NCBI GenBank assembly: GCA_016870915.1
Contig: VFZY01000003.1
Span: 1-64,000 of the forward strand
Length of the DNA stretch: 64,000 bases
DNA from: Acidobacteriota bacterium
GTDB taxonomy: Bacteria > Acidobacteriota > Terriglobia > Bryobacterales > Bryobacteraceae
Reading direction: 5' to 3'
Within the stretch, counting starts at the first letter, position 1, and the number at the start of each line of letters is the position of its first letter. The translations under genes and the position numbers were made by a program. Shown piece by piece: positions 1-64,000 of the stretch. The notes beneath the pieces were generated by a model that saw only the letters and a program-made list of their open reading frames with translations, did not search any database and had not been told where the DNA came from.

Positions 1-121
1 AGAGTCGGGTCCGCAGAGCGCCTACTCGGCGGCCTCTTCTGTTTTACCGCAGGATTCTCAGGGGTCCCAAGTGGTGTCAGACCCGATCTATCGACCCGCT
101 CAACTCGGCGGCGTGCATAGT

Positions 122-745
122 TTAGGTGGCAAGATTCGCGCCGCCCACCCGGTCGCGAGCCATCTCATGCCAGGCCAGAATCCGCTTGGGATACGCCCGC
201 GCTTCGCCGTTCAACGCGATTCCGAACACAACATGGGAGTCCTTGAGATACCCTGCCTCGGCCGCCGGCATGGTCTTCGGATCGACAAGCGGCGGAATCC
301 CATTCACAACCACACCGCCCCACTCGATCTGATCAAGCCGGATGCGCGATTCGGCTTTGGGCGGAAAGAACTCCGTCATGCGCGGGTCGATGTTCGAATA
401 GAACTGGCTCTTGAACGTGGCGTAGTCCGGGTGTGGATCATACGGGACGGTCCAAACCCATCGCGTCCACGCGCGAAGATCGGTGCCAAAGTGCTGCCGC
501 GTCCGGTCCGACAGAAAATCCAGAAGCCGCCGTTGAATCACCGGGTTCGGATTCAACGCCCCGTAGATCCGCAACAACTCCACCAGCATCACGGCATAGG
601 AATCACGCCACACCGCCGTGATCCGCCGCGCGGTTTCCTTGAACTTCGTGTTGTCGGGAATGAGCAGAAGGTAGAAATCGTCAAGCGGTGGATGGGAATC
701 CTGCGCCAGGGCTGGGAGAGCTGAGAGAAAAAGTCGCCGGGTCAT
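122..745 (-). pseudogene. truncated DUF3179-family secreted protein
   Basis: The reading frame starts with a short secretion-like leader (MTRRLFLSALPALAQ) and then matches the N-terminal half of DUF3179 proteins, ending in the family-typical stretch ARAYPKRILAWHEM followed by a VGG turn. Full-length DUF3179 proteins continue with a Cys-rich segment (YCTLCG-like) and about 150 more residues. Here a TAA stop follows 14 residues after HEM, and none of the three frames in the remaining 121 bases to the window edge restores that motif. The gene is therefore broken by deletion, insertion or rearrangement at about position 122. The ATG at 745 was preferred to the one at 781 because it opens the leader. 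It lies downstream of mutS2 on the same strand, 42 nt away. Function of the family is unknown to me. Confidence 0.6.
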
Positions 746-787
746 CGTCCCATGGTCTTGAAATCCGGATGCTTGCATCATTACCCC

Positions 788-3199
788 TCACCCTGCCCGC
801 AACTCCGCAATCGTGGCCCCCGCCCCGCCTTCCGCCGCCGTCGCCGGATAGTAGCTCGTCACATGCGGACTGGCGGCCAGCAGTTCCCCAATCGCTTTTT
901 TCAGAATGCCCATGCCATGCCCGTGAACAATCCGGATCCTCTCCACCGACGCGAGCACAGCATTGTCCAGAAATTTATCCACTTCGTCACAAGCCTCCTC
1001 CGCCCTCTTGCCAATCACGTTCACTTCCCGCGTCGTCACCGCCCACGCCGGCCCGGACGCGAACGTCACATTGCGCGGCAACTTCGACCCCGCCGTGGGA
1101 GCCGCCTCCGGCAGCACCTCCAGCACGTCATCCGCCGCCACCTGCAGCTTGAGAAACCCCGCCTCCACCTCGATCATGCCGTTCGAGAGCACGCGCCGCA
1201 CCCGGGCCGGCTCCCTCACGTCGCGCAGCCGCACCCGCACGCCTTCGCTCACCGCCACCGCCGCCGCCGCGCTTTCCGGCCGCAACACCCGCGCCGCCGC
1301 CTGCTGGAACTCACGCGACGTCTTCGACGCCCGCACCCTGGCATTCTCCGCCGCCTTGCGCGACGTGGCGTTCTGCTCAATGTCTCCAATCGCCGCGCGC
1401 GCCGCGGAATCGAACCCGCGGACCGCTTCATCCACCCGCCGCTCCAGTTCCTTCAGCTTCGCGGCCTCGCGCGCGGACGCCGCCTGCTCCTGCTCCCGCG
1501 CGCTACGCGCCACGGCCGTCTTCTGCTCCTCCAACTCACGCTCCCGGGCCGCCAGCCGCTCCAGCCGCTGGTGAAGCTCGCCCAGCAACTGTCCCAGATC
1601 CCGTTCACCGTCCTTGAGCACACTCCGGGCATGCGTCAGAACCGCGGCCGGCAACCCAAGCCGCGATGCGATATCCAACCCGGCGGACTTCCCGGGCGCA
1701 CCCAGCCGCAGCACGAACGTTGGCAGCAGCGTCGCCTCATCGAACCCCATGGAGCCATTCACCACACCGGCCGTCGTCGCACCGTAGATCTTGGGCGCAA
1801 CCAGATGCGTGGAAGCAATGGTGAACGCGCCGCAACCACGGAACCGGTCAATCAGCGCCACCGCCAGCGCGCCCCCCTCCTCGGGATCCGTGGCCCGCCC
1901 CAATTCATCCAGCAGGACCAGTGAATCGCGCGTCACCGCCTCCAGCAGATCGCCGACATGCGTCATGTGCGACGAGAAACTGCTCAGGCTCGCCTCAATC
2001 GACTGGTTGTCGCCGATATCCGCAAGCACCTGTTCGAACACCGGAATCTCGGCCCGGTCGCAAGGCACCGGCAGCCCGGACTGCGCCATCAGCACCAGCA
2101 GCCCGGCCGTCTTCATGGCCACCGTCTTCCCGCCCGTATTCGGACCGCTGATCAGCAGCGTACGGTTCGCCTCATCCAGTTCCAGCGTCACCGGAACCAC
2201 TGCCTTGCGCTGGCGCCGCAGCACGTCCTCAAGCAGCGGGTGCCGCGCGCCCGCAATCGACAACCGCCGCACCGGCCCCTCGGACATCACCGGCGCCACG
2301 GCGTCAAAGTCCACGCCGAACCGTGCCTTGCCGAACAGCAGGTCAAGCACGGCCACCGTGTCCAGCGCCGCCGCGATATCAGCCGCATGCTCCCGAAGCC
2401 GTCCCGTCAGTTCACGCAGAATGCGATGCACCTCGGCAAGTTCCTCGCCCGCAAGACGCACCAGATCGTTGTTCAGTTCGATGGTTTCAAACGGTTCCAC
2501 GAACAGCGTCTGCCCGGTGCCGCTGGCGCCGTGAATCACGCCGTTCACTTTGCGCCGCTGCCCGGCCACAATGGGCACCACGAACCGCTCGTTGCGAACG
2601 GTGACAAAGTCCTCCTGCAGCAGCCCGTCGTCGCGATGCGCGCGCAGGAACCGCTCCAGGGACTCCTCAATGGCCGCGCGCTGCCGCTGCATTTCACGCC
2701 TGATCTTCGCCAGAGCCGGGCTGGCGTGATCGGCCACTGTGCCATCCGGCAGGATCTTCCCGCTGATCGCGCCAATCACCGGCCGCAGGTCAGCAATGCG
2801 GTGTGCGTACCGGCACACAGCCGGGTAGCGGGCCGCGGCGGCCAGCAGACCCTGCCTGATCGACGCGGCCCGGTCCAGCCAGCGTTCCAGGTCAAGAATC
2901 TCGGCGGCATCCAGCACCGCTCCCTCAATGCGCAGCTTGGCCAAGGGCTGGGTCACCTCGGGCAGACCGGCGAAATGGAATCGCACCGCGCCGTCCCCGC
3001 CCGTCTGGCGTGGCCCCGCGGCATCGCGCAGATACGTCATCGCCTCGCGGCATTCGGCATGCGTCTGGTTCAGGGCGAAGGCGTTGGTGCGCGGACCCAG
3101 GGCGGCCAGCAGCGCGCGGCCCGGCGGGCTGTCCACATACCGGCCCACCACGGCCTTCAGCGCGTCGAACTCCAGAAGATCGTCACTCCAGCGGGACAT
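788..3199 (-). CDS. mutS2: endonuclease MutS2 (Smr-domain MutS homologue)
   Basis: An 803-residue MutS2. It has the MutS-type helical/lever region (about 1-330), an ATPase domain with Walker A GPNTGGKT (352-359) and Walker B/D-loop LVLLDELGRATDP, a long charged coiled-coil (about 520-630) and a C-terminal Smr nuclease domain with HGHGMG. The mismatch-recognition domain I of MutS1 is absent, as expected. In other bacteria MutS2 suppresses homologous recombination by resolving branched DNA, or acts on collided ribosomes; which applies here cannot be told. The usual LDLRG motif at the Smr start appears as a degenerate VNVIGKR. It sits 23 nt after the NUDIX gene on the same strand. Confidence 0.95.
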   Translation of the reverse strand: MSRWSDDLLEFDALKAVVGRYVDSPPGRALLAALGPRTNAFALNQTHAECREAMTYLRDAAGPRQTGGDGAVRFHFAGLPEVTQPLAKLRIEGAVLDAAEILDLERWLDRAASIRQGLLAAAARYPAVCRYAHRIADLRPVIGAISGKILPDGTVADHASPALAKIRREMQRQRAAIEESLERFLRAHRDDGLLQEDFVTVRNERFVVPIVAGQRRKVNGVIHGASGTGQTLFVEPFETIELNNDLVRLAGEELAEVHRILRELTGRLREHAADIAAALDTVAVLDLLFGKARFGVDFDAVAPVMSEGPVRRLSIAGARHPLLEDVLRRQRKAVVPVTLELDEANRTLLISGPNTGGKTVAMKTAGLLVLMAQSGLPVPCDRAEIPVFEQVLADIGDNQSIEASLSSFSSHMTHVGDLLEAVTRDSLVLLDELGRATDPEEGGALAVALIDRFRGCGAFTIASTHLVAPKIYGATTAGVVNGSMGFDEATLLPTFVLRLGAPGKSAGLDIASRLGLPAAVLTHARSVLKDGERDLGQLLGELHQRLERLAARERELEEQKTAVARSAREQEQAASAREAAKLKELERRVDEAVRGFDSAARAAIGDIEQNATSRKAAENARVRASKTSREFQQAAARVLRPESAAAAVAVSEGVRVRLRDVREPARVRRVLSNGMIEVEAGFLKLQVAADDVLEVLPEAAPTAGSKLPRNVTFASGPAWAVTTREVNVIGKRAEEACDEVDKFLDNAVLASVERIRIVHGHGMGILKKAIGELLAASPHVTSYYPATAAEGGAGATIAELRAG

Positions 3200-3222
3200 C
3201 TAACTTCTAGAGTGCCACGCGG

Positions 3223-3669
3223 TCACAGCCCGTGCGCCGCCGCCATCCGGAAAGCCTTCTCCAGCACCGTCAGCGCACCCTCGGTCAGCGGCAGCCCGCC
3301 CAGTTCATCGCGCCGGATCCACCGTGCCGCCGGGGCGTCGTCACCCGCCCGCAACTCGCCCGCCACGTGGCGGCACAGGTAGTCGAGAATCACGTAGTGG
3401 TACCGCGTGCCGCCATCGGGCCCGGACGTGATGCGTTCGAAAACCGTCACCAGTTCCAACGGTTCCACGGTCAGGCCGGTCTCTTCCAGCATCTCCCGGC
3501 GCAGCGCGGTGTCCAAAGCCTCACCCGTCTCCACCGCACCGCCCGGAATCGACCACTGGCCCTTCAGTGGTTCCCGTCCCCGCTCCACCAGCACCACGCT
3601 CTGGCCCCGAATCACAATGCCCGCCGCTCCAAGGGTCGGGTGGGCCGGATACTCGCGCCGAATCGCCAC
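3223..3669 (-). CDS. NUDIX hydrolase
   Basis: A 148-residue NUDIX protein with an intact box: GGAVETGE followed seven residues later by RREMLEETGL, matching G-x5-E-x7-RE-x2-EE-x-G. Such enzymes hydrolyse nucleoside diphosphates linked to another moiety, using Mg2+ bound by the RE-x2-EE glutamates. The substrate cannot be read from the sequence; the layout (N-terminal beta strand, box at about 44-66) resembles the ADP-ribose/8-oxo-dGTP group. The start is GTG, one base after the TAG of the SMP-30 gene, so the two are almost certainly co-transcribed and possibly translationally coupled. mutS2 follows after 23 nt, which would fit nucleotide-pool and DNA housekeeping but is only context. Confidence 0.9.
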   Translation of the reverse strand: MAIRREYPAHPTLGAAGIVIRGQSVVLVERGREPLKGQWSIPGGAVETGEALDTALRREMLEETGLTVEPLELVTVFERITSGPDGGTRYHYVILDYLCRHVAGELRAGDDAPAARWIRRDELGGLPLTEGALTVLEKAFRMAAAHGL

Positions 3670-3670
3670 G

Positions 3671-4534
3671 CTAATGCTGGACGGCCCCCTTCACCGGTAG
3701 CACCGTGCGGTAGACAGAGGTCCGCGCCGTGATGAACGCCGTCATCCAGTCGCCACCGCCAAATGCCAGGTTCGACGGCGTCTCCGGCATCTCAATCGTG
3801 TGGATCAGCTTGCCCTGCGGCGAATAGACGTACAACTCCTTGGCCGTCACGTACAGGTTGCCCTTCTCGTCCGTCTTGATCCCGCCCGGCACACCCTCAA
3901 TTCCGGTCACCACCTCGCGTTCGCCGCTGGCGGAGCCCTTGTTGTCCAGATCATACGCCCGCACGTTGCGCTCATCGGAGTTGCTCACATATAGCACGCG
4001 GCCGTTCGGCGACAGAGCGATTCCGTTTGGCCGCCCGTTCGGCCTCGCAATCACTTCCATCTCGCCTTTGGGCGGAATGTGGAACACGCCATGAAAGTCC
4101 AGTTCCCGCGAGGCTGTCTGCGATCCAAACGCGGGGTCGGTGAAATACACGTGGCCGTCCTTGCGCACCACAATGTCGTTTGGCGCGTTCAGTTTCTTTC
4201 CCTGATACGCGGACGCCAGCACTTCCACCGTGCCCTTCTTGTCCATCCGGATCACGCGCCGTCCGCTGGTTTCGCAAGTGTACAGACGCCCCTGCGCGTC
4301 AAACGCATTCCCGCTCGCCCCGTTTGACTTGTCGCGCGCCACTCCCGTCCCATCCACGCCGATTTGCAGGATTCGATTGGAAGGCACGTCGCTGAACAGC
4401 AGGAAGTTCCCGTCCCGCGACCAGACGGGTCCTTCGGTGAACCGGTATCCGCCGGTCGCCTTCTCCAGCCGCACTTGGGAGAAATCCTGGCCCCAGGCCG
4501 TCACCACCAGCAAGGCGGAACCCCACGGACGCAT
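3671..4534 (-). CDS. SMP-30/gluconolactonase family secreted protein
   Basis: A 287-residue beta-propeller of the SMP-30/gluconolaconase/LRE family. After a cleavable leader (ending near WGQD) come the family motifs FTEGPVWSRDG, NAPNDIVVRKDGHVYFTDPAFG and RPNGIALSPNGRVLYVSNSDERNVRAYD. The N of NAPND and the D of NSDE correspond to residues that hold the catalytic divalent metal in this family. Lactonases of this type hydrolyse sugar-acid lactones, here probably in the periplasm. Its ATG overlaps the stop of the preceding sugar-binding lipoprotein gene by one base, which supports a joint role in handling a sugar or sugar acid. Confidence 0.88.
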   Translation of the reverse strand: MRPWGSALLVVTAWGQDFSQVRLEKATGGYRFTEGPVWSRDGNFLLFSDVPSNRILQIGVDGTGVARDKSNGASGNAFDAQGRLYTCETSGRRVIRMDKKGTVEVLASAYQGKKLNAPNDIVVRKDGHVYFTDPAFGSQTASRELDFHGVFHIPPKGEMEVIARPNGRPNGIALSPNGRVLYVSNSDERNVRAYDLDNKGSASGEREVVTGIEGVPGGIKTDEKGNLYVTAKELYVYSPQGKLIHTIEMPETPSNLAFGGGDWMTAFITARTSVYRTVLPVKGAVQH

Positions 4535-5535
4535 TAGAGGTACTTCTTCAGGTCGGGATTGACTTGCGCCTGAACATCGGGCTTGTCCAGGTCTTCTTTC
4601 AGAATCAGGCGCGGCGCCAGGTTGTTGATCTTCACCGGCGTTTCGCCATTCAACTTCTTCACCGCCGCCACCACGCTCTCGTAACCCATCTTGAACGGGT
4701 GTTGAACCACCAGCGAATCCACCACGCCGGCGCGCAGGTCCTCAAGCAGCGTCGGGCTCCAGTCAAAACCCACCAGACGCACCCGCGACTTGCGACCCTT
4801 CAGCGCCTGCACCGCGCCGGCCGTGGATGACTCGTTCGAAGCGAACATCGCATCCAGCCCAGGCACCGCGGTCAGCATGTTCTCCGCCACCGCCAGGGAC
4901 TTGGCGTAATCAGCCCAGCCATACCGCTTGTCGGCAATCGTGATTCCGGGGAAGTTCTTCTTGATCGTGTCCTCAAACCCCGCCTCGCGGGCCATCGTGG
5001 ACGCAGCCCCCGGCTGCACCGCCACAATCACCACCTTGCCCTTGCCGTCGAGGATCTTTCCCATCCGCTCAGCCGCCATCTGGCCGGCCTGATAGTTGTC
5101 GGTGGCAACCTGGGACACGAAATTCTCCGTGTCAACGCCGGAATCGAAAATCACCATCGGGATCTTCTCGCGCCAGGCACGGTCCACCACACTCACCATC
5201 GCCTTCTTGTCAATGGGAGCCAGCGCGATCGCATCCACGCGGCGGTTGATCATCGCATCGGCAATCTGCAGTTGCACGTTGAAATCCGTCTCGACGGGCG
5301 GCCCGTTCCAGATGATCTCGACGTCCAACTCACGCGCGGCGGCGTTCGCACCGGCATGCACCGATTGCCAGAAAAGATGTGCCTGCCCCTTCGGAATCAC
5401 GGCGATCACGCGCTTCTTGTTCCGGCTGCAGGCCGTGGCGCCGGCCAGCGCGCCAAGGCCGGCCAGCAGAAAGCGGTTGCGTGAAAGCGGGCGGCCCGCC
5501 GAAGCGTTCTGGCCTGTGTTGACCGGGAACGTCAT
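4534..5535 (-). CDS. sugar ABC transporter substrate-binding lipoprotein (RbsB-like)
   Basis: A 333-residue periplasmic binding protein of the ribose/galactose type (Peripla_BP_4). The N-terminus carries RNRFLLAGLGALAGATAC, which ends in a lipobox-like Cys, so it is probably a lipoprotein. Core motifs are VIAVIPKGQAHLFWQSVHAGANAAA, DAIALAPIDKKAM, PMVIFDSGVD and FASNESSTAGAVQALKG. Such proteins normally deliver a sugar to an ABC permease, but no permease or ATPase gene lies nearby; instead it is locked by a 4-base ATGA overlap to a cytochrome c peroxidase gene and by a 1-base overlap to a lactonase gene. It may serve a distant transporter or act as a sensor. Confidence 0.88.
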   Translation of the reverse strand: MTFPVNTGQNASAGRPLSRNRFLLAGLGALAGATACSRNKKRVIAVIPKGQAHLFWQSVHAGANAAARELDVEIIWNGPPVETDFNVQLQIADAMINRRVDAIALAPIDKKAMVSVVDRAWREKIPMVIFDSGVDTENFVSQVATDNYQAGQMAAERMGKILDGKGKVVIVAVQPGAASTMAREAGFEDTIKKNFPGITIADKRYGWADYAKSLAVAENMLTAVPGLDAMFASNESSTAGAVQALKGRKSRVRLVGFDWSPTLLEDLRAGVVDSLVVQHPFKMGYESVVAAVKKLNGETPVKINNLAPRLILKEDLDKPDVQAQVNPDLKKYL

Positions 5536-6557
5536 TGCGGGAACTGAGTGGGCTCCTTGATGCTTTGCCAGGAGGTTCCGTCCAGCGCCTTCATGAACTC
5601 CACCAGGTCCTTCTTTTCCTGCGCCGTCAAGTTCAGCTTCTTCATCTCGATGGCCAGGTTCTTGTTGGGCACACCGCCCTTGTCGTAGAAGTCCACCACT
5701 TCTTCCAGCGTCTTCAGGCTGCCGTCGTGCATGTAAGGAGCCGTCCTCGAGATGTCCCGCAGGGTCGGCGTCTTAAACGCGCCCATGTCCTTGGCATCCT
5801 TGGTCACCGCAAGACGTCCCGGGTTCGGATTCGGCTTGTCCATCCCCACGCCGATGTTGTGGAAAGCATTCGACGTGAAATTCACACCCTCGTGGCAGGC
5901 ATCGCACTTCGCCTTGTTGACATAGACGTCGCGGCCGCGAATGGCGGAGGCGCTCATGGCCGCTTTGTTGCCCGCCGTGTACTTGTCGTAGGCCGAACTG
6001 CCGCTCAACACAGTGCGCTCGAAGGTCGCAATGGCCTTCGCCACCAGGTCGATGTTGATCTCGCCGGTGCCGAACGCTTTCTCGAACAGCGGGCGGTACC
6101 CGGCAATCCCCTTCAGCGTGGCCACCACGTTCGCATGCGTGTTGCCCATCTCGATCGGGTTCTGAATCGGGCCCTTGGCCTGCTCTTCAAGCGACGGCGC
6201 GCGGCCATCCCAGAACTGAATGGCGCCATAGGCGCGGTTGATCACCGTGGGGGCGCTCACCCCGCCCTTCTGTCCCCGAATCCCGGTCGAAACCGCCGCG
6301 CCGTCAGTGTAGGCGAACTTCGGATGGTGGCATGAGGCGCACGCCACCGTATTGTCCTTGGAGAGCCGCTTGTCGAAGTAGAGCAGCTTGCCCAGTTCCG
6401 CCTTGTCGGCCGAGTACGGATTGTCCCGCGGGAACTGAACGGGAAGCAATCCCAGTGGAATGGCCGGGCCGGAGCGCGCGGCGCCCTTGTTTGATTCCTG
6501 TCCGAACAACAACAGGGCAGAGGCCGCCGCGGCCAGCCACAACATCGATGCTTTCAT
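5532..6557 (-). CDS. di-haem cytochrome c peroxidase / MauG family
   Basis: A 341-residue secreted protein with two c-type haem sites: CASCH (in VACASCHHPKFAYTDG) and CDACH (in CDACHEGVNFTSNAFHN). The order and spacing, plus NRAYGAIQFWDGRAPSLEEQA and PYMHDGSLKTLEEVVDFY near the C-terminus, are those of bacterial di-haem cytochrome c peroxidases and MauG-like enzymes. The Met or nearby residue in PYMHDG is the expected C-terminal haem ligand region. It would act in the periplasm, either reducing hydrogen peroxide or oxidising a partner. The signal peptide covers about the first 20 residues. It shares ATGA with the downstream sugar-binding protein and follows the small secreted protein gene by 6 nt. 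Confidence 0.92.
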   Translation of the reverse strand: MKASMLWLAAAASALLLFGQESNKGAARSGPAIPLGLLPVQFPRDNPYSADKAELGKLLYFDKRLSKDNTVACASCHHPKFAYTDGAAVSTGIRGQKGGVSAPTVINRAYGAIQFWDGRAPSLEEQAKGPIQNPIEMGNTHANVVATLKGIAGYRPLFEKAFGTGEINIDLVAKAIATFERTVLSGSSAYDKYTAGNKAAMSASAIRGRDVYVNKAKCDACHEGVNFTSNAFHNIGVGMDKPNPNPGRLAVTKDAKDMGAFKTPTLRDISRTAPYMHDGSLKTLEEVVDFYDKGGVPNKNLAIEMKKLNLTAQEKKDLVEFMKALDGTSWQSIKEPTQFPQ

Positions 6558-6563
6558 GGGAGC

Positions 6564-7106
6564 CTACTTCTTCAGGTAGCCCTGAACGTAGAGGGCCTTC
6601 ATGCCCGCGTGCGACGTCAGCGTGCCGGTCACTTCCATGATGTGGGCTGCGTGCTCAATGCCCGCCTTGCGGAAGTCGGTCTGGCCGTCGCGCCGCAGAT
6701 CGTGCTCTTCGTCCATCAGCATGTAGAGGTTGCCGTCTTCAGTCAGCAGTCCGATCGGCTGGCCCGCGGTGAAACACTTCTGCGCGCAGGAGCGGTGCTT
6801 CTCGCCATGCTTGGCCACCTGCAGATAGCAGGAAAAGTCCACGATCTCACCCACCAGCGTCACTACCTTGCCGGCCACGGGCTTGCCGTTGATCGACGCG
6901 CCCAGCGTGGTGTTGGTCCAGGCTTCGCCGCCCGTGCCCAGCTTGCCCATCGGGGCTGAGTAAGAGCCGCCTTCCACCTTCCAATCCGGACTGAGAATGC
7001 CAGGACCCTTCTTGGCGGCGCCCTTCTTCTCACCCTGGGCGGCAAGGCCCACGGCTAATCCCAGCGCGGCCACGCCCGTGAGTACAACTGTCAGTTTGCG
7101 GTTCAT
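6564..7106 (-). CDS. secreted protein of unknown function, head of cytochrome/sugar-protein operon
   Basis: A 180-residue protein with a clear signal peptide (MNRKLTVVLTGVAALGLAVGLAAQG), a Lys-rich linker and a beta-rich body. Its cysteines are arranged C-x14-C-x3-C in VDFSCYLQVAKHG...SCAQKCFTAGQPIGLL, with two histidines nearby; this could hold a metal or a disulfide but is not a CxxCH haem site. The C-terminal part (HIMEVTGTLTSHAGMKALYV) reads like an OB-type strand pair. I do not recognise a named family. A ribosome binding site (GGAGA) lies a few bases before the ATG. The 6-nt gap to the peroxidase gene suggests it works with that electron-transfer protein. Confidence 0.8.
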   Translation of the reverse strand: MNRKLTVVLTGVAALGLAVGLAAQGEKKGAAKKGPGILSPDWKVEGGSYSAPMGKLGTGGEAWTNTTLGASINGKPVAGKVVTLVGEIVDFSCYLQVAKHGEKHRSCAQKCFTAGQPIGLLTEDGNLYMLMDEEHDLRRDGQTDFRKAGIEHAAHIMEVTGTLTSHAGMKALYVQGYLKK

Positions 7107-7167
7107 TTGGATGTCTCCTATGTCGGTCTTCGAAAGCCCGGCGATGCCGTGGCTGTGTTCCTGTTTG

Positions 7168-8070
7168 CTAGCCGCGGACGCTCGCGGCGGGAATCTTGCG
7201 CGTCAGATCTTCAAACTCGGCGCGGCTCTCGCTGCCGATGGTGAAGCAGTCAATCACGTCGTTGTGAGCCAGGGCGTACTGAAGCGATTCATCCGCCTTG
7301 TTCCGCAGCCGGCCCGCGCCCAGAATCTTCATGCCGATAATGCCCTTGCCGGCGGCCTTCATTTCCTTCAGCACCGAATAGACCGTCTTCGGGTCCGCGT
7401 CCATGGCCACCTGCGCCGGATTGAACCGCGCCAGGTCCACCTGCACCCACGGAGTCTTGGCCGCTGTGCGCAGCGCTTCGATGGTGTGGCAGGAGGTGCC
7501 GTGCGTCCGGACAATGCCCTTCTCGCGAGCTTCCGAGATCACCGCCATCGCGCCCTTCTTGCGCTCCGGCCAGTCGCCGTCCATCATGCAGTGCAGCAGC
7601 AGGATATCGATGTAGTCCGTGCCGAGTTCGCGGCGGAAGCGGTCCAGGTCGGCGCGCATCTCCTTCTCAGTCGAGGCGTGCGTCTTCGACAGGATGGTCA
7701 CCTTGTCGCGTGGAACGCTCTTCAGCGCTTCCTTCAAGTGCGGGTGCGTGCCGTACTGGTCCGCGGCATCCCAGAAGATCACGCCCTGATCGTAGGCCGC
7801 GCGGAACATCTCCGCCACGCCCTTCAACCCCAGCTTGCGCGTCTGGTTCGAACTGCCGCCAACACCGTTGGTACCGGTGCCCATGGCCAGGCGGCTCACT
7901 TCCACCTTCATCGGGCCCAGCTTCACGCGGTCCGTGGCAAACTTCTTCTCGCCCGCGGCGTAAAGATGGTGCGGAAAGTTCGCCAGCGACACCGCGGCGC
8001 CCGCCATCGCGCCTGATTTCAGGAACACGCGGCGATTGGATTTGGGACACACGAATTTGGATTGAGACAT
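7168..8070 (-). CDS. Tat-exported aldo/keto reductase
   Basis: A 300-residue aldo/keto reductase preceded by a twin-arginine-type leader (NRRVFLKSGAMAGAAVSLANF). The body has the AKR motifs VSRLAMGTGTNG, FWDAADQYGTHPHLKEAL (catalytic Asp and Tyr), VTILSKT (catalytic Lys) and DYIDILLLHCMMD, so the D-Y-K-H tetrad is visible. Family members reduce carbonyls with NADPH; export with a bound cofactor is what a Tat signal would be for. The ATG at 8070 was chosen over far upstream starts because GGGAGG lies 5-9 nt before it and the leader begins there. It is divergent from the gamma-glutamyltransferase gene. Confidence 0.9.
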   Translation of the reverse strand: MSQSKFVCPKSNRRVFLKSGAMAGAAVSLANFPHHLYAAGEKKFATDRVKLGPMKVEVSRLAMGTGTNGVGGSSNQTRKLGLKGVAEMFRAAYDQGVIFWDAADQYGTHPHLKEALKSVPRDKVTILSKTHASTEKEMRADLDRFRRELGTDYIDILLLHCMMDGDWPERKKGAMAVISEAREKGIVRTHGTSCHTIEALRTAAKTPWVQVDLARFNPAQVAMDADPKTVYSVLKEMKAAGKGIIGMKILGAGRLRNKADESLQYALAHNDVIDCFTIGSESRAEFEDLTRKIPAASVRG

Positions 8071-8152
8071 GGAGCCTCCCTCGGCAAGTATTGAAAATAC
8101 CACAAACAGCACATGCCCCGGTTCGCGCTGGCGCGCGGCAAGGGCGGAGGGA

Positions 8153-8158
8153 TACAAT
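8153..8158 (+). promoter_or_regulatory. candidate -10 box (TACAAT) for ggt
   Basis: TACAAT ends 9 nt before the ggt ATG, so a transcript would start at or within a few bases of the start codon. No convincing -35 box is visible 16-18 nt upstream. An alternative reading is that GGAGG at 8146-8150 serves a four-codon mini-ORF (ATG at 8157) whose TGA overlaps the ggt ATG. Confidence 0.4.
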
Positions 8159-8167
8159 GGCTGCTCA

Positions 8168-9832
8168 ATGACTTGCCTGCGGCTTATGCTGGTTCTCTGC
8201 GTCCTGAATGGCGCCTGCTGGGCGCAGGAGCGCAGCCAGGCCCGCGCGATGGTGATCAGCCGGCAGGGCATCGTCGCCACCAGCCAGACCCTGGCCTCGG
8301 TGGCCGGCGTCCGGATGCTCGACCGTGGCGGATCGGCAGTCGATGCGGCCATCGCGGCAAATCTGGTCCTGGGCGTCGTGGAGCCGATGATGTGCGGCCT
8401 GGGCGGCGACCTCTTCACGCTCTACTGGGAGGCGGCGTCGAAGAAGCTCCACGGCTTGAATGCCAGCGGCTGGTCGCCCAAGGCACTGACACTGGACGGC
8501 CTGCGCAAGGCGGGCAAATACGGCGTCAACGGCATCGATACCGTCACCGTCCCCGGCGCGGTGGACGGCTTTGCGCGTATCCACAAGCGTTTCGGCAAAC
8601 TGCCGTGGAAGGATCTATTCGCGCCCGCCATCCACTACGCCCGCCACGGCTTTCCCGTCACCGAAATCATCCAGTGGGATTGGGACCACACCGCCAGCAA
8701 GCTGATGGCGGACGCCAACGCCCGGCGCATCTTCCTTCCCGATGGGCGCGCGCCCGAGGTGGGCGGGCTGTTCCGCAACCCGGAACTCGCCGGGGCCCTT
8801 GAAGCTATCGCCAACGGCGGCCCCGATGCGTTCTACAAGGGTCCTGTCGGCCGTGCCATCCTGGCCACATCCCAGCGGCTTGGCGGATCGCTCTCCGCGG
8901 CCGACTTCGCCGAGTTCGCCTCGGAGTGGGTTGAGCCCATCCGCACGAACTATCGCGGCTGGGAGGTCCATGAGATCCCGCCCAGCACGCAAGGCATTGG
9001 CGTGCTTCAGATGCTGAACGTGATGGAGCGCTTCCCGCTGGGCGAGCATGCCGCGCTCAGCACGCAGGCCTACCACCTGAAGATCGAGGCGCAGAAGCTG
9101 GCCTATTCCGACATGACCCGCTACGTCGCGGACCCGAAAGCGGCCAGCGTTCCCGTAGCCGGACTTCTCTCCAAGACCTATGCCGCCGAACGCGCCAAAC
9201 TGGTCAATCCGGAAAAGGCCAACTGCGGCGTCGAAGCTGGTGTGCCGCCCGGCGCCAGCGGCAACACCATCTACCTCTCCGTGGTTGATAAAGAGGGCAA
9301 CATGGTCTCCTGGATCCAGAGCATCTCCGATCTCTGGGGCTCGGGCATCGTGGTGGATGGCATGGGCTTCCACCTGCACGACCGCGGCCACGGCTTTGAG
9401 ACCGACAGCCGGCATCCCAACGCGCTTGCGCCCCGGAAGCGTCCTTTCCACACCATCATCCCCGGGTTCATGCGCAAGGGCGCCTTGCAGACCGCCTTCG
9501 GCATCATGCGCGGCATGAATCAGGCGCAGGCCCATGCGCAGTTCGTATCAAACGTTGTGGATCACGGCATGAACATTCAGGCGGCGCTCGAAGCCCCGCG
9601 CTTTACACGCCGCGGGGGCAGCGGGTGCGACGTGCTGATCGAATCCCGCGTGCCCGGAGCCGTGCGCGATGCCTTGACGGAGATGGGCCACTGGCTGGAT
9701 GTGCGCGGTGAGTACTCCGGGCTCATGGGTGGCGGCCAGGCTGTAAGCCGGGACCTGGCGGCGGGCGTCAACTATGGGGCTTCGTCACCGCGGAAAGATG
9801 GCGCCGCGGTCCCGCAAGCCGACCCCTATTGA
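8168..9832 (+). CDS. ggt: gamma-glutamyltransferase (secreted)
   Basis: A 554-residue gamma-glutamyltransferase precursor. A leader (MTCLRLMLVLCVLNGACWAQ) is followed by the large-subunit signature GGSAVDAAIAANLVLGVVEPMMCGLGGDLF. The autocatalytic cleavage site is at SGNTIYLSVVDKEGNMVS; the Thr after SGN would become the N-terminal nucleophile of the small subunit. Canonical enzymes read TTH at this place, here TIY, which is common in bacterial GGT-like proteins and may mean a different acyl donor. The glycine-rich oxyanion motif appears late as SGLMGGGQAV. It acts in the periplasm on glutathione or other gamma-glutamyl compounds. The ATG at 8168 opens the leader. The next gene overlaps its stop. 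Confidence 0.9.
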   Translation: MTCLRLMLVLCVLNGACWAQERSQARAMVISRQGIVATSQTLASVAGVRMLDRGGSAVDAAIAANLVLGVVEPMMCGLGGDLFTLYWEAASKKLHGLNASGWSPKALTLDGLRKAGKYGVNGIDTVTVPGAVDGFARIHKRFGKLPWKDLFAPAIHYARHGFPVTEIIQWDWDHTASKLMADANARRIFLPDGRAPEVGGLFRNPELAGALEAIANGGPDAFYKGPVGRAILATSQRLGGSLSAADFAEFASEWVEPIRTNYRGWEVHEIPPSTQGIGVLQMLNVMERFPLGEHAALSTQAYHLKIEAQKLAYSDMTRYVADPKAASVPVAGLLSKTYAAERAKLVNPEKANCGVEAGVPPGASGNTIYLSVVDKEGNMVSWIQSISDLWGSGIVVDGMGFHLHDRGHGFETDSRHPNALAPRKRPFHTIIPGFMRKGALQTAFGIMRGMNQAQAHAQFVSNVVDHGMNIQAALEAPRFTRRGGSGCDVLIESRVPGAVRDALTEMGHWLDVRGEYSGLMGGGQAVSRDLAAGVNYGASSPRKDGAAVPQADPY

Positions 9833-10740
9833 TTGGGAACACGGCCCGCCCGTGTTCCGTCTTTCCCTGCATGGGAGCAACCTGTATCGCCGGAATCCTC
9901 GGCACCCTCGCGCTGGTTGAGGACGGTGCTGAGATCATGGCGCGCATGGCGCGGACCATGGAAGGCGCGGTGGAGGAGCGTCGCCGTTGGATCTACCAGC
10001 AGAAGGTCACCGCCCGCCTGGTGCGCACCGATGGCCAGTGGGCCCGCCACGAAAAGCGTGTCTACACCGTGACTCCCGGCCGGGAACGCACGGAGAAGAC
10101 CCTGGTTTCGCTGGAAGGCGAGCACCGGAAGAACCGGAGCGAAACCCATCGCTACGCCGAAGCGGGATACCGCTCGGGCGGCGTGGACATCGACGGCGAG
10201 CTGATCGAGGATCTGATCAAGGATCTCACCGTCAACCAGAAGTCGCGCGACGGCATTCCGCATTCCCTCTTCCCCTTCGCCACGCGGGATCTGCCTCGGT
10301 ACAAGTTCACATGGCTGGACACCAGGGAGATTGACGGCCGGCAGGCGCACCGCATCGCGTTTCAACCGGCATCCAAGAGCAACTGCATCTCGATCGGCGG
10401 GGAGGAGGAAGAAGAAGACCGGCGCTGCCGCGCGGTCTGGAAGGGCGAGGCGCTGGTGGATGCCGGCGAGTATCACCCGGTGCGGATCTACACCGATCTG
10501 GCCGTGAAGGTGCCCTGGGGCGTGCGCGCCTTCCTGGGCACCAACGTCCGCCAGGCGGGTTTCTCGGTGAACTACAAGCGGGTAGCGCCGGGCGTCTGGT
10601 TCCCGGCCAGTTACGGCACCGAGTTCCGCATCGACGTCCTGTTCGGGTACAAGCGGGTGATCACGCTGGCGCTTGATTCCTCCGAGTTCCGGCGCGCCGC
10701 GGCCGAATCCGACATCCGGTTCACTGAGCCGCTGCCTTGA
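9829..10740 (+). CDS. secreted protein of unknown function
   Basis: About 300 residues. After a hydrophobic N-terminal segment the protein is rich in charged residues and beta-strand-like stretches (RRRWIYQQKVTARLVRTDGQW, YKFTWLDTREIDGRQAHRIAFQP, YHPVRIYTDLAVKVP), ending with a strand that reaches FTEPLP. The layout recalls LolA/outer-membrane-lipoprotein-sorting-like folds with a W-x-D-x-x-x-I-D-G-R signature, but I cannot assign a family. An acidic run (GGEEEEEDRRC) sits mid-protein. The start is uncertain: a TTG at 9829 overlaps the ggt stop (TTGA) and suggests coupling, while the first ATG is at 9871. Its 3' end overlaps the converging TPR gene by 20 nt. Confidence 0.75.
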   Translation: MIGNTARPCSVFPCMGATCIAGILGTLALVEDGAEIMARMARTMEGAVEERRRWIYQQKVTARLVRTDGQWARHEKRVYTVTPGRERTEKTLVSLEGEHRKNRSETHRYAEAGYRSGGVDIDGELIEDLIKDLTVNQKSRDGIPHSLFPFATRDLPRYKFTWLDTREIDGRQAHRIAFQPASKSNCISIGGEEEEEDRRCRAVWKGEALVDAGEYHPVRIYTDLAVKVPWGVRAFLGTNVRQAGFSVNYKRVAPGVWFPASYGTEFRIDVLFGYKRVITLALDSSEFRRAAAESDIRFTEPLP

Positions 10741-11491
10741 AACGCTCCAGGGCTCGCGCGGCGTCCTCGGGGCGGTTGAGCCTGCGGTACTCGGCGGCCA
10801 GCAGATACCAGGCGTCCCGGTAGGAGGCATCCAGCTTCACCGCCTGCTCCAGCCAGCGCAGGCTTTCGGACCGGCCTAGCTTGGCCAGCGCCTTGCCTGC
10901 GAGGAAGGCATTGCGGGCCGAGGCCGGATTCCGCTTGGCCGCTTCGGCGGCCAGTTGAAACGCCTTCCCGTACTGCTCGCGCCTGACAAAGAAGTCCGCG
11001 AGATTGGCGTGCGCCCAGTCGTAGTCCGGGTGCGACTTCATCACCAGGTCGAGTGATTTGAAGAACGCCTTGAGGGCATCGGAATCGCGCTTGAGTGCGT
11101 CGTAGACCAGGCCCAGGTTGTCCCAGGCGCGGTGGTGGGCGGGGTCCAGTTCCACCGCCCTCTTCAGCGCCGTCTCGGCTTGCGCGTAGCTGTGCTGCTC
11201 ATACCGGATGCGGCCCAGATGATAGTGGGACGCCACGTGACGGGGGTTCACCGCCACGGACTCCTCAAGGGCGTGGATGGCTGTTGTGGCATCGCCCAAC
11301 AGGAACCGGGCCTGGGCCAGCGAGACCAGCACGTCGTTGTTGGGCACGCAGACCAGCCGGGCGTCTTCCAGCACCGTGGCTGCCTGCGCCCAGCGCCGGG
11401 CCTGGAAGTGGGTCCGGGCGCGCTGGGTGAGTTCCGGGCAGTTGGCCGCAAGAAGCGAAGCGGACAGGGCCGCCGCCAGAACGGTTGCCAT
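10721..11491 (-). CDS. TPR-repeat secreted protein
   Basis: A 256-residue protein with a short leader (MATVLAAALSASLLAANC) and about six tetratricopeptide repeats, for example HYHLGRIRYEQHSYAQAETALKRAVELDP and AWDNLGLVYDALKRDSDALKAFFKSLDL. TPR arrays are protein-interaction scaffolds, and no catalytic residue is visible. It would lie in the periplasm or be outer-membrane associated. Its tail overlaps the tail of the convergent gene by 20 nt, and it begins 30 nt after the upstream TonB receptor gene ends on the same strand, so co-transcription with that receptor is plausible. Confidence 0.88.
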   Translation of the reverse strand: MATVLAAALSASLLAANCPELTQRARTHFQARRWAQAATVLEDARLVCVPNNDVLVSLAQARFLLGDATTAIHALEESVAVNPRHVASHYHLGRIRYEQHSYAQAETALKRAVELDPAHHRAWDNLGLVYDALKRDSDALKAFFKSLDLVMKSHPDYDWAHANLADFFVRREQYGKAFQLAAEAAKRNPASARNAFLAGKALAKLGRSESLRWLEQAVKLDASYRDAWYLLAAEYRRLNRPEDAARALERFKAAAQ

Positions 11492-11521
11492 GTCCGCTTC
11501 TCCGCTTCCGTTACCGCCAGG

Positions 11522-14500
11522 CTAGAAGATGAACCGGGCGGCGAGCTCGATGTTCCGCGGGCCGGACTGCGGGCCGGTGAACTGGCCGAAGAACGGATTG
11601 GTGATGTTGGTCACCAGGCCGCCCTTGCCCACGCGGTTGAACGGGTTGAGGAACGTGCCGTGGAGTTCCACGGACCGGCTCTCATCGAACTTGAACTGCT
11701 TGTAGAGGCTCAAGTTCTCGCCGATGAAGTGGCGGTCGCGAATGTTCGGCAGCAGTGGACCGACGGTCCCGATGCGCTGGCCGACGTTCTGGCCGCCGGC
11801 AAACACGGGCGGGTTGGTGAAGGCAGACCGGTTCAGGTACGTGGCCCCTCCAGCCGCGCCGCGGAAGTTGAGCGGGGCGTTGGAGTCAACCACAATCTTC
11901 TCGCCGGCCACCAGATCGGGCCGGATGGTGCCGACGGGGTTCGAGAAACCGCCGGTGCCGATGCCGAGCGGGTTGCCGCTGCGGAAGGTGTGGATGCCGG
12001 AGATCTGCCAGCCGCCGATGGCCTTATCCAGAATCTTGTTGAGTTTGATGGCCCGGTTGACGCCGATGGGCAGCTCATAGATCCAGGTGACCTTGGCAAA
12101 GTTCGGATAGTGGAACGAGGTGATGGCGCGCTCCAGGCGGCGGTTCGACTGGTCGGCGACACCTTCGGCGTCGATCATCGAGTCGGTGAGACCGATGGCC
12201 TTCGAGAAGGTGTAGGCGCCCAGCAGCGAGAAGCCGCGGGTGAAGTGGCGGGTGACCTGGAGCTGCATGGAGTGGTAGTTCGAGTTGCCGAAGTTGGGGT
12301 ACGGCTGGCCGATGCCGGTGAACTGCGGGAACTGCCGCAGCGCCTGCAGATTGGTGCCAACGAACGAGGGGAAGGGACGCGGAATGGGTGACGCCGTGGT
12401 CCAGGGGCGCGGCAGGAGGTCACCATACTGCTGGACAACGGAGAACGGCAGCTGGTTGATATCGTCGAAGCCCTTGGCGATGAGGCGCGTGCCCTTGTTG
12501 CCGATGTAGTTCAGCTCAAGCACGGTGGAGGCAGGCAACTGGTACTGAAAGCCCAGGTTCCAGTTCTGGACGTAGGGCAGCCGGCTCGCATCGCGATTGA
12601 TGAACGAGATTCCCTGGCCGTTGATCAGCGAGGGGTCCTTGGCGGGCAGCGTACCGGTGAAATCCGGGTAGCGGTCATGCAGGTACATCACTGGCTCCTC
12701 GTTGAACCGCACGGGGAAGTTGGCCGTGTTGCGGGCAATGGAACCGGAGTAGCCCGTGGTGCTGGGCAGGCTGAAGTTCACGATGGGCGGCGTATTGTTG
12801 ATGCCGTAGCCGCCGCGCATGACCAGCTTGTTCGAAATCTCGTAGGCGAAGCCGAACTTGGGCGCGAACTGCTTGTAGTAGGTGTCCATGAAGCCCTTGC
12901 GGCCAAGGTCTTCGACGAAGACCAGGGCGCCGGGGCGTCCGCCGGCGGCCGGGTTGGCCGTGGTGGCGCCGAAACCGGACATGCGGCCGGCCACTTCGAT
13001 GAGGCCGCCGATGATCTCCCAACGCATGCCGAGGTTCAGTGTCAGCTTGCGGGTGACCTTCCAGTCATCCTGGAAATAGAAACCGAGGTTCCTCCAGCGG
13101 TGGCCGGGGTTCAGCGGGCTGATGGCGCGGTTGGTGCTGGCGACGGCGCCCAGCAGGAAACTGGCGAAGGAGTGGCCGGTCTCATTGAGGAAGCCGGGCA
13201 GCGCGGTTGAGTTCGGCGAGAAGTTGAAGTCGCCCGAGCCCGACTTTGCGCGCGTGTTGTAGTAGTAGCGGCGGTGTTCAAAGCCGAACTTGAAGTTGTG
13301 CTTGCCCTTGATGAGGGTCATGTCGTCCTGGAAGATGGTGGAGCCATTGAAGGACCCGCCGCGGGAACCGGAACCCAGGCGGCCACCGGCGCCGATGCCG
13401 CCGCCCTGCCAGGGCTGGCCGGCGAACAGCAGAACGGGAAAGTGTGTGCCGGGAACGTTCTGAATACCGAGTTTTGAAGGCCAGTCCTGGTCCACGTACA
13501 CGCTCTGATTCAGGTTGCCGAAGCGGTTGTAGCCACCGGCGAAGTGATTGAGCAGGGTGGGCGTGATGGTCCAGTCATAGGCAATGCGGCCCATGGTGCC
13601 GGGCGTATTCTGCAACTGGTAGACGTTGGTGGGCTTGCCGGGAGGGATGCCCCAGCGGCCGCCGGGCGAATTGTTGCGCTCGCGGAAGTTGCGGTTGACC
13701 ATGGCCGTCATGCGGTGGTTGCTGGAGAAGGTGTGGTCGCCCTTGATGGTCAACATCTTCTCGTCAAAGAACGGGCAGCAGGTGCCGATGGCGGGCATGT
13801 TGAGAAGCATGGTGTCGAATGCCGGATCATCGATGCCGGTTTCGAGAATCTTGTTCGCGACAGAGCTGAACCGGCTGCGCGGGATCATGTTCCCGGTGAA
13901 GGGCGTGCGCACCCAGGCGCCGTTCACGTTGCTGGCGCTGAGCGGATCATAGATGGCGCCGAAGACCACCGGACGGCCCATGGCGTCGACACCGGCGCTG
14001 GTGCCAGAGCGGGCGTTGCCGGTGAAGCCGGCGTTGAGCAGACGGCCGAAGTTGCCTTCCTTGAAGTCCCGCGTGGGCAGTTGGGTGAAGGTGGTGGAGT
14101 TGAAATCGCGAACCTTGGTGCGTTCCCAGTTGTGATAGAAGAACGTCCGGTTCTTGCCGTTGTAAACCTTGGGGATCAGCACCGGGCCGCCCACTGAATA
14201 CCCATAGTTGTTCTGCTTGAACGGCTGCCGCCTGATGCGCGCCGCATTATTGAAAAAGCCGTTGGCGCGCAGGGCGTCGTTCTGCACGTAGTAATAGGCC
14301 GTGCCGTGCAGTTGATTGGTGCCGCTCTTGGTGGCGAAGTTGGCGACGGCGGTCTGGCCGCCGGAGTACTGCGCCGAGGTGGTGCCGGTCTGCAGCTTGA
14401 ACTCGGAGACGGTCTCGGCCGAAGGGCTGAACTCGTTGTTCGACCCGCCCTGAAGGTCCATGCGGCCGAGAGCGATGCCATCGATGAGGATCTCGTGGGA

Positions 14501-15043
14501 GTAATTCTGGCCGCCGTTGATGGAGCCCTGGAAGGTGCCTCCCACGGTGCCGGGCAGCGACGAGAAGATGAACTGCTGAATCTGCCGGCGGCCATCGCCG
14601 ACGGTGATGGGCCAGGTGTCGAACTCCTTCTTTGAAACGTAGGAGCCGATTTCGGCGGTGCCGGTCTCAAGCAGAGGCGGGTCGCTTGAGACGGTGACCG
14701 AATCGCTGACGGCGCCCACTTCGAGCTTGAAGTCGATGGTGAGGGTCTGGGCGACGGCAAGGATGACGTTGTCGCGGACAGCGCTCTTGAAGCCAGGCGC
14801 ACTGACGGTGAGCTTGTAGGTGCCGGGCGACAGATAGGGAAGCCGGAAAACGCCGGATTCGGTGGTCTGCGTGGGCACTTCGATGTTGGTGCCGGCGTTC
14901 GTGGCCTTGACGGTAGCCCCGGCGACAACGGCGCCCGAGGCATCGGTGATGGTGCCATTGAGGGTTCCGCGCTCGCCCTGAGCGTGGAGCCAACCAATGG
15001 AAAGAATGCTAAGCGAGAGCATCCTGACGATGTTGCGTGTCAT
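11522..15043 (-). CDS. Oar-type TonB-dependent receptor with carboxypeptidase-regulatory domain
   Basis: A 1173-residue outer-membrane protein. The order is signal peptide (MTRNIVRMLSLSILSIGWLHAQG), a carboxypeptidase-regulatory-like beta-sandwich (GTLNGTITDASGAVVAGATVKAT, about 25-105), a plug-like region (VSKKEFDTWPI, NGGQNYSHEILIDGIALGRMD) and a large beta-barrel ending in Phe (ELAARFIF), as outer-membrane barrels do. In acidobacteria such proteins occur in dozens of copies and are thought to import large substrates or mediate export. The ATG at 15043 has GGAGG 7 nt before it. Upstream frame extension to 15463 belongs to shadow sequence. The next genes upstream are sugar-enzyme genes, so a carbohydrate ligand is a reasonable guess. 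Confidence 0.92.
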   Translation of the reverse strand: MTRNIVRMLSLSILSIGWLHAQGERGTLNGTITDASGAVVAGATVKATNAGTNIEVPTQTTESGVFRLPYLSPGTYKLTVSAPGFKSAVRDNVILAVAQTLTIDFKLEVGAVSDSVTVSSDPPLLETGTAEIGSYVSKKEFDTWPITVGDGRRQIQQFIFSSLPGTVGGTFQGSINGGQNYSHEILIDGIALGRMDLQGGSNNEFSPSAETVSEFKLQTGTTSAQYSGGQTAVANFATKSGTNQLHGTAYYYVQNDALRANGFFNNAARIRRQPFKQNNYGYSVGGPVLIPKVYNGKNRTFFYHNWERTKVRDFNSTTFTQLPTRDFKEGNFGRLLNAGFTGNARSGTSAGVDAMGRPVVFGAIYDPLSASNVNGAWVRTPFTGNMIPRSRFSSVANKILETGIDDPAFDTMLLNMPAIGTCCPFFDEKMLTIKGDHTFSSNHRMTAMVNRNFRERNNSPGGRWGIPPGKPTNVYQLQNTPGTMGRIAYDWTITPTLLNHFAGGYNRFGNLNQSVYVDQDWPSKLGIQNVPGTHFPVLLFAGQPWQGGGIGAGGRLGSGSRGGSFNGSTIFQDDMTLIKGKHNFKFGFEHRRYYYNTRAKSGSGDFNFSPNSTALPGFLNETGHSFASFLLGAVASTNRAISPLNPGHRWRNLGFYFQDDWKVTRKLTLNLGMRWEIIGGLIEVAGRMSGFGATTANPAAGGRPGALVFVEDLGRKGFMDTYYKQFAPKFGFAYEISNKLVMRGGYGINNTPPIVNFSLPSTTGYSGSIARNTANFPVRFNEEPVMYLHDRYPDFTGTLPAKDPSLINGQGISFINRDASRLPYVQNWNLGFQYQLPASTVLELNYIGNKGTRLIAKGFDDINQLPFSVVQQYGDLLPRPWTTASPIPRPFPSFVGTNLQALRQFPQFTGIGQPYPNFGNSNYHSMQLQVTRHFTRGFSLLGAYTFSKAIGLTDSMIDAEGVADQSNRRLERAITSFHYPNFAKVTWIYELPIGVNRAIKLNKILDKAIGGWQISGIHTFRSGNPLGIGTGGFSNPVGTIRPDLVAGEKIVVDSNAPLNFRGAAGGATYLNRSAFTNPPVFAGGQNVGQRIGTVGPLLPNIRDRHFIGENLSLYKQFKFDESRSVELHGTFLNPFNRVGKGGLVTNITNPFFGQFTGPQSGPRNIELAARFIF

Positions 15044-15123
15044 GTGCTGACCTCCTGTCAAACTTGCGCCCGAAACGGGCACTCCCTTGCTGTCCTTGAC
15101 TCTACCAACTCGCCGCGACCGGG

Positions 15124-16089
15124 TCAACGGCGGCTGTCCTGTTCGCGCTTGCGCTGCGGCAAGCCCAGGAACCGGCCGGTCTTCCGCAGCGACAGCCCCA
15201 CGGCACGCGCCGTGCGGGCGGTGCTCTCTTCCAGAGCGCCGGATGTCTTGCGGCCCGCGGTGGCGAGCGCGTTCCCTGTACTTGACCGGGCGATGCCCAG
15301 CGCGTCGGCCGTGGTGTCCCCCGCCAGAAGCAGGGACTGAGCCGGCCTGAGCGACATGGTCAGGGACTGCACTCCCGCGGCGCGGGCAAGTTGCTCGCGG
15401 CGAGCGTCCGGAAAATCCGAACCCATCTTGGCCAGCAGCGGCCAACGCGGCGAGCGGACCCACTGCATACCTTCGGCGATCGCATCAGGCTCGCCGAGGT
15501 TGATCACACGGCCGGCGCGCCAGGCGATGCCTTCCTGGCAGACGTCGCCGCCACAGCCCCAGGGACAGGCGCCCCGATCGAGGAAGGAGGCGTGCTTGCC
15601 TCGCGACACCCAGACGCGGGCGCCTCTGGTTTCCGCCGCGAGCGCCCGGGCGGGTGCACCGCTGCTGGCGTTACACGGCGTGTCTTCGTGAGCCGCCGCA
15701 TACCAGTACAACGCGCGCCAGAGGCCGCCTTCCTCCGCGATGAGAACCGAGACATGCTCGGCGTCAAGCGAATGGCCGCCGCGGCCACAGTCGCTGGCCC
15801 AGAGATGGTAGTAGTGGATCTCGACGCGGCCCTCGCCGCGCGGCGTGACCTGTCCATAGAGCGTGCCGTTGCGGGCCGCCTCTTCCGGGTGCGGCCGGTC
15901 CGGGTGGAACTGGGCGGGCATGCCGGCGCAGTCGGTGGCGCTCAGCAGCAGCACCGGAGTGAAGCGTTCGAGCAGCGTCTGCTCCAGGGCATCGTCCAGT
16001 CCGTCGCGGTCCGTGTCGGCGGCGAGCAGCGGCAGAACGGCCGCCGCGGCCAGGGCTAAGCGAGCGCGTCTTTGCAGTATTGAACGCAC
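15124..16089 (-). CDS. secreted Vps62-like protein with calcium-type DxDxDG motif
   Basis: About 321 residues from a GTG start that overlaps the 3' end of the sugar isomerase gene by 34 nt. A leader (RRARLALAAAAVLPLLAA) is followed by ADTDRDGLDD, a thrombospondin-3/EF-like calcium loop that also opens many secreted enzymes. The middle has HYYHLWASDCGRGGHSLDAEHVSVLI, RALYWYAAAHEDTPC and VWVSRGKHASFLDRGACPWGCG; the order EHVSV, then HE, then GKHASF resembles the Vps62 (DUF946) family of eukaryotes and some bacteria. Several cysteines suggest disulfides. The C-terminal 90 residues are Ala/Ser/Thr-rich amphipathic repeats (TTADALGIARSSTGNALATAG). Family assignment is tentative and the activity is unknown. 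Confidence 0.7.
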   Translation of the reverse strand: MRSILQRRARLALAAAAVLPLLAADTDRDGLDDALEQTLLERFTPVLLLSATDCAGMPAQFHPDRPHPEEAARNGTLYGQVTPRGEGRVEIHYYHLWASDCGRGGHSLDAEHVSVLIAEEGGLWRALYWYAAAHEDTPCNASSGAPARALAAETRGARVWVSRGKHASFLDRGACPWGCGGDVCQEGIAWRAGRVINLGEPDAIAEGMQWVRSPRWPLLAKMGSDFPDARREQLARAAGVQSLTMSLRPAQSLLLAGDTTADALGIARSSTGNALATAGRKTSGALEESTARTARAVGLSLRKTGRFLGLPQRKREQDSRR

Positions 16090-17027
16090 TTTTTCATTTC
16101 CGCAAGGACGTCGGAGCCGGCCGGCGTTTCGTACTCGTATTCGATGGACGCCGGAAACTTGTACTTGTTGCGGCGCATGGTCTGGAGGATCTCCTTGAGC
16201 GGGGTCTCGCCCTGGCCCCAGGGCATGTTGGCGCCGCCGCGGCCCGGCGGCGCGCCTTCGCTGTTGGGTCCTTTGCGGTCCTTGAGATGAAGGCTCGCGA
16301 TGCGCTGATGGTACTTCTCGATCACCGGCACGGGCGACACTCCATTGACGCCGTAGAAGTGGCCCACGTCGAGGTTCAGCGCGGTGTACGGGGAGGCGCT
16401 GAGCGCGGATTCGAAGCCCGATTCCCCGCCCTGCCCGTGGGTATGGAATGCGATGGCAAGCTTGCGCTGGGCGGCATAGGCGGCCACACGCGCGAGCAGC
16501 TTGGGGTCCGTTGGCAGCTCCATGGTGATGTGATTGGCTCCGAGCGCTTCGGCCACGTTCCAGATGTAGGCATACTCGGCGTCCGACATGTCCATGGTGG
16601 GCGGCAGCTTGAAGGCATAGATCCTGATGCCGGCCTGTTCGTACATCGTCCGGAACGCCTTGAACTTGTCCATGGAGACCGACAGGCGCCAATCGACGAC
16701 CGCGGCCTGGGACTTCTTGCGGGCTTCGATCTGTTCCGGTGGGGGGCGGGCGCCTTTCTGGCCGGGGCCACCGGGACCGAAGCCCATGCCCCGGGGCGCG
16801 GGCGAGCCGGCGAAGGATTCGGGTACGTTGCTCATCAGCTCGATGGCGCTGATGCCGCAATCGAGGCAGTACTTGAGGACCTCTTCGGCGCCGGACGGCA
16901 GAGCCCGGAAGCTATAGGTGATGGCGCCGATCTGGACGCCGCGAAAGTTGGAGTTGGGTTTGGCGAGGAGGCTTGCTGCGGGCAGGGCCGCGCCGGCGAG
17001 CCGGGTGAAGTCTCGTCTTGAAAGCAT
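16056..17027 (-). CDS. sugar phosphate isomerase/epimerase (AP-endonuclease-2 TIM barrel), Tat-exported
   Basis: A 323-residue protein with a twin-arginine leader (SRRDFTRLAGAALPAASLL) and a xylose-isomerase-like TIM barrel. Visible family marks are IGAITYSFRALP, CGISAIELMSN, ANHITMELPTDPKLL, KLAIAFHTHGQGGES, ALNLDVGHFYGVNG and IASLHLKDRKGPNS, which supply the Glu, His and Asp residues that bind the divalent metal. Such proteins interconvert or dehydrate sugars. The start ATG at 17027 has AGGAG 8 nt upstream. It lies 52 nt after a Gfo/Idh/MocA oxidoreductase gene on the same strand; these two families are paired repeatedly in sugar and inositol degradation. It has a Pro/Gly-rich insertion (GFGPGGPGQKGARPP). 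Confidence 0.9.
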   Translation of the reverse strand: MLSRRDFTRLAGAALPAASLLAKPNSNFRGVQIGAITYSFRALPSGAEEVLKYCLDCGISAIELMSNVPESFAGSPAPRGMGFGPGGPGQKGARPPPEQIEARKKSQAAVVDWRLSVSMDKFKAFRTMYEQAGIRIYAFKLPPTMDMSDAEYAYIWNVAEALGANHITMELPTDPKLLARVAAYAAQRKLAIAFHTHGQGGESGFESALSASPYTALNLDVGHFYGVNGVSPVPVIEKYHQRIASLHLKDRKGPNSEGAPPGRGGANMPWGQGETPLKEILQTMRRNKYKFPASIEYEYETPAGSDVLAEMKKCVQYCKDALA

Positions 17028-17079
17028 TGGTTGATACTCCTGAAATTCCTGGTTGAGGAGACGCTCCGGTGGTTGGCTG

Positions 17080-18657
17080 CTACACCTTGACATCCCAGCC
17101 TTTTCGATAGGCGGGCTTGATCCAGCGGGTGGCATCCTTATTGTTTGTGAATTCCCCTTTGACGTTATCCCAGAGCAGCTTGCCGTCGTAGTGGACGGCG
17201 GCGGCCCCGAGGACCAGCCATTCGGTGTAGCGGGCGGCGATGGAGAAGTCTGAGCAGGCAGGGGTTCCGCCTTTGCAGGCGCGCACCCAATCGCGGGCGT
17301 GGGCGGCGTGGTTGGAGCCGGTGGAGGCGCCGGGCGACCGCGAGAGATAGGGGCTGGGGAGCGTGTACTCGGCCCAGCGCGCGCCGGGGAGGAGGCCGAC
17401 GCCTTCACCACGGCCGCTGGTGCCGAGATAGCCCTTGGAGCCGACGAAGATGGAGTTGTAGCCGCTGCCCTGCGGGCGCGGCGGCGCGCCTTGCGGAGAG
17501 GCGCCGCCAGGACCACCGGCGCGGCGCATGCCACCGCCGGAGCCGGCCATGAATCCACCTTGTCCCGGGGGCGGGCCGACCTGCGGACCCTTGCCGGGGA
17601 TCTTGCGGGCATCCTCGACGCTCATGCCGGGCGGCGTGTAGGGATCGCCGCCGCCGTGCTGATACCAATAGACGGTGACGGGCGGCATGTTGGGCCGGGC
17701 GCCGAACTCGTACTTGATGGTCATTTCGTCGGGGAAGGTGAAGGCGGGCAGGGAGTCCTTCTTGATGCATTCGACGCTGGTGAGGTATTGGGGGTCGAGT
17801 TGGAGGGCCCAGTTGGCGGGCCCGAGGATGTGAATGCCCCAGTCGCCGATGAGGCTGCTGCCGAAATCGTAGAAGCCGCGCCAGTTGAAGGGGAGATAGA
17901 AGCCGAAGTTCTGCTGTTGCGGGCGGCCTCCGCTGCGCTGCTGGACGAAGGCCGTGTAGTCCGCATCACCGGCGGTGAAGGGGCGGGCGGCGGCGCCTCC
18001 CAGCCAGAGATCCCAATCGAGGGTTTCGGGCACGGGCGTGGGGGCGGGGAGTTTCTCCATGCGCTGGGGCCAGGAGGGGCGGCCGGTCCAGGCGTGGACT
18101 TCGCGCACCTCGCCGATTTCGCCGGACCAGAAGATCTCGGCTGCCACACGGGTGGCATCGTGGGAGTAGCCCTGGTTGCCCATCTGCGTGGCCACCTTGT
18201 ACTTCTCCGCGGCCCGGCCGAGGATGCGGGCTTCGCCGGCGATGCGGGTGAGCGGTTTTTCGACGTAGACGTGTTTGCCCAGTTGCATGCAGGCGACGGC
18301 GCAGGGGGTGTGCATGTGATCGGGCGTGCCGATGACGACGGCGTCGATGTCCTTGCCGGACTTGTCGAGCATCTGGCGAAAGTCCTTGTAGCGGGTGGCG
18401 TTGGGGAAGCGCTCAAAGGAATCCTTGCCGCGCGCCCAGTCAACGTCGGCGAGGGCGACGACGTTTTCGACTCCGGCGTGAGCCTGGCGGAGGTCCGCCG
18501 CGGGCTGGCCGCCGGCGCCGATGGCGGCGAGGTTCAGCTTCTCATTGGGCGACTTGTAGCCCATGGTGCGCAGGGACGGCATGGAGCCGAAACCCGCCGT
18601 TGGGACGGCCCCGGCAAGGAGCGGCCCGAAGAAGAAGTGGCGGCGCGAGACTGTCAT
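17080..18657 (-). CDS. Gfo/Idh/MocA family oxidoreductase, Tat-exported
   Basis: A 525-residue NAD(P)-dependent oxidoreductase with a twin-arginine leader (VSRRHFFFGPLLAGAVP). The Rossmann motif is LAAIGAGGQPAAD, followed by VVIGTPDHMHTPCAVACMQLGKHVYVEKPLTR, where EKP is the family's conserved catalytic-lysine motif. The C-terminal half forms the substrate domain and carries a long Gly/Pro/Met-rich insertion (about 350-410, PPPGQGGFMAGSGGGMRRAGG) seen in secreted planctomycete and acidobacterial members. It probably oxidises a sugar or sugar derivative in the periplasm. The ATG at 18657 opens the leader; the open frame above it is repeat-region read-through. It is divergent from the beta-propeller gene and heads the unit that contains the isomerase. 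Confidence 0.9.
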   Translation of the reverse strand: MTVSRRHFFFGPLLAGAVPTAGFGSMPSLRTMGYKSPNEKLNLAAIGAGGQPAADLRQAHAGVENVVALADVDWARGKDSFERFPNATRYKDFRQMLDKSGKDIDAVVIGTPDHMHTPCAVACMQLGKHVYVEKPLTRIAGEARILGRAAEKYKVATQMGNQGYSHDATRVAAEIFWSGEIGEVREVHAWTGRPSWPQRMEKLPAPTPVPETLDWDLWLGGAAARPFTAGDADYTAFVQQRSGGRPQQQNFGFYLPFNWRGFYDFGSSLIGDWGIHILGPANWALQLDPQYLTSVECIKKDSLPAFTFPDEMTIKYEFGARPNMPPVTVYWYQHGGGDPYTPPGMSVEDARKIPGKGPQVGPPPGQGGFMAGSGGGMRRAGGPGGASPQGAPPRPQGSGYNSIFVGSKGYLGTSGRGEGVGLLPGARWAEYTLPSPYLSRSPGASTGSNHAAHARDWVRACKGGTPACSDFSIAARYTEWLVLGAAAVHYDGKLLWDNVKGEFTNNKDATRWIKPAYRKGWDVKV

Positions 18658-18762
18658 GACATTTGACCCTTTCGTTGACTGCTGGTTCGAATTGAGGGTA
18701 GCACAGGGGGTTTTCCTATTCCGGCCGTGTGTGATACCTTCTGGAATCAACAGGAGATAGGT

Positions 18763-20154
18763 TTGACCTTGAGCAACATACGCAAAACGGCCTGTGCCTT
18801 TTTGACCACTACGATCATGACGGCGGCCGCGGCCGAGGGCCCGGTGGCGCTGGACTACGAGTATTTCCGGGAGCGCGTGCAGCCGGTGTTCCTGAAGAAG
18901 CGGGGCAATCAGGCGCGGTGTGTGGCTTGCCATGTGGGCCGGGCGCCGCAGTTGCAGCCGCTGCGGGAGGGAGCGCTCGCGTGGAACGAAGCGGAGTCCC
19001 GCAAGAATTTCGAGATCTGGAAACTGTTCGTGAAGCCGGGCGACCCGTCGAAGAGCGTTCTGCTGCGGCATCCGCTGGCGATTGAGGCGGGCGGCGACCA
19101 CTTCCACGGCGGCGGCAAGCATTGGAAGTCGCGGCAGGACCCGGAGTACAAAGTGCTGGCGGGCTGGGTGCGCGGCGAGAAGCTGGAGCCGGCGCCGGAG
19201 CGGGTGCGCGTGCTGCAATCGAATTCGGCCGGGGACGATATCCACGTGATTGACCCGCGCACCAACACGGTGACGGGCCGCATTGAAGGGATCGAGGTGC
19301 CGCATGGCGTGATCCTGTCGCCGGACGGGCGCCGGATCTATGCCAGCAACGAAGCCCGGCACACGATGGATACGGTGGATGCGCGGACCCTGCAGGTGAT
19401 TGCCCGTGTGCCGTTGAGCGGGCGGCCGAACAATCTGGACGTGTCGCATGACGGGAAGCGTGTGTACGTGGGGATCCGGCAGGGGCCGGGCGCGGTGGAT
19501 GTGATTGACGTGGAAGCGTTCCGCAACGTGAAGAGCGTGGCGGTGAAGGGCGAGATCCACAACGTGTATGTGACGCCGGACGGGAGGCATGTGGTGGCCG
19601 GGTCGATTGCGGCGAGCACGATCAGTGTGATTGATGTGGCGACGGAGACGCTGGCATGGACACTGACGCTGAGCGCGGGGATCCGGCCGATGGCGTTCAC
19701 GCGGAATGCGGATGGGGCGACGAAGGAGATCATTGTGCAGTTGTCGGATTTCCACGGCTTCGCGCTGGTGGATTTCGCGACACGGAAGGAGATCCGGCGC
19801 GTGACGCTGCCGGACCCGCCCGGCGTGCACAAGGAGATGGAGGGCTTGCAGACATCCCCGTCGCACGGACTGGCGATTACTCCTGATGGGAAGATGCTGT
19901 GGGCGACCAGTAAGCATTACGGGATGGTGGCGGCGTATTCGCTGCCGGAGTTGAAGCATCTGGGGATTGTGTTCACCGGGAGCCATCCGGACTGGCTGAC
20001 GATTCCGCCGGACGGGAAGAGCTTGTACGTGGCCAATGCGGGCGATGACACGATGGCGGTGGTGGATATCGCCGGGATGAAGGTGGTGAAACGGGTGCCG
20101 GTGGGCTCGGTGCCGAAGCGGAATGCGAGCGGGCGGATGCGGACAGAGTATTAG
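18763..20154 (+). CDS. c-type cytochrome fused to YVTN-type beta-propeller
   Basis: About 463 residues. After a leader (RKTACAFLTTTIMTAAAAEG) comes a single haem-binding CVACH near residue 52 in a planctomycete-cytochrome-like domain, then seven or so YVTN/NHL-like propeller blades (VIDPRTNTVTGRIEGI, GVILSPDGRRIYASNEARHT, VYVGIRQGPGAVDVIDVE, SLYVANAGDDTMAVVDIAG). It should be a periplasmic or surface electron-transfer or binding protein. The TTG at 18763 was chosen because AGGAG lies 6 nt before it (spacer ATAGGT); an upstream GTG at 18727 has no such site. It is divergent from the Gfo/Idh gene and is followed by a repeat block. Confidence 0.85.
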   Translation: MTLSNIRKTACAFLTTTIMTAAAAEGPVALDYEYFRERVQPVFLKKRGNQARCVACHVGRAPQLQPLREGALAWNEAESRKNFEIWKLFVKPGDPSKSVLLRHPLAIEAGGDHFHGGGKHWKSRQDPEYKVLAGWVRGEKLEPAPERVRVLQSNSAGDDIHVIDPRTNTVTGRIEGIEVPHGVILSPDGRRIYASNEARHTMDTVDARTLQVIARVPLSGRPNNLDVSHDGKRVYVGIRQGPGAVDVIDVEAFRNVKSVAVKGEIHNVYVTPDGRHVVAGSIAASTISVIDVATETLAWTLTLSAGIRPMAFTRNADGATKEIIVQLSDFHGFALVDFATRKEIRRVTLPDPPGVHKEMEGLQTSPSHGLAITPDGKMLWATSKHYGMVAAYSLPELKHLGIVFTGSHPDWLTIPPDGKSLYVANAGDDTMAVVDIAGMKVVKRVPVGSVPKRNASGRMRTEY

Positions 20155-20172
20155 CCGGGGCGTGGAATTGGT

Positions 20173-20712
20173 GGTCGTTGGGAGTTTGGAGGAACGAACC
20201 CGAGGGGTGGGGTGGGTGTTGGTGTCTGCGGCCGGCAGAGGGGAATTTCGGGGGCTGGCTTGGCGGCGGGGATGGACGGTCCTGGCTCGGAAACCCTTGG
20301 GAGTAATGGGCAATTGGAGTTTGAAGGAACGAACCCGAGCGGCGGGGTGGGACTTCGTGATTGTGGCCGGGAGGGGGGCATGCCTGGGGCTGGCTGGGCG
20401 GTGAGAATGGACGCGGAAACCCTTGCGTTCATTGGCCGTTGGGAGTTTGTAGGAACGAACCCGAGCGGCGGCGTGGGACTTCGTGATTGTGTCCGGGAGG
20501 GGGGCATATCGGGGGCTGGCTGGGTGGTGGGAATGGACGGGCTTGGCCCGGACACCCTTGCGTTCGTTGGCCGTTGGGAGTTTGGAGGAACGAACCCGAG
20601 CGGCGGGGTGGGACTTCGAGATTGTGGCCGGCAGGGGGGCATGCCTGGGAACGCCTGACCCCTTGCGTTCATTGGGCGTTGGGAATCTGTAGAAACGAAC
20701 CCGAGGGCGTGG
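20173..20712 (+). repeat. five degenerate tandem repeats of about 105-135 bp, G-rich on the + strand
   Basis: The core AACGAACCCGAG begins at 20193, 20328, 20454, 20589 and 20694, giving periods of 135, 126, 135 and 105 nt. Each unit runs roughly from CGTTGGGAGTTTGGAGGA through the core and a GTGGGACTTCGNGATTGTG stretch, then a G-run segment (GGGAGGGGGGCAT) and a GGGAATGGACG-like tail. All periods are multiples of three, and several frames on both strands stay open, giving long low-complexity ORFs that lack ribosome binding sites. I treat the 793-bp stretch 20155-20947 as non-coding: it holds this block, about 180 bp without recognised content, and a terminator. Confidence 0.8.
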
Positions 20713-20890
20713 ACCGGGGAGTCCGATCGTGCGGTTCAAGAGTCGCCGGGAAGTTGCGCGCGGGGAGGGCGATGGGGCATTGAGCCGGACCCGATCCGCG
20801 CGGCGTTGTGAAATTGGCATCGAGAAACCTCCGTGTGGAGTTTAGCCGGAGGGTGGGTGAGGGTTCCGAGGTTTTAGTTATTAAGTGATT

Positions 20891-20915
20891 GATTCCGGGC
20901 GGAATCCTGTTTTTT
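20891..20915 (+). terminator. rho-independent terminator (+ strand)
   Basis: GATTCC-GGGC-GGAATC forms a 6-bp hairpin directly followed by CTG and a run of six T. It would end transcription coming from the cytochrome/beta-propeller gene and the repeat block, just before the end of the convergent sulfatase gene. Confidence 0.65.
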
Positions 20916-20947
20916 CGAGAGCTGAGAACCGCCCAAACTGGACGTCC

Positions 20948-22345
20948 TCATGCGTTCAACAGCCCGCTCAACCGGGCTCGCACCGGCTGCAGGCGCGCGT
21001 CGCCGGCCCGGTTCACCGCCTCCCGTGGATCGGTCTGGTAGTCGTAGAGTTCCACGCCCTGCTTCCCGCCGTCCCATTCCGTGTAACGGTAGCGCTCGGT
21101 GCGCACGCTGCGGCCGATGAACTTGATGTCTCTTACCGCTTCGGCGCGCTCGGTGCCCCGTCCCATCATGGTGAACGCCGCTTCCTTCCACGGCTGCGCG
21201 GGATGGTTCAACAGCGGCGTGAAATCGCGACCGGCGAGATTTGCCGGCGGCTGTAGGCCACACTGCGCGGCCAGGGATGGGTAGAGGTCGACCAGTTCCA
21301 CCAGACGCCCACAGCGCTTTCCCGCCGCACGCGCACCTGGAGCGTATGCGATGAGCGGGACCTGGCATGACCGCTCGAACAGCGTACTCTTGTGCCATAA
21401 CCCGCCGTGGTCGGCGAGGTGATAACCGTGATCGCCCAGGAAGACGATGGACGTCGTTTCCCAGAGCCGAAGCCGGTCCAGGGCCTCGAGAATCACGCCC
21501 ACCTGGGCATCCATGAACGTGTTGCACGCGTAGTAGGCCGCCATGTGCTCGCGCACCGCTTCTTCAGGGAGCGGCGTGGCGGGCGCATCATGGTTGATCG
21601 CCGCCGGCAGCAGCCTGCCTAACTGCGAGGGCGGATCGGGCGGCAGTTTGATCCGCGAGGTTGGATACTGGTCAAAGTACTTCCGCGGCGCCCCATAGGG
21701 CGCGTGGGGCCGCCTGAATCCCCCGCCGAGAAAGAACGGCCGCTTGTCGCGGGCGCACTGTTCCAGCCAGGTCACGATCTTGCGGGCCACGATTCCGTCC
21801 GGCGTATCCTCGTCGCGGGTCTTCAGCACGTGCCACTCGAAGCTATGCCCCCGCGGACCCACGGACTCCGTGTCCTCGCGCACCACCTCCGCCTTGGGCG
21901 GGCTCTTGCCGAACTCGCGCAACTCCTCGTCCCACGACCGCTTGTCTTCGGCATGCTCGCCGGTGTGATAGACCTTGCCCGCGTGCGCCGTGAAGTAGCC
22001 GTGCTTGCGGTACAGCTCCGGCAGCATGACCGCATCGCCGATGTGCCGCCGCGTCGGCGTTTGCAGAGTCCATACCTTGGTGGTTTCCGGCCGCAATCCG
22101 CTCAGAAACGACGTGCGCGAAGGCTGGCACAGCGGGTACTGGCAATAGGCCTTGTCGAAGACGACGCCGCGCGAGGCGAGACGGTCGAGATGCGGGCTCT
22201 TGACCAGAGGATGCCCGTAGCATCCGAGATCGGTGTTCAGATCGTCCGCCACGAGGAACAGGACATTCCGGGGGGCCGTCTGAGCCTTGCCGCGCAACGC
22301 CAGAAACGGAGCCACCAATAGCGCGCGCCGTGAATGCTCGATCAT
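20948..22345 (-). CDS. sulfatase (iduronate-2-sulfatase-like)
   Basis: A 465-residue type I sulfatase. The formylglycine signature C73-Q-P-S-R is in PLCQPSRTSFLSGLRP. Metal-binding ADD lies in VLFLVADDLNTDLGCYGHP, and later motifs are TAHAGKVYHTG, GGGFRRPHAPYGAPRKYFD and VFLGDHGYHLADHGGLWHKSTLFE, which follow the iduronate-2-sulfatase subgroup. It removes sulfate esters from a sugar or polysaccharide, presumably in the periplasm after export (leader SRRALLVAPFLALRGKAQ). A matching anaerobic or FGE-type maturase is not in the window. The ATG at 22345 has GAGGA upstream. Together with the Oar receptor and glycosidase-like gene upstream on the same strand it forms a polysaccharide-type locus. 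Confidence 0.93.
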   Translation of the reverse strand: MIEHSRRALLVAPFLALRGKAQTAPRNVLFLVADDLNTDLGCYGHPLVKSPHLDRLASRGVVFDKAYCQYPLCQPSRTSFLSGLRPETTKVWTLQTPTRRHIGDAVMLPELYRKHGYFTAHAGKVYHTGEHAEDKRSWDEELREFGKSPPKAEVVREDTESVGPRGHSFEWHVLKTRDEDTPDGIVARKIVTWLEQCARDKRPFFLGGGFRRPHAPYGAPRKYFDQYPTSRIKLPPDPPSQLGRLLPAAINHDAPATPLPEEAVREHMAAYYACNTFMDAQVGVILEALDRLRLWETTSIVFLGDHGYHLADHGGLWHKSTLFERSCQVPLIAYAPGARAAGKRCGRLVELVDLYPSLAAQCGLQPPANLAGRDFTPLLNHPAQPWKEAAFTMMGRGTERAEAVRDIKFIGRSVRTERYRYTEWDGGKQGVELYDYQTDPREAVNRAGDARLQPVRARLSGLLNA

Positions 22346-22436
22346 GACTGCTCTTCCTCCCCGCGCGTCGGTCAAGCCCGCCAGCGCCGGATGCCGGTCA
22401 CCGAAGACGGAACTCACAAGACATCCTACACCTTAT

Positions 22437-22815
22437 AGAATGAGGCGGCTCCGCAATCTTAAGCTCAACGGATGCATCGAGGAGCACCAGCCCTTGCAGG
22501 ACGCCGTTCCCGACCACGGCTCCTGCCGCCCGCCAGTGCGTGGAAGATGGTGAACCCGGCCACTGCCCAGAATCACCGGCACGACGTGCCAGACGGAGAT
22601 CTGTTCCACTGCGACCGCAGTGAGCAGCAGGGGGAAACGCAGATCGACCGTGCGCGGGAGGATGAATTCGCCGGCCCATAGGAGGCGCGCGCCGGTTGCG
22701 AGCCGCCGCTACGTGGCGAGGAGCAGCACGATCGGCAGCATCCGGCTGGGCACGATCAATCGCTCGTCGATTTCTGCCGCCGCGAGGGCGCCCGTGGTTA
22801 CCAGTGACTCGGGTC
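22437..22815 (-). pseudogene. decayed integral membrane protein remnant
   Basis: On the minus strand, protein-like hydrophobic stretches follow one another in shifting frames: GALAAAEIDERLIVPSRMLP then IVLLLAT and a stop, then LLWAGEFILPRTVDLRFPLL and LTAVAVEQISVWHVVPVILG, then in another frame GVLQGLVLLDASVELKIAEP. The pieces read in order like one multi-pass protein interrupted by a stop codon and at least one frameshift. I cannot name the family. This is the only content seen in the 478-bp gap between the receptor and sulfatase genes. Confidence 0.4.
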
Positions 22816-22823
22816 CGCAGGGT

Positions 22824-25814
22824 TCAGAAGCTGAACCGTCCCTGCAACTGAATACTGCGTGTTCCGCCGAGACTGAGAATCCGGCCAAAGGTGGCCCGTG
22901 TCAGATCGGTCTGGGCGCCGCCGAGAATCGGCGTGTTGGTCAGATTAAACGCCTCGCCGCGGAGTTGGAGACGGTACCGCTCGCGGAACTCCAGCGTCTT
23001 TGACAGGCCCGCGTTCCAACCCCACGTTCCGGGATCTCGCATGCTGCTCTTGCCCACGTTGCCCGGCCGCGCGGGCAGACCGCTGCGCGCGTTGATGGGC
23101 ACCTGCGCGAACGCGGCGGGATTCACCCACTGGAAGCGATCGCCGCCTTGCGCGTACACGTTGCCGCCCGCGTAGTCCGGGCGCGAGAAGTCGAGGTTGC
23201 TGCGCTGTTCGATGCTTAGCGCCTGGCCGCTCGCCGCCTGGAACGTGCTCGTGATCTGCCATCCGCCCAGCAGTTTCTTCAGCGCGCCGGCGGCGCCTGT
23301 CCATCTCTCAAACGGGAGCTGCCAGACCAGATCGCCGACTACGCGATGAGCGGCATCGAACCGCGTCGGACCGAGGTCGGCATCCCAGTTGGACTCATCC
23401 TGCACGCGGATGTCGTTGCCGGGCCAGAAGTCCCCGGCGTGAACCGCCATCGACTTGCTCCAGGTGTGATGCATGTTGAACGCGAAACCGGCCGCCATGC
23501 GCTTGCGGAGCGAAGTCTGCCAGGCGTGGTAGTAGCTGAAATCGCTCTGGTTGCGCCAGCCGAATTGCAGCACCCGCGGAAACGGCCGTACGCCGGTGGT
23601 CCGATCCGGAAGGTTGAAGTTGTGAGAGGCCGTGATTTTGAGCCCTTTGTTGCCCACGTAGCCCGTCTGAAAGCCCCAGTCCCTGGCGAGTTGGCGCTGG
23701 ATATCGAGGCTCCACTGCAGGCTGTAGGGGTCGCGGATGTTGGGATCCACCACGCCGTACCCGCGCGGCACGTTCAGCCCGGTGACGATCTTCGCCGCAT
23801 CGGCGTTCGACTGCGGATAGCGCAGGTTGAACGAAGTGATGTCCGTGCCCTGGAAGATGTAGCGGCTGGGAATGAGCGGATCGGCGTAGACCAACCCCGA
23901 CACGGCGCGCAGATTCGGCGGCGCCGTGAACATGCCGAAGCCCGAACGGATCACCGTCTTGTTCTGGCCATCGAGACTGTAGGCCAGACCCACGCGCGGC
24001 ATGAAGTTGTTCTTATCCGCGTTGTAGATCGAATTCGCCGGGCGGAAACGCACCGGCACGGACGCCGCCGCCAATACGCCGTCGGGATTGAACAGCCGCC
24101 CGTCACGCTCCTGGAAGACGCTGAAGTACTCGTACCGGATCCCCAGGTTCAGGATGAGCCGTGCGGACACCTTGTAGTCGTCCTGGAAGAATCCGCCCAG
24201 CTCCCACGCGCGCCCGTGGTAGCGCGGCACACCGAACGTGAAGGTGACGCGGTTCGGCCGGTTGGCCAGAAAATCCGCTGCGTTTCCGTAGCGGAAAATC
24301 GGCACTTCCTCGTTGTAACGGCCGGGCGAGCGGAAGACGTACATCCCACCGGCTTTGAGCGAATGCCTGCCGATCGACTTGGTCACCACGTTCTCGACGG
24401 TGGTTGATGAGCCGTTGATGACCAGCGATTCGCCTTGGGTGGAGAACAGCCCCTGCACTTCAATCGCCGGCACTCTGCCCTGCGCATGCATCTGGTCCGC
24501 GCGATCCGTTTGATTCCGGTTGTGTCCGAAGCGTGTCTCGCTGGTCCACGTGGGAGTGCCGTGAATCCAGTTGGCGTTGAGCGAATTCGTCACGCCGATG
24601 AAGCGCCTCGGATTGTCCATCAGGCGCGGCGACAGGTTTTGGGGTGTGTCGCGGATATAGCGCACGGTCACGGAATCCCGGTCCGTTACGCGGTAGTCGC
24701 CCCGAAACACCAGGTGATTGTCGCGCGCCGTCGCCGGACGCTGGCCCTCGTAGAGACCGGCGTTGACGTTGTTTGCGATGGGGATGTTGGGCAGCGGGAA
24801 GAGATCCAGCACCGGCCTTGAGCCTGGCACAGCCCGGATCGCCTGGCTGCGAAACGCCTCCGTGGGACTCTGATCCCGGACGATCTGCAGATTGCTCATC
24901 CGGTAGCCCTCGTAGGTGAAGAAGAAGAACAGCCGGTCCCGCTTCACCGGACCGCCGAGCGATCCGCCGAACTGGTTGAACCGCACGATAGGCTTCGGCG
25001 CGCTGGGCGCCAGAATCGCGTTCCGGGCATTCAGCGCGTCGTTCTGCCAAAGTTCGAACAGCGAACCGTGGAGCTCGTTCGTGCCCCCGCGTGTGATGAC
25101 GTTGATGTTCGAGGAGAAGGTGCGCGCCACTTCGGCGGACTGGACGCCCTTGCCGACGCTGACTTCCTGGATCGCTTCCTGGCTGACCACGCTGATGAAG
25201 TTGAAGCCCTGGAACATGCTGGTGGACGGCGTCTCCGAATCGCTCGATCCGTCGGTGCCATCGACGGTGACGGAGTTGCCGCCGCTGGCGAGGCCATTGA
25301 ACTGGATCAAGCCATCGCGCGACGGCCGGTAGCCGTTTTGCAAGCCCAGCAATTGCGCGAAGTCGCGCCGCGCTTGCGGCAGTTGGTCGAGTTGCAGGCG
25401 GTTGAAGCGGTCGTTCTGCGCGGCGGTGGCATTTTCGATCAGCGGAGCCTCGGCGGTAACGGTGACACTCTCGGACGACGCACCCACTTCGAGCTGCACT
25501 GCGAGGCGCAGCACCTGCCCGGCCGAAAGATCGAGCCCCGTCCGTTGATACCGCTTGAAGCCCCCGGCCTCGACCTCCATCCGGTACTCACCGACGGGAA
25601 TGAAACCGACCGCTGCTTCACCGGCGGCATCGGTGGATCCTGTCACTTTGCCCGCGGTGCCGGTATTCGACATGGTGACCGATGCTCCGGGCACTGCCGC
25701 TCCGGAAGAGTCGGTGACGGTGACGTAGACCGTGGCTGTGGTCCGTTGGGCGAGAAGAGCCGCCGGTGCGGCAGCGCACCAAGCCAGCGCGAACAGGCAT
25801 TCGATGCGTCTCAT
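22824..25814 (-). CDS. Oar-type TonB-dependent receptor with carboxypeptidase-regulatory domain
   Basis: About 996 residues. A leader ending near ALLAQ is followed by the regulatory beta-sandwich (ATVYVTVTDSSGAAVPGAS through SESVTVTAEAPLIE, about 25-115), a plug region (RRDFAQLLGLQNGYRPSRDG, GGNSVTVDGTDGSSDSETPS, QEVSVGKGVQSAEVARTFSS) and a barrel with repeated aromatic strands ending SIQLQGRFSF. The terminal Phe is as required by the BAM machinery. Ligand unknown. The M at 25814 was preferred because a perfect TATAAT lies 11 nt upstream and a GTG at 25823 would be only 2 nt from that box. The gene follows the glycosidase-like gene on the same strand; the sulfatase is downstream. Confidence 0.92.
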   Translation of the reverse strand: MRRIECLFALAWCAAAPAALLAQRTTATVYVTVTDSSGAAVPGASVTMSNTGTAGKVTGSTDAAGEAAVGFIPVGEYRMEVEAGGFKRYQRTGLDLSAGQVLRLAVQLEVGASSESVTVTAEAPLIENATAAQNDRFNRLQLDQLPQARRDFAQLLGLQNGYRPSRDGLIQFNGLASGGNSVTVDGTDGSSDSETPSTSMFQGFNFISVVSQEAIQEVSVGKGVQSAEVARTFSSNINVITRGGTNELHGSLFELWQNDALNARNAILAPSAPKPIVRFNQFGGSLGGPVKRDRLFFFFTYEGYRMSNLQIVRDQSPTEAFRSQAIRAVPGSRPVLDLFPLPNIPIANNVNAGLYEGQRPATARDNHLVFRGDYRVTDRDSVTVRYIRDTPQNLSPRLMDNPRRFIGVTNSLNANWIHGTPTWTSETRFGHNRNQTDRADQMHAQGRVPAIEVQGLFSTQGESLVINGSSTTVENVVTKSIGRHSLKAGGMYVFRSPGRYNEEVPIFRYGNAADFLANRPNRVTFTFGVPRYHGRAWELGGFFQDDYKVSARLILNLGIRYEYFSVFQERDGRLFNPDGVLAAASVPVRFRPANSIYNADKNNFMPRVGLAYSLDGQNKTVIRSGFGMFTAPPNLRAVSGLVYADPLIPSRYIFQGTDITSFNLRYPQSNADAAKIVTGLNVPRGYGVVDPNIRDPYSLQWSLDIQRQLARDWGFQTGYVGNKGLKITASHNFNLPDRTTGVRPFPRVLQFGWRNQSDFSYYHAWQTSLRKRMAAGFAFNMHHTWSKSMAVHAGDFWPGNDIRVQDESNWDADLGPTRFDAAHRVVGDLVWQLPFERWTGAAGALKKLLGGWQITSTFQAASGQALSIEQRSNLDFSRPDYAGGNVYAQGGDRFQWVNPAAFAQVPINARSGLPARPGNVGKSSMRDPGTWGWNAGLSKTLEFRERYRLQLRGEAFNLTNTPILGGAQTDLTRATFGRILSLGGTRSIQLQGRFSF

Positions 25815-25825
25815 AGGCCGCACTG

Positions 25826-25831
25826 ATTATA
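25826..25831 (-). promoter_or_regulatory. candidate -10 box (TATAAT) for the Oar receptor gene
   Basis: A perfect TATAAT on the minus strand sits in the 28-bp gap between the glycosidase-like gene and the receptor gene, 11 nt before the chosen ATG. The upstream region where a -35 box would fall is inside the preceding coding sequence. If used, the mRNA would be leaderless or nearly so. Confidence 0.4.
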
Positions 25832-25842
25832 GCTCCGGGCCA

Positions 25843-28266
25843 TCACTCCGGAACGAACTGCATGGCGTAGAGCCGGGCACCGCGCATCCGGAACTCGACG
25901 CGGACGGTCTTGCCGACGAAAGCCGACACGTCCGTCCCCCGGCTCATCCATTCCACTTTCTTCCGGATGTGATCGCCGTTGATGTAGACGCAATCGTCCG
26001 CCGAGTACCCGGGCAGGGGTGTCCCGTTTTCGTCGAGCAGCCCGATTTGCGCATAGCCCGCCGCACCGGTATCGATATTGAGCTCCAGGTGTTTCCCTGT
26101 GAAGCGCAGCGGGCGCGTCAGCAGACGCCCGCCCGTGTAGGCCGCTTCCGCCGCCGCGAATCCGTCCAGCCGCTGCACGTAGCGGTACAAGGGCGCGGGC
26201 CTTTCTTTCCCGAACGGCGAGTGGTAGCCCGTGCCGCCGCCGCCATGGCCACCCACGAACTGCCAGATCTCGTCGCCCCGCCGGATCAGGCCGAAGGCGG
26301 CAAACAGCATCACCTCGCGGTCCTGCGTGGGGACATAGGCGGGACGGGGATAGCGGGTCCACTGCAGCCCGTCGCGGCTTACCGCGAGTTGCGTTTCCAC
26401 CACGCCTGACCCAGCCCCGCGCTCCGGCGCACCCAGGATCCGCCGCTGCGGCGGACCGTCTTCCCAGTAGTGGAAGTACACGGCGGGAAACGCGAGGTAT
26501 GCGTCCGGCGCCCACGGATACTTGAGCGCCTTGGTGACATAGATATCGGTGCCCACGGGATCCAAGGCCGGATCGGCCGCGAACGCGACGGGCAGATCCA
26601 GCCCGAAACCGCCGGGGCTTAGCGGACCATTGTCGAGATACCAGGGATCGAGTTCGGCGTTCTGCACGCGCACGCCGCGCGCCACCGCCGCAGTCGTCTG
26701 CTGGGGCGTCACCCGCTGGAACGGCCACGGCTCGAGCAGGTTCTTGACCTCGCTCCGCACGAAACGGCGTTCCGTGGCGCCGCCCGCCGTCATCCCATAA
26801 TCGGAGCGGTGATGCGCGACATAGAGCTGCCGCTGATCGTCATAGTAGAGATTCGACTGCGACCCGGCGGCGAATGGCAACGCCGCCGTTTCGTGCGGCG
26901 TGAAGCGCTCCCCGTCCGGCGAGCTGTAGACGAAGATCGAGCGCCGGCGCGTGCCGCTGACATACTTGTATCGCGCCTGCGGCGGAGCGTTGGGATCGTC
27001 GATCACCACGCCCAGGCCCACGGCCCGATCGAGCACTACGTTGCGATGGCCTTTGATCGCGGGCCCGAGATTCGGCCGTTCCCAGTGGACGCCATCGCGC
27101 GATGTCATTAGCAGCAGGATGTCATCGGGACCGCGATAGTAGAGCCGCAACAGCCCCGTGTGATCCTCGATCACGCAGAGGTGACCCCGCACTTCCTCCG
27201 CCACCTTCTCCATTCTCTTGGGCGGCTGCGGGACGAACTGAACGTTCTCGCGCCGCTCCACCAGCGCACCGTCGAGAAACAGGTGCTTCCGCGAACCGAG
27301 CGCCACCACTGGTTCCTTGGACGGGAATAGCAGCGGCGGTCCGGCCACGGGCGCGCGCGTGGGCAGGCGTCCGCCATGGGTGACCGAGAAACTCCCTGGC
27401 GGCCGGAACCCCGCCGCCGGATAGAGGGCCCCACGCGACACGCGCATCTCATCGATCCGCGCCGCGAGCGGCCGCTCGAAGAGGCCGTCGCGGCCGATGG
27501 TCAGATACGCTTCGCCGCCCTCGGGCAGCGCACGGAGCTCCGCCGGGGCTGGGGGCGTTTGCGGGACGCCGCCCACATAGTGCCGGACCTGCCGGTCGGC
27601 GTGGGTGTAGACGAAAGCGAGGTGCTGCCAGAGGCCGGCGGCGAGTTGCGTGGGCAGGCTGAGCGTTGTGCCCGAGGCCGCGTTGACGAACACGAACTTT
27701 CGCCCTCCCGCCGCGAGACTCAGGCGCGTGTAGAGCTGGTTGTCGCCCCGGGGACCGGTCCCGATTTCGTAGACCACGCCTTCGGCGGCTGGCACGCCCG
27801 GCCGCAGCCAGAACTCGATGGTCCAATCTTCGGCGCCGAGATTGAGCCCGCTTCGGCTGACATTGGCGAAACCGGCGCTGCGCAAGTGTTTCTCGCCCGC
27901 CGTGGTGAAGGCAGCGAAGGTCGCCGTTTCCCACCACAGCGGCTGCGTCTTCCGTCCGGCGGGTACCGGCAAAGGGACCAGGCCAAACAGCTTTGCCGAT
28001 TGCGAATCCGGGCGGATGGCCGTCCCCCGCATGACCAGCGGCTCGGGAGCCATGGGCTCCAGCGCGTTGCCGAAGCGCCCTTCGACGAGCCGCCCGCCGC
28101 GTCCGAGCACGAGGACATGCTCGCCGGTGGCGGCGTCGTTCATCAGGGAGGATGGGTAGCACTCCCGCTGCTCATCGAAGAGCCAGAGCGCCACGGTGTC
28201 CGCGCTGAGCGGCGTCACCGCCAGGAACAGAAAGCAGGCTCTCGAGGAGTGCATGAGGAGTCTCAT
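25843..28266 (-). CDS. secreted LamG-domain protein with GH32/43-like beta-propeller
   Basis: An 807-residue protein with a leader (HSSRACFLFLAVTPLSA). The N-terminal third contains a concanavalin/LamG-type domain (about 115-285: LGAEDWTIEFWLRPG, GLWQHLAFVYTHADRQVRHYVGG, ARIDEMRVSRGALYPAAGF). The central part has five-bladed-propeller-like repeats of glycosidase type (VIEDHTGLLRLYYRGPDD, LLMTSRDGVHWERPNLG, VYSSPDGERF, VSRDGLQWTRYPR). The C-terminal domain (LRFTGKHLELNIDTGAAGYA) looks like another beta-sandwich. I infer a surface or periplasmic protein that binds or cleaves a polysaccharide; catalytic acids are not pinned down. It lies between a two-component system upstream and an Oar receptor downstream on the same strand. 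Confidence 0.8.
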   Translation of the reverse strand: MRLLMHSSRACFLFLAVTPLSADTVALWLFDEQRECYPSSLMNDAATGEHVLVLGRGGRLVEGRFGNALEPMAPEPLVMRGTAIRPDSQSAKLFGLVPLPVPAGRKTQPLWWETATFAAFTTAGEKHLRSAGFANVSRSGLNLGAEDWTIEFWLRPGVPAAEGVVYEIGTGPRGDNQLYTRLSLAAGGRKFVFVNAASGTTLSLPTQLAAGLWQHLAFVYTHADRQVRHYVGGVPQTPPAPAELRALPEGGEAYLTIGRDGLFERPLAARIDEMRVSRGALYPAAGFRPPGSFSVTHGGRLPTRAPVAGPPLLFPSKEPVVALGSRKHLFLDGALVERRENVQFVPQPPKRMEKVAEEVRGHLCVIEDHTGLLRLYYRGPDDILLLMTSRDGVHWERPNLGPAIKGHRNVVLDRAVGLGVVIDDPNAPPQARYKYVSGTRRRSIFVYSSPDGERFTPHETAALPFAAGSQSNLYYDDQRQLYVAHHRSDYGMTAGGATERRFVRSEVKNLLEPWPFQRVTPQQTTAAVARGVRVQNAELDPWYLDNGPLSPGGFGLDLPVAFAADPALDPVGTDIYVTKALKYPWAPDAYLAFPAVYFHYWEDGPPQRRILGAPERGAGSGVVETQLAVSRDGLQWTRYPRPAYVPTQDREVMLFAAFGLIRRGDEIWQFVGGHGGGGTGYHSPFGKERPAPLYRYVQRLDGFAAAEAAYTGGRLLTRPLRFTGKHLELNIDTGAAGYAQIGLLDENGTPLPGYSADDCVYINGDHIRKKVEWMSRGTDVSAFVGKTVRVEFRMRGARLYAMQFVPE

Positions 28267-28345
28267 CTTTCCATATGGTAGAAGACGGCAAGAAGCTGTG
28301 ACTTCGCCCGGAGTAGCCGAAGCGGCCGGGCCTTCAGAGGTGGCC

Positions 28346-28990
28346 CTAGCCGGAGGTGATCCCCTGGCGGATCGCGAATCTCACCAGGTCGGCGCTGCTG
28401 CGCAACTGGAGCTTGCGCAGGATGCGATTGCGATGGGTGTCGACGGTGTAGACGCTGATGTTGAGTTCGGAGGAAACGTCCTTGGCCTGCTTGCCTTCGG
28501 CCAGCAGCCGGAACACGTCCAGTTCGCGCGCCGTCAGCAGATCGGTGGGGCTGCCGACGAATCGCTGGTAGTCCGTGAGCACCGCATTGGAGACACCCGG
28601 GGCAATGTAGGCCTCGCCGCCGGCGACTGTGCGGACAGCGCGCAGCAGTTCCTCGTCAACCGACTCCTTCAGAACGTAACCCTTGGCGCCGGACCGCAGG
28701 GCCTCCCGAACGTAATTCGAATCCTTATGCATCGACAGGATCAGCACGCGTATCTTGGGCCAGTTCTGCACGATTTGCTGAGTCACCTCGACACCACTCA
28801 TTTGCGGCATCGCGATATCCAGCAACACGAGATCCGGAACCAGGTGCCGGATGAGCGTCAAGGCGGCGGCGCCCCCGCCGGCCTCCCCGACAACCTCGAA
28901 CTCGGCTGGATGCTCGCCGAGAATCAAGCGAAAGCCGCGCCGGACCATGGCATGGTCGTCCACAAGGAGGATCCTGGTGGGGCGGCTCAT
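28346..28990 (-). CDS. NarL/FixJ-family response regulator
   Basis: A 214-residue regulator. The receiver domain starts ILLVDDHAMVRRG and has the phospho-acceptor Asp58 in LVLLDIAMP, the Thr/Ser-type switch in VLILSMHKD and Lys in GAKGYVLKES. The C-terminal LuxR-type HTH (about 148-210) reads LTARELDVFRLLAEGKQAKDVSSELNISVYTVDTHRNRILRKL. It should bind DNA on phosphorylation by the adjacent histidine kinase, whose 3' end overlaps its start by 4 nt. Its target is unknown, but the polysaccharide-type locus directly downstream on the same strand (79 nt) is the first candidate. Confidence 0.95.
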   Translation of the reverse strand: MSRPTRILLVDDHAMVRRGFRLILGEHPAEFEVVGEAGGGAAALTLIRHLVPDLVLLDIAMPQMSGVEVTQQIVQNWPKIRVLILSMHKDSNYVREALRSGAKGYVLKESVDEELLRAVRTVAGGEAYIAPGVSNAVLTDYQRFVGSPTDLLTARELDVFRLLAEGKQAKDVSSELNISVYTVDTHRNRILRKLQLRSSADLVRFAIRQGITSG

Positions 28991-30321
28991 GCGGGCTGAG
29001 ACTCCAGTGCCTGTTCTGGCACATGCACGAGAACCGTCACTCCCGCGCCCGGCTGCGACAACACGGTAAGGTCTCCGCCGATCACCTGCGCGCGCTCACG
29101 CATGCCGACGATGCCCATCCCCTGCCGGCCGCCGGACTCCGGCGCCAACCCGCCGCCGTCGTCGGCCACCGTCAACTCCAACCGGCGTTCCTGGCGGGTT
29201 AGCGAGACGTCCACCTTCGATGCCGTAGAGTGCCGGGAAACGTTGGTGAGGGCCTCCTGGCAGATTCGAAACAGATGCGTTTCCACAAGCGGCGCCATGC
29301 GCTCCCGGACCTGGCTACGGTAGTCCACGGTGATCCCCGTCCGCTGGCTGAAACCCCGCGCCAATTCGCGCAGCCCCGCATCCAGTCCAAAGTCGTCCAG
29401 GATGCGGGGACGGAGCAACTGAGCCATGTCGCGGGCGGTGGCCTGGGCTTCGCGCACCAGATTCATCGCATCGCGCAAACGCTCCCGATCCTCGGCCTGA
29501 TCTGTGTGCATTACCGTGAGACTCGACTCAATCGCATTCAAGGTCTGGCCGAACTCATCGTGCAGATCCTGGGAAAAGCGGCGGGCGTTCTCTTCCTGCT
29601 CCGACAGCACACGCAGCGACAACCTTTCCATATCACGAGCCTTCCGTTCCAGCCGCTTGAAGACCGACATCGACGCGGCGACGGTAAGCGCGGCGATAGC
29701 AGCCGCCAGGCCCAAGGCGGCCAGGAACAGATTGCGAGCCGTGCTGAGGAGAGCGTCATCCACCACCAGTAGGGCTCCGCGCGACCGCGAGGCATGCGCG
29801 AGCGATGCCTCCATCAGCCGGTCGCTGGCGGCGGTGAGTGACCGGTAGCGAACCGATAGTTCCGGCGAATTGTTCTTGCGAGCGCCAACGAGACGTTCCG
29901 CTTCCTCAAACACCAGTCCGCTGGCGGCTGCCACTTCCTGCCAAGCGGTGCGAACCTCGATGACCAGCCGGGCCGTCAACGCATCGCGCACGATACGCTC
30001 AATGCGGCTGCGCTCCTCACGAAGATCGGCCGTCAGCCGCAAGAATTCAGCCTGCCGGTGCTCGTCAGCCAGCGAGTAAAGCAGCACGCCGAGCGCCGCC
30101 TGATGGTGAGCCAGCTCATCGATCAGACTGGTATCGCGCAACTGCTCAGCCGTCAGAGAGCTGGTTTCCCGGTCGATCTGCCCCAATGCGCGCAAGCCGA
30201 TCAATCCCGACCCCACCATCGCCGCCAGGACAATACCGAACCCAACCAGTAGCGCACCGACAAAAAACTTTCCTTCCCTGCCACGGCCCGGCCAGTGGCC
30301 AGAAAGGTCTCGCATTTCCAC
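28987..30321 (-). CDS. membrane sensor histidine kinase (HisKA_3 family)
   Basis: A 444-residue kinase. TM1 is at about 19-42 (FFVGALLVGFGIVLAAMVGSG) and TM2 at about 196-220 (LFLAALGLAAAIAALTVAAS), enclosing an all-helical CHASE3-like periplasmic sensor of about 150 residues. The dimerisation domain has His254 in FSQDLHDEFGQTLNAIESS, followed by a GHKL ATPase with FRICQEALTNVSRHS (N box), VADDGGGL and GMGIVGMRERAQVIGG. This is the NarX/LiaS-type architecture that pairs with NarL-type regulators, as found directly downstream. The GTG at 30321 has GAGG 6 nt before it; an in-frame ATG is at 30315. Confidence 0.93.
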   Translation of the reverse strand: MEMRDLSGHWPGRGREGKFFVGALLVGFGIVLAAMVGSGLIGLRALGQIDRETSSLTAEQLRDTSLIDELAHHQAALGVLLYSLADEHRQAEFLRLTADLREERSRIERIVRDALTARLVIEVRTAWQEVAAASGLVFEEAERLVGARKNNSPELSVRYRSLTAASDRLMEASLAHASRSRGALLVVDDALLSTARNLFLAALGLAAAIAALTVAASMSVFKRLERKARDMERLSLRVLSEQEENARRFSQDLHDEFGQTLNAIESSLTVMHTDQAEDRERLRDAMNLVREAQATARDMAQLLRPRILDDFGLDAGLRELARGFSQRTGITVDYRSQVRERMAPLVETHLFRICQEALTNVSRHSTASKVDVSLTRQERRLELTVADDGGGLAPESGGRQGMGIVGMRERAQVIGGDLTVLSQPGAGVTVLVHVPEQALESQPA

Positions 30322-30539
30322 GTCTTGCCTCGCCTCTATCTATGATGCCAGGGAAATCGCCGACGCCACATTGTGGATGACTTGTACGGATCTATCACGG
30401 TTTTCCTTGACACCTGATGAAGCCGTGGTGGCCCGCATTGACTACCTGGTCACGAATCGCCAGTACTGCATTGATTGAGCTCGGGAACGGCACCAATACT
30501 ACGGATGGCGGTTCACGTTTTCCAGCGGCAGGGGGCTAA

Positions 30540-31856
30540 GTGCTAGCGAGATTGAAGGAGTTCCTGACATTCCGAGACAGCCGGTTCGAGGATGTCACGC
30601 GCGACAACCTGAGCAATGTGCTCTACCGTGACTTTAGCGCCGGACTGGTAACTGCCATGACCGCGATCCCCATGGCGATGGGGTTTTCGATGGCCAATGG
30701 CTTAAGGCCCGAACAGGGTCTTATCGCGGGTGCCGTGGCCTGCCTGGTTGGGCGCACGTATGGCGGCTCAAAGTATCAGGTGTACGGCCCCACGGCTGCC
30801 TTCATTCCCCTGATTTACGCAGTGGTGCAGAAGTATGACCACGCATTCCTGGTGGCAGTTTCTATCCTGGCCGGTATTGTGTTGTGCATCATGGGGCTGC
30901 TTGGGCTCGGCAAGGTGGCCAAGCACGTACCCAACTCGATCGTCGTGGGCTTCACCGTTGGAATCGGTATCACCATTGCAGCCACCAACCTCTACGACGT
31001 GCTTGGTATTCAGGCGGCCGGGGGCCCGAACCTGCTAACGAAACTCGCTGGAGTGGTCAACAACATTGGCTTGGTCAACGGATATGCCCTTGCGTTGGGC
31101 CTGATGGTGTTCCTGCTGACACGCTTTCTTCAGCGGTTGTCGATCTACATCCCCGCGCCGCTGCTGGCCGTGGGCGCCGCCACCTCCGTTGCGGCTACGG
31201 TGTGGGCGTCCAAGGGCCTGAACCTGATCAGCACAAAGTACGGCGGTATTCCCACCGACTTCTTCGTGTTCACCCCTCCACGCCTGCCGGAGATGACCGC
31301 CGCGGTATGGATGGACATGGCTTACTTCGTGGTGGCCATCGTGTTTATCTCTGGCGTTGAGAGCCTGTTGTGTTCGTCCATGGCCGACAGGCTGGCCGGC
31401 AACAAGAAGACTCCGTTCAACCCGGACAAAGAGTTCTGGGGTCAAGGCCTGGTGCAGATCATCACGCCGTTGCTCAACGGTTTCCCGTGCACAGGAGCGC
31501 TGGCGCGTACCGCCACCAGCATCCGGGCCGGCGCGGTTACACCGGTTGCGGGGTACTTCAAGGCCGCTCTCAAGCTCGGCATGGTGTTGTTTCTGGCCCG
31601 TTGGCTGGAGATGGTGCCGATGGCCTGTATCGGCGGCGTGATGCTGTGGGTTTCGAGCAACATGATCAAGGTTTCCGAGATGAAGCACGTGTGGGCGACC
31701 GGACGTTTCCATTCGGCACTGATGGTGTACACAGCGGTGATGGTGCCCATGACCGACTTTCTGACCGGCGTGCTCTCGGCGCTGGTTCTTTACTTTGTGT
31801 TGCGGCCTTTCCTGGAGCGGGCAGCGGCTCTGGCCGAACCCACCAAGGCCGCGTAA
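30540..31856 (+). CDS. SulP-family anion transporter lacking STAS domain
   Basis: A 438-residue protein with 10-12 membrane segments. SulP marks are FSAGLVTAMTAIPMAMGFSM, GRTYGGSKYQVYGPTAAFIP (the anion-binding TM3 region), VVGFTVGIGITIAATNL and FISGVESLLCSSMADRLAGN. The cytoplasmic STAS domain that normally adds 110-150 residues after the membrane part is missing; the protein ends 20 residues after the last TM (VLYFVLRPFLERAAALAEPTKAA). SulP proteins carry sulfate, bicarbonate or organic anions in symport. The GTG start has GGGGG 5 nt before it. It is followed after 12 nt by a tandem Usp gene, a pairing also seen for bicarbonate-type SulP genes. Confidence 0.9.
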   Translation: MLARLKEFLTFRDSRFEDVTRDNLSNVLYRDFSAGLVTAMTAIPMAMGFSMANGLRPEQGLIAGAVACLVGRTYGGSKYQVYGPTAAFIPLIYAVVQKYDHAFLVAVSILAGIVLCIMGLLGLGKVAKHVPNSIVVGFTVGIGITIAATNLYDVLGIQAAGGPNLLTKLAGVVNNIGLVNGYALALGLMVFLLTRFLQRLSIYIPAPLLAVGAATSVAATVWASKGLNLISTKYGGIPTDFFVFTPPRLPEMTAAVWMDMAYFVVAIVFISGVESLLCSSMADRLAGNKKTPFNPDKEFWGQGLVQIITPLLNGFPCTGALARTATSIRAGAVTPVAGYFKAALKLGMVLFLARWLEMVPMACIGGVMLWVSSNMIKVSEMKHVWATGRFHSALMVYTAVMVPMTDFLTGVLSALVLYFVLRPFLERAAALAEPTKAA

Positions 31857-31868
31857 GAGTAGCCCTTT

Positions 31869-32657
31869 ATGTTCGAACGAATTGTTGTTTTGGCGCCTGA
31901 AGACAAGGAAGCGGCAAGCCGTCTGCATGAGGCGGCCGCCTGTTTGGGTGGGGGAAAGGCACGCATTGCGTCTGTCCATTTGGAGAACAAGCGCCTCGAT
32001 ACGGGTCACAACATCGACGATGCGCTGGCTGCCCTAGTTGCCGAGAACGCCGATCTGGTGGTGCTGGGTGCGCACAAGCACACGGTGGCCAAGCGCGTGG
32101 CCATGTTGGCGCCCTGCTCGATGCTGATGATACCGGAGGGCGCTTCGTTCTCGTTGCGCCATGTGTTGGCCGCCGTCGACTTCTCGGAAGCTTCGGGTGA
32201 AGCGGTGACGGAGGCAGCCCGACTGACCGGGTCCGTACAGGACGCCTCACTGACCGTGGCGGCCGTGGAGACGGACGACGATCCATGGCTGGACTGGCAC
32301 GACTATCCTTCACGGCTTCAGGAAAAGCTGGATGAGTTCGCCTCCAAACATAGCGGCGATGTCCGTCCTGAGTGCATTGTTGAACCCGCGTGCAGCACGC
32401 CGGCTCAGGCTTCCGAGGAAGGTGAGACCGCAAGCTCGATTGTTGGACTTGCCGAACGCGTGGGTGCCTCTCTGGTTGTGGTCGGTACGCGGGGCCGTAC
32501 ACGCGCATCGGCGGTGTTGCTGGGCAGCGTGACCGAGAAGGTGGTGGAGCTTTCACCTCTTCCGGTGCTTACGGTGCGGCGGCACGGCGGCCAACTGGGG
32601 CTGCTGCGAGCCCTACTGGAGCGCTTAGACCACGACGAGCCCATGGTGGCAAGTTAG
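31869..32657 (+). CDS. tandem universal stress protein (UspA family)
   Basis: 262 residues with two Usp repeats. The first (about 1-95, MFERIVVLAPEDKEAASRLH ... NADLVVLGAHKHT) is degenerate and short. The second (about 98-245, RHVLAAVDFSEASGEAVTEAARL ... ASLVVVGTRGRTRASAVLLGSVTEKVV) keeps the ATP-binding G-x2-G-x9-G-S signature and VLTVRR at the last strand. Such proteins act as ATP-dependent modulators in the cytosol. Position 12 nt behind a SulP transporter that lacks its own regulatory STAS domain suggests it could regulate that transporter; this is inference. Confidence 0.9.
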   Translation: MFERIVVLAPEDKEAASRLHEAAACLGGGKARIASVHLENKRLDTGHNIDDALAALVAENADLVVLGAHKHTVAKRVAMLAPCSMLMIPEGASFSLRHVLAAVDFSEASGEAVTEAARLTGSVQDASLTVAAVETDDDPWLDWHDYPSRLQEKLDEFASKHSGDVRPECIVEPACSTPAQASEEGETASSIVGLAERVGASLVVVGTRGRTRASAVLLGSVTEKVVELSPLPVLTVRRHGGQLGLLRALLERLDHDEPMVAS

Positions 32658-32685
32658 GCTGCAGAGAATCAGAAGGGGAGTGAAA

Positions 32686-32934
32686 ATGAAACCTCGCGTT
32701 GGGTTGGACGCAATCCTCCATTTGCACGACGTGGCGGATTCGAGGGGTGGCCTCGGACGCGAGTCTCCTTCTGAACAGCGCAGGCGGCTCCAGAGGCAGC
32801 TTGAGCAGAAGCTGAACGAGGTGAAAGCCCTGTCGGAGCGGCTGGAACAACTTGGCGGAGGTGCGACAGTCCAGCGGCCGAAGTCTCGACTGGTGCGCTG
32901 GCTGCGCCGGCTCTCATTCATGGCTGCCGAGTAG
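32686..32934 (+). CDS. small basic coiled-coil protein, unknown function
   Basis: 82 residues from ATG 32686 (AGGGGAG lies 5 nt upstream; a GTG two codons earlier is less well placed). The centre is a heptad-like helix (SPSEQRRRLQRQLEQKLNEV then KALSERLEQLGG), and the C-terminus is a basic amphipathic segment (PKSRLVRWLRRLSFMAAE) that could touch membrane or protein. No family recognised. It follows the Usp gene by 28 nt on the same strand and probably belongs to that transcript. Confidence 0.6.
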   Translation: MKPRVGLDAILHLHDVADSRGGLGRESPSEQRRRLQRQLEQKLNEVKALSERLEQLGGGATVQRPKSRLVRWLRRLSFMAAE

Positions 32935-32954
32935 TATGGAGCGCAACGACGCGG

Positions 32955-33371
32955 CTATTTGATCCAGCGATCAAGCCAAGCCGCGGCCGCCGAGCCCAAG
33001 GCGTTCAGGACGGCGCCCCAACAGATGTCGATGAGTGCCAATCGCAGGGGCCAATCCCGCACCAGCGAGTAGTTGGTCATCTCGTAGATCGCGTATACCA
33101 CCAGGCCGTAAGCGGCTCCCCAAACGAGCGCGGATGGAATCGGATTGGCTGCGGAGACCCTGGGCAAGACAAAGAGCACGATTCCGAGCGGGATGGCGAG
33201 ATAAACGATCAGTGCCGCCCAAAGAATGGGCTGCAACCCGTTTCCGGACATGCGGAGGAAAGACCCGAGTTCCCTCTTGTACAGTCCGGAGGCAACGATC
33301 CCCAGCCACAGGTAGTCCAGCGCCAACAAGATCGGCGGCAGGAACAGAAAGACTTTCACGGAATGCCACAT
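32955..33371 (-). CDS. DUF2177 family membrane protein
   Basis: 138 residues and four hydrophobic segments. The start MWHSVKVFLFLPPILLALDYLWLG and the motif VVYAIYEMTNYSLVRDWPLRLALIDICWGAVL are those of DUF2177 integral membrane proteins, whose function is unknown. The ATG at 33371 has GAGG 8 nt upstream. It ends the minus-strand arm of the cobalamin-regulator cluster, 5 nt behind the DUF1295 gene, so it is surely co-transcribed with it. In other bacteria DUF2177 genes recur beside DUF1295, CFA-synthase-like and LitR-type genes, which fits a role in membrane lipid modification. Confidence 0.85.
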   Translation of the reverse strand: MWHSVKVFLFLPPILLALDYLWLGIVASGLYKRELGSFLRMSGNGLQPILWAALIVYLAIPLGIVLFVLPRVSAANPIPSALVWGAAYGLVVYAIYEMTNYSLVRDWPLRLALIDICWGAVLNALGSAAAAWLDRWIK

Positions 33372-33376
33372 GGTAT

Positions 33377-34168
33377 CTACCTCGCAATGTTTCTTGGCTG
33401 CAGCCTTGGCGGCAGGGGGAAGAAGGGGCTCGTTCGTTCCCTGTAACGTTCGAACTCCGGATTCGCCTCGTACTTCTTCTCGAGCATGGGGATTCCCGAT
33501 ACCCCGAGGATCAAGGCGGTGATGGCAGCAGGGCCCGCTATGGTTTTCCACCCGCCAGGGGCAGAGCAGGCGATGAGCCAGACACCCCACCACAGTGTCA
33601 CCTCGCCGAAATAGTTTGGATGGCGTGTGTACTTCCAGAGACCGGAGGTGATCACTCGCCCCCGGTTGCGTGAATCAGCCTTGAAGCGCTTGAGTTGGAG
33701 GTCGCCCAGCGCCTCGAAGGCGAAACCTACCAGCCAGACGGCGGCACCGACAGCGTCAAGAGGCGTGAGGGCGGAATTCCGCTGAGCGAAGACGTAGGAC
33801 ACAGGAAGCAGAACAACAACAGCGAGAATCGCCTGCAGCAGAAACACTTGAAGGTACGAGCGGACCGCGAAGGTGTGCCCCCATTCCTCGCGCCACTTGC
33901 GGTAACGCCAGTCTTCGGCTTTTCCCTGATTCCTGGCGCCGATATGGAGCGACAGCCGCACCCCCCAAACGGTCACGAGCGCCAGTATCAGCAACGCGCG
34001 ACTCGATCCGTTGGACGTCGCGAGCCATGCCACGAGTGTGAGAACGACAAAGCCGATTCCCCAAGCGACATCGGCAACATCATTCCGGCGCAGCCTTATG
34101 GACACGATGAACCAGAGGCTCGCGTACACGATTGCAGCGCATAGTTGAAGAAGCACTACGTCGACCAT
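33377..34168 (-). CDS. DUF1295 membrane protein (steroid 5-alpha-reductase-like)
   Basis: 263 residues, about six membrane segments. The C-terminal motif LWKYTRHPNYFGEVTLWWGVW and the end GIPMLEKKYEANPEFERYRERTSPFFP are those of DUF1295, a bacterial branch of the 5-alpha-reductase/isoprenylcysteine methyltransferase superfamily, which binds NADPH or SAM at the HPNY region. The likely reaction is reduction of an unsaturated lipid, but substrate is unknown. The ATG at 34168 is the first in frame. It lies 94 nt after an SRPBCC gene on the same strand and 5 nt before DUF2177. Confidence 0.87.
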   Translation of the reverse strand: MVDVVLLQLCAAIVYASLWFIVSIRLRRNDVADVAWGIGFVVLTLVAWLATSNGSSRALLILALVTVWGVRLSLHIGARNQGKAEDWRYRKWREEWGHTFAVRSYLQVFLLQAILAVVVLLPVSYVFAQRNSALTPLDAVGAAVWLVGFAFEALGDLQLKRFKADSRNRGRVITSGLWKYTRHPNYFGEVTLWWGVWLIACSAPGGWKTIAGPAAITALILGVSGIPMLEKKYEANPEFERYRERTSPFFPLPPRLQPRNIAR

Positions 34169-34262
34169 CAGAGTTCCGGGCGGGCTATCCGCGCCCCGGC
34201 GACGTCGCGCGGGAAATCATAGGTCTCTCCTGCGTTGCCCGCAGCATTCCGCGCCTGGGTTC

Positions 34263-34706
34263 TCATCGAGTTCCTTCCTCACAATAGCGTTTGGTCACGC
34301 TGTGGCGATGGCGGAACATCTGTCCTAGACCTAAAGCGGTGGCCCAGGCAAGCAAGCGATTCGCCCATTTGCCACCAGGAAGGAGATACTCGATCCGGTC
34401 GGTCAATCGGGTAGCGTTTCCAAGGGGCTCGAACTCGTGGCGGTGAATCCACAGGGCGAACGGACCCTCGATTTGCTGGTCTTCGAAGAAGCGGTTCCTT
34501 TCCAGCGCAGAATGCAGGGCTGTCCAGCGGAATGGTCCGACCATGAGATCGACGCGAGCGCCGGGCTCGATGCCGCCCGATCTCTTGATCACGCGCACTG
34601 GTGGAAAGGCCGGACTTAGAAGGCGCAGTGCGTCTTCTCGTTCGTGAAAGGCGAATACCTTCTCTACTGGGGCCTGAATCACTACGCTCCGGAGAAAATG
34701 GGGCAT
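34263..34706 (-). CDS. SRPBCC family protein (second copy)
   Basis: 147 residues of START/Bet v1-like (SRPBCC) type: it begins MPHFLRSVVIQAPVEKVFAFHEREDALRLLSPAF, the usual first strand and V-shaped helices, and has FEDQQIEGPFALWIHRHEFE and TRLTDRIEYLLPGG in the sheet. These proteins bind lipids or polyketides in a deep cavity. It is related to the SRPBCC protein encoded at 36069 but only moderately similar (both keep HRHEFE/HTHRFE and a D-x-I/V-x-Y strand). The ATG at 34706 is 4 nt after the stop of the SDR gene; an upstream start at 34760 would overlap that gene by 50 nt and adds nothing conserved. Confidence 0.85.
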   Translation of the reverse strand: MPHFLRSVVIQAPVEKVFAFHEREDALRLLSPAFPPVRVIKRSGGIEPGARVDLMVGPFRWTALHSALERNRFFEDQQIEGPFALWIHRHEFEPLGNATRLTDRIEYLLPGGKWANRLLAWATALGLGQMFRHRHSVTKRYCEEGTR

Positions 34707-34710
34707 GGTG

Positions 34711-36072
34711 TCAGCGTTCCAACAGCCCTTGCCGGGCGATGCCTTGCAACATCCCGCCAAAGATGAAATGGTGCAAGGGAGAAACGGCGTACCAATAGGC
34801 GCGGCCTAATAAACCCTTCGGGTCGAAGGTCGCGGTCTGTTGGATGACGGTGCCGGTGGGATCCCTGGTGACTTCGAACTCGAGCCAGGCGCGGCCCGGC
34901 AGTTTCATCTCGGCCGCAAGGCGCAGGCGGTGGTTGAGTTCAAACGCCTCGACGCGCCAAAAATCGACTGTGTCCCCGACCCGAAGCGATTCAGCGTCAC
35001 GCCGGCCGCGCCTGAGGCCGACGCCACCGAAAACACGATCCAGGAGCCCCCGAAGTTGCCATAACCAGTTTGCGTAGTACCAACCCCTCTTGCCGCCGAT
35101 CCGCCGGATGGGTGCAAACGCCTGCCCTGGAGAGATGTTGACATGGACGCGCCGGGAATCGACCATCAGGTACCTTTCGTCCGCACTGAGTGCCGCGCGG
35201 ATTGCCTCCCGGTATCCGCAAGGACGGATCTTGAATTCGGCCAGGGCACTGGGATCCTCGACGATCGTGGCGTGGCAGATGCTATCGATGAGCTTCCGGC
35301 CGACGCGGGCGTAGAGCGGAGTCACCAGACCCAACCAAAGGCTCGAAAGGCGCGGCGTCAGAAGCGGGACGGAGATCACGAGCCGTTTGAGACCTCTTTG
35401 GCGGGCGTACTCTTGCATGAGTCCCCCGTATGAGACCCTGTCGGCTCCTCCGATTTCGAAAATTCTATTGCTCTTGCCGGGCAAGTCCAAGGCCGCGATC
35501 AAGTATGAGAGAAGATCGGCGATGGCGATGGGCTGAGCCGCCACCGAGACCCAGCGTGGCGCAATCATAACCGGCAGCCGTTCCACCAGCGAGCGGATCA
35601 TTTCAAACGACAGGCTTCCCGATCCGATCACAACCGATGCGCGGAACTCGACGACGGGAACGCCGGTTGACCTCAGAATCCCGCCCACCTCGTGACGGCT
35701 GCGCAAGTGTGGAGAGAGCTGGTCCCCCGCGTCTCCAAGGCCGCCAAGATAGATGATTCGCTGGACTCCCGCGTTGCGTGCCGCGTTGGCGAACATCTGC
35801 GCGGCAAGCCGGTCGCGCTCCTCAAAATCCTGCGTCGAGCTCATCGAGTGGATCAAGTAGTAGGCCGTTGTGACGCCCGCCAGGGCGGCAGTCAACGCTG
35901 CGGAGTCGAGGACGTCGCCTGCGATGACTTGTAGCCCGGTGCCTTCCCTGACCGGGACGGCCTCCGGGCGCCGCGCCAAACATCGCACAGGGTGACCCTG
36001 GGCAATGAGAGCGTCCAGCAGTTGCCCGCCGACGTAGCCAGTTGCGCCGGTGATCAATATCCGCGGCGTCAC
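34711..36072 (-). CDS. SDR-family NAD(P)-binding protein with C-terminal DUF2867
   Basis: 453 residues. The N-terminal atypical SDR domain has ILITGATGYVGGQLLDALIA (glycine-rich nucleotide loop), VIAGDVLD and AYYLIHSM, with RIIYLGGLGD replacing the classical YxxxK. The C-terminal 150 residues (YYANWLWQLRGLLDRVFGG, DFWRVEAFELNHRLRLAAEM, PGRAWLEFEV, FDPKGLLGRAYWYAVSPLHHFIFGGM) are DUF2867, which I recall as a Bet v1-like fold. The overall length fits known SDR-DUF2867 fusions. It shares ATGA-type overlap (4 nt) with the preceding SRPBCC gene and is followed after 4 nt by another SRPBCC gene, so three related lipid-binding-type domains sit in a row. Confidence 0.9.
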   Translation of the reverse strand: MTPRILITGATGYVGGQLLDALIAQGHPVRCLARRPEAVPVREGTGLQVIAGDVLDSAALTAALAGVTTAYYLIHSMSSTQDFEERDRLAAQMFANAARNAGVQRIIYLGGLGDAGDQLSPHLRSRHEVGGILRSTGVPVVEFRASVVIGSGSLSFEMIRSLVERLPVMIAPRWVSVAAQPIAIADLLSYLIAALDLPGKSNRIFEIGGADRVSYGGLMQEYARQRGLKRLVISVPLLTPRLSSLWLGLVTPLYARVGRKLIDSICHATIVEDPSALAEFKIRPCGYREAIRAALSADERYLMVDSRRVHVNISPGQAFAPIRRIGGKRGWYYANWLWQLRGLLDRVFGGVGLRRGRRDAESLRVGDTVDFWRVEAFELNHRLRLAAEMKLPGRAWLEFEVTRDPTGTVIQQTATFDPKGLLGRAYWYAVSPLHHFIFGGMLQGIARQGLLER

Positions 36073-36545
36073 GCGGCCACTTCCTTCTGCCCGCCAAACA
36101 AGAGATGAATTTTTTCGCGGCGATACTCAAAGATTTTCTTCACGTCGGACCTCACTATCCAGGCATGAACCAGGAGCCCGAGGATGCCAAAAGGCAACCT
36201 GTATCTGACGATATCAACCATCCGGGTTGTTTCGCCGTGTGCCTCAAAGCGGTGCGTGTGATGCCAGAGCCGGTAGGGCCCGGATCTCTGAACGTCCACG
36301 AACCGGTGCGGAGCATTCCACTGGCGAATTTCCGTGGTCCATCGAACCGGTAAGCCGTGCAATCGCAGCCGGTAGCGGATGAGGGATCCCCGGGCCAGGG
36401 AGGGAGAGTCCACAGAGACGATTCGAAAGCCCAACCAGGGGGGTGTGATCTCTTCGAGGTTTCGCGGGTCGGCGAAGAATGCGAAGACTTCGTCAATCGG
36501 GCGCGGGATCCATTGCTCCTGCCGCAGGGTGTGGAACCTCACCAT
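36069..36545 (-). CDS. SRPBCC family protein (cyclase/dehydrase-like)
   Basis: 158 residues: MVRFHTLRQEQWIPRPIDEVFAFFADPRNLEEITPPWLGF is the typical polyketide-cyclase/dehydrase start, followed by HRFVDVQRSGPYRLWHHTHRFEAHGETTRMVDIVRYRLPFG. Such proteins bind hydrophobic ligands. The ATG at 36545 overlaps the 3' end of the MerR regulator by 7 nt; the ATG at 36569 would overlap more and adds residues not usual for the family. Its own end overlaps the SDR gene by 4 nt, so regulator, SRPBCC and SDR are one translational unit. Confidence 0.88.
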   Translation of the reverse strand: MVRFHTLRQEQWIPRPIDEVFAFFADPRNLEEITPPWLGFRIVSVDSPSLARGSLIRYRLRLHGLPVRWTTEIRQWNAPHRFVDVQRSGPYRLWHHTHRFEAHGETTRMVDIVRYRLPFGILGLLVHAWIVRSDVKKIFEYRREKIHLLFGGQKEVAA

Positions 36546-37441
36546 GAACCATACCTCCAGCGGCGGCATTCACCTTCGAGCGCTGGGAGATCCTCCAGCA
36601 GCACGGTTTTCCTGCCAAGGTCGGAGAGATCCAGTTCACCAGCCCGGGCTCCGCCAAGCCACAGCTCCGCGGGTTCAGGCATGGCGGCGGCAAGCGCCCT
36701 GACTTCGCCGGCGGTGGATTCCTGGATTACCGTGATGCCCAGCAGGATCACGCGCGCCCCCGAGCGGCTCGCGGCCTCGGCGATTTCGTGCGACGGCAGA
36801 TCCGGGCCGAGATAGATGGGCTCGATGCCGGCCATCGAGGTGAGCATGGCGGAGGCCAGGATGCCGAACTCATGCAGCTCGCCCGCAGGCGTGGCGAAAA
36901 TCATCCTTGCCGAAGGGCTGCTGGGGCGAATGAGGCGGGCTACGGTACCCAGCAAGTTGCCGAGCATCTGCGAAATCAGGTGTTCTTGTGCAATCGCAAG
37001 GGTCCCTTGGTGCCAGCGAATTCCCACTTCTCTCATCAACGGGATAGCAACCTGATACACAAGATCCCGGGGGCTGAGACTGGCCCCCAATCGGCCAAGC
37101 TCGTCGGCAGCACTGGCCGGGTCGAACCTCTCGATTGCCGCAAGGACGGGTAGGATCAGGTCTCGCGACGGGGGAGGATCTTGGCTTTCCTCGGAAGACT
37201 GCGGCGCAAGAAGGTTCTCCAGTTCCTGATTGGAGAGCGCTGCGACAGTCCCGATGGCATGCCCCTTCTCGACCAACCTCGCGAGGAGACGCAAGCGGTC
37301 AACGTCCTCCACTCCGTACTGGCGTCCGCGGTCTGACCGTTCGGGCACAACGACCTTGTAGCGCCGTTCCCAGGCACGAAGCGTGTCCAGACTGAGACCG
37401 GTCGCTTTCGCCACGGCTCGAATTGGGTATCGGACGGCCAC
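36539..37441 (-). CDS. MerR-family regulator with cobalamin-binding domain (CarH/LitR-like photoreceptor)
   Basis: 300 residues. The N-terminal MerR HTH is RYPIRAVAKATGLSLDTLRAWERRY (4-28) with RQYGVEDVDRLRLLARLVEKG. The middle four-helix domain holds the cap motif W143-x9-E153-H154 (RWHQGTLAIAQEH) and the C-terminal Rossmann-like domain holds E188-x-H190-x-x-G193 (GELHEFG); H190 would be the lower cobalt ligand. This is the full signature of B12-dependent regulators of the CarH/LitR type, which repress in the dark as adenosylcobalamin-bound tetramers and fall apart in light. The start is GTG at 37441 with GGAG 4 nt before it. It faces a divergent lipid-gene arm across an intergenic palindrome. 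Confidence 0.92.
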   Translation of the reverse strand: MAVRYPIRAVAKATGLSLDTLRAWERRYKVVVPERSDRGRQYGVEDVDRLRLLARLVEKGHAIGTVAALSNQELENLLAPQSSEESQDPPPSRDLILPVLAAIERFDPASAADELGRLGASLSPRDLVYQVAIPLMREVGIRWHQGTLAIAQEHLISQMLGNLLGTVARLIRPSSPSARMIFATPAGELHEFGILASAMLTSMAGIEPIYLGPDLPSHEIAEAASRSGARVILLGITVIQESTAGEVRALAAAMPEPAELWLGGARAGELDLSDLGRKTVLLEDLPALEGECRRWRYGSW

Positions 37442-37449
37442 TGAACTCC

Positions 37450-37478
37450 ATCATAAAATGGAATCTTCAGATTGTCAA
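37450..37478 (-). promoter_or_regulatory. sigma70-type promoter of the MerR/CarH-like gene
   Basis: On the minus strand TTGACA (37478-37473) is followed after exactly 17 nt by TATGAT (37455-37450). The -10 box ends 8 nt before the GTG start, so the mRNA would have almost no leader. The -35 box is one end of the palindrome at 37472-37506, which suggests repression by the gene's own product. Confidence 0.75.
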
Positions 37479-37506
37479 CTGTTTGTCCTGGACAAATACT
37501 TGACAA
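37472..37506. promoter_or_regulatory. 35-bp imperfect palindrome, likely operator of the CarH-like regulator
   Basis: Left arm TTGTCAACTGTTTGTCC (37472-37488), centre T (37489), right arm GGACAAATACTTGACAA (37490-37506). Of 17 paired positions 14 match. Outer half-sites TTGTCAA/TTGACAA contain TTGACA boxes for both divergent directions; inner half-sites TTTGTCC/GGACAAA form a second dyad. MerR-type CarH/LitR operators are AT-rich dyads overlapping -35 boxes. On the + strand TTGACA (37500-37505) has AACAAT 18 nt further as a weak -10 for the FAD oxidoreductase gene. Confidence 0.7.
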
Positions 37507-37546
37507 CCGCCAACGATCCGGGCAACAATCATATTGAAGACACCAC

Positions 37547-38794
37547 GTGAAGCGAATTGCCATCATCGGTTCCGGGATCTCGGGCTTGTCAGCCGCTTAT
37601 TACTTAAGCCGCCGGCACGAGGTCCATTTGTTCGAGCGGGACGCTCGCTTGGGCGGGCATACGCACACAGTCATGGTGGATAGCGAAAAAGGGCGGATCC
37701 CTGTGGAAACCGGTTTCATCGTCCACAATGACCTCACCTATCCAAACTTCTGCCGGTTAATGAACGAGTTGGGCGTCGAAACCCAGCCGAGCGACATGTC
37801 CTTTGCCGTGACCGCGCTGGGCGGAAGTTTTGAATACTCAAGCCGCGGGTTGGGCGGCTTTTTCGCGCAAAAGAGCAACCTCTTTTCCGGGCGGCACTAC
37901 ACGCTGTTGAGGGAGATCCTGCGCTTCAATCGCGAGGCGCCGAAGGTGCTTGACGATCACGCCGCCGAGGGCAGGACGCTTGGGGAGTTCCTGGATGCCG
38001 GGAGATACTCGCCCGTGTTCGCCGAACGATATCTGATTCCGATGGCAGGCGCAGTCTGGTCCATGGCCCCGGAAGCAGTACCGGAGTTCCCGGTGGTGAC
38101 GCTGATCCGGTTCATGCAAAACCACGGCATGCTGGGGATCAACACTCATCCGAAGTGGAAGGTCATTCGAGGGGGCAGTCATTCTTACCTGGGCCCGATC
38201 ACGGCGCCGTTTCGGGATCGAATCGTGAAAGACGCAAGGATCACTTCCGTTGAGCGATCGGAGCGCGGCGTGGCGATCCAGTTCCAGGATCAGCCGGCCC
38301 GGCTGTTTGACGAAGTGGTGTTTGCGTGCCACGGCGACCAGGTCTTGCCGTTGCTCGCCCATCCCAGCGAGACCGAGCAAACGGTCCTCAGTTGCTTCAC
38401 AACGACCCGGAACGAAACCTGTCTGCACACGGATTCGTCCCTGCTGCCCAAGCGCGGTGCGGCGCGGGCTTCCTGGAACTACCTTCTCGGCGAAGCGGGC
38501 AAGGTGACTGTCACGTATCACATGAACCGATTGCAGTCGCTCCAGACCGAAGAGGACTACTGCGTGACATTGAACGCACACGGCGAACTGGATCGCCGGA
38601 AGGTTCTACGGTCGATGACCTATGAGCACCCGCTCTACAATCGTGCGTCAATCCGAGCGCAGGAACGTTGGGGCGAGATCAGCGGAAGACACCACACGCA
38701 TTACTGCGGCGCATATTGGTTCTATGGCTTTCACGAAGACGGCGTGCGCAGCGGCATACGCGTGGCTGAAGCGCTGGGAGTTTCCTGCTCATGA
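37547..38794 (+). CDS. FAD-dependent amine-oxidase-like oxidoreductase
   Basis: 415 residues with the dinucleotide-binding start RIAIIGSGISGLSAAYYLSRRHEVHLFERDARLGGHTHTV and the amine-oxidase/desaturase-like motifs VETGFIVHNDLTYPNFCRLM, WSMAPEAVPEFPVVTLIRFM and GAYWFYGFHEDGVRSGIRVAEAL near the FAD isoalloxazine end. It is the protein usually annotated NAD/FAD-binding or cyclopropane-fatty-acid-associated oxidoreductase that precedes DUF1365 and a CFA-synthase homologue in many bacteria. A role in oxidising a fatty acyl chain or isoprenoid is plausible but unproven. The start is GTG. It is the first gene of the plus arm, divergent from the regulator, and overlaps DUF1365 by 4 nt. Confidence 0.9.
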   Translation: MKRIAIIGSGISGLSAAYYLSRRHEVHLFERDARLGGHTHTVMVDSEKGRIPVETGFIVHNDLTYPNFCRLMNELGVETQPSDMSFAVTALGGSFEYSSRGLGGFFAQKSNLFSGRHYTLLREILRFNREAPKVLDDHAAEGRTLGEFLDAGRYSPVFAERYLIPMAGAVWSMAPEAVPEFPVVTLIRFMQNHGMLGINTHPKWKVIRGGSHSYLGPITAPFRDRIVKDARITSVERSERGVAIQFQDQPARLFDEVVFACHGDQVLPLLAHPSETEQTVLSCFTTTRNETCLHTDSSLLPKRGAARASWNYLLGEAGKVTVTYHMNRLQSLQTEEDYCVTLNAHGELDRRKVLRSMTYEHPLYNRASIRAQERWGEISGRHHTHYCGAYWFYGFHEDGVRSGIRVAEALGVSCS

Positions 38795-39588
38795 TGCCGG
38801 AATGCTTTGTTCCTGAAGCCGGCGTCTATTCAGGCACTCTGAGGCATCGCCGCTTTCGGCCTCGACCTCATGAGTTCACCTACGAAACCTTTATGGCGTT
38901 CCTGGACATCGACAGGATTCCGGAGCTCATGGCCCAGTCGCCGTTGACCAGTCACAACCGGTTCAACTGGGCCAGTTTTGACGACCGGGACCATTTCGGC
39001 GATCTCAGGCAGTCCCTGCGAGAACGCCTGGCTCAGGACGCCCGGGAGCACGGTGTTGCGTTGGAGAATGGTCCGGTGTTCCTGCTTACAAACCTTCGCT
39101 ATCTCGGGTACTGCTTCAATCCCATCTCCTTCTATTTTTGCTACGGCCGGGATGGCCGCTTGAGCACGATCCTCGCCGAGGTGAACAGCACGTTTGGCGA
39201 AAGCCACAACTACTGGCTTTCGCCGCACAATCGGCAACCCGGCAATGCTCTGCGCTATCAGTGTCCAAAGGCGATGCACGTATCGCCGTTCATGGGCATG
39301 AATCTGGCCTACGATTTCGCTTTGACGACGCCCGGCGAGCGGTTCGTGGCGCACATGAAGACGCTCGAGGATTCCCAGCCGATCTTTGACGCCACGCTCG
39401 ACCTGAGGCACGAGCCGTGGACCTCGCAAGTCCTGATGAGAGCCTTGGCACGTCATCCCTGGATGACGGCGAAGGTGATCACCGCAATTCACTGGGAAGC
39501 GTTGCGGCTTTTTCTGAAAGGAGTTCCAGTGTTTACTCGCCCAAGCCGAATGGGATCCGCTGTCGAGGAGGTCACGAAACGCACATGA
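38791..39588 (+). CDS. DUF1365 family protein
   Basis: 265 residues of DUF1365: GVYSGTLRHRRFRPRPHEFTYETFMAFLDIDRIPEL, NLRYLGYCFNPISFYFCY, TFGESHNYWL, KAMHVSPFMGMNLAYDF and FTLTTPGERF-like segments define the family. No catalytic mechanism is known to me; the conserved YCFNPISFYFCY block suggests a folded lipid- or cofactor-binding site. Its start lies inside the stop of the FAD gene (ATGA) and its stop overlaps the start of the CFA homologue (ATGA), so the three are translated as a coupled unit. Confidence 0.93.
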   Translation: MMPECFVPEAGVYSGTLRHRRFRPRPHEFTYETFMAFLDIDRIPELMAQSPLTSHNRFNWASFDDRDHFGDLRQSLRERLAQDAREHGVALENGPVFLLTNLRYLGYCFNPISFYFCYGRDGRLSTILAEVNSTFGESHNYWLSPHNRQPGNALRYQCPKAMHVSPFMGMNLAYDFALTTPGERFVAHMKTLEDSQPIFDATLDLRHEPWTSQVLMRALARHPWMTAKVITAIHWEALRLFLKGVPVFTRPSRMGSAVEEVTKRT

Positions 39589-40835
39589 GCATGCACTTCG
39601 CGCGCAGGGCTGTGTTCCGGATGCTCGAGAACCTGCGCCACGGGACTCTCGAAATCGTCTGCCCGGACACGACCTACTCCTTCGGTGAAGGCGACTTGTG
39701 CGCATCGATCAGGGTCCATCACGAGCGGTTCTTCTCGCGTGTGCTTTGGGGCGGCGCCGATGCGGCTGGAGATTCCTACATGGATGGGGACTGGTCGTCC
39801 CCCGATCCGGTTGCGGCCGTCCGCCTTGCCGTCCGCAATCTTAGGGACCTTGAGGGGGCGAACCCGATCCTTACGCTGGCGAGCCGCTTCTTTGACCGGC
39901 TGCGCCACCGGGCGAACCGGAATTCCATAGCCGGCAGCCAGCGAAACATTCACGCACACTACGATCTCAGCAACGCTTTCTTCCGGCTCTTTCTCGATCG
40001 CAGCATGGTCTACTCGAGCGCAGTCTATGAGCAGGCCAGTGATTCCCTGGAGAAAGCCCAGAGCGAGAAGCTCGACCGCATATGCCGGAAGCTGCGTCTG
40101 GACCCAAGCGACCATGTCCTTGAGATCGGAACCGGCTGGGGCGCTTTCGCACTGCACGCTTCCCGGAACTACGGCTGCAAGGTGACCACGACCACGATCA
40201 GCCGGCAGCAATACGACCAAGCCGGCGAGGCTTTCGCCGAGGCTGGTGAAGCGGGGACGAGGATAAGGCTATTGCTGGAGGATTACAGGAACCTGAAGGG
40301 GTCGTTCACCAAACTGGTGAGTATTGAGATGTTCGAAGCGGTGGGGCTTGAATACTACGACGCTTTTTTCTCGACCTGCGACCGTTTGCTGACGCCGGAC
40401 GGTTCGCTGGCGATGCAAACGATCACGATGAACGAGCATCGCTTTGACGCTTACAGCAGACGCAGTGACTGGATTCAAAAGCGCATCTTTCCCGGCGGGC
40501 AGTTGGCTTCCGTCCGGGAGATTCTGAATTCGCTCGTGCGTTCGACGCATCTGTCCATGTATCACCTGGAAGATCTCGGGCTGCACTACGCGGCGACGCT
40601 AGCGGAATGGCGGCGGCGTTTTCATCAAGAGGGTGGCCAGGTAAGGGCCTTGGGCTTCGACGAATCCTTTTGCCGGATGTGGGACTACTATCTGGCGTCC
40701 TGCGAGGGCACATTCCGCGAACGCCACGTGAGCGTCATTCAACTGATGCTGACCAAGAACGGGAACCAGTCGATTCTGTACGGAGAACCATGGCGGCAGG
40801 CGGGCACAGTTGCTGTCAGCGGTGCGAGCCTGTGA
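39585..40835 (+). CDS. cyclopropane-fatty-acid-synthase-like SAM methyltransferase
   Basis: 416 residues. An N-terminal lipid-binding part precedes the methyltransferase fold with VLEIGTGWGAFALHAS (178-193, SAM loop), TTTTISRQQYDQA and LVSIEMFEAVG (Glu251). The segment YSSAVYEQASDSLEKAQ carries Ser where E. coli Cfa has Cys139, and AMQTIT (Gln278) replaces LLHTIG with His266; both E. coli residues belong to the bicarbonate-binding active site. The protein may therefore methylate an acyl double bond without ring closure, as in furan- or branched-fatty-acid enzymes. GAGGAGG lies 14 nt before the ATG at 39585. It ends the plus arm of the cluster. Confidence 0.9.
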   Translation: MSMHFARRAVFRMLENLRHGTLEIVCPDTTYSFGEGDLCASIRVHHERFFSRVLWGGADAAGDSYMDGDWSSPDPVAAVRLAVRNLRDLEGANPILTLASRFFDRLRHRANRNSIAGSQRNIHAHYDLSNAFFRLFLDRSMVYSSAVYEQASDSLEKAQSEKLDRICRKLRLDPSDHVLEIGTGWGAFALHASRNYGCKVTTTTISRQQYDQAGEAFAEAGEAGTRIRLLLEDYRNLKGSFTKLVSIEMFEAVGLEYYDAFFSTCDRLLTPDGSLAMQTITMNEHRFDAYSRRSDWIQKRIFPGGQLASVREILNSLVRSTHLSMYHLEDLGLHYAATLAEWRRRFHQEGGQVRALGFDESFCRMWDYYLASCEGTFRERHVSVIQLMLTKNGNQSILYGEPWRQAGTVAVSGASL

Positions 40836-40994
40836 CCCGTTGTTTCCTTGTCCTGGTGTTTCTCTCGCAGCCTTTCCAACCTTTGGTGACCAGCGGGCTC
40901 GCTTGAGCCGGGGGGATGAGGCGATGTTCCCGGGGGCGGCGGCGATCCGCCGTTGGGGGCCGATGAACGATGGAGTGCAGGTGTTCCGGATGAA

Positions 40995-41215
40995 CAGGCG
41001 GCCCGGGCGGCGAGGCGCACAGCCGGAAGCATCACGGCGATCAAAGCCCTGCTCCTGGGTCTTCAGGTGTTCCCGGCCCGCGGGCGTAATGGAGGGCGGG
41101 ATAAGCGGAGCAGGAGTTGGGCGATGCCGTAGCCGTGCTGGGAGCCGCGGGTGAGGGGGTTCAGGACGAGAAGGTCGAGGGTGCCGGGCAGGAGTCCGGA
41201 GGTAGGGTATGTTGA
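40995..41215 (-). pseudogene. PadR-family regulator remnant
   Basis: On the minus strand TSGLLPGTLDLLVLNPLTRG then SQHGYGIAQLLLRL is the N-terminal helix and HTH opening of PadR regulators. In a shifted frame right after it come ITPAGREHLKTQEQGFDRR, which is the PadR wing and final helix. The middle of the domain (about 40 residues) is missing and no frame joins the two parts. It is a decayed gene with an internal deletion. The rest of the 638-bp gap holds the minisatellite and no other recognised content. Confidence 0.6.
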
Positions 41216-41280
41216 TCGATCCATCGGCCACCAAGGGATCGACGATGCCATCTGGCTCCGGTGGGGGCGGGCTTTGTGGG

Positions 41281-41488
41281 GCTTCGCGAGGCTACGCTTC
41301 GTCGGTTCACGCTTCGCGAGACTACGCTTTGTTGGTTCACGCTTCGCGAGGCTACGCTTCGTTGGTTCACGCTTCGCGAGGCTACGCTTCGTTGGTTCAC
41401 GCTTCGCGACGCTACGCTTCGTTGGTCCCACGCTTCGCGACGCTACGCTTCGTTGGTCCCACGCTTCGCGACGCTACGCTTCGTCGAA
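41281..41488. repeat. 30-bp minisatellite, seven units
   Basis: Unit GCTTCGCGAGGCTACGCTTC plus GTTGGTTCAC starts at 41281, 41311, 41341, 41371 and 41401, and 31-bp variants with GGTCCCAC start near 41432 and 41463. Units differ by one to four bases. The last unit overlaps the final codons and stop of the MFS gene on the minus strand. The array stays open in several frames (for example a 10-residue VNQRSVASRS repeat) but has no ribosome binding site of its own. Confidence 0.9.
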
Positions 41489-42748
41489 GACGCGGCGCTT
41501 GGGATCGACGAACAGCCAGGCGAGGGACGCGGCGACGAACAGCCCGGCCAGGACGTAGAGTGGCGCTGACCAGGAGCCGTACTTCTCAACGATGTAGGAG
41601 AAGACCAGCGGGCTTAGGAAGCCGCCCACCTGGCCCGCCGTGTTCATGGTGGCTCCGACGACGCCGGAATGGGGCCCGCCGATATCGATGCAGGTGGCCC
41701 AGGCGGCCCCGAGGGTGAACATGATGAAGGTGGCCGACACGGCCAGGAGCACGCCGGCCACTTCGGCATCGGGTGAGGCGATGCCCGCCAGCATCACCAG
41801 GCCCGCCACCAGATAGGCCAGGGAGCCGACGCCGGCACGCCCGGCGCGGAGACCGAGCCGGGCCGCCACGCGGTCCGTGGTGATGCCGCCGAACAGATCG
41901 CCGGCGACGGCCATGGTGAGCGGCAGTCCGGCGAAGAACGCCTGCCTCATGGAGGTCAGGCCGCGGCCCTTTTCCAGGTACGTGGGCAGCCAGGTGATGT
42001 AGAAATAGAACGCGTAGCTGTTGGCGAAGTATTGAATGCAGAGCGGAATGATGTTGCGGTTGCCGAACAGGCGCCCCCAATCGACGCCGGAGTGCACCTC
42101 ATGGCGGCGGCTGGAAACGATCAACTCGGCTTCGGCGGCATTGACGGAGGCGTGTTCTCCGGGCTCATCACGGAACCAGCGGTACCAGGCATAGGCCCAG
42201 AGGAAGCCGATGACGCCGAAGACGACGAACAGGGACCGCCACGGCAGCACGGTGAGCAGCAGAGTCACCAGGATCGGGGTGATGCCGCCCGAAAGATGCG
42301 CGCCCATGAAGAACACGCCCTGCACAGTGCCGCGTTCCCGGGCCGGAATCCAGCGCGAAAACGTCCGGGCCACACAGGGCCAGGCGCCGGCCTCACCGGC
42401 CCCGAACAGGAACCGCACGGCCAGCAGTGAGAGGTAGTTGAACGCACCCGCGGTGAGGATGGTAAACACGCTCCACCAGGCGACGATGCGCGCCAGGACG
42501 CGCCGGGTACCCACACGGTCAGCCCACCAGGCGGTGGGGATTTCGAAGGCGCCGTAGGCCAGTGTGAAGGCGCTGAACACCCAGCTCATCTGGGTCATGG
42601 AGAGCCCGAGGTCGCGCATGATATCGGGGGCCATCTTGGAGATGCACACCCTGTCCAGATACGTGATCATGGCGAGCGACACGGTGAAGGCCACCACGCG
42701 GTAGCGGACACGAGTGGGTGCGGCGGCGGAAACGGCGGCCGGTGTCAT
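41474..42748 (-). CDS. MFS transporter (anion:cation symporter type)
   Basis: 424 residues and 12 predicted membrane segments. It has [28 protein letters not shown] at TM1, the MFS loop motif [15 protein letters not shown] between TM2 and TM3, and [33 protein letters not shown], which is the signature of the ACS family (glucarate, galactonate, hexuronate or similar acids in proton symport). It shares a 4-nt overlap with the GntR/FCD regulator gene upstream, which probably controls it in response to the substrate. Its last codons (FDEA and stop) are also the first unit of the 30-bp minisatellite. Confidence 0.92.
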
Positions 42749-43545
42749 CGGGCTTCGAATCCGTGAGCGGCCGGGGAGGCCGGAGGCGGCGCGTCTTTGG
42801 CCAGTTCACCGGGTTTGAAGCCGTTGCGGCGCTGGGGGCCGCGGACAATTCGCGGCGAGTGGGTATCGCGCGCAAGCATCTGTTCCATCTGTTGAATCGT
42901 CTCCTCACGCCGGAAGCGGACGTGGCGGCGCATGGCGGCGTCGGCCTGCAGCGGGTCCGTTTCGATGAGCGCGGCCATGAGGGTACCATGCCAGTTGGCG
43001 GGCAGCGGCTCAAAAGCAGTCGCCACGTTGAACAGCCAGTTGAAGACCAGAACGCGGCTGCGCATGATGGCGGTGACCAGTTCGTCGCACTGGCTGCCGC
43101 GGGCGAGCGCCAGGTGGAACTCCATGTGTTCGCGTTCGAAGTCCTGGTTGATTTTCTCCCGCTGGCCAGCGCCCGCCAAGGCGGCGCTTTGGTCCAGCCG
43201 GACGGCGCGTTCCACCATGTCGCGTTTCTCCACGGGACCGGCCAGTTCCGCGAAAAGGCGCGCCGCCTGCGATTCCAGCGCCTCGCGAACCTGATAGTGG
43301 CCGCGGATTTCGGAGCCGGTGGGGATGCGAACCCGTGTACCGACGCGGGGCATGCTCTCGACCAGCCCTTCGTTTTCCAGTTGCTGGAGCGCCTCGGCCA
43401 CGGGGATGAGGCTCATGCCGAACTCACCGGCCAATCGCCGGCGGGAGAGGGGACCGCCCAGCGGGTAGGCTCCCGTGAGGATTCCCTTGCGGATGCGCTC
43501 ATAGGCGGTGGCGCTGAGTGTATCTTGTTGTCTTGCCGTGGCCAT
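42745..43545 (-). CDS. GntR-family regulator with FCD domain
   Basis: About 266 residues. The winged helix is [63 protein letters not shown]; the C-terminal all-helical FCD ligand domain has [19 protein letters not shown], the Asp/His metal-site segment around [12 protein letters not shown] and [23 protein letters not shown]. Such proteins sense organic acids and repress a linked operon; the ATGA overlap with the MFS gene makes that the target. The C-terminal tail (about 30 residues, Pro-rich) is extra. ATG 43545 was taken; a TTG two codons earlier is possible. Confidence 0.92.
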
Positions 43546-43702
43546 TGTCAACCCGTCACCCCGGCCCCCGTCACCAGTTCATCCATGGAGTAGCGACAAG
43601 TGTATCGCACCGGGCCGCGCTTTGGAAATGATCCGGCCGACGGGGGCGGGGGATGGATGTCTAGAGCCGCGGGGAACGGGTCATTCAATTCTGAAGAAGT
43701 GG

Positions 43703-43786
43703 TGCGGACGAGAGGACTTGAACCTCCACGGGATTGCTCCCGCTAGCACCTCAAGCTAGTGCGTCTGCCAATTCCGCCACGTCCGC
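43703..43786 (-). tRNA. tRNA-Leu (anticodon GAG)
   Basis: The minus strand folds as a class II tRNA: acceptor GCGGACG/CGTCCGC with A discriminator, D arm GGCGGAATTGGCAGACGC, anticodon stem CTAGC-TTGAGGT-GCTAG with anticodon GAG, a variable arm GGGAGCAATCCCG and a T arm with GGTTCAAGTCC. The CCA end is encoded (43700-43702). It lies 14 nt behind secG on the same strand. In E. coli a tRNA-Leu(GAG) gene also follows secG, so this is old synteny. Confidence 0.95.
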
Positions 43787-43800
43787 TTAGGAGTGATGCA

Positions 43801-44244
43801 CTACTTCTTCTGCGCGGGAGCCGCGGGCGCCGGCTGTTGCTGCGGCTGGCCACCCTGAGGTTGCGACCCCTTCTGTTGGTTGAAATCAAGATTGACCGAG
43901 TTCGGATCGGTTGGCTTCGGCGGCAATGTGCTGGGCGCCGCACCGCCCTTGGCCGGAGCCGTGGACGATTTTTCAAGCGCCGAGCCCACCGCGCTGCCAC
44001 CACCGGAACCCGCGTTCCGGGTGGCGAGCACCGACAACCCAAGCGACGTAACCATGAACAGAATGGCCGACGCCGTGGTCGCCTTGGTGAGCACTGTCGC
44101 CGCCGCCCGCGGACCGAACGTGGTCTGCGAACCCATGCCGCCGAACGCACCCGCGATATCCGCCGCCTTGCCGCTCTGCAGCAAGACCACGATGATCAGA
44201 AACAGGCACACCAGCACATGAACGATGGTCAACAGGATCAACAT
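43801..44244 (-). CDS. secG: preprotein translocase subunit SecG
   Basis: 147 residues. Two membrane helices ([29 protein letters not shown] and [19 protein letters not shown]) flank the conserved loop [25 protein letters not shown], as in SecG of other bacteria. It is the small auxiliary subunit of the SecYEG channel. The C-terminal 60 residues form a Pro/Gln/Ala-rich tail longer than in enteric SecG (about 110 residues), typical for acidobacteria. The tRNA-Leu gene follows after 14 nt and is probably processed from the same transcript. Confidence 0.95.
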
Positions 44245-44304
44245 GATTCAACCTGCCTGGGACGGTGCCTTAAGCAGGCGTGTCCCGACTTTAATGAGTA
44301 TACC

Positions 44305-45477
44305 CTATTTGTAGGCCGAGATGCCCGTGACACGCTCACCAATCACCAGCGTGTGGACATGCTCGGTGCCTTCGTAGGTCTTTACCGTCTCAAGATTGCA
44401 CAGGTGGCGCATCACGGGGTACTCGTCCACGATGCCGTTCGCCCCCAGCAGATCGCGGCTTAGCCGTGCGCACTCCAGCGCCGTGGCCACATTGTTCCGC
44501 TTGAGCATGGAGATGTGCGCCGGCTCCAGCTTGCCCTGGTCCTTGAGCCGCCCGGTGTGGACGGCGAGAAGCTGAGCCTTGGTGATTTCGGTGATCATCC
44601 ACGCCAATTTTTCCTGCACCAGCTGGTGACTGGCGATGGGCTTGCCGTCGAACTGCTTCCGGAGAATGGTGTACTGTCGCGCCGTCTCGTAGCAATCCAT
44701 GGCCGCGCCGACTGCGCCCCAGCCGATGCCGAACCGCGCCTGCGAGAGGCAGCCGAGAGGCCCCTTCAGCCCTTGCGCCCCCGGCAGCATGGCCGATTCC
44801 GGCAGGCGGCAACCGGTCATCGTCAGGCTGGATGTGACCGAGGCGCGCATGGAGAGCTTCCCGTGGATGTCCGAGGCCGCAAACCCCGGCGTGCCCCGTT
44901 CGATGAGGAAGCCGCGAATCCCCTGGTCCGTGCGGGCCCATACCACGGCCACGTCGGCCACGGAGCCGTTTGTGATCCAGGTCTTTTCGCCGTCGATCAC
45001 CCACTCATCGCCCTCGCGGTGCGCCCGGGTCAGCATCCCGGCCGGGTTTGACCCGAATCCGGGCTCCGTGAGGCCGAAACAGCCGGTCGCCGCGCCGGAT
45101 TGCAGCCTGGGCAGCCACCGTTCGCGCTGCTCCGGACTTCCGTACGCCAGGATGGGGTACATCACCAGGGCCCCTTGCACGGAGACGAAGCTGCGGATGC
45201 CGGAGTCGCAGCGTTCCAACTCCTGCATCACCAGGCCGTACTCGACGTTGGACATCCCGGCGCAGCCATAGCCTTCGAGATTCGCGCCCAGGTAGCCCAT
45301 TTTGCCGAGTTCCGGCACGATTTCATGAGGAAAGCGGCCCTCCCGCCAGCATTCGCGAATGATCGGCATCAGGCGGCCCGCCACGAACTGGCGGGTGGAC
45401 TGGCGTACCAGCAGTTCCTCGGGGGTGAACAGGGAGTCGATGTGCAGGTAGTCGACTCCATTGAACGAAACGGCCAT
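44305..45477 (-). CDS. gcdH: glutaryl-CoA dehydrogenase (acyl-CoA dehydrogenase family)
   Basis: 390 residues with the acyl-CoA dehydrogenase signatures GCFGLTEPGFGSNP, EKTWITNGSVADVAVVWART, RYGIGWGA-like (ARFGIGWGAVGAAMDCYETA) and MLKRNNVATALECARLSRDLLGANGI. The catalytic base is Glu369 in TYEGTEHVHTL. Sequence around IRGFLIERGTPGF, IHGKLSMRAS and GLKGPLGCLSQARFGI follows the glutaryl-CoA subgroup, which oxidises and decarboxylates glutaryl-CoA to crotonyl-CoA in lysine/tryptophan breakdown. GGAGG stands 4-8 nt before the ATG. It is divergent from the TPR gene and 60 nt upstream of secG. Confidence 0.92.
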   Translation of the reverse strand: MAVSFNGVDYLHIDSLFTPEELLVRQSTRQFVAGRLMPIIRECWREGRFPHEIVPELGKMGYLGANLEGYGCAGMSNVEYGLVMQELERCDSGIRSFVSVQGALVMYPILAYGSPEQRERWLPRLQSGAATGCFGLTEPGFGSNPAGMLTRAHREGDEWVIDGEKTWITNGSVADVAVVWARTDQGIRGFLIERGTPGFAASDIHGKLSMRASVTSSLTMTGCRLPESAMLPGAQGLKGPLGCLSQARFGIGWGAVGAAMDCYETARQYTILRKQFDGKPIASHQLVQEKLAWMITEITKAQLLAVHTGRLKDQGKLEPAHISMLKRNNVATALECARLSRDLLGANGIVDEYPVMRHLCNLETVKTYEGTEHVHTLVIGERVTGISAYK

Positions 45478-45541
45478 ATACCTCCATCTTATCCTGCGAA
45501 TTTTGCCGGGCCGGGCGCACTCTACTTTATAGGGCTACCCG

Positions 45542-47518
45542 ATGCGATGGATGGCAACGATCTTGGCGGTCTGTGCCGGGGCGCAGACACCCCAGCCGGG
45601 CGAAAGCGAACTCAACCAGGCCTACGCCGAGCTGCGCGCCAAGCGCTACGACCAGGCGATCGCACTGTTTCGCAAGGGGTTAGCCTTGCGGCCGGGCTCG
45701 GCTGCGGTGCGGAAAGATCTGGCGTATACGCTGCTGAAGACAGGAGAAACCGAGGCGGCCCGGGATCAGTTTGGCGACGCCATGCGTCTGGATCCGGGCG
45801 ATATCCACGTGGCTTTGGAGTATGCGTTCCTGTGCCATGAAACGCGGCGCACGGCGGAAGCGAGATCCGTGTTTGCGCGGGTGCGGAGTGCGGCCAAGGC
45901 GGATGCCAAGGCTCGCGAGACGGCAGAAAGGGCGCTTGGGAGCATTGATGGCGAGTTGACGGAAGGGATCGCCCGTTGGCAGGGAGTGGTGGCGCAGTCG
46001 CCCGATAACTTCAGCGCTCACGAGGAGTTGGCCCGATTGGCGGAGCAGCGGGGAGAGAATGGCTTGGCGGCGAAGCATTACCGCCGGGCGTGGTCCTTGC
46101 GGCCGGGCAAGCGGTCTCTTCTGATCGATTTTGCCCGGGTGGAACAGGGTGAGAGCGCGCGGGTGGCGCTGCTTGCGGCTTCCCGAAGCGCGGACTCGCG
46201 ATCCGCCGAAACGGCGCTTGATCTGCTGGGGGACCGGTATCCCTATGTGAGCGAGTTCCGGGCGGCGCTGGCCCTGGAACCACGCAACCTGCTGTTGCGG
46301 CGGGAGTTGGGCTTCCTGCTGCTGGCCCTGAACAACCCGGCGGCGGCGGAGACGGAGTTCCACACGGTGGTGGAACTGGACCCGGGTGATCTGACGGCTG
46401 GGGCGCAGCTGGGCTTCCTCCGTCTGGCGCGCGGGGACCGGGAATCGGCAATTCCCCTGCTCGAAAGGGCCCTGGGGTCGCCGGATGAGGCGCTTCGCGG
46501 GCGTGTCAGAGAGGTGCTTGGGGCGGTGCCTGGAAAGCATGGTGCGCCCAAACGAAACTCGGCGGCCCGGACCATGGCGGACAAGAGCTATGCCGCCGGC
46601 TTCCTGAACGACGCCCTAAGGCAGTACGCCGCGGCGTACGAAGATGATCCGGCGGATTTCGAAGTGATGCTGCGCATGGGCTGGACGCTGAACATGCTGA
46701 AGCGCGATGGCGAGGCGCTGGGCTGGTTTGATAAGGCTCGCCGGAGCCCCGATCAGCGGATCGCCGAGGATGCCGCCCGGGCTTTCCGCAATCTGCGGCC
46801 AGCGCTGGCGCGCGTGAGAACATCCACCTGGATGATGCCTTTCTACTCATCGCGTTGGCGCAACGGGTTCAGCTACGGGCAGGTGAAAACGGAGTTCCGG
46901 ATCGGAAAGCTGCCGCTGCGTCCTTACCTGAGCAGCCGCTTCACGGGTGACACGTTGCGCAGGCGGCGGTTTCCGCAATCGGGCGCGCAGCCTCAGTTTC
47001 TTTCCGAGAATGCCGTTGTTCTGGGCGGGGGCATCGCGACCAACTACTGGAAAGGACTGGTGGGTTGGGCGGAGGCTGGACGGTCGCTAGGCTATCTCGA
47101 TGGCAAGACTCTGCCCGACTATCGCGGCGGCATCGCGTTCGGCAAGGGTTTCGGACGTTTTCTGGGCGGCGAGTCGAACGGAGCGTTCTTCTCGACGAAC
47201 GCGGATTTGGTCTACGTGAGCCGGTTCGACAACGCGGTGCTGCTTTATTCCCAGAATCGCGCCGGGTACACGGTGAACCGCGGGCTGCGGCTGCAAGTTT
47301 ACTGGAACGCCAACTGGACCGGGTCCACGCGGCGCGAATACTGGGCGAACTATGTTGAGACCGGCCCTGGATTCCGTTTCCGCACGGCCAACATGCCGCA
47401 GAATCTCCTCTTCTCGGTGGACTATCTCGCCGGTTTCCACACTCAAACCGCGGGGAATCCGGGCGGGCGCCGTTATTTCGATCTCCGGGCGGGGCTTTGG
47501 TATGCGTTCACACATTAG
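45542..47518 (+). CDS. TPR protein with C-terminal outer-membrane beta-barrel (PgaA/BcsC-like)
   Basis: 658 residues. A short leader (MRWMATILAVCAGAQTP) precedes about nine TPR units (AYAELRAKRYDQAIALFRKGLALRP, AALALEPRNLLLRRELGFLLLALNNPAAAETEFHTVVELDP, ALRQYAAAYEDDPADFEVMLRMGW), up to about residue 420. The last 220 residues are a beta-barrel-like region with alternating aromatic strands (FYSSRWRNGFSYGQVKTEFRIG, YRGGIAFGKGFGRFLGG, VETGPGFRFRTA) ending YFDLRAGLWYAFTH. This architecture is that of exopolysaccharide export porins such as PgaA, PelB and BcsC. Its 3' end overlaps the GHL-like hydrolase gene by 17 nt. Confidence 0.85.
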   Translation: MRWMATILAVCAGAQTPQPGESELNQAYAELRAKRYDQAIALFRKGLALRPGSAAVRKDLAYTLLKTGETEAARDQFGDAMRLDPGDIHVALEYAFLCHETRRTAEARSVFARVRSAAKADAKARETAERALGSIDGELTEGIARWQGVVAQSPDNFSAHEELARLAEQRGENGLAAKHYRRAWSLRPGKRSLLIDFARVEQGESARVALLAASRSADSRSAETALDLLGDRYPYVSEFRAALALEPRNLLLRRELGFLLLALNNPAAAETEFHTVVELDPGDLTAGAQLGFLRLARGDRESAIPLLERALGSPDEALRGRVREVLGAVPGKHGAPKRNSAARTMADKSYAAGFLNDALRQYAAAYEDDPADFEVMLRMGWTLNMLKRDGEALGWFDKARRSPDQRIAEDAARAFRNLRPALARVRTSTWMMPFYSSRWRNGFSYGQVKTEFRIGKLPLRPYLSSRFTGDTLRRRRFPQSGAQPQFLSENAVVLGGGIATNYWKGLVGWAEAGRSLGYLDGKTLPDYRGGIAFGKGFGRFLGGESNGAFFSTNADLVYVSRFDNAVLLYSQNRAGYTVNRGLRLQVYWNANWTGSTRREYWANYVETGPGFRFRTANMPQNLLFSVDYLAGFHTQTAGNPGGRRYFDLRAGLWYAFTH

Positions 47519-49450
47519 CGCGCTGGTTGTGGCGGTTTGGCCCGCCTTGGCGAGCCAGACTTACCGCATTGAGGGCCCGGCGGGGGCATGGCCGGCGATT
47601 CTTGAGTCGCTGGGGCTGGTGGACGCGGGTCAAGCGAAGCCCGATATCACGGTGGGACGCGGTGCGGCGGCGCTGCTGAGGATTGTAGTGGGCGAGGCAC
47701 CGGAGTTTGGCGTTCGGGCAGGTTCGAAGAAGGTTCCGGTGCGCGGGGTTGTGGATCAGCGGATGCCTTCCCTGCAGATTGTCTGGGAGCAGCCGGCCGA
47801 CCTTCCGGTGTTCGAACTGCCCGCGGGGGCCCGCGTGTTTTCGTACGAAAAGCGGTCCCGCGCCCCGCTTCTGGCTGGAATCCCATCACCGCAGGGGCCC
47901 GTGCTCTGGCTGGCCGTGGACCCGGGCAAGCTGGGGTACGAACGGTTCCCTTACCTGCCGCAGGCATTGGCTGACCTGGGCTTTTCGCCGCCGCGGCAGG
48001 CCCGCACGCTTTGGGCGTTCTTCGACTCCTCCTACAGGCTCCACGTGGACGTGGACTACTTTGCGCGGAAGTGGCGGCGCGCGGGGATCGCGGCGCTTCA
48101 TGTGGCCGCGTGGCACTATCATGAGCCGAGCCCGGAGCGCGACGAGTATCTGCGGAAGCTGATCGCAGCTTGCCATCGCCAGGCGATCCAGGTCTACGCT
48201 TGGGTGGAACTGCCCCATGTGAGCGAGGAGTTCTGGCGCCTTCATCCCGAATGGCGCGAGCGCACGGCGCAGTTGACGGACGCCCACCTGGACTGGCGCA
48301 AGCTAATCAACCTGCAAAACCCGGCGGCTCGCGCGGCCGTGAGCCAAGGATTGACGGAGTTAATCGCGCGTTTCGATTGGGACGGCGTCAATCTGGGCGA
48401 GTTGTACTTCGAATCACTCGAAGGTTACGCCAATCCGGCCCGCTTCACTCCCATGAATGGCGATGTGCGGGCGGACTTCCAGAAGAAGCACGGTTTTGAC
48501 CCGCTGGACCTGTTCCAAGGTTCGCGGAAAGGCGACACGGCGGGAATGCGCCAGTTTCTGGAGTATCGCGCCGCGCTGGCCGGGCGGATGCAGGAAGAGT
48601 GGATTGGCGTGGTGGAACTCGCACGGCGCGGGCGGCCGGACCTGGACCTGGTGCTGACCCACATCGACGACCGCTTCGACCCCAACATGCGCGACCTGCT
48701 GGGCGCCGATGCCACGCATGCGCTGCCCCTGTTGGAAAAGTACGATTTCACGTTCCTCATTGAGGATCCGGCGACGGTGTGGCACCTGGGTCCCCAGCGT
48801 TACCCGGAGATCGCCCGCCGGTACCAGCCTCTCACCCGCCGGCCCGAGCGGCTGGCCATCGACATCAATATCGTGGAGCGCTATCAGATCAGGACGTGTA
48901 CCCGACGCGCCAGCAGACGGGCGCCGAACTGTTTCAGTTAACTCACCTGGCGTCGGGTGCCTTTGAACGGGTGGCGTTGTACTTTGAAAACTCGATTTTG
49001 CCGCCGGACTGGGCGCTCCTGCCCGGGTCGATTGCGCCGGGCCGCGTGGTGGGGAATCGGGTGGAAAGTCCGAAGCCGACGGGTGTCGCATGGAAGGGTG
49101 CGGCTCTGGTGGACGGCAAGCCGTGGCCGGTGCAGGACGGGGAGGTGGTATGGCTGCCGGCCGGAAAGCACACGCTGTCACAGGCCCCGGCGGCACCCAC
49201 GGCGCGGCTGCTTGATTTGAACGCCCAACTGATGGGGGCCAGCGTCACACCCGATGGGATGGAGTTTTCCTACCGGAGCCAGGCGGGGGCGTTGGCGCGA
49301 TTGGACAGGCAGCCAGAGGAAGTTCTGGTGGACCAGAAAGCGGTCCTGTTGCCGGTGGAACAGGCGGGCGATGCGTGGGTGCTGCGATTGCCGCGCGGAG
49401 CGCACTCGGCGCGCATGCGGTTCAGTTCAGCGAAGCCACCTGGTAGTTGA
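47502..49450 (+). pseudogene. secreted GHL-type hydrolase-like protein, frameshifted by a 5-bp duplication
   Basis: The first frame gives 479 residues: leader (MRSHISALVVAVWPALA), a beta-rich N-terminal part and a TIM-barrel of the GHL10/PgaB-C-terminal type (RLHVDVDYFARKWRRAGIAA, KLIAACHRQAIQVYAWVELPH, FDWDGVNLGELYFES, LDLVLTHIDDRF). At 48883-48892 ATCAG is duplicated. Removing one copy joins IDINIVERYQ to DVYPTRQQTGAELFQLTHLA in the next frame and yields one 647-codon protein ending at 49450 with a beta-domain (GALARLDRQPEEVLVDQ). So the gene is either inactivated in this genome, read by slippage, or a sequencing error. The tail overlaps the convergent adaptor gene by 29 nt. Confidence 0.75.
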
Positions 49451-50780
49451 GCGCCACTTCCTCGCCGTCCTTGAGACCGGCGGTGACGGCGACTTCCAGA
49501 TCGTTGCCCATGCCCAGCTTGATTTCGCGCTTGTCGAAGCCGCCCTTGGCGTTCTTCACGTAGGCCACCTGCTTGCCGGCCTCTTCGCGCACGGCGGCCT
49601 TGGGGACCTTGAGCACGTTGTCCGACTTATCCACCAGGATCTGGGCCGAGGCCGACAGGTCCGGGATAAACCGTGCGTCAATCTGATCCACGGCGATTTT
49701 CACCGGGATGTTGCGGATGTAGTAGTTCTGCCGGAAGCCGCCGACGGCGAGCGCGCCGATGGAGTGCACCCTGCCGCGATACCTGGCGTCCGGGAAGGCA
49801 TCCAGGAAGATTTCAGCCTGCTGGCCGATGCGGAACAGGCCGCTCTCCGACTGGTTGATGGTGGCTTCGACCATCATGGTCTTGGGGTTGACTACCTTGA
49901 GGATCAACTGGCCGGCGTTCACCTGATCGCCCTGGCCAATCTGGCTGAACTCGCCGCCACGGAAGACCGTCTGGATCACAGCCAGCCCGTCCATGGGAGA
50001 AATGATGTGGAACCGCCGCAGGTCGCCAACGTGACGGTTGCGGTGCCGCGTGTGCCGCTCCATGGTGAAGCCCAGAATCCTGACGTCGGCCTCAATGCCG
50101 CGCTTTTTGTGGTCAATGTCGGCGAGTGAGGCCTTGTACTGCGCCTCCGCCTCTTCCGCCGCGAGCTTGAGCAGTTCCTGGTCGATCGATGTGCGGAGTT
50201 CCGCGGCGCCGGCATCCAGCTTCGCTTTGTCCATTGATGCCTTGTTCTGGCGCACGTTCTGCATCATGTTCTCGACTTCGATATCGAGTTCGGCGCGGCG
50301 CTTCCGCATGTCCGCTTCGGCCTGGCCAATCGTGTCGGCAAGGTCATCCACATGGTCCTGGAGGCTCTGACCGTCGATGAGACCGATCTCCTGGTCCTTC
50401 TTCACCAGCACGCCGGACTTCGCCAATTCGATGAGCACCATCGGGCGATTGCCTTCCGGCCCCATGATGCGGGGCGCGGTGATGTTGTGGAACTCCCGTG
50501 CGGAAGTCTGGCCGGCCACACGCACGGTCCGTTCGATGGTGCCAACGGCCGCCTTGGCGGTCTTCACCAGAAGCGCCTGCGCGGCCTGCTTCTGGGCCAG
50601 TTGGCTCGCCTCCTGCTGCTGCGTCCAGAAGTAGTACGCGCCTGCCGCCATGGCCCCCAGCACCAGCAGGCCGATCAACCGGTTCAGGGTCCTGCGCGGG
50701 GGCGGCGGAGCGACCACCGGCCGCGGCGCCGGGGACTGGGGCTGTACCGGCGAGGGATTCGGATTGATGATTGCCGACAT
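49422..50780 (-). CDS. RND/HlyD-type periplasmic adaptor protein
   Basis: 452 residues. A Pro-rich N-terminus precedes one membrane anchor (LIGLLVLGAMAAGAYYFWTQ), a first beta-barrel/lipoyl half (VKTAKAAVGTIERTVRVAG, LIELAKSGVLVKKDQEIGLIDG), a long alpha-hairpin (about 140-240, DTIGQAEADMRKRRAELDIEVENMM) and the returning lipoyl half (FHIISPMDGLAVIQTVFRGGEFSQIGQGDQVNAG) with beta-barrel and membrane-proximal domains (TINQSESGLFRIGQQAEIFLDAFPD). Such proteins bridge an inner-membrane pump or ABC transporter and an outer-membrane channel. No pump gene is next to it. The gene is convergent with the GHL gene. Confidence 0.9.
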   Translation of the reverse strand: MSAIINPNPSPVQPQSPAPRPVVAPPPPRRTLNRLIGLLVLGAMAAGAYYFWTQQQEASQLAQKQAAQALLVKTAKAAVGTIERTVRVAGQTSAREFHNITAPRIMGPEGNRPMVLIELAKSGVLVKKDQEIGLIDGQSLQDHVDDLADTIGQAEADMRKRRAELDIEVENMMQNVRQNKASMDKAKLDAGAAELRTSIDQELLKLAAEEAEAQYKASLADIDHKKRGIEADVRILGFTMERHTRHRNRHVGDLRRFHIISPMDGLAVIQTVFRGGEFSQIGQGDQVNAGQLILKVVNPKTMMVEATINQSESGLFRIGQQAEIFLDAFPDARYRGRVHSIGALAVGGFRQNYYIRNIPVKIAVDQIDARFIPDLSASAQILVDKSDNVLKVPKAAVREEAGKQVAYVKNAKGGFDKREIKLGMGNDLEVAVTAGLKDGEEVALNYQVASLN

Positions 50781-50897
50781 TCGATTACACCTCTGGCTCA
50801 GGTTCCATCTTCTCCAGCATACAAGAACCCATTGGTAAAGGCGACGGTATTGACTGGCAGGTTACGCCCCGGCCTGAACATCCGCTATACTCCCTGC

Positions 50898-52154
50898 TTG
50901 CCCCCGTCTCCACGCATCTGGCAGGACCCCAAATGGCTGAGCCTAGCCGCCGCCTTCTTCGGCTTCCTGCTGGACGCCATGGACGTTCTGTTGTACGTCT
51001 TCGCCATTCAGACGTTAAAGACGGAATTCGGGCTCACCAACGCCCAGGCGGGCCTGGCCAGCGCGGCCACGATGGTGGCCTCGTCGCTGGGGGGTGTGGT
51101 GGCGGGTATTGCCTCGGACCGGATTGGCCGCAGGCGCACGCTGATCTACACGATTCTGATCTACTCGGCCGGTTCGGGCGGCACGGCGCTGGCGAACGGC
51201 CTGGCCGGGCTGATCTTCTGGCGGGCCATTGTGGGGATCGGATTGGGCGGGGAGTGGTCGGCAGGGGCCACGCTGGTGGCCGAAACCTGGCCCAGCCACC
51301 TGCGGGCGCGGGCGGTATCGTTCATGCAGTCGGCGTGGGCGTTCGGATACATGGCGGCGGCGGGGCTGGCGGCCTGGATCCTGCCGCGCTGGGGGTGGCG
51401 TTGGCTCTTCCTGGCCGGCGTGCTTCCAGCGCTCCTGACGCTGCTGATCCGGGCGAAGGTGCCTGAGCCGGAGATCTGGCGTCGCCGCGCGGGTCCGGCC
51501 GCTTCCTGGACCGGCTTGTTCGCGCCGGCACTGCGGAGCCGGACGTTGTTTTCGACGGCGCTGGCAACGGCCGTGCTGTTTGGCTACTGGGGCCTGTTCA
51601 CGTGGCTTCCCGGGTTCCTGTCGGCTCCGCGAGAGGCGGGTGGCGCGGGGTTCGATATCGTGAAGACCAGCGGCTGGATCGTAGCCATGCAGTGCGGCAC
51701 CTTCTTCGGCTACAACACGTTCGGCTGGCTGGCGGACCGTTTCGGGCGCCGCCCGGCCTTCTGCTGGTACATGATTGCGGCGGCAACGCTCACGCCGCTC
51801 TACGGCACACTGCCCCTGTGGGCCGGCGAGGGGGCCGCCACCGGATTGCTGCTGCTGGGGCCTTTGATCGGCTTTTTCGGCACAGGTTACTTTTCGATTT
51901 TCGGGGCGATGCTCGCCGAGTTGTATCCCACCAACATCCGGGGCGCGGGGCAGGGGTTCGCTTACAACGCCGGCCGGGGGCTGGCGGCGTCGGCACCGTA
52001 TCTGGTGGGAGCGGTGGCGGACCGCAGCGGCCTTGGGCTGGCGTTGACGCTCAACGCGGCGTTCTTCCTGATTGCCGCGGCGCTGGTGTTCCGGCTGCCG
52101 GAAACCAGGGCCACAGACCTGGAGACGGTAGACGGGGAGACCGTGGCGTCCTAG
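50898..52154 (+). CDS. MFS transporter (sugar/aromatic acid type)
   Basis: 418 residues with 12 membrane segments. Marks are FFGFLLDAMDVLLYVFAIQTL (TM1, Asp-containing, as in the metabolite/H+ symporter group), ASDRIGRRRTLIYTILIYS, GIGLGGEWSAGATLVAETWPSHLRARAVSFMQSAWAFG (the GIGLGGEW signature of aromatic-acid and sialate transporters) and ADRFGRRPAFCWYM. The start is uncertain: TTG 50898 gives the expected N-terminus and has TATACT 6 nt before it (50886-50891), but no ATG precedes TM1 in frame. It is divergent from the periplasmic adaptor gene, whose function is probably unrelated. Confidence 0.88.
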   Translation: MPPSPRIWQDPKWLSLAAAFFGFLLDAMDVLLYVFAIQTLKTEFGLTNAQAGLASAATMVASSLGGVVAGIASDRIGRRRTLIYTILIYSAGSGGTALANGLAGLIFWRAIVGIGLGGEWSAGATLVAETWPSHLRARAVSFMQSAWAFGYMAAAGLAAWILPRWGWRWLFLAGVLPALLTLLIRAKVPEPEIWRRRAGPAASWTGLFAPALRSRTLFSTALATAVLFGYWGLFTWLPGFLSAPREAGGAGFDIVKTSGWIVAMQCGTFFGYNTFGWLADRFGRRPAFCWYMIAAATLTPLYGTLPLWAGEGAATGLLLLGPLIGFFGTGYFSIFGAMLAELYPTNIRGAGQGFAYNAGRGLAASAPYLVGAVADRSGLGLALTLNAAFFLIAAALVFRLPETRATDLETVDGETVAS

Positions 52155-52165
52155 GCAAGAGCCGG

Positions 52166-52486
52166 TCAGCCGGCCTTCTTGCGTCCCCGCTTCCTGGGCG
52201 CTTCCGCCCCGTCGGCCGAGGCCCCCTCGGCGCCCTCAGCCCCTGGCTCCGGCGGCGTGCCGCCTTGCGCCAGCACCTGGGCGAACAGTTCCGCCTTCTT
52301 GAGATCCTTCTTCGAAGGCGGCGCCTGCTCGTGCCGGTAGTCGTGGTCGCTGTAGCAGATGCGGCAGCGCACCTTGGCGGGCTTCTGTTGGATGATCGAA
52401 ACGATGGCGTGATTGGTCAGGCGGCGGCACTTGACGCAAAAGTCGTCAATCACATCCCCGAGTCTGAGTTCCAACGTAAAGTTCAC
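52166..52486 (-). CDS. zinc-ribbon protein with basic, low-complexity tail
   Basis: 106 residues from GTG. Two Cys pairs, CVKC (about 17-20) and CRIC (about 41-44), with conserved HAIVSIIQQKPAKV between, look like a four-Cys zinc ribbon. The region then passes through a charged helix (PPSKKDLKKAELFAQVLAQG) into an acidic Ala/Glu/Gly stretch and the AT-hook-like end RKRGRKKAG. It reads like a nucleic-acid-binding protein; the family is known to me only as a hypothetical from acidobacteria. It has a good promoter of its own. It is convergent with the MFS gene. Confidence 0.75.
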   Translation of the reverse strand: MNFTLELRLGDVIDDFCVKCRRLTNHAIVSIIQQKPAKVRCRICYSDHDYRHEQAPPSKKDLKKAELFAQVLAQGGTPPEPGAEGAEGASADGAEAPRKRGRKKAG

Positions 52487-52500
52487 TTTATGTTTTAAGA

Positions 52501-52529
52501 AGTATATCCGAAAACGTTCCCCGTGCGAA
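52501..52529 (-). promoter_or_regulatory. sigma70-type promoter of the zinc-ribbon gene
   Basis: On the minus strand TTCGCA (52529-52524) and TATACT (52506-52501) are 17 nt apart. The -10 box ends 14 nt before the GTG start, leaving a leader of about 8 nt rich in A, with no Shine-Dalgarno-like sequence. Confidence 0.5.
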
Positions 52530-52536
52530 GAGGATT

Positions 52537-53430
52537 TTACTCCGCCTTCACCTGGACGCCGGTGATCTCTTCCAGCACCTTGATCGTTGAGCAGATGTCG
52601 TCATCGCCATAGCCCCTGGCGATGGTTGCCCGGAAGATCTGCTGGGTGAGCGAGGTGAGCGGCAGCGGGACGTCGAGTTCGCGCCCGGAATCGAGCATGA
52701 GGCCGATATCCTTGTGCATCCAGCGCACCGAGAAGTTGGTGGAGAAGTCGCGGCGGAAGACGTAGGGCGCTTTGAAGGCGATGAGTCCGCTCTTGGCGGC
52801 CGAGTTGTCCAGAATTTCGAGCATCAGTTTCGGGTTGATGCCGGCCTTGGTGGAGAGAACCAGGCCCTCATTGAACGCCTGCATGATGTTCGACAGAATG
52901 AGATTCTGGGTCAGCTTGGCGTTGAGTCCCATGCCGCTGCCGCCGCAATAATAGAGCAGTTTGCCCATGGGCTCGAACCAGGGTTTCACACGCTCGAAAA
53001 CTTCCTTGTCACCGCCGATCATGAAGGTGAGCCGGCCACCCTCCGCCCCTGGGCGCGACCCGGTGCATGGGGCATCGAGGAAATGGATCCCCTTGGCGGC
53101 CAGTCTGGCGCTCATCGCCCGGCTGGCGGACGGAGCCACGGTGCTGGCATCGACGATCACGGAGCCGGCGGCGGCCCCGGCGGCGACGCCATTGGCCCCC
53201 AGGACCACCTCTTCGGACATCGCCGTATCGCCGACGCACAGGAAGCTGCATTCGGCATGCGCCCCCACCTGGGCCGGAGTTTCGCAGAACACCCCACCTT
53301 CAGCCGCAGCCAGTTCCTTCGCCTTGGCCGCGGTGTGAGACCAGACCGCCACCTTGTGGCCGGCACGCATCAAATGCCGGGCCATCGGATGGCCCATGAT
53401 GCCCAGTCCCAGGAAGCCCAAATTCGCCAT
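52537..53430 (-). CDS. NAD(P)-dependent beta-hydroxyacid dehydrogenase (3-hydroxyisobutyrate dehydrogenase-like)
   Basis: 297 residues. The Rossmann start GFLGLGIMGHPMARHLMRAGHKVAVW is the family signature. It is followed by FLCVGDTAMSEEVV, DASTVAPSASRAMSARLAAKGIHFLDAPCTGSRPGAEGG, and the catalytic Lys region GMGLNAKLTQNLIL (Lys about 175). Such enzymes oxidise 3-hydroxyisobutyrate, tartronate semialdehyde or related beta-hydroxyacids with NAD(P), often as the last step of sugar-acid or valine breakdown. A GGAG site precedes the ATG. No pathway partner is adjacent. Confidence 0.92.
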   Translation of the reverse strand: MANLGFLGLGIMGHPMARHLMRAGHKVAVWSHTAAKAKELAAAEGGVFCETPAQVGAHAECSFLCVGDTAMSEEVVLGANGVAAGAAAGSVIVDASTVAPSASRAMSARLAAKGIHFLDAPCTGSRPGAEGGRLTFMIGGDKEVFERVKPWFEPMGKLLYYCGGSGMGLNAKLTQNLILSNIMQAFNEGLVLSTKAGINPKLMLEILDNSAAKSGLIAFKAPYVFRRDFSTNFSVRWMHKDIGLMLDSGRELDVPLPLTSLTQQIFRATIARGYGDDDICSTIKVLEEITGVQVKAE

Positions 53431-53488
53431 GCAGAAATCTCCTTACGTGTTGTTGAGTGGAACGGCTATTGTATCAAGGGAGCCGTAG

Positions 53489-54388
53489 CTACTTCGCCAC
53501 AGCCGATGGCCCCAGCGCCGGCAGGTGGAAGCGAAAGCCTTCCAGGCCCACCCGTTCGTAGTACGCCGCGGTGTTGTGAGCCACGCCGAGCAGCACCTCG
53601 TACTCATGGTTCACGCCGGTCTTCTGGAAGTGCGCATGCAGCACCTCGGAGTCTTCAAACGACACGTCGCGAGTGCCGGCCACCAGCCGGATCCGCTGGC
53701 CGTCCAGCCGGAACCGGTTCATTTCGGCCAGCTTGAACGGATCGTGATCGGCGCTATACCACTGCGCCAACCAGGCGATCCACGCCCGGCTCTCCGGCAC
53801 AATCGCCGGGTAGAGGATCCCGTCGGCGGGCAACGGCCGGTAGGACCCGGCGTACGCCACCACCGAACTGAACAACTCCGGGTGCCGCAACGCCAACTTC
53901 AGGGCACCGTTCCCGCCCATGGACATGCCCTCAATCCACCGCGCCCGCCGTTCGCGAATGGTTCGATACGTCTTGTCGATGTGCGGAACCAGATCGCGGA
54001 TGATGAAGCTCTCCGGCATGATGCGCTGCGGTTCCCAGTCACGATACTCGGAGCGCCGTCCGCCGTTGGGGATCACCATGATCGCCGGGGGAAGCTGTCC
54101 GGCCCGAATGGCGGCATCGAATTGCGTGGCGATGGGGAGGCCGCCGTTCTCGTCCCCGCCCGCGCCATGCAGCCAGTAGAGCACCGGAAAACGGTCCTGC
54201 GAGGCGGCGTAGGAGGGTGGCAGGTAGACATTGAAACCCACGTCCACTCCCATCGCGGTGCTGGGCAGGGTGTGGTGCGTCACGCCTGGCGGCAGCTTCA
54301 CCGGCGGATTCACCCATTTGATGTTGAACTCAAGAGGCTTGCGGGGCTCCTGCGCGAGCGCCGCCGCGGCCAGCAGTAACGTGAGCAT
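53489..54388 (-). CDS. secreted esterase (esterase D/PHB-depolymerase-like alpha/beta hydrolase)
   Basis: 299 residues with a leader (MLTLLLAAAALAQEP). The body has YLPPSYAASQDRFPVLYWLHGAGGDENG (oxyanion region), IPNGGRR and the nucleophile elbow G-M-S156-M-G-G in GMSMGGNGALKLALRHPELF; the acid and His would be in RLVAGTRDVSFED and LLGVAHNTAAYYE. It follows the esterase D/feruloyl-esterase-like fold (Esterase_PHB). A periplasmic or secreted hydrolysis of plant-type esters is likely. The ATG at 54388 has GATAAT 6 nt upstream and is divergent from glgA by 48 nt. Confidence 0.9.
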   Translation of the reverse strand: MLTLLLAAAALAQEPRKPLEFNIKWVNPPVKLPPGVTHHTLPSTAMGVDVGFNVYLPPSYAASQDRFPVLYWLHGAGGDENGGLPIATQFDAAIRAGQLPPAIMVIPNGGRRSEYRDWEPQRIMPESFIIRDLVPHIDKTYRTIRERRARWIEGMSMGGNGALKLALRHPELFSSVVAYAGSYRPLPADGILYPAIVPESRAWIAWLAQWYSADHDPFKLAEMNRFRLDGQRIRLVAGTRDVSFEDSEVLHAHFQKTGVNHEYEVLLGVAHNTAAYYERVGLEGFRFHLPALGPSAVAK

Positions 54389-54436
54389 AGGCTGATTATC
54401 GATGATCCGGGGGCACCACGGTACAATGGGCAGTTC

Positions 54437-55855
54437 ATGAAACGGATCCTGTTGGCGGCCTCGGAGTGTCATCCGCTGGCCAAGACCGGCGGTCTGGCCG
54501 ACGTGGTGGGAGCCCTACCGCCGGAACTGGCGGCTCTGGGCCATGCGGTGGCCATCGTCATGCCTCGCTACCGGCGTATTTCGCTCGAAGGCGCCACGCA
54601 CGTCTGGGGCAATCTACCGGTCTGGATGCACGACCGCCACTACCGCACGGACATCTTCCGTGTCCATCATCGCGGCGTGCCCGTCTTTCTTGTGGATGCT
54701 CCGCAGTTTTTTGACCGGCAGGGCCTCTATGAAGAGCACGGCCAGCCGTTCGCCGACAACCACCTGAGGTTTGCCGTTTTCTCAGAAGCGGTGCTGGGCG
54801 TGGCGCGGCATCTGTTCCCGGCCGATGTTCTGCACTGTCATGACTGGCACACGGGTCTGGCTCCGCTCTATTTGAGGCTGCGCTACCCGCATGACCCGGC
54901 CCTGACCGGCATGAAGACACTCTTCAGCGTCCACAACATGGAGCACCAGGGCCGCTTTCCACAGCAGTCCCTTTGGGACATGGGCCTGGATGAGCGTTTC
55001 TTCAACTCCGGCGCTCTGGAATTCTGGGGCCAGGTGAACCTGATGAAGGCCGGGTTGATCTGGTCCGACGCTATCTCCACCGTCAGCCGCCGCCACGCCT
55101 ACGAGATGATGGACCCGGACCCGGAATTGAGCTACGGCCTGGATGGCGTGGTGCGCGAGCGTTCCCACCTGTTGACGGGCATCGTGAACGGCGTGGACTA
55201 CGGGGAGTGGAACCCCGCCACCGATCCGCACATCGCGGCGAACTACACGGCCGGCGACCTGGTGGGCAAGCAGGCCTGTAAGCGCGAACTGCTGGACATC
55301 TTCGGGCTGCCGCGAGAGCGCATGAACAGGCCACTGATCGGCATCGTGTCACGCATGGCGCACCAGAAGGGGTTCGATCTTATGGCCCAGGTGATTCAGG
55401 AGATCGTCAACCTGGACCCCACGCTGGTGGTTCTGGGCAGCGGCGAGAGCCGCTACGAACAGATGTTCACGTATTTCGCCGGAGCCCGACCACAGCAGAT
55501 CGGTGCGCGCATCGGCTTCGACAACGCTCTTGCCCACAAGATTGAAGCCGGGGCCGACATGTTCCTGATGCCCAGCCTCTACGAACCCTGCGGCCTGAAT
55601 CAGATGTACAGCCTGAAATACGGCACGCCGCCGCTGGTGCGAGCCACCGGCGGGCTGGACGACACCATCCGGAAGGAAACCGGTTTCAAGTTCTGGGAAA
55701 AGACCGGCCACGCGTTGCTGCTGTGCGTGCAGCATGCGCTGGAACAGTTCCAGGACCGCGACGGCTGGACCGCAATGATGCAGGAGGGCATGCTGGAGGA
55801 CTTTTCCTGGAGTCGAGCGGCCCCGCACTATTCGGCCCTCTACGAACGCCTCTGA
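54437..55855 (+). CDS. glgA: glycogen synthase
   Basis: 472 residues, GT5 family. The nucleotide-sugar motif K16-T-G-G-L-A-D-V (AKTGGLADVVGALP) is intact, as are HCHDWHTGL, TLFSVHNMEHQG, GIVNGVDYGEWNPATD, IGIVSRMAHQKGFDL and the C-terminal EPCGLNQMYSLKYGTPPLVRATGGLDDT. It adds glucose from ADP-glucose to the non-reducing end of glycogen. Length matches E. coli GlgA (477). TACAAT ends 9 nt before the ATG and no Shine-Dalgarno site is clear, so the mRNA may be leaderless. trxA follows after 50 nt. Confidence 0.95.
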   Translation: MKRILLAASECHPLAKTGGLADVVGALPPELAALGHAVAIVMPRYRRISLEGATHVWGNLPVWMHDRHYRTDIFRVHHRGVPVFLVDAPQFFDRQGLYEEHGQPFADNHLRFAVFSEAVLGVARHLFPADVLHCHDWHTGLAPLYLRLRYPHDPALTGMKTLFSVHNMEHQGRFPQQSLWDMGLDERFFNSGALEFWGQVNLMKAGLIWSDAISTVSRRHAYEMMDPDPELSYGLDGVVRERSHLLTGIVNGVDYGEWNPATDPHIAANYTAGDLVGKQACKRELLDIFGLPRERMNRPLIGIVSRMAHQKGFDLMAQVIQEIVNLDPTLVVLGSGESRYEQMFTYFAGARPQQIGARIGFDNALAHKIEAGADMFLMPSLYEPCGLNQMYSLKYGTPPLVRATGGLDDTIRKETGFKFWEKTGHALLLCVQHALEQFQDRDGWTAMMQEGMLEDFSWSRAAPHYSALYERL

Positions 55856-55905
55856 ATCCGAAACCCGCCAGCGAACATCCGATAGTTGGGAGATAATGAA
55901 TTCGA

Positions 55906-56235
55906 ATGGCCAGTGAACATACCCTTACATTTACCGACGGTGGCTGGGAAACCGACGTTCTAAGCTCAGAGCAGCCCGTGCTGGTGGACTTCTGGGCGGA
56001 GTGGTGCGGCCCCTGCCGCATGATGTCTCCCGCGCTGGACGCCGTGGCTTCGGACTATGCAGGGCGCGTTCGCGTCGGCAAGCTCAACGTGGATGACAAC
56101 GGCTCCACGGCCATGAAGTACGGCATTCGAGGCATTCCCGCCCTGCTGCTGTTCAAAGGCGGCCGCGTGGTGGATCAGCGAGTCGGGGCACTGGGCAAGG
56201 CCGATCTGGCCAAGATGATCGACGCGCACCTGTAA
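55906..56235 (+). CDS. trxA: thioredoxin
   Basis: 109 residues. The redox site is W-C34-G-P-C37 in FWAEWCGPCRMMSP, with the cis-Pro in RGIPALLLFKGGR and the buried Asp in VLVDFWAEW, all as in classical cytosolic thioredoxin. It reduces protein disulfides with electrons from thioredoxin reductase, whose gene is not in the window. A GATAAT box ends 8 nt before the ATG. It converges with a methyltransferase gene. Confidence 0.95.
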   Translation: MASEHTLTFTDGGWETDVLSSEQPVLVDFWAEWCGPCRMMSPALDAVASDYAGRVRVGKLNVDDNGSTAMKYGIRGIPALLLFKGGRVVDQRVGALGKADLAKMIDAHL

Positions 56236-56329
56236 GCGCGCGCGGCTCCCAGGCAACAGGCGGTAAGACAGACACTGGGTGGGGGCGTGCCAGGACTGTC
56301 CGGTGGCTGCCCTGGACTTTGCGGGCCGG

Positions 56330-56995
56330 CTAACGCCTTTCAAAGACAGCGAGGTATTGGCTTCCGGGAATGTGGTCGGTGCGGCGGACCAGTTTGAAGC
56401 CGTTGGCTTCCACTTCCCGCACCACTTCCGGCGCGTCGATGCGGATGTGCTCCAGGGCGCGTCCGTTGGGCATGGACTCCTTGTTCTTGTAGAAGTCGAC
56501 GATCACCAGCCGCCCGCCTGGCTTCAACGCGCGAAGAATGCCTGCGAGCATCGCCTCCGGGTAGTCGAAATGGTGGTAGGCGTCCAGCGTGAAGATCAGG
56601 TCCGCTGACCCGGCCGGCAGCTTGGGATCACGCTCCGTGCCATGCACGAACTCGACATTCGCCAGCTTCGCCGAGGCTGCGGTGGCCCGTGCCTTTTCGA
56701 GAAAGTCCGGGAAGATGTCCTGCGCGAAGACCTTGCCTTGAGCGCCCACGGCGCGGCTCAAGTGCGGAAGCAGGTAGCCGGCGCCAGTGCCAAGGTCCGC
56801 CACGGCCTGCCCAGGCCTGATCTCAAGCGCCGCGATCAGTTCCTTCGGCTTCTGCCGCACATCGCGATCCTCGGCCAACAGGGTCCTGGCTACGTTGGTC
56901 CGCCCCTCGACGGTCCGGTATCCCGCGTTGGCCTTATCCGCCACCTGAGCGGCGGCAAGCCGCGTGATCGCGACGGCAATGGCGATAGAGCGCAT
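56330..56995 (-). CDS. class I SAM-dependent methyltransferase with N-terminal secretion signal
   Basis: 221 residues. The leader-like start (MRSIAIAVAITRLAAAQVAD) is unusual for a methyltransferase. The fold is class I: VADLGTGAGYLLPHLSRAV (motif I), FVHGTERDPKLPAGSADLIFTLDAYHHFDYPE, LRALKPGGRLVIVDFYKN and a final beta strand. Motif I has DLGTGAGY rather than the usual GxGxG. Homologues with a signal peptide occur in acidobacteria and planctomycetes and are thought to be lipoproteins or periplasmic; how they would get SAM is unclear. It starts 2 nt behind homoserine dehydrogenase and is co-transcribed with it. Confidence 0.85.
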   Translation of the reverse strand: MRSIAIAVAITRLAAAQVADKANAGYRTVEGRTNVARTLLAEDRDVRQKPKELIAALEIRPGQAVADLGTGAGYLLPHLSRAVGAQGKVFAQDIFPDFLEKARATAASAKLANVEFVHGTERDPKLPAGSADLIFTLDAYHHFDYPEAMLAGILRALKPGGRLVIVDFYKNKESMPNGRALEHIRIDAPEVVREVEANGFKLVRRTDHIPGSQYLAVFERR

Positions 56996-56997
56996 GT

Positions 56998-58302
56998 TCA
57001 GACACCTTTCTCAATGGGTAACGCAAGCGGGGGCTCCACCAGAAAATCGAGTCCCTTCATCTCATCCAGCGCCTGGCGGATCGACCGCTCCGTCGCCGGC
57101 TCCACCGTGATCACGAACGGCAGGTTCTGCTTGCTGTCGGTGGGCAGTTGCAGCACGGCGTCCAGGCTGATGTTCTTGGCGGCCAGAATCGAGGCCAGCG
57201 TGGCGATGATACCGGGACGGTCCGTCACCCGGAAACGCAGGTAGTAAGCGCTTCGCGCATGTTCGATGCCGCAGACCCGGTTCCCTCCCAAGTGGGCGTG
57301 CGCGAACGGCGAAACCCGCAGCGGACTGCCGGCGCGAATTTCTCGCGCCACGCGCATCAGGTCACTCACCACGGCGACCCCGGTGGGCGACGGCCCGGCG
57401 CCGCGGCCATAGTAGAACGTATCCTGGCCATATTCGCCGCGCACCCAGACGGCGTTATAGGAACCGGTGACTCCGGCCATGATCGCTGTCTTGGGAATGA
57501 GCGCCGGGCGCACCGCAAGGAGCAGACCTTCGTCCACGTTGCGTGCCGAGCCGATCAGGCGGATGGTGTGATTCAGACGGTCGGCGTAGTCGAAATCCAG
57601 GGGCGTGATCCGGCGGATGCCTTCCTTGAAGATGGCTTCCGGTGAGATCTGCTCGCCGAACGCGAGCGCGGCCAGAATGGCCAGCTTCGAACGAGCATCG
57701 CCACCGTCGATGTCGGCGCTCGGGTCCTGCTCGGCGTAGCCCAGGCGCTGGGCTTCGGCCAGCACGTCGCCGAACGCGGTGCCGTTCTTCTCAATCTCGG
57801 TGAGGATGTAGTTGCAGGTGCCGTTCAGAATGCCGAACAGGGCCGTGATGCGGTCGCCCGCGATGCCTTCACGCAGTACGTTGTGGATGGGGATGCCGCC
57901 CGCCACGCTGGCTTCCATCGCGATGTTGATGCCAGCCGCCGCCGCACGGTCGCAGATGCCGGCGCCGCGCAGTGCCATCAGTTCCTTGTTGGCCGTGACG
58001 ACGGACTTGCCAGCGCTGATGGCGGTCTCGATGATCGCGGCGGCGTCGGTGGTGCCACCAACGAGTTCGGCCACGATGTCGACGCCGGGATAGGCCACGG
58101 CCTCACGCCAATCGCTTGTGCGAAACACCCCGTCGAATGCCGGGGGCAGGGTCTTGCCGGACACGGTGCGGCTGCACAGGGCTTTCACCCTGAGCGGAAA
58201 GCCCAACTTTCGGGCAATGCGATCCGCGTTGCCCGCCAGAATTCCAGCAGCGCCCATGCCGACGTTTCCGAGGCCGATCAGGGCCACGTTCACTTCTTGC
58301 AT
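56998..58302 (-). CDS. hom: homoserine dehydrogenase
   Basis: 434 residues. NAD(P) domain VALIGLGNVGMGAAGIL (8-24), then GGTTDAAAIIETAISAGKSVVTANKELMA with the catalytic Lys, and the substrate segment FGILNGTCNYILTEIEKNGTAFGDVLAEAQRLGYAEQDPSADIDG with Glu and Asp contacts. A C-terminal ACT domain (about 350-420, YYLRFRVTDRPGIIATLASILAAKNISLDAVLQLP) should give allosteric control by threonine. It makes homoserine from aspartate semialdehyde on the way to threonine and methionine. Its upstream neighbour is the transposase remnant. Confidence 0.95.
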   Translation of the reverse strand: MQEVNVALIGLGNVGMGAAGILAGNADRIARKLGFPLRVKALCSRTVSGKTLPPAFDGVFRTSDWREAVAYPGVDIVAELVGGTTDAAAIIETAISAGKSVVTANKELMALRGAGICDRAAAAGINIAMEASVAGGIPIHNVLREGIAGDRITALFGILNGTCNYILTEIEKNGTAFGDVLAEAQRLGYAEQDPSADIDGGDARSKLAILAALAFGEQISPEAIFKEGIRRITPLDFDYADRLNHTIRLIGSARNVDEGLLLAVRPALIPKTAIMAGVTGSYNAVWVRGEYGQDTFYYGRGAGPSPTGVAVVSDLMRVAREIRAGSPLRVSPFAHAHLGGNRVCGIEHARSAYYLRFRVTDRPGIIATLASILAAKNISLDAVLQLPTDSKQNLPFVITVEPATERSIRQALDEMKGLDFLVEPPLALPIEKGV

Positions 58303-58344
58303 GTTCTTTCAGTGTCGCAAGCTGTGGAGGCCGGATTCAACCGG

Positions 58345-58675
58345 CTATTTGTGGACACTACACCAGGCGAGCGCTCACGACCTGTCGAGCGGCTTTGGGT
58401 CCTGCTGACGGGCTTTCTTCCGCCTGCCGCCGGGTCCCCGTACTCGGCCCTCTGGTGCAGTTGCAGGCTGAGTCAACTCAAGCAGCCCTTGGCGAATCAC
58501 TTGCCGCGACAAACCCGTAGCCTGGGCTGCCAGGACTCCGCCCGTCTACCGCACGCCTTGCACTCTGCCGCCGCTACCAGTCGCCGCGACTTTTCGTCCG
58601 GCAAGGCACACAGAGCTTCAAACCGTTGGTGCACGCCCGTAGCGTCTGCCAAGGAGAAATGTTGTTTCTTAACAC
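58345..58675 (-). pseudogene. ISAzo13-type transposase remnant
   Basis: The minus strand shows FEALCALPDEKSRRLVAAAE in one frame and then, one base shifted, VLAAQATGLSRQVIRQGLLE followed by ELTQPATAPEGRVRGPGGGR and a KKARQQDP end. That is the N-terminal HTH part of ISAzo13-family transposases (usually ARALGRGGVSAVARATGLSRTTIRRG). A frameshift and an early stop cut it, and the catalytic DDE part is missing. A candidate end TAGTGTCCACAAATAG lies at 58345-58360. The 396-bp gap 58303-58698 holds nothing else recognised. Confidence 0.6.
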
Positions 58676-58698
58676 TGCCTAAGGCCACCCAAGGGCCT

Positions 58699-60081
58699 CT
58701 ATGCCAGGATCGCGTCAATCGGCCCCTGCGACTCCTCGATCATGTGCAGCGGGCGGCCGTTCACCTGCACATTCATCTTCTTGTAGTCGAGCCCCATCTG
58801 CTTGAGCATCGTCGCCTGCAGATCCGTTACATAGCGCCGGTTCTCAACCGCCTTGTAGCCGATGTCGTCCGTCGCGCCGTAGACCATGCCGCCTTTGACA
58901 CCACCGCCGGCGATCCAGCACGTGAAGCCGTGCGGGTTGTGATCGCGGCCCACTGTGTTCTGCGAATACGGCGTGCGGCCAAACTCGGTGGCCCAGACCA
59001 CCATCGTCGAATCCAGCATGCCGCGCTGCTTCAGATCGCGAATGAGTCCGGCGATGGGCTGGTCCGTCTGACGGCACAAAGGCGCGTGGTCAGCGACGTC
59101 GTCATGCGAGTCCCACTTGCCGTTGCCGATGCCGCCATGGCAAAGCTGAATGAACCGCACGCCGCGTTCGGCAAGCCGCCGCGCCAGCAGCAACTGGCGT
59201 CCGAAATCGTCGGTCTCCCCGCCGCCGATGCCGTAGAGCTTGCGCACATGCTCCGGCTCGCGCGAGAAATCGACGAGTTCCGGCGCGGCCATCTGGAGAC
59301 GCCCGGCGAGTTCGTAGCCGCGGATCCGCGCGGCCACTTCGCGGTCAAAGGCATGATCTTCGTGGAACTGGCGATTCAACTGATGGAGCGTCTCTACGTG
59401 GCGGTCGCGCTCGGCGCGATTCACGCCCGGAGGCAGCTTCAGGTTTTCAAGCGGCGTTTCGCCCGCCATGAACGGCGTGGCCGATTCCTGCGCGCCCAGG
59501 TAGCCGCCGCTGATCTGAGGCGGCGCGGCGGGGCGGCCCATATTGACGAACGTCGGCAGGTCTCGATTGGCGGAGCCGAGCGCGTAGCTGATCCACGATC
59601 CGATCGCCGGGTACTCGAACGTACGATTGCGGTGCGCAGTGGTCATCTCGCCCACCGCGGGAAAGTGGCCCACCTCATGGCAGTACATGGACCGCAACAC
59701 AGCGATCTCGTCAATCACGCCGCCGACGTGCGGGTACCACTCGCACACCGGAATGCCGGACTGTCCGTAGCGTGTCCACACCCGAGCGCAGTGCAGCACG
59801 GGGCGCAACTGCGGCCGGCCGTTGTTGGAGTTCACCGTCTCCAGCATGCGGCCCGCGTGTTTGTTGTCCTTCGGGTCAAACGTGTCCATCGCGCTGACGC
59901 CGCCGCACATGAACAGGAAAATCACGGACTTCACGCGCGCCGGAAAGTGCGCACCGCCGCCAGGTTTGAGGAACAAGGCGGTGCCGTTCTCAGCGGCCCA
60001 CAGGTAACTCAGTGCAGGCGCCGCTGCACCTGCACTCAAGCGGCGAAGAAAATTGCGGCGGCCTAGAGCGGGATACGTCAT
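58699..60081 (-). CDS. DUF1501 family protein, Tat-exported
   Basis: 460 residues with a twin-arginine leader (GRRNFLRRLSAGAAAPALSYLWA). DUF1501 marks are VIFLFMCGGVSAMDTFDPKD, CEWYPHVGGVIDEIAVLRSM, GSWISYALGS and STMVVWATEFGRTPYSQNTVGRDHNPHGFTCWIAGGGVKGG. The fold resembles sulfatases/phosphatases; Asp and His in the last motif would hold metal. In planctomycetes and acidobacteria the gene almost always follows a DUF1549/DUF1553 gene, as here, sharing an ATGA overlap. Substrate unknown. Confidence 0.92.
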   Translation of the reverse strand: MTYPALGRRNFLRRLSAGAAAPALSYLWAAENGTALFLKPGGGAHFPARVKSVIFLFMCGGVSAMDTFDPKDNKHAGRMLETVNSNNGRPQLRPVLHCARVWTRYGQSGIPVCEWYPHVGGVIDEIAVLRSMYCHEVGHFPAVGEMTTAHRNRTFEYPAIGSWISYALGSANRDLPTFVNMGRPAAPPQISGGYLGAQESATPFMAGETPLENLKLPPGVNRAERDRHVETLHQLNRQFHEDHAFDREVAARIRGYELAGRLQMAAPELVDFSREPEHVRKLYGIGGGETDDFGRQLLLARRLAERGVRFIQLCHGGIGNGKWDSHDDVADHAPLCRQTDQPIAGLIRDLKQRGMLDSTMVVWATEFGRTPYSQNTVGRDHNPHGFTCWIAGGGVKGGMVYGATDDIGYKAVENRRYVTDLQATMLKQMGLDYKKMNVQVNGRPLHMIEESQGPIDAILA

Positions 60082-62123
60082 GGCAGAAAGACAAACTCAC
60101 TCAGGTTCAGCAGCATCCAGGCGAAGCGGTCCAGCGTGCCGCCGGAGGCGAGGAACGACAGCGCATGATCGCGCTCGGCATGTGACGGATTGCGGGCGAG
60201 CGTGAGTTGATAACCGAGCGCCACCTGCGCCGCTGGTGTAGGCGCGACTTGCAACCGCTCGCCCAACTTGCGCGATGCTTCATGCGTAAGCAGGTTGTTC
60301 ATCATGAACAACACCTGCGGCGCAGTGACCGTGCGTTGCCGGCGCGCGCACGGCGTGTGTCCGTCTTCGGCATCGAAGGTGGCGAGATACGCAGGCATCA
60401 TGTTCATTGACCCGTCGGCGCCGCGGCCCATGTAAATGGCGCGCCGCTGCACCCGCGTGTCATAGTGGCCGGTGCGCGCGGCGCTCATCACGCGGCGTTC
60501 GAGGATGTCCTCGGCGCGGAACGAGCGGCCGCCCACGGCATCGTCGAGTGTGCCAGCCGCGGCGAGAACCGAGTCGCGAATCGCTTCAGCATCAAGCCGC
60601 CGCACAGGGAATTTCCAGAGATAACGGTTGTCGGGGTCGATCTGCTCATTGGCCGCGCGCAAAGCCGGAGTGGCAATGGAGCTGCGCTGATACAGCTCCG
60701 ACATCACGATCAACTTGTGTAGCGCTTTCATGCTGAACTTGCGCGCGGCGAACTCGCTCGCCAGCCAGTCCAGCAACTCGGCATTCGACGGCGGTTGACC
60801 CGTGTTGCCGAAGTCACTGGGCGACGCGGCGAGGCCCTCGCCAAAATGCCATTGCCAGATACGATTCACGGCCACGCGCGCGAACAGTGGATTCTCCGGC
60901 GCGGTTAGCCACCCGAGGAACACCTGCCGGCGGTCGGTTGCGCCGTCGAACTTCAGATCCGGCGGCGCAAACGGAAAGCCAGGCGTCACCTCGTCGCCTT
61001 TCCGGCTGCGCTCGCCACCTTGGTAGAGATAGCTCTTGCGGCCCACGCGGTCTGCGCTCACCCGCACGCTCCAGAAAGCCGGCAATGCGGGCGGATCGCG
61101 ACGGAGTTCGGTGAGTCCCTTGCGAATGCCTTCATACTTTTCAATCTCTGGCGGCGTCATCACGTCGCGGTACTTGCGAGCGTCCAGGGAGACCACCGTT
61201 TCGTAGTCTTTCACCGTCTTCTTCTCCGCCTCGGTGCGTTCAGCTTCCGGCTTGCGGAACAGCGCCGCGACATCGGGTGGCAGATATCGCAGCCGGTCTT
61301 CAGTCAAAGCCTGGTAGTATGGCTGCGTGATGACGTCCATCCGCGCCTGGATGGCCTGCTGATCCGCATTCCACTTGGCCATCACGTCCGGGAATGCCAT
61401 GATCTGGTCGGCGCTCGCCAGGAGCCGCTTGTCGGGCACCAGCGGGTCGAACAGCGCCTTCATGGCGTAGTAGTCGCGCTGAGAGATCGGATCAAACATG
61501 TGGTCATGGCATTTTGCGCATGCCGTTGTCATCGCCAGGAAGGCCGACGATACATTCTCAACCGCCCCGAACCCGATGCCCTCGGCTTTGTCTTCCCCGC
61601 CGCTTGCCGAGCGCGACAGAAACGCGGTGGCGAAGAAGTCCTCGGTTTGCGGCGAAAGGTCCCCGGCGATGTGGGCTCGTACGAACTGGTCGTACGGCCG
61701 GTCGCGATTGAGCGCAGTGATCACCCAGTCGCGCCAGTGATGGATGCCGGCTTCGTCGACCATTCCGTTGTCAACGTCGGCGTAACCCAGCACGTCCAAC
61801 CAGTGGCGTGCATAGCGCACGCCGTGCTGCCGGCTGGCGAGCAAGCGGTCCACCACCTTCTCGTACGCGCCCGGCGAAGTGTCCGATAAGAACGCGTCTA
61901 CGTCAGCCGGCGTGGGAGGCAGGCCGATGAGGTCGAGGTACACCCTCCGCAACAACGTGGTTTTCGAAGCCGCACCGGCCACCGCCAAACCCTTGGCCTT
62001 GTGCATCCGCGCCGCCAACTCATCGATGCCCGCCGCGTGAGGACGCACCACAGGTTTCAATGACCACAAAGGCTGGTCCGCCTGCAACACCAGCGGCGCC
62101 AGCGCGAGAACCCATGTCAACAC
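60078..62123 (-). CDS. DUF1549/DUF1553 domain protein (PSD1-type)
   Basis: 681 residues with a hydrophobic leader (VLTWVLALAPLVLQA). DUF1549 (about 45-250) has LLRRVYLDLIGLPPTPADVDAFL, YGVRYARHWLDVLGYADVDNG-like text, FDFFATAFLSRSA and ACAKCHDHMFDPISQRDYYAM; the last contains a CxxCH, so a c-type haem is possible. DUF1553 (about 370-620) has FLGWLTAPENPLFARVAVNRIWQWHFGEGLA and LDAEAIRDSVLAAAGTLD. Start GTG 62123 lies 3 nt after the receptor stop; TTG 62120 is an alternative. It forms a coupled pair with DUF1501. Confidence 0.88.
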   Translation of the reverse strand: MLTWVLALAPLVLQADQPLWSLKPVVRPHAAGIDELAARMHKAKGLAVAGAASKTTLLRRVYLDLIGLPPTPADVDAFLSDTSPGAYEKVVDRLLASRQHGVRYARHWLDVLGYADVDNGMVDEAGIHHWRDWVITALNRDRPYDQFVRAHIAGDLSPQTEDFFATAFLSRSASGGEDKAEGIGFGAVENVSSAFLAMTTACAKCHDHMFDPISQRDYYAMKALFDPLVPDKRLLASADQIMAFPDVMAKWNADQQAIQARMDVITQPYYQALTEDRLRYLPPDVAALFRKPEAERTEAEKKTVKDYETVVSLDARKYRDVMTPPEIEKYEGIRKGLTELRRDPPALPAFWSVRVSADRVGRKSYLYQGGERSRKGDEVTPGFPFAPPDLKFDGATDRRQVFLGWLTAPENPLFARVAVNRIWQWHFGEGLAASPSDFGNTGQPPSNAELLDWLASEFAARKFSMKALHKLIVMSELYQRSSIATPALRAANEQIDPDNRYLWKFPVRRLDAEAIRDSVLAAAGTLDDAVGGRSFRAEDILERRVMSAARTGHYDTRVQRRAIYMGRGADGSMNMMPAYLATFDAEDGHTPCARRQRTVTAPQVLFMMNNLLTHEASRKLGERLQVAPTPAAQVALGYQLTLARNPSHAERDHALSFLASGGTLDRFAWMLLNLSEFVFLP

Positions 62124-62125
62124 TA

Positions 62126-64000
62126 TCAGAAGTTCACTTTCAGTCCTAATTGTACATTTCGCGGCGCGTTGGATTGGCCGGTGAGCTGCGTGTAGGTAGG
62201 GCTGGTGATGCCTGTATTCAGGCCACCGAACCACACCCGGTTGAACGTGTTGATCATCTCCACGCGGAATTGCAGCTTGAAGCGTTCCTTGATCGCCGTG
62301 TTCTTGATGAAGCCCATGTCCCAGTTGTTGATGGCCGGGTTACGCAGGTGCGTCCAGAAGTACGGCAGGCGGCGCGCGGTAAACGGCGTCATTACCGACA
62401 TCGACGCGCCGTTGAACCAGTTGGCGACCGTTGGTTTGTCCAGCTTGGGACTCACGCCCGTGGCAATCGCGGCGGGCAACGACACGGCCGCGCCCGTCTG
62501 GTAGATGTACATCGCGCTCCACTGCCAGCCGCCGAGTATCTTGCTCGCCACCGCACCGCGGCTCTTGAAGCCGGGCAGTTCATAGATGATGCCCGCGGAG
62601 AAGCGGTGCGGGTTGTCGAACTGCCCGATCATCTTCGACGGCGCCGGATCGCTCGGCTCGATGAAACGCAGCGTCTCGATTTGCTTGGAGAACGTGTAGG
62701 CAAACTGCGCGCTGGCGCCCGCGCCGAAGCGCTTCACGCCGCTCATCTGCAGCGAGTGGTAGTGGCTCTTGCCCCCCGGCGTGCGGTTGAGGTTGACGTT
62801 GCCGAACGACGGATAGGGCTCAAGCAGTTGCGCCACGGTTACTGTCGCGCCGGCTAGCGCGCTGGGTGCCGGAATCAGGCCGAGAAACGGATTCGGCACC
62901 CGAGCGTTGAGTCGAGCGCCCAGGCCGTAGTTTTTCTGATCGAACGTGCCCCCCGTGCCGTTCCAGCCGCCATTGATCACCACCCCCGCATCGCCCGCGC
63001 CGGTGGAGGCAATCAGGTTCGGCGCGCGCTGGCCCACATAGTTGATCTCCACCTGGAACTCGCGCATCAACTCGTGCTGGAAGCCGAAGCTCCACCGGTC
63101 ATTGCGGATGTTCTTGCGGTCATAGTCGTACGGTCCCAGCGTCTGACCCAGCAATGTACTGAGTCCGCGCGAAGAGCCCGTCGGTTGCACCAGGCCGTTC
63201 GGAAACGGGTTACCAAGCGTGTCGTTCGGCGTCAATCCGCCGTCGAGCGTCGTCACCATGTCGGTCTGCGCCGAAAAGCCCGTGGCGTTGACAAACGGCT
63301 GCCACCAACCCGAATAAAAGATGCCGAAGCCGGTGCGCAACACCGTGCGGGGAAAGAGCCGGTAGGCGAGGCCGATTCGGGGCTGCCAGTTGGTCTTGTC
63401 GGCGACGACGTTGCGGCGGTTGTCCTTCGTGGCAAAAAACAAGCCTCCGCGAACGCGGAAATTGGCGGCCGTCAGTTCCGGAATCGGGTTGCGCCCGTAG
63501 GCAGCCTGCGCGGCGGCTTCAATCGGGTTCGAGACGTTCCGGTTGAAGCCGAAGTTGTTCTGGTCGTAGCGTTCGGTGATGCCCAGCATCAGGTCGTACC
63601 GCAGGCCAAGATTGAGCGTCAGCTTCCGCGTGACCTTAAAATCGTCCTGGAAGTACCAGCCGTAGAACGGACTCTGCGGCGCCGTGGCCGCGCGCAGATT
63701 CACCTGGCCCGACGCGGCGTACCCCAACAGAAAGCTCGCGACGCCGTTGCCCAGATTGTTGCCGGGCGTGAACGCGTTGGGCTGCGTGAAGGCGCGCGTG
63801 AAGTTGTACTCGCCACCCGGCCGCGCCGCGCCCTGCGAGTTGTTCTGCTTCACCTGGCTCTGGAAGCCGAACTTCATGTTGTGGCTGCCCCAGTTCTTCG
63901 TCACACCCACGTTGAACGAAAACGTGTTGGTGTGCTCATACCACCGGCCTTCGGACGCGCCGATGTAGTAAATGTCGGCGATGTTCATGCGCGGAAAAAT
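62126..64000 (-). CDS. Oar-type TonB-dependent receptor, C-terminal part (cut by window edge)
   Basis: At least 624 residues of beta-barrel in an open frame that runs out of the window. Strand motifs match the two other receptors here: FGFQSQVKQNNSQGAARPGGEYNFTRAF, FYGWYFQDDFKVTRKLTLNLGLRYDLM, WQPRIGLAYRLFPRTVLRTGFGIFYSG, SLQMSGVKRFGAGASAQFAYTFSKQIE and the end NVQLGLKVNF with terminal Phe. The N-terminal signal peptide, regulatory domain and plug lie beyond 64000. The downstream DUF1549/DUF1553 gene begins 2 nt after its stop, so the three genes form one transcript. Confidence 0.9.
   Translation of the reverse strand: MFPRMNIADIYYIGASEGRWYEHTNTFSFNVGVTKNWGSHNMKFGFQSQVKQNNSQGAARPGGEYNFTRAFTQPNAFTPGNNLGNGVASFLLGYAASGQVNLRAATAPQSPFYGWYFQDDFKVTRKLTLNLGLRYDLMLGITERYDQNNFGFNRNVSNPIEAAAQAAYGRNPIPELTAANFRVRGGLFFATKDNRRNVVADKTNWQPRIGLAYRLFPRTVLRTGFGIFYSGWWQPFVNATGFSAQTDMVTTLDGGLTPNDTLGNPFPNGLVQPTGSSRGLSTLLGQTLGPYDYDRKNIRNDRWSFGFQHELMREFQVEINYVGQRAPNLIASTGAGDAGVVINGGWNGTGGTFDQKNYGLGARLNARVPNPFLGLIPAPSALAGATVTVAQLLEPYPSFGNVNLNRTPGGKSHYHSLQMSGVKRFGAGASAQFAYTFSKQIETLRFIEPSDPAPSKMIGQFDNPHRFSAGIIYELPGFKSRGAVASKILGGWQWSAMYIYQTGAAVSLPAAIATGVSPKLDKPTVANWFNGASMSVMTPFTARRLPYFWTHLRNPAINNWDMGFIKNTAIKERFKLQFRVEMINTFNRVWFGGLNTGITSPTYTQLTGQSNAPRNVQLGLKVNF

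Follow-up and report, generated by a model that had tools for sequence, protein, structure and literature searches.

What reads a 35-bp palindrome that lies between two divergent operons, and could the same protein switch the genes on both sides? This question is raised by a stretch of 64,000 nucleotides from a member of the Acidobacteriota (the window, contig VFZY01000003.1), in which the palindrome separates the gene of a regulator with B12-binding domains from that of an FAD enzyme.

Results

In the regulator a MerR-type HTH precedes the B12-binding four-helix and Rossmann domains. It showed the Pfam domains MerR_1 and B12-binding_2 above cut-off, with B12-binding just under its cut-off, and matched the solved Thermus CarH structures over its full length (3whp, E 8e-26; 5c8d, E 1e-25). 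It carries the Wx9EH cap motif (WHQGTLAIAQEH at residue 143) and the lower-axial-histidine motif ExHxxG (ELHEFG at residue 188), the pair of motifs by which CarH is defined in the literature (PMC8156234). The score against the NCBIfam CarH equivalog was 110 bits versus a cut-off of 400, and by homology the protein is a divergent CarH homologue outside the curated equivalog. A supply of AdoCbl is plausible, since the genome encodes a cobalamin adenosyltransferase. The genes on both sides of the palindrome and the elements within it are listed in Table 1. The -10 box of carH is separated from the start codon by 8 nt (37439-37455, minus strand), and mostly by 6-11 nt in relatives; from this short distance, an mRNA of carH with no leader or almost none is predicted. 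The true start of the DUF2177 open reading frame is probably downstream of 33593, because the domain match begins at residue 79.

Table 1. Position, strand and description of the features around the palindrome.
Feature	Position	Strand	Remarks
ORF with DUF2177 membrane domain	32955..33593	-	
DUF1295 membrane protein	33377..34168	-	Probably in operon of carH
Second SRPBCC protein	34263..34760	-	Operon of carH
NmrA/SDR-DUF2867 protein	34711..36072	-	Operon of carH
SRPBCC (Polyketide_cyc) protein	36069..36569	-	Overlaps carH; same operon
CarH-type repressor/photoreceptor homologue (carH)	36539..37441	-	300 aa; MerR HTH and B12-binding domains
carH promoter, -35 TTGACA and -10 TATGAT	37473-37478 and 37450-37455	-	17-nt spacer; sigma-70 match 11/12
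Putative CarH operator	37472..37506	.	Four outward-pointing repeats, 11-bp spacing, around T37489
Outer repeat TTGACAA (TnnACA)	37472..37478	- (regulator sense)	Holds carH -35; from sequence and conserved alignment columns
Inner repeat GGACAAA	37482..37488	- (regulator sense)	Reads AnnACA (pseudo-repeat); from sequence
Inner repeat GGACAAA	37490..37496	+ (FAD sense)	Full TnnACA when T37489 is included; from sequence
Outer repeat TTGACAA	37500..37506	+ (FAD sense)	Holds FAD -35; from sequence and conserved alignment columns
FAD-side -35 TTGACA	37500-37505	+	
FAD-side best candidate -10 AACAAT	37524..37529	+	Weak; 18-nt spacer; 10/12 including TTGACA
FAD amine-oxidase-type enzyme	37547..38794	+	UfaD-like by operon order
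DUF1365 protein	38791..39588	+	UfaO-like
CMAS fatty-acyl methyltransferase	39585..40835	+	UfaM-like

The palindrome, TTGTCAACTGTTTGTCC-T-GGACAAATACTTGACAA, consists, as a sequence-only reading had indicated, of two 17-nt arms around a single T. It is the best of its size in the window: no other palindrome with 17-nt arms scored higher. Our recount gave agreement of the arms at 15 of 17 positions, where that reading had counted 14. Its remaining elements were found as described, namely the nested dyads TTGTCAA/TTGACAA and TTTGTCC/GGACAAA (each perfect, 7/7), the TTGACA of the regulator with 17-nt spacing to TATGAT, and the TTGACA facing the FAD gene. In a first-order Markov simulation 15/17 was reached with a 1-nt centre in 5 of 300 windows and with any centre of 0-5 nt in 20 of 300, so that the palindrome score taken alone is mildly unusual, only modestly significant and no proof. 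Random recurrence of the dyad in the genome, which by the earlier reading would have counted against an operator, was not seen: with up to 3 mismatches allowed, the site had no second match in the 6.6-Mb assembly. The same scan of the full site gave no further regulon members. A half-operator pattern with at most 1 mismatch matched the genome 10 times (the two arms of the site itself and 8 places elsewhere), and its control also 10 times. When 47 distinct sites were aligned, conserved positions were confined to the 35 bp and to the -10 box on either side, and the alignment took in further families and classes within the phylum.

Published CarH operators are built of tandem 11-bp direct repeats of the form nnnnTnnACAn (three in Thermus, four in Bacillus), one of which commonly contains the -35 box, and the CarH dimer of Cystobacter needs two tandem repeats (PMC9304148). 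In the window each arm of the palindrome carries a pair of TnnACA repeats with a spacing of exactly 11 bp, read on the sense strand of the gene on that side. All four point outward (<- <- -> ->), and the -35 box of each promoter is formed by the outer repeat of the arm next to it. The all-in-tandem, one-strand order of the studied operators is absent here, there being two repeats per strand placed head-to-head; that order is a trait of the operators studied so far and lies outside the definition of the protein family. As the centre base is common to both arms, only one strand can have the T of the inner repeat, and for the same reason the inner repeat on the regulator strand reads AnnACA. The centre base favours the strand of the partner operon in 35 of the 47 sites, that of the window included. 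In three distant homologues from the same phylum (L090, L091 and L093), carH is preceded by a perfect tandem array of three 11-bp TnnACA repeats, which was seen in 0 of 1560 shuffles. Both operator designs thus exist within one protein family and, with tandem direct repeats in the published operators and in some distant relatives, the site in the window is a head-to-head variant.

The sequence-only reading had assigned the two nested dyads to two dimers. In such a scheme CarH would bind in the manner of other MerR proteins, for which (pseudo)palindromes are usual (PMC8156234), with the inner and the outer dyad, both of them perfect, each taken by a dimer. However, the studied CarH proteins read 11-bp direct repeats, the Cystobacter dimer needs its pair in tandem, the repeats inside each arm are exactly 11 bp apart, and the three homologues above have perfect tandem triplets. 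We therefore consider binding to nested dyads rather unlikely; the dyads themselves are real, and as binding units two arms of tandem 11-bp TnnACA repeats fit the literature better.

In the protein tree the symmetric design occurred in 43 of 51 rows of the clade containing the window, and 6 of the 8 rows scored as having none are genomes with carH distal in its operon. The tree did not show a single origin of the symmetric operator: approximately 10 changes are needed, in part because several of the rows scored as having none have a distal carH. The outlying symmetric calls L096 and L098, and also L002, L054 and L068, are marginal. An apparent extra 11-bp repeat outside one arm was observed in the symmetric operators of L082 (166-211) and L056 (3682-3727), which are possible intermediates between the two designs.

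The -10 motif TAnnnT was perfect at the 17-nt spacer in 29 of the 47 sites on the carH side and in 15 of 47 on the opposite, partner side, and at any other spacing in 0-4 and 0-6 of 47, respectively. Judged from this conservation, both divergent promoters are evolutionarily real. In the window the FAD side offers only CAACAA at the canonical 17-nt spacer; the -10 that relatives conserve at this spacing is here degraded or shifted.

The partner operon has the gene order of RPA2571-2570-2569, which are the furan fatty acid genes ufaD, ufaO and ufaM (PMC7380195), and the order FAD enzyme, DUF1365 and CMAS was also found in L140, L142 and L143. Furan fatty acids quench singlet oxygen and are protective (PMC7380195). 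Based on this gene content the partner operon probably makes furan fatty acids. NCBIfam gave no family above cut-off for the FAD, DUF1365 and CMAS proteins. In many relatives the operator is followed by the gene of a fatty acid desaturase and only then by the FAD gene (e.g. L140, 7136-7963); the desaturase would supply the unsaturated chain that is methylated by UfaM. The genome of the window is without a desaturase at that place, and a 39% homologue is encoded elsewhere (G000:C116:15221-15997), without the operator. Next to the CMAS gene, at 41060-41560, overlapping open reading frames encode a short repeated peptide (e.g. REPTKRSLAK), apparently from a tandem DNA repeat, and a tRNA gene was identified with Rfam at 43703-43786 (minus strand).

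The desaturase of the close relatives and the poor FAD-side -10 (CAACAA at 17 nt, AACAAT at 18 nt) would also agree with control by CarH of its own operon only, the TTGACA facing the FAD gene being a relic that stayed behind when a heading desaturase gene and its -10 were lost. Yet the window's operator keeps all four repeats intact, with 20/20 core positions; other genomes (L075, L046, L068, L067 and L070) have the FAD gene directly across the operator; and AACAAT at 18 nt still gives 10/12 together with TTGACA. Such a one-sided operator is, in our opinion, improbable.

Of the 237 genomes of the family, 31 encode an orthologue of the regulator; beyond the family, orthologues were also found in the class and phylum. 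The family genomes were searched for the operator with a 24-position pattern at up to 3 mismatches, with the reversed pattern as a control. The operator pattern was present in 28 of the 237 genomes, once in each, and all 28 belong to the 31 with the regulator (hypergeometric P ~2e-33), and the control had 0 matches in the same genomes. On the other hand, many relatives have an imperfect outer repeat in the arm facing carH. In genomes with carH at the distal end of its operon, the operator has kept its place between the two divergent leading genes and does not accompany carH, as expected of a shared promoter element. This comparison between genomes turns a modest palindrome into a strong case. 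It is also difficult to reconcile with binding of the palindrome by some other, unlinked regulator to which the closeness of carH would be incidental: the site does look like the operators of many dimeric regulators, but its co-occurrence with carH, one site per genome, its conservation into other families and classes and its match to the published CarH repeat make this very improbable. An RNA hairpin (terminator or attenuator), into which the 15/17 inverted repeat could fold, was rejected, as the palindrome is upstream of both predicted start points and so in neither transcript, and no terminator-like site or Rfam match was found there.

Discussion

Based on the observed anatomy, conservation, co-occurrence and gene content, we consider it highly probable that the palindrome serves as operator for the neighbouring CarH, a repressor of class I (adenosyl-B12), which would silence both operons, the one for membrane-protecting fatty acids included, in the dark and be released by light. 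The sequence-only reading had proposed that the regulator is of CarH type, that one operator covers both -35 boxes, and that repression acts in both directions. The first agrees with the structure matches, the domains and both B12 motifs. The second is backed by the co-occurrence of site and regulator and by the -10 boxes conserved at 17 nt on both sides, and the third would follow from homology together with that co-occurrence and those boxes.

From these observations we infer the following about DNA binding by CarH, its oligomeric state, repression, the response to light and the lipid that is made. In the dark, AdoCbl-CarH would cover all four repeats, probably as a tetramer, or as two dimers with one per arm; one dimer per arm is favoured because CarH is known to need tandem repeats. 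The bound protein would keep sigma-70 RNA polymerase off both -35 boxes, so that both carH-SRPBCC-SDR-SRPBCC-DUF1295 to the left and FAD-DUF1365-CMAS to the right would be shut. Light would break the Co-C bond and the oligomer would fall apart, and with the release of CarH both operons would be induced together. The right-hand operon would then probably lead to furan fatty acids that quench singlet oxygen. If this is true, soil bacteria would have a lipid pathway that quenches singlet oxygen linked to a direct light sensor, and the site would be a compact bidirectional green-light promoter.

More broadly, we lean slightly towards the view that a B12-photoreceptor subgroup of the phylum switched its operator from tandem to two-fold symmetric, head-to-head repeats that end in the -35 boxes of two divergent promoters. 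This would place a light-operated double lock on the furan fatty acid pathway, not on carotenoids, and would imply that the CarH oligomer binds with a symmetry unlike that of the solved complexes.

Class II LitR of Pseudomonas (PplR/PmlR2), which belongs to the same CarH/LitR family, controls a light-inducible regulon with ufaM, an FAD oxidoreductase and an SDR (PMC9758184), and through this control of ufaM the link from light to furan lipids has a precedent. Unlike the regulator in the window, with its B12-binding motifs, class II LitR does not bind B12; it acts together with a LOV partner in the case studied, and its site, T(G/A)TACA-N12-TGTA(C/T)A, differs from the operator described here. 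In the open literature searched we found neither control of ufaM by a class I B12 sensor with such an operator nor a description of acidobacterial CarH operators. The UfaD-UfaO-UfaM pathway of Rhodobacter and Rhodopseudomonas resembles the partner operon in its FAD enzyme, DUF1365 protein and SAM methyltransferase and in their order (PMC7380195). In Rhodobacter, however, the furan pathway is raised on loss of the ChrR regulator, whereas the window has a B12 light sensor in a position to regulate such genes.

In the divergent CarH operators of Sorangiineae and Nannocystineae, one operator is likewise expected to serve two divergent promoters (PMC9304148), but their repeats are tandem or partly degenerate, and those of the window form a symmetric palindrome. 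CarH is a structurally solved light switch, and its unusual recognition of direct repeats is a textbook feature. With many orthologues that have the symmetric operator, and relatives with tandem repeats in the same phylum, it becomes testable how one oligomer reads either geometry. The CarH proteins of Thermus thermophilus and Bacillus megaterium share with the regulator in the window the MerR HTH and B12 domains, the Wx9EH motif, the 11-bp TnnACA repeats and a -35 box inside a repeat. They differ from it in their known targets, which are carotenoid genes, and in their three or four tandem repeats, in place of which the window has two and two head-to-head repeats that share one centre base and hold a -35 box at each end.
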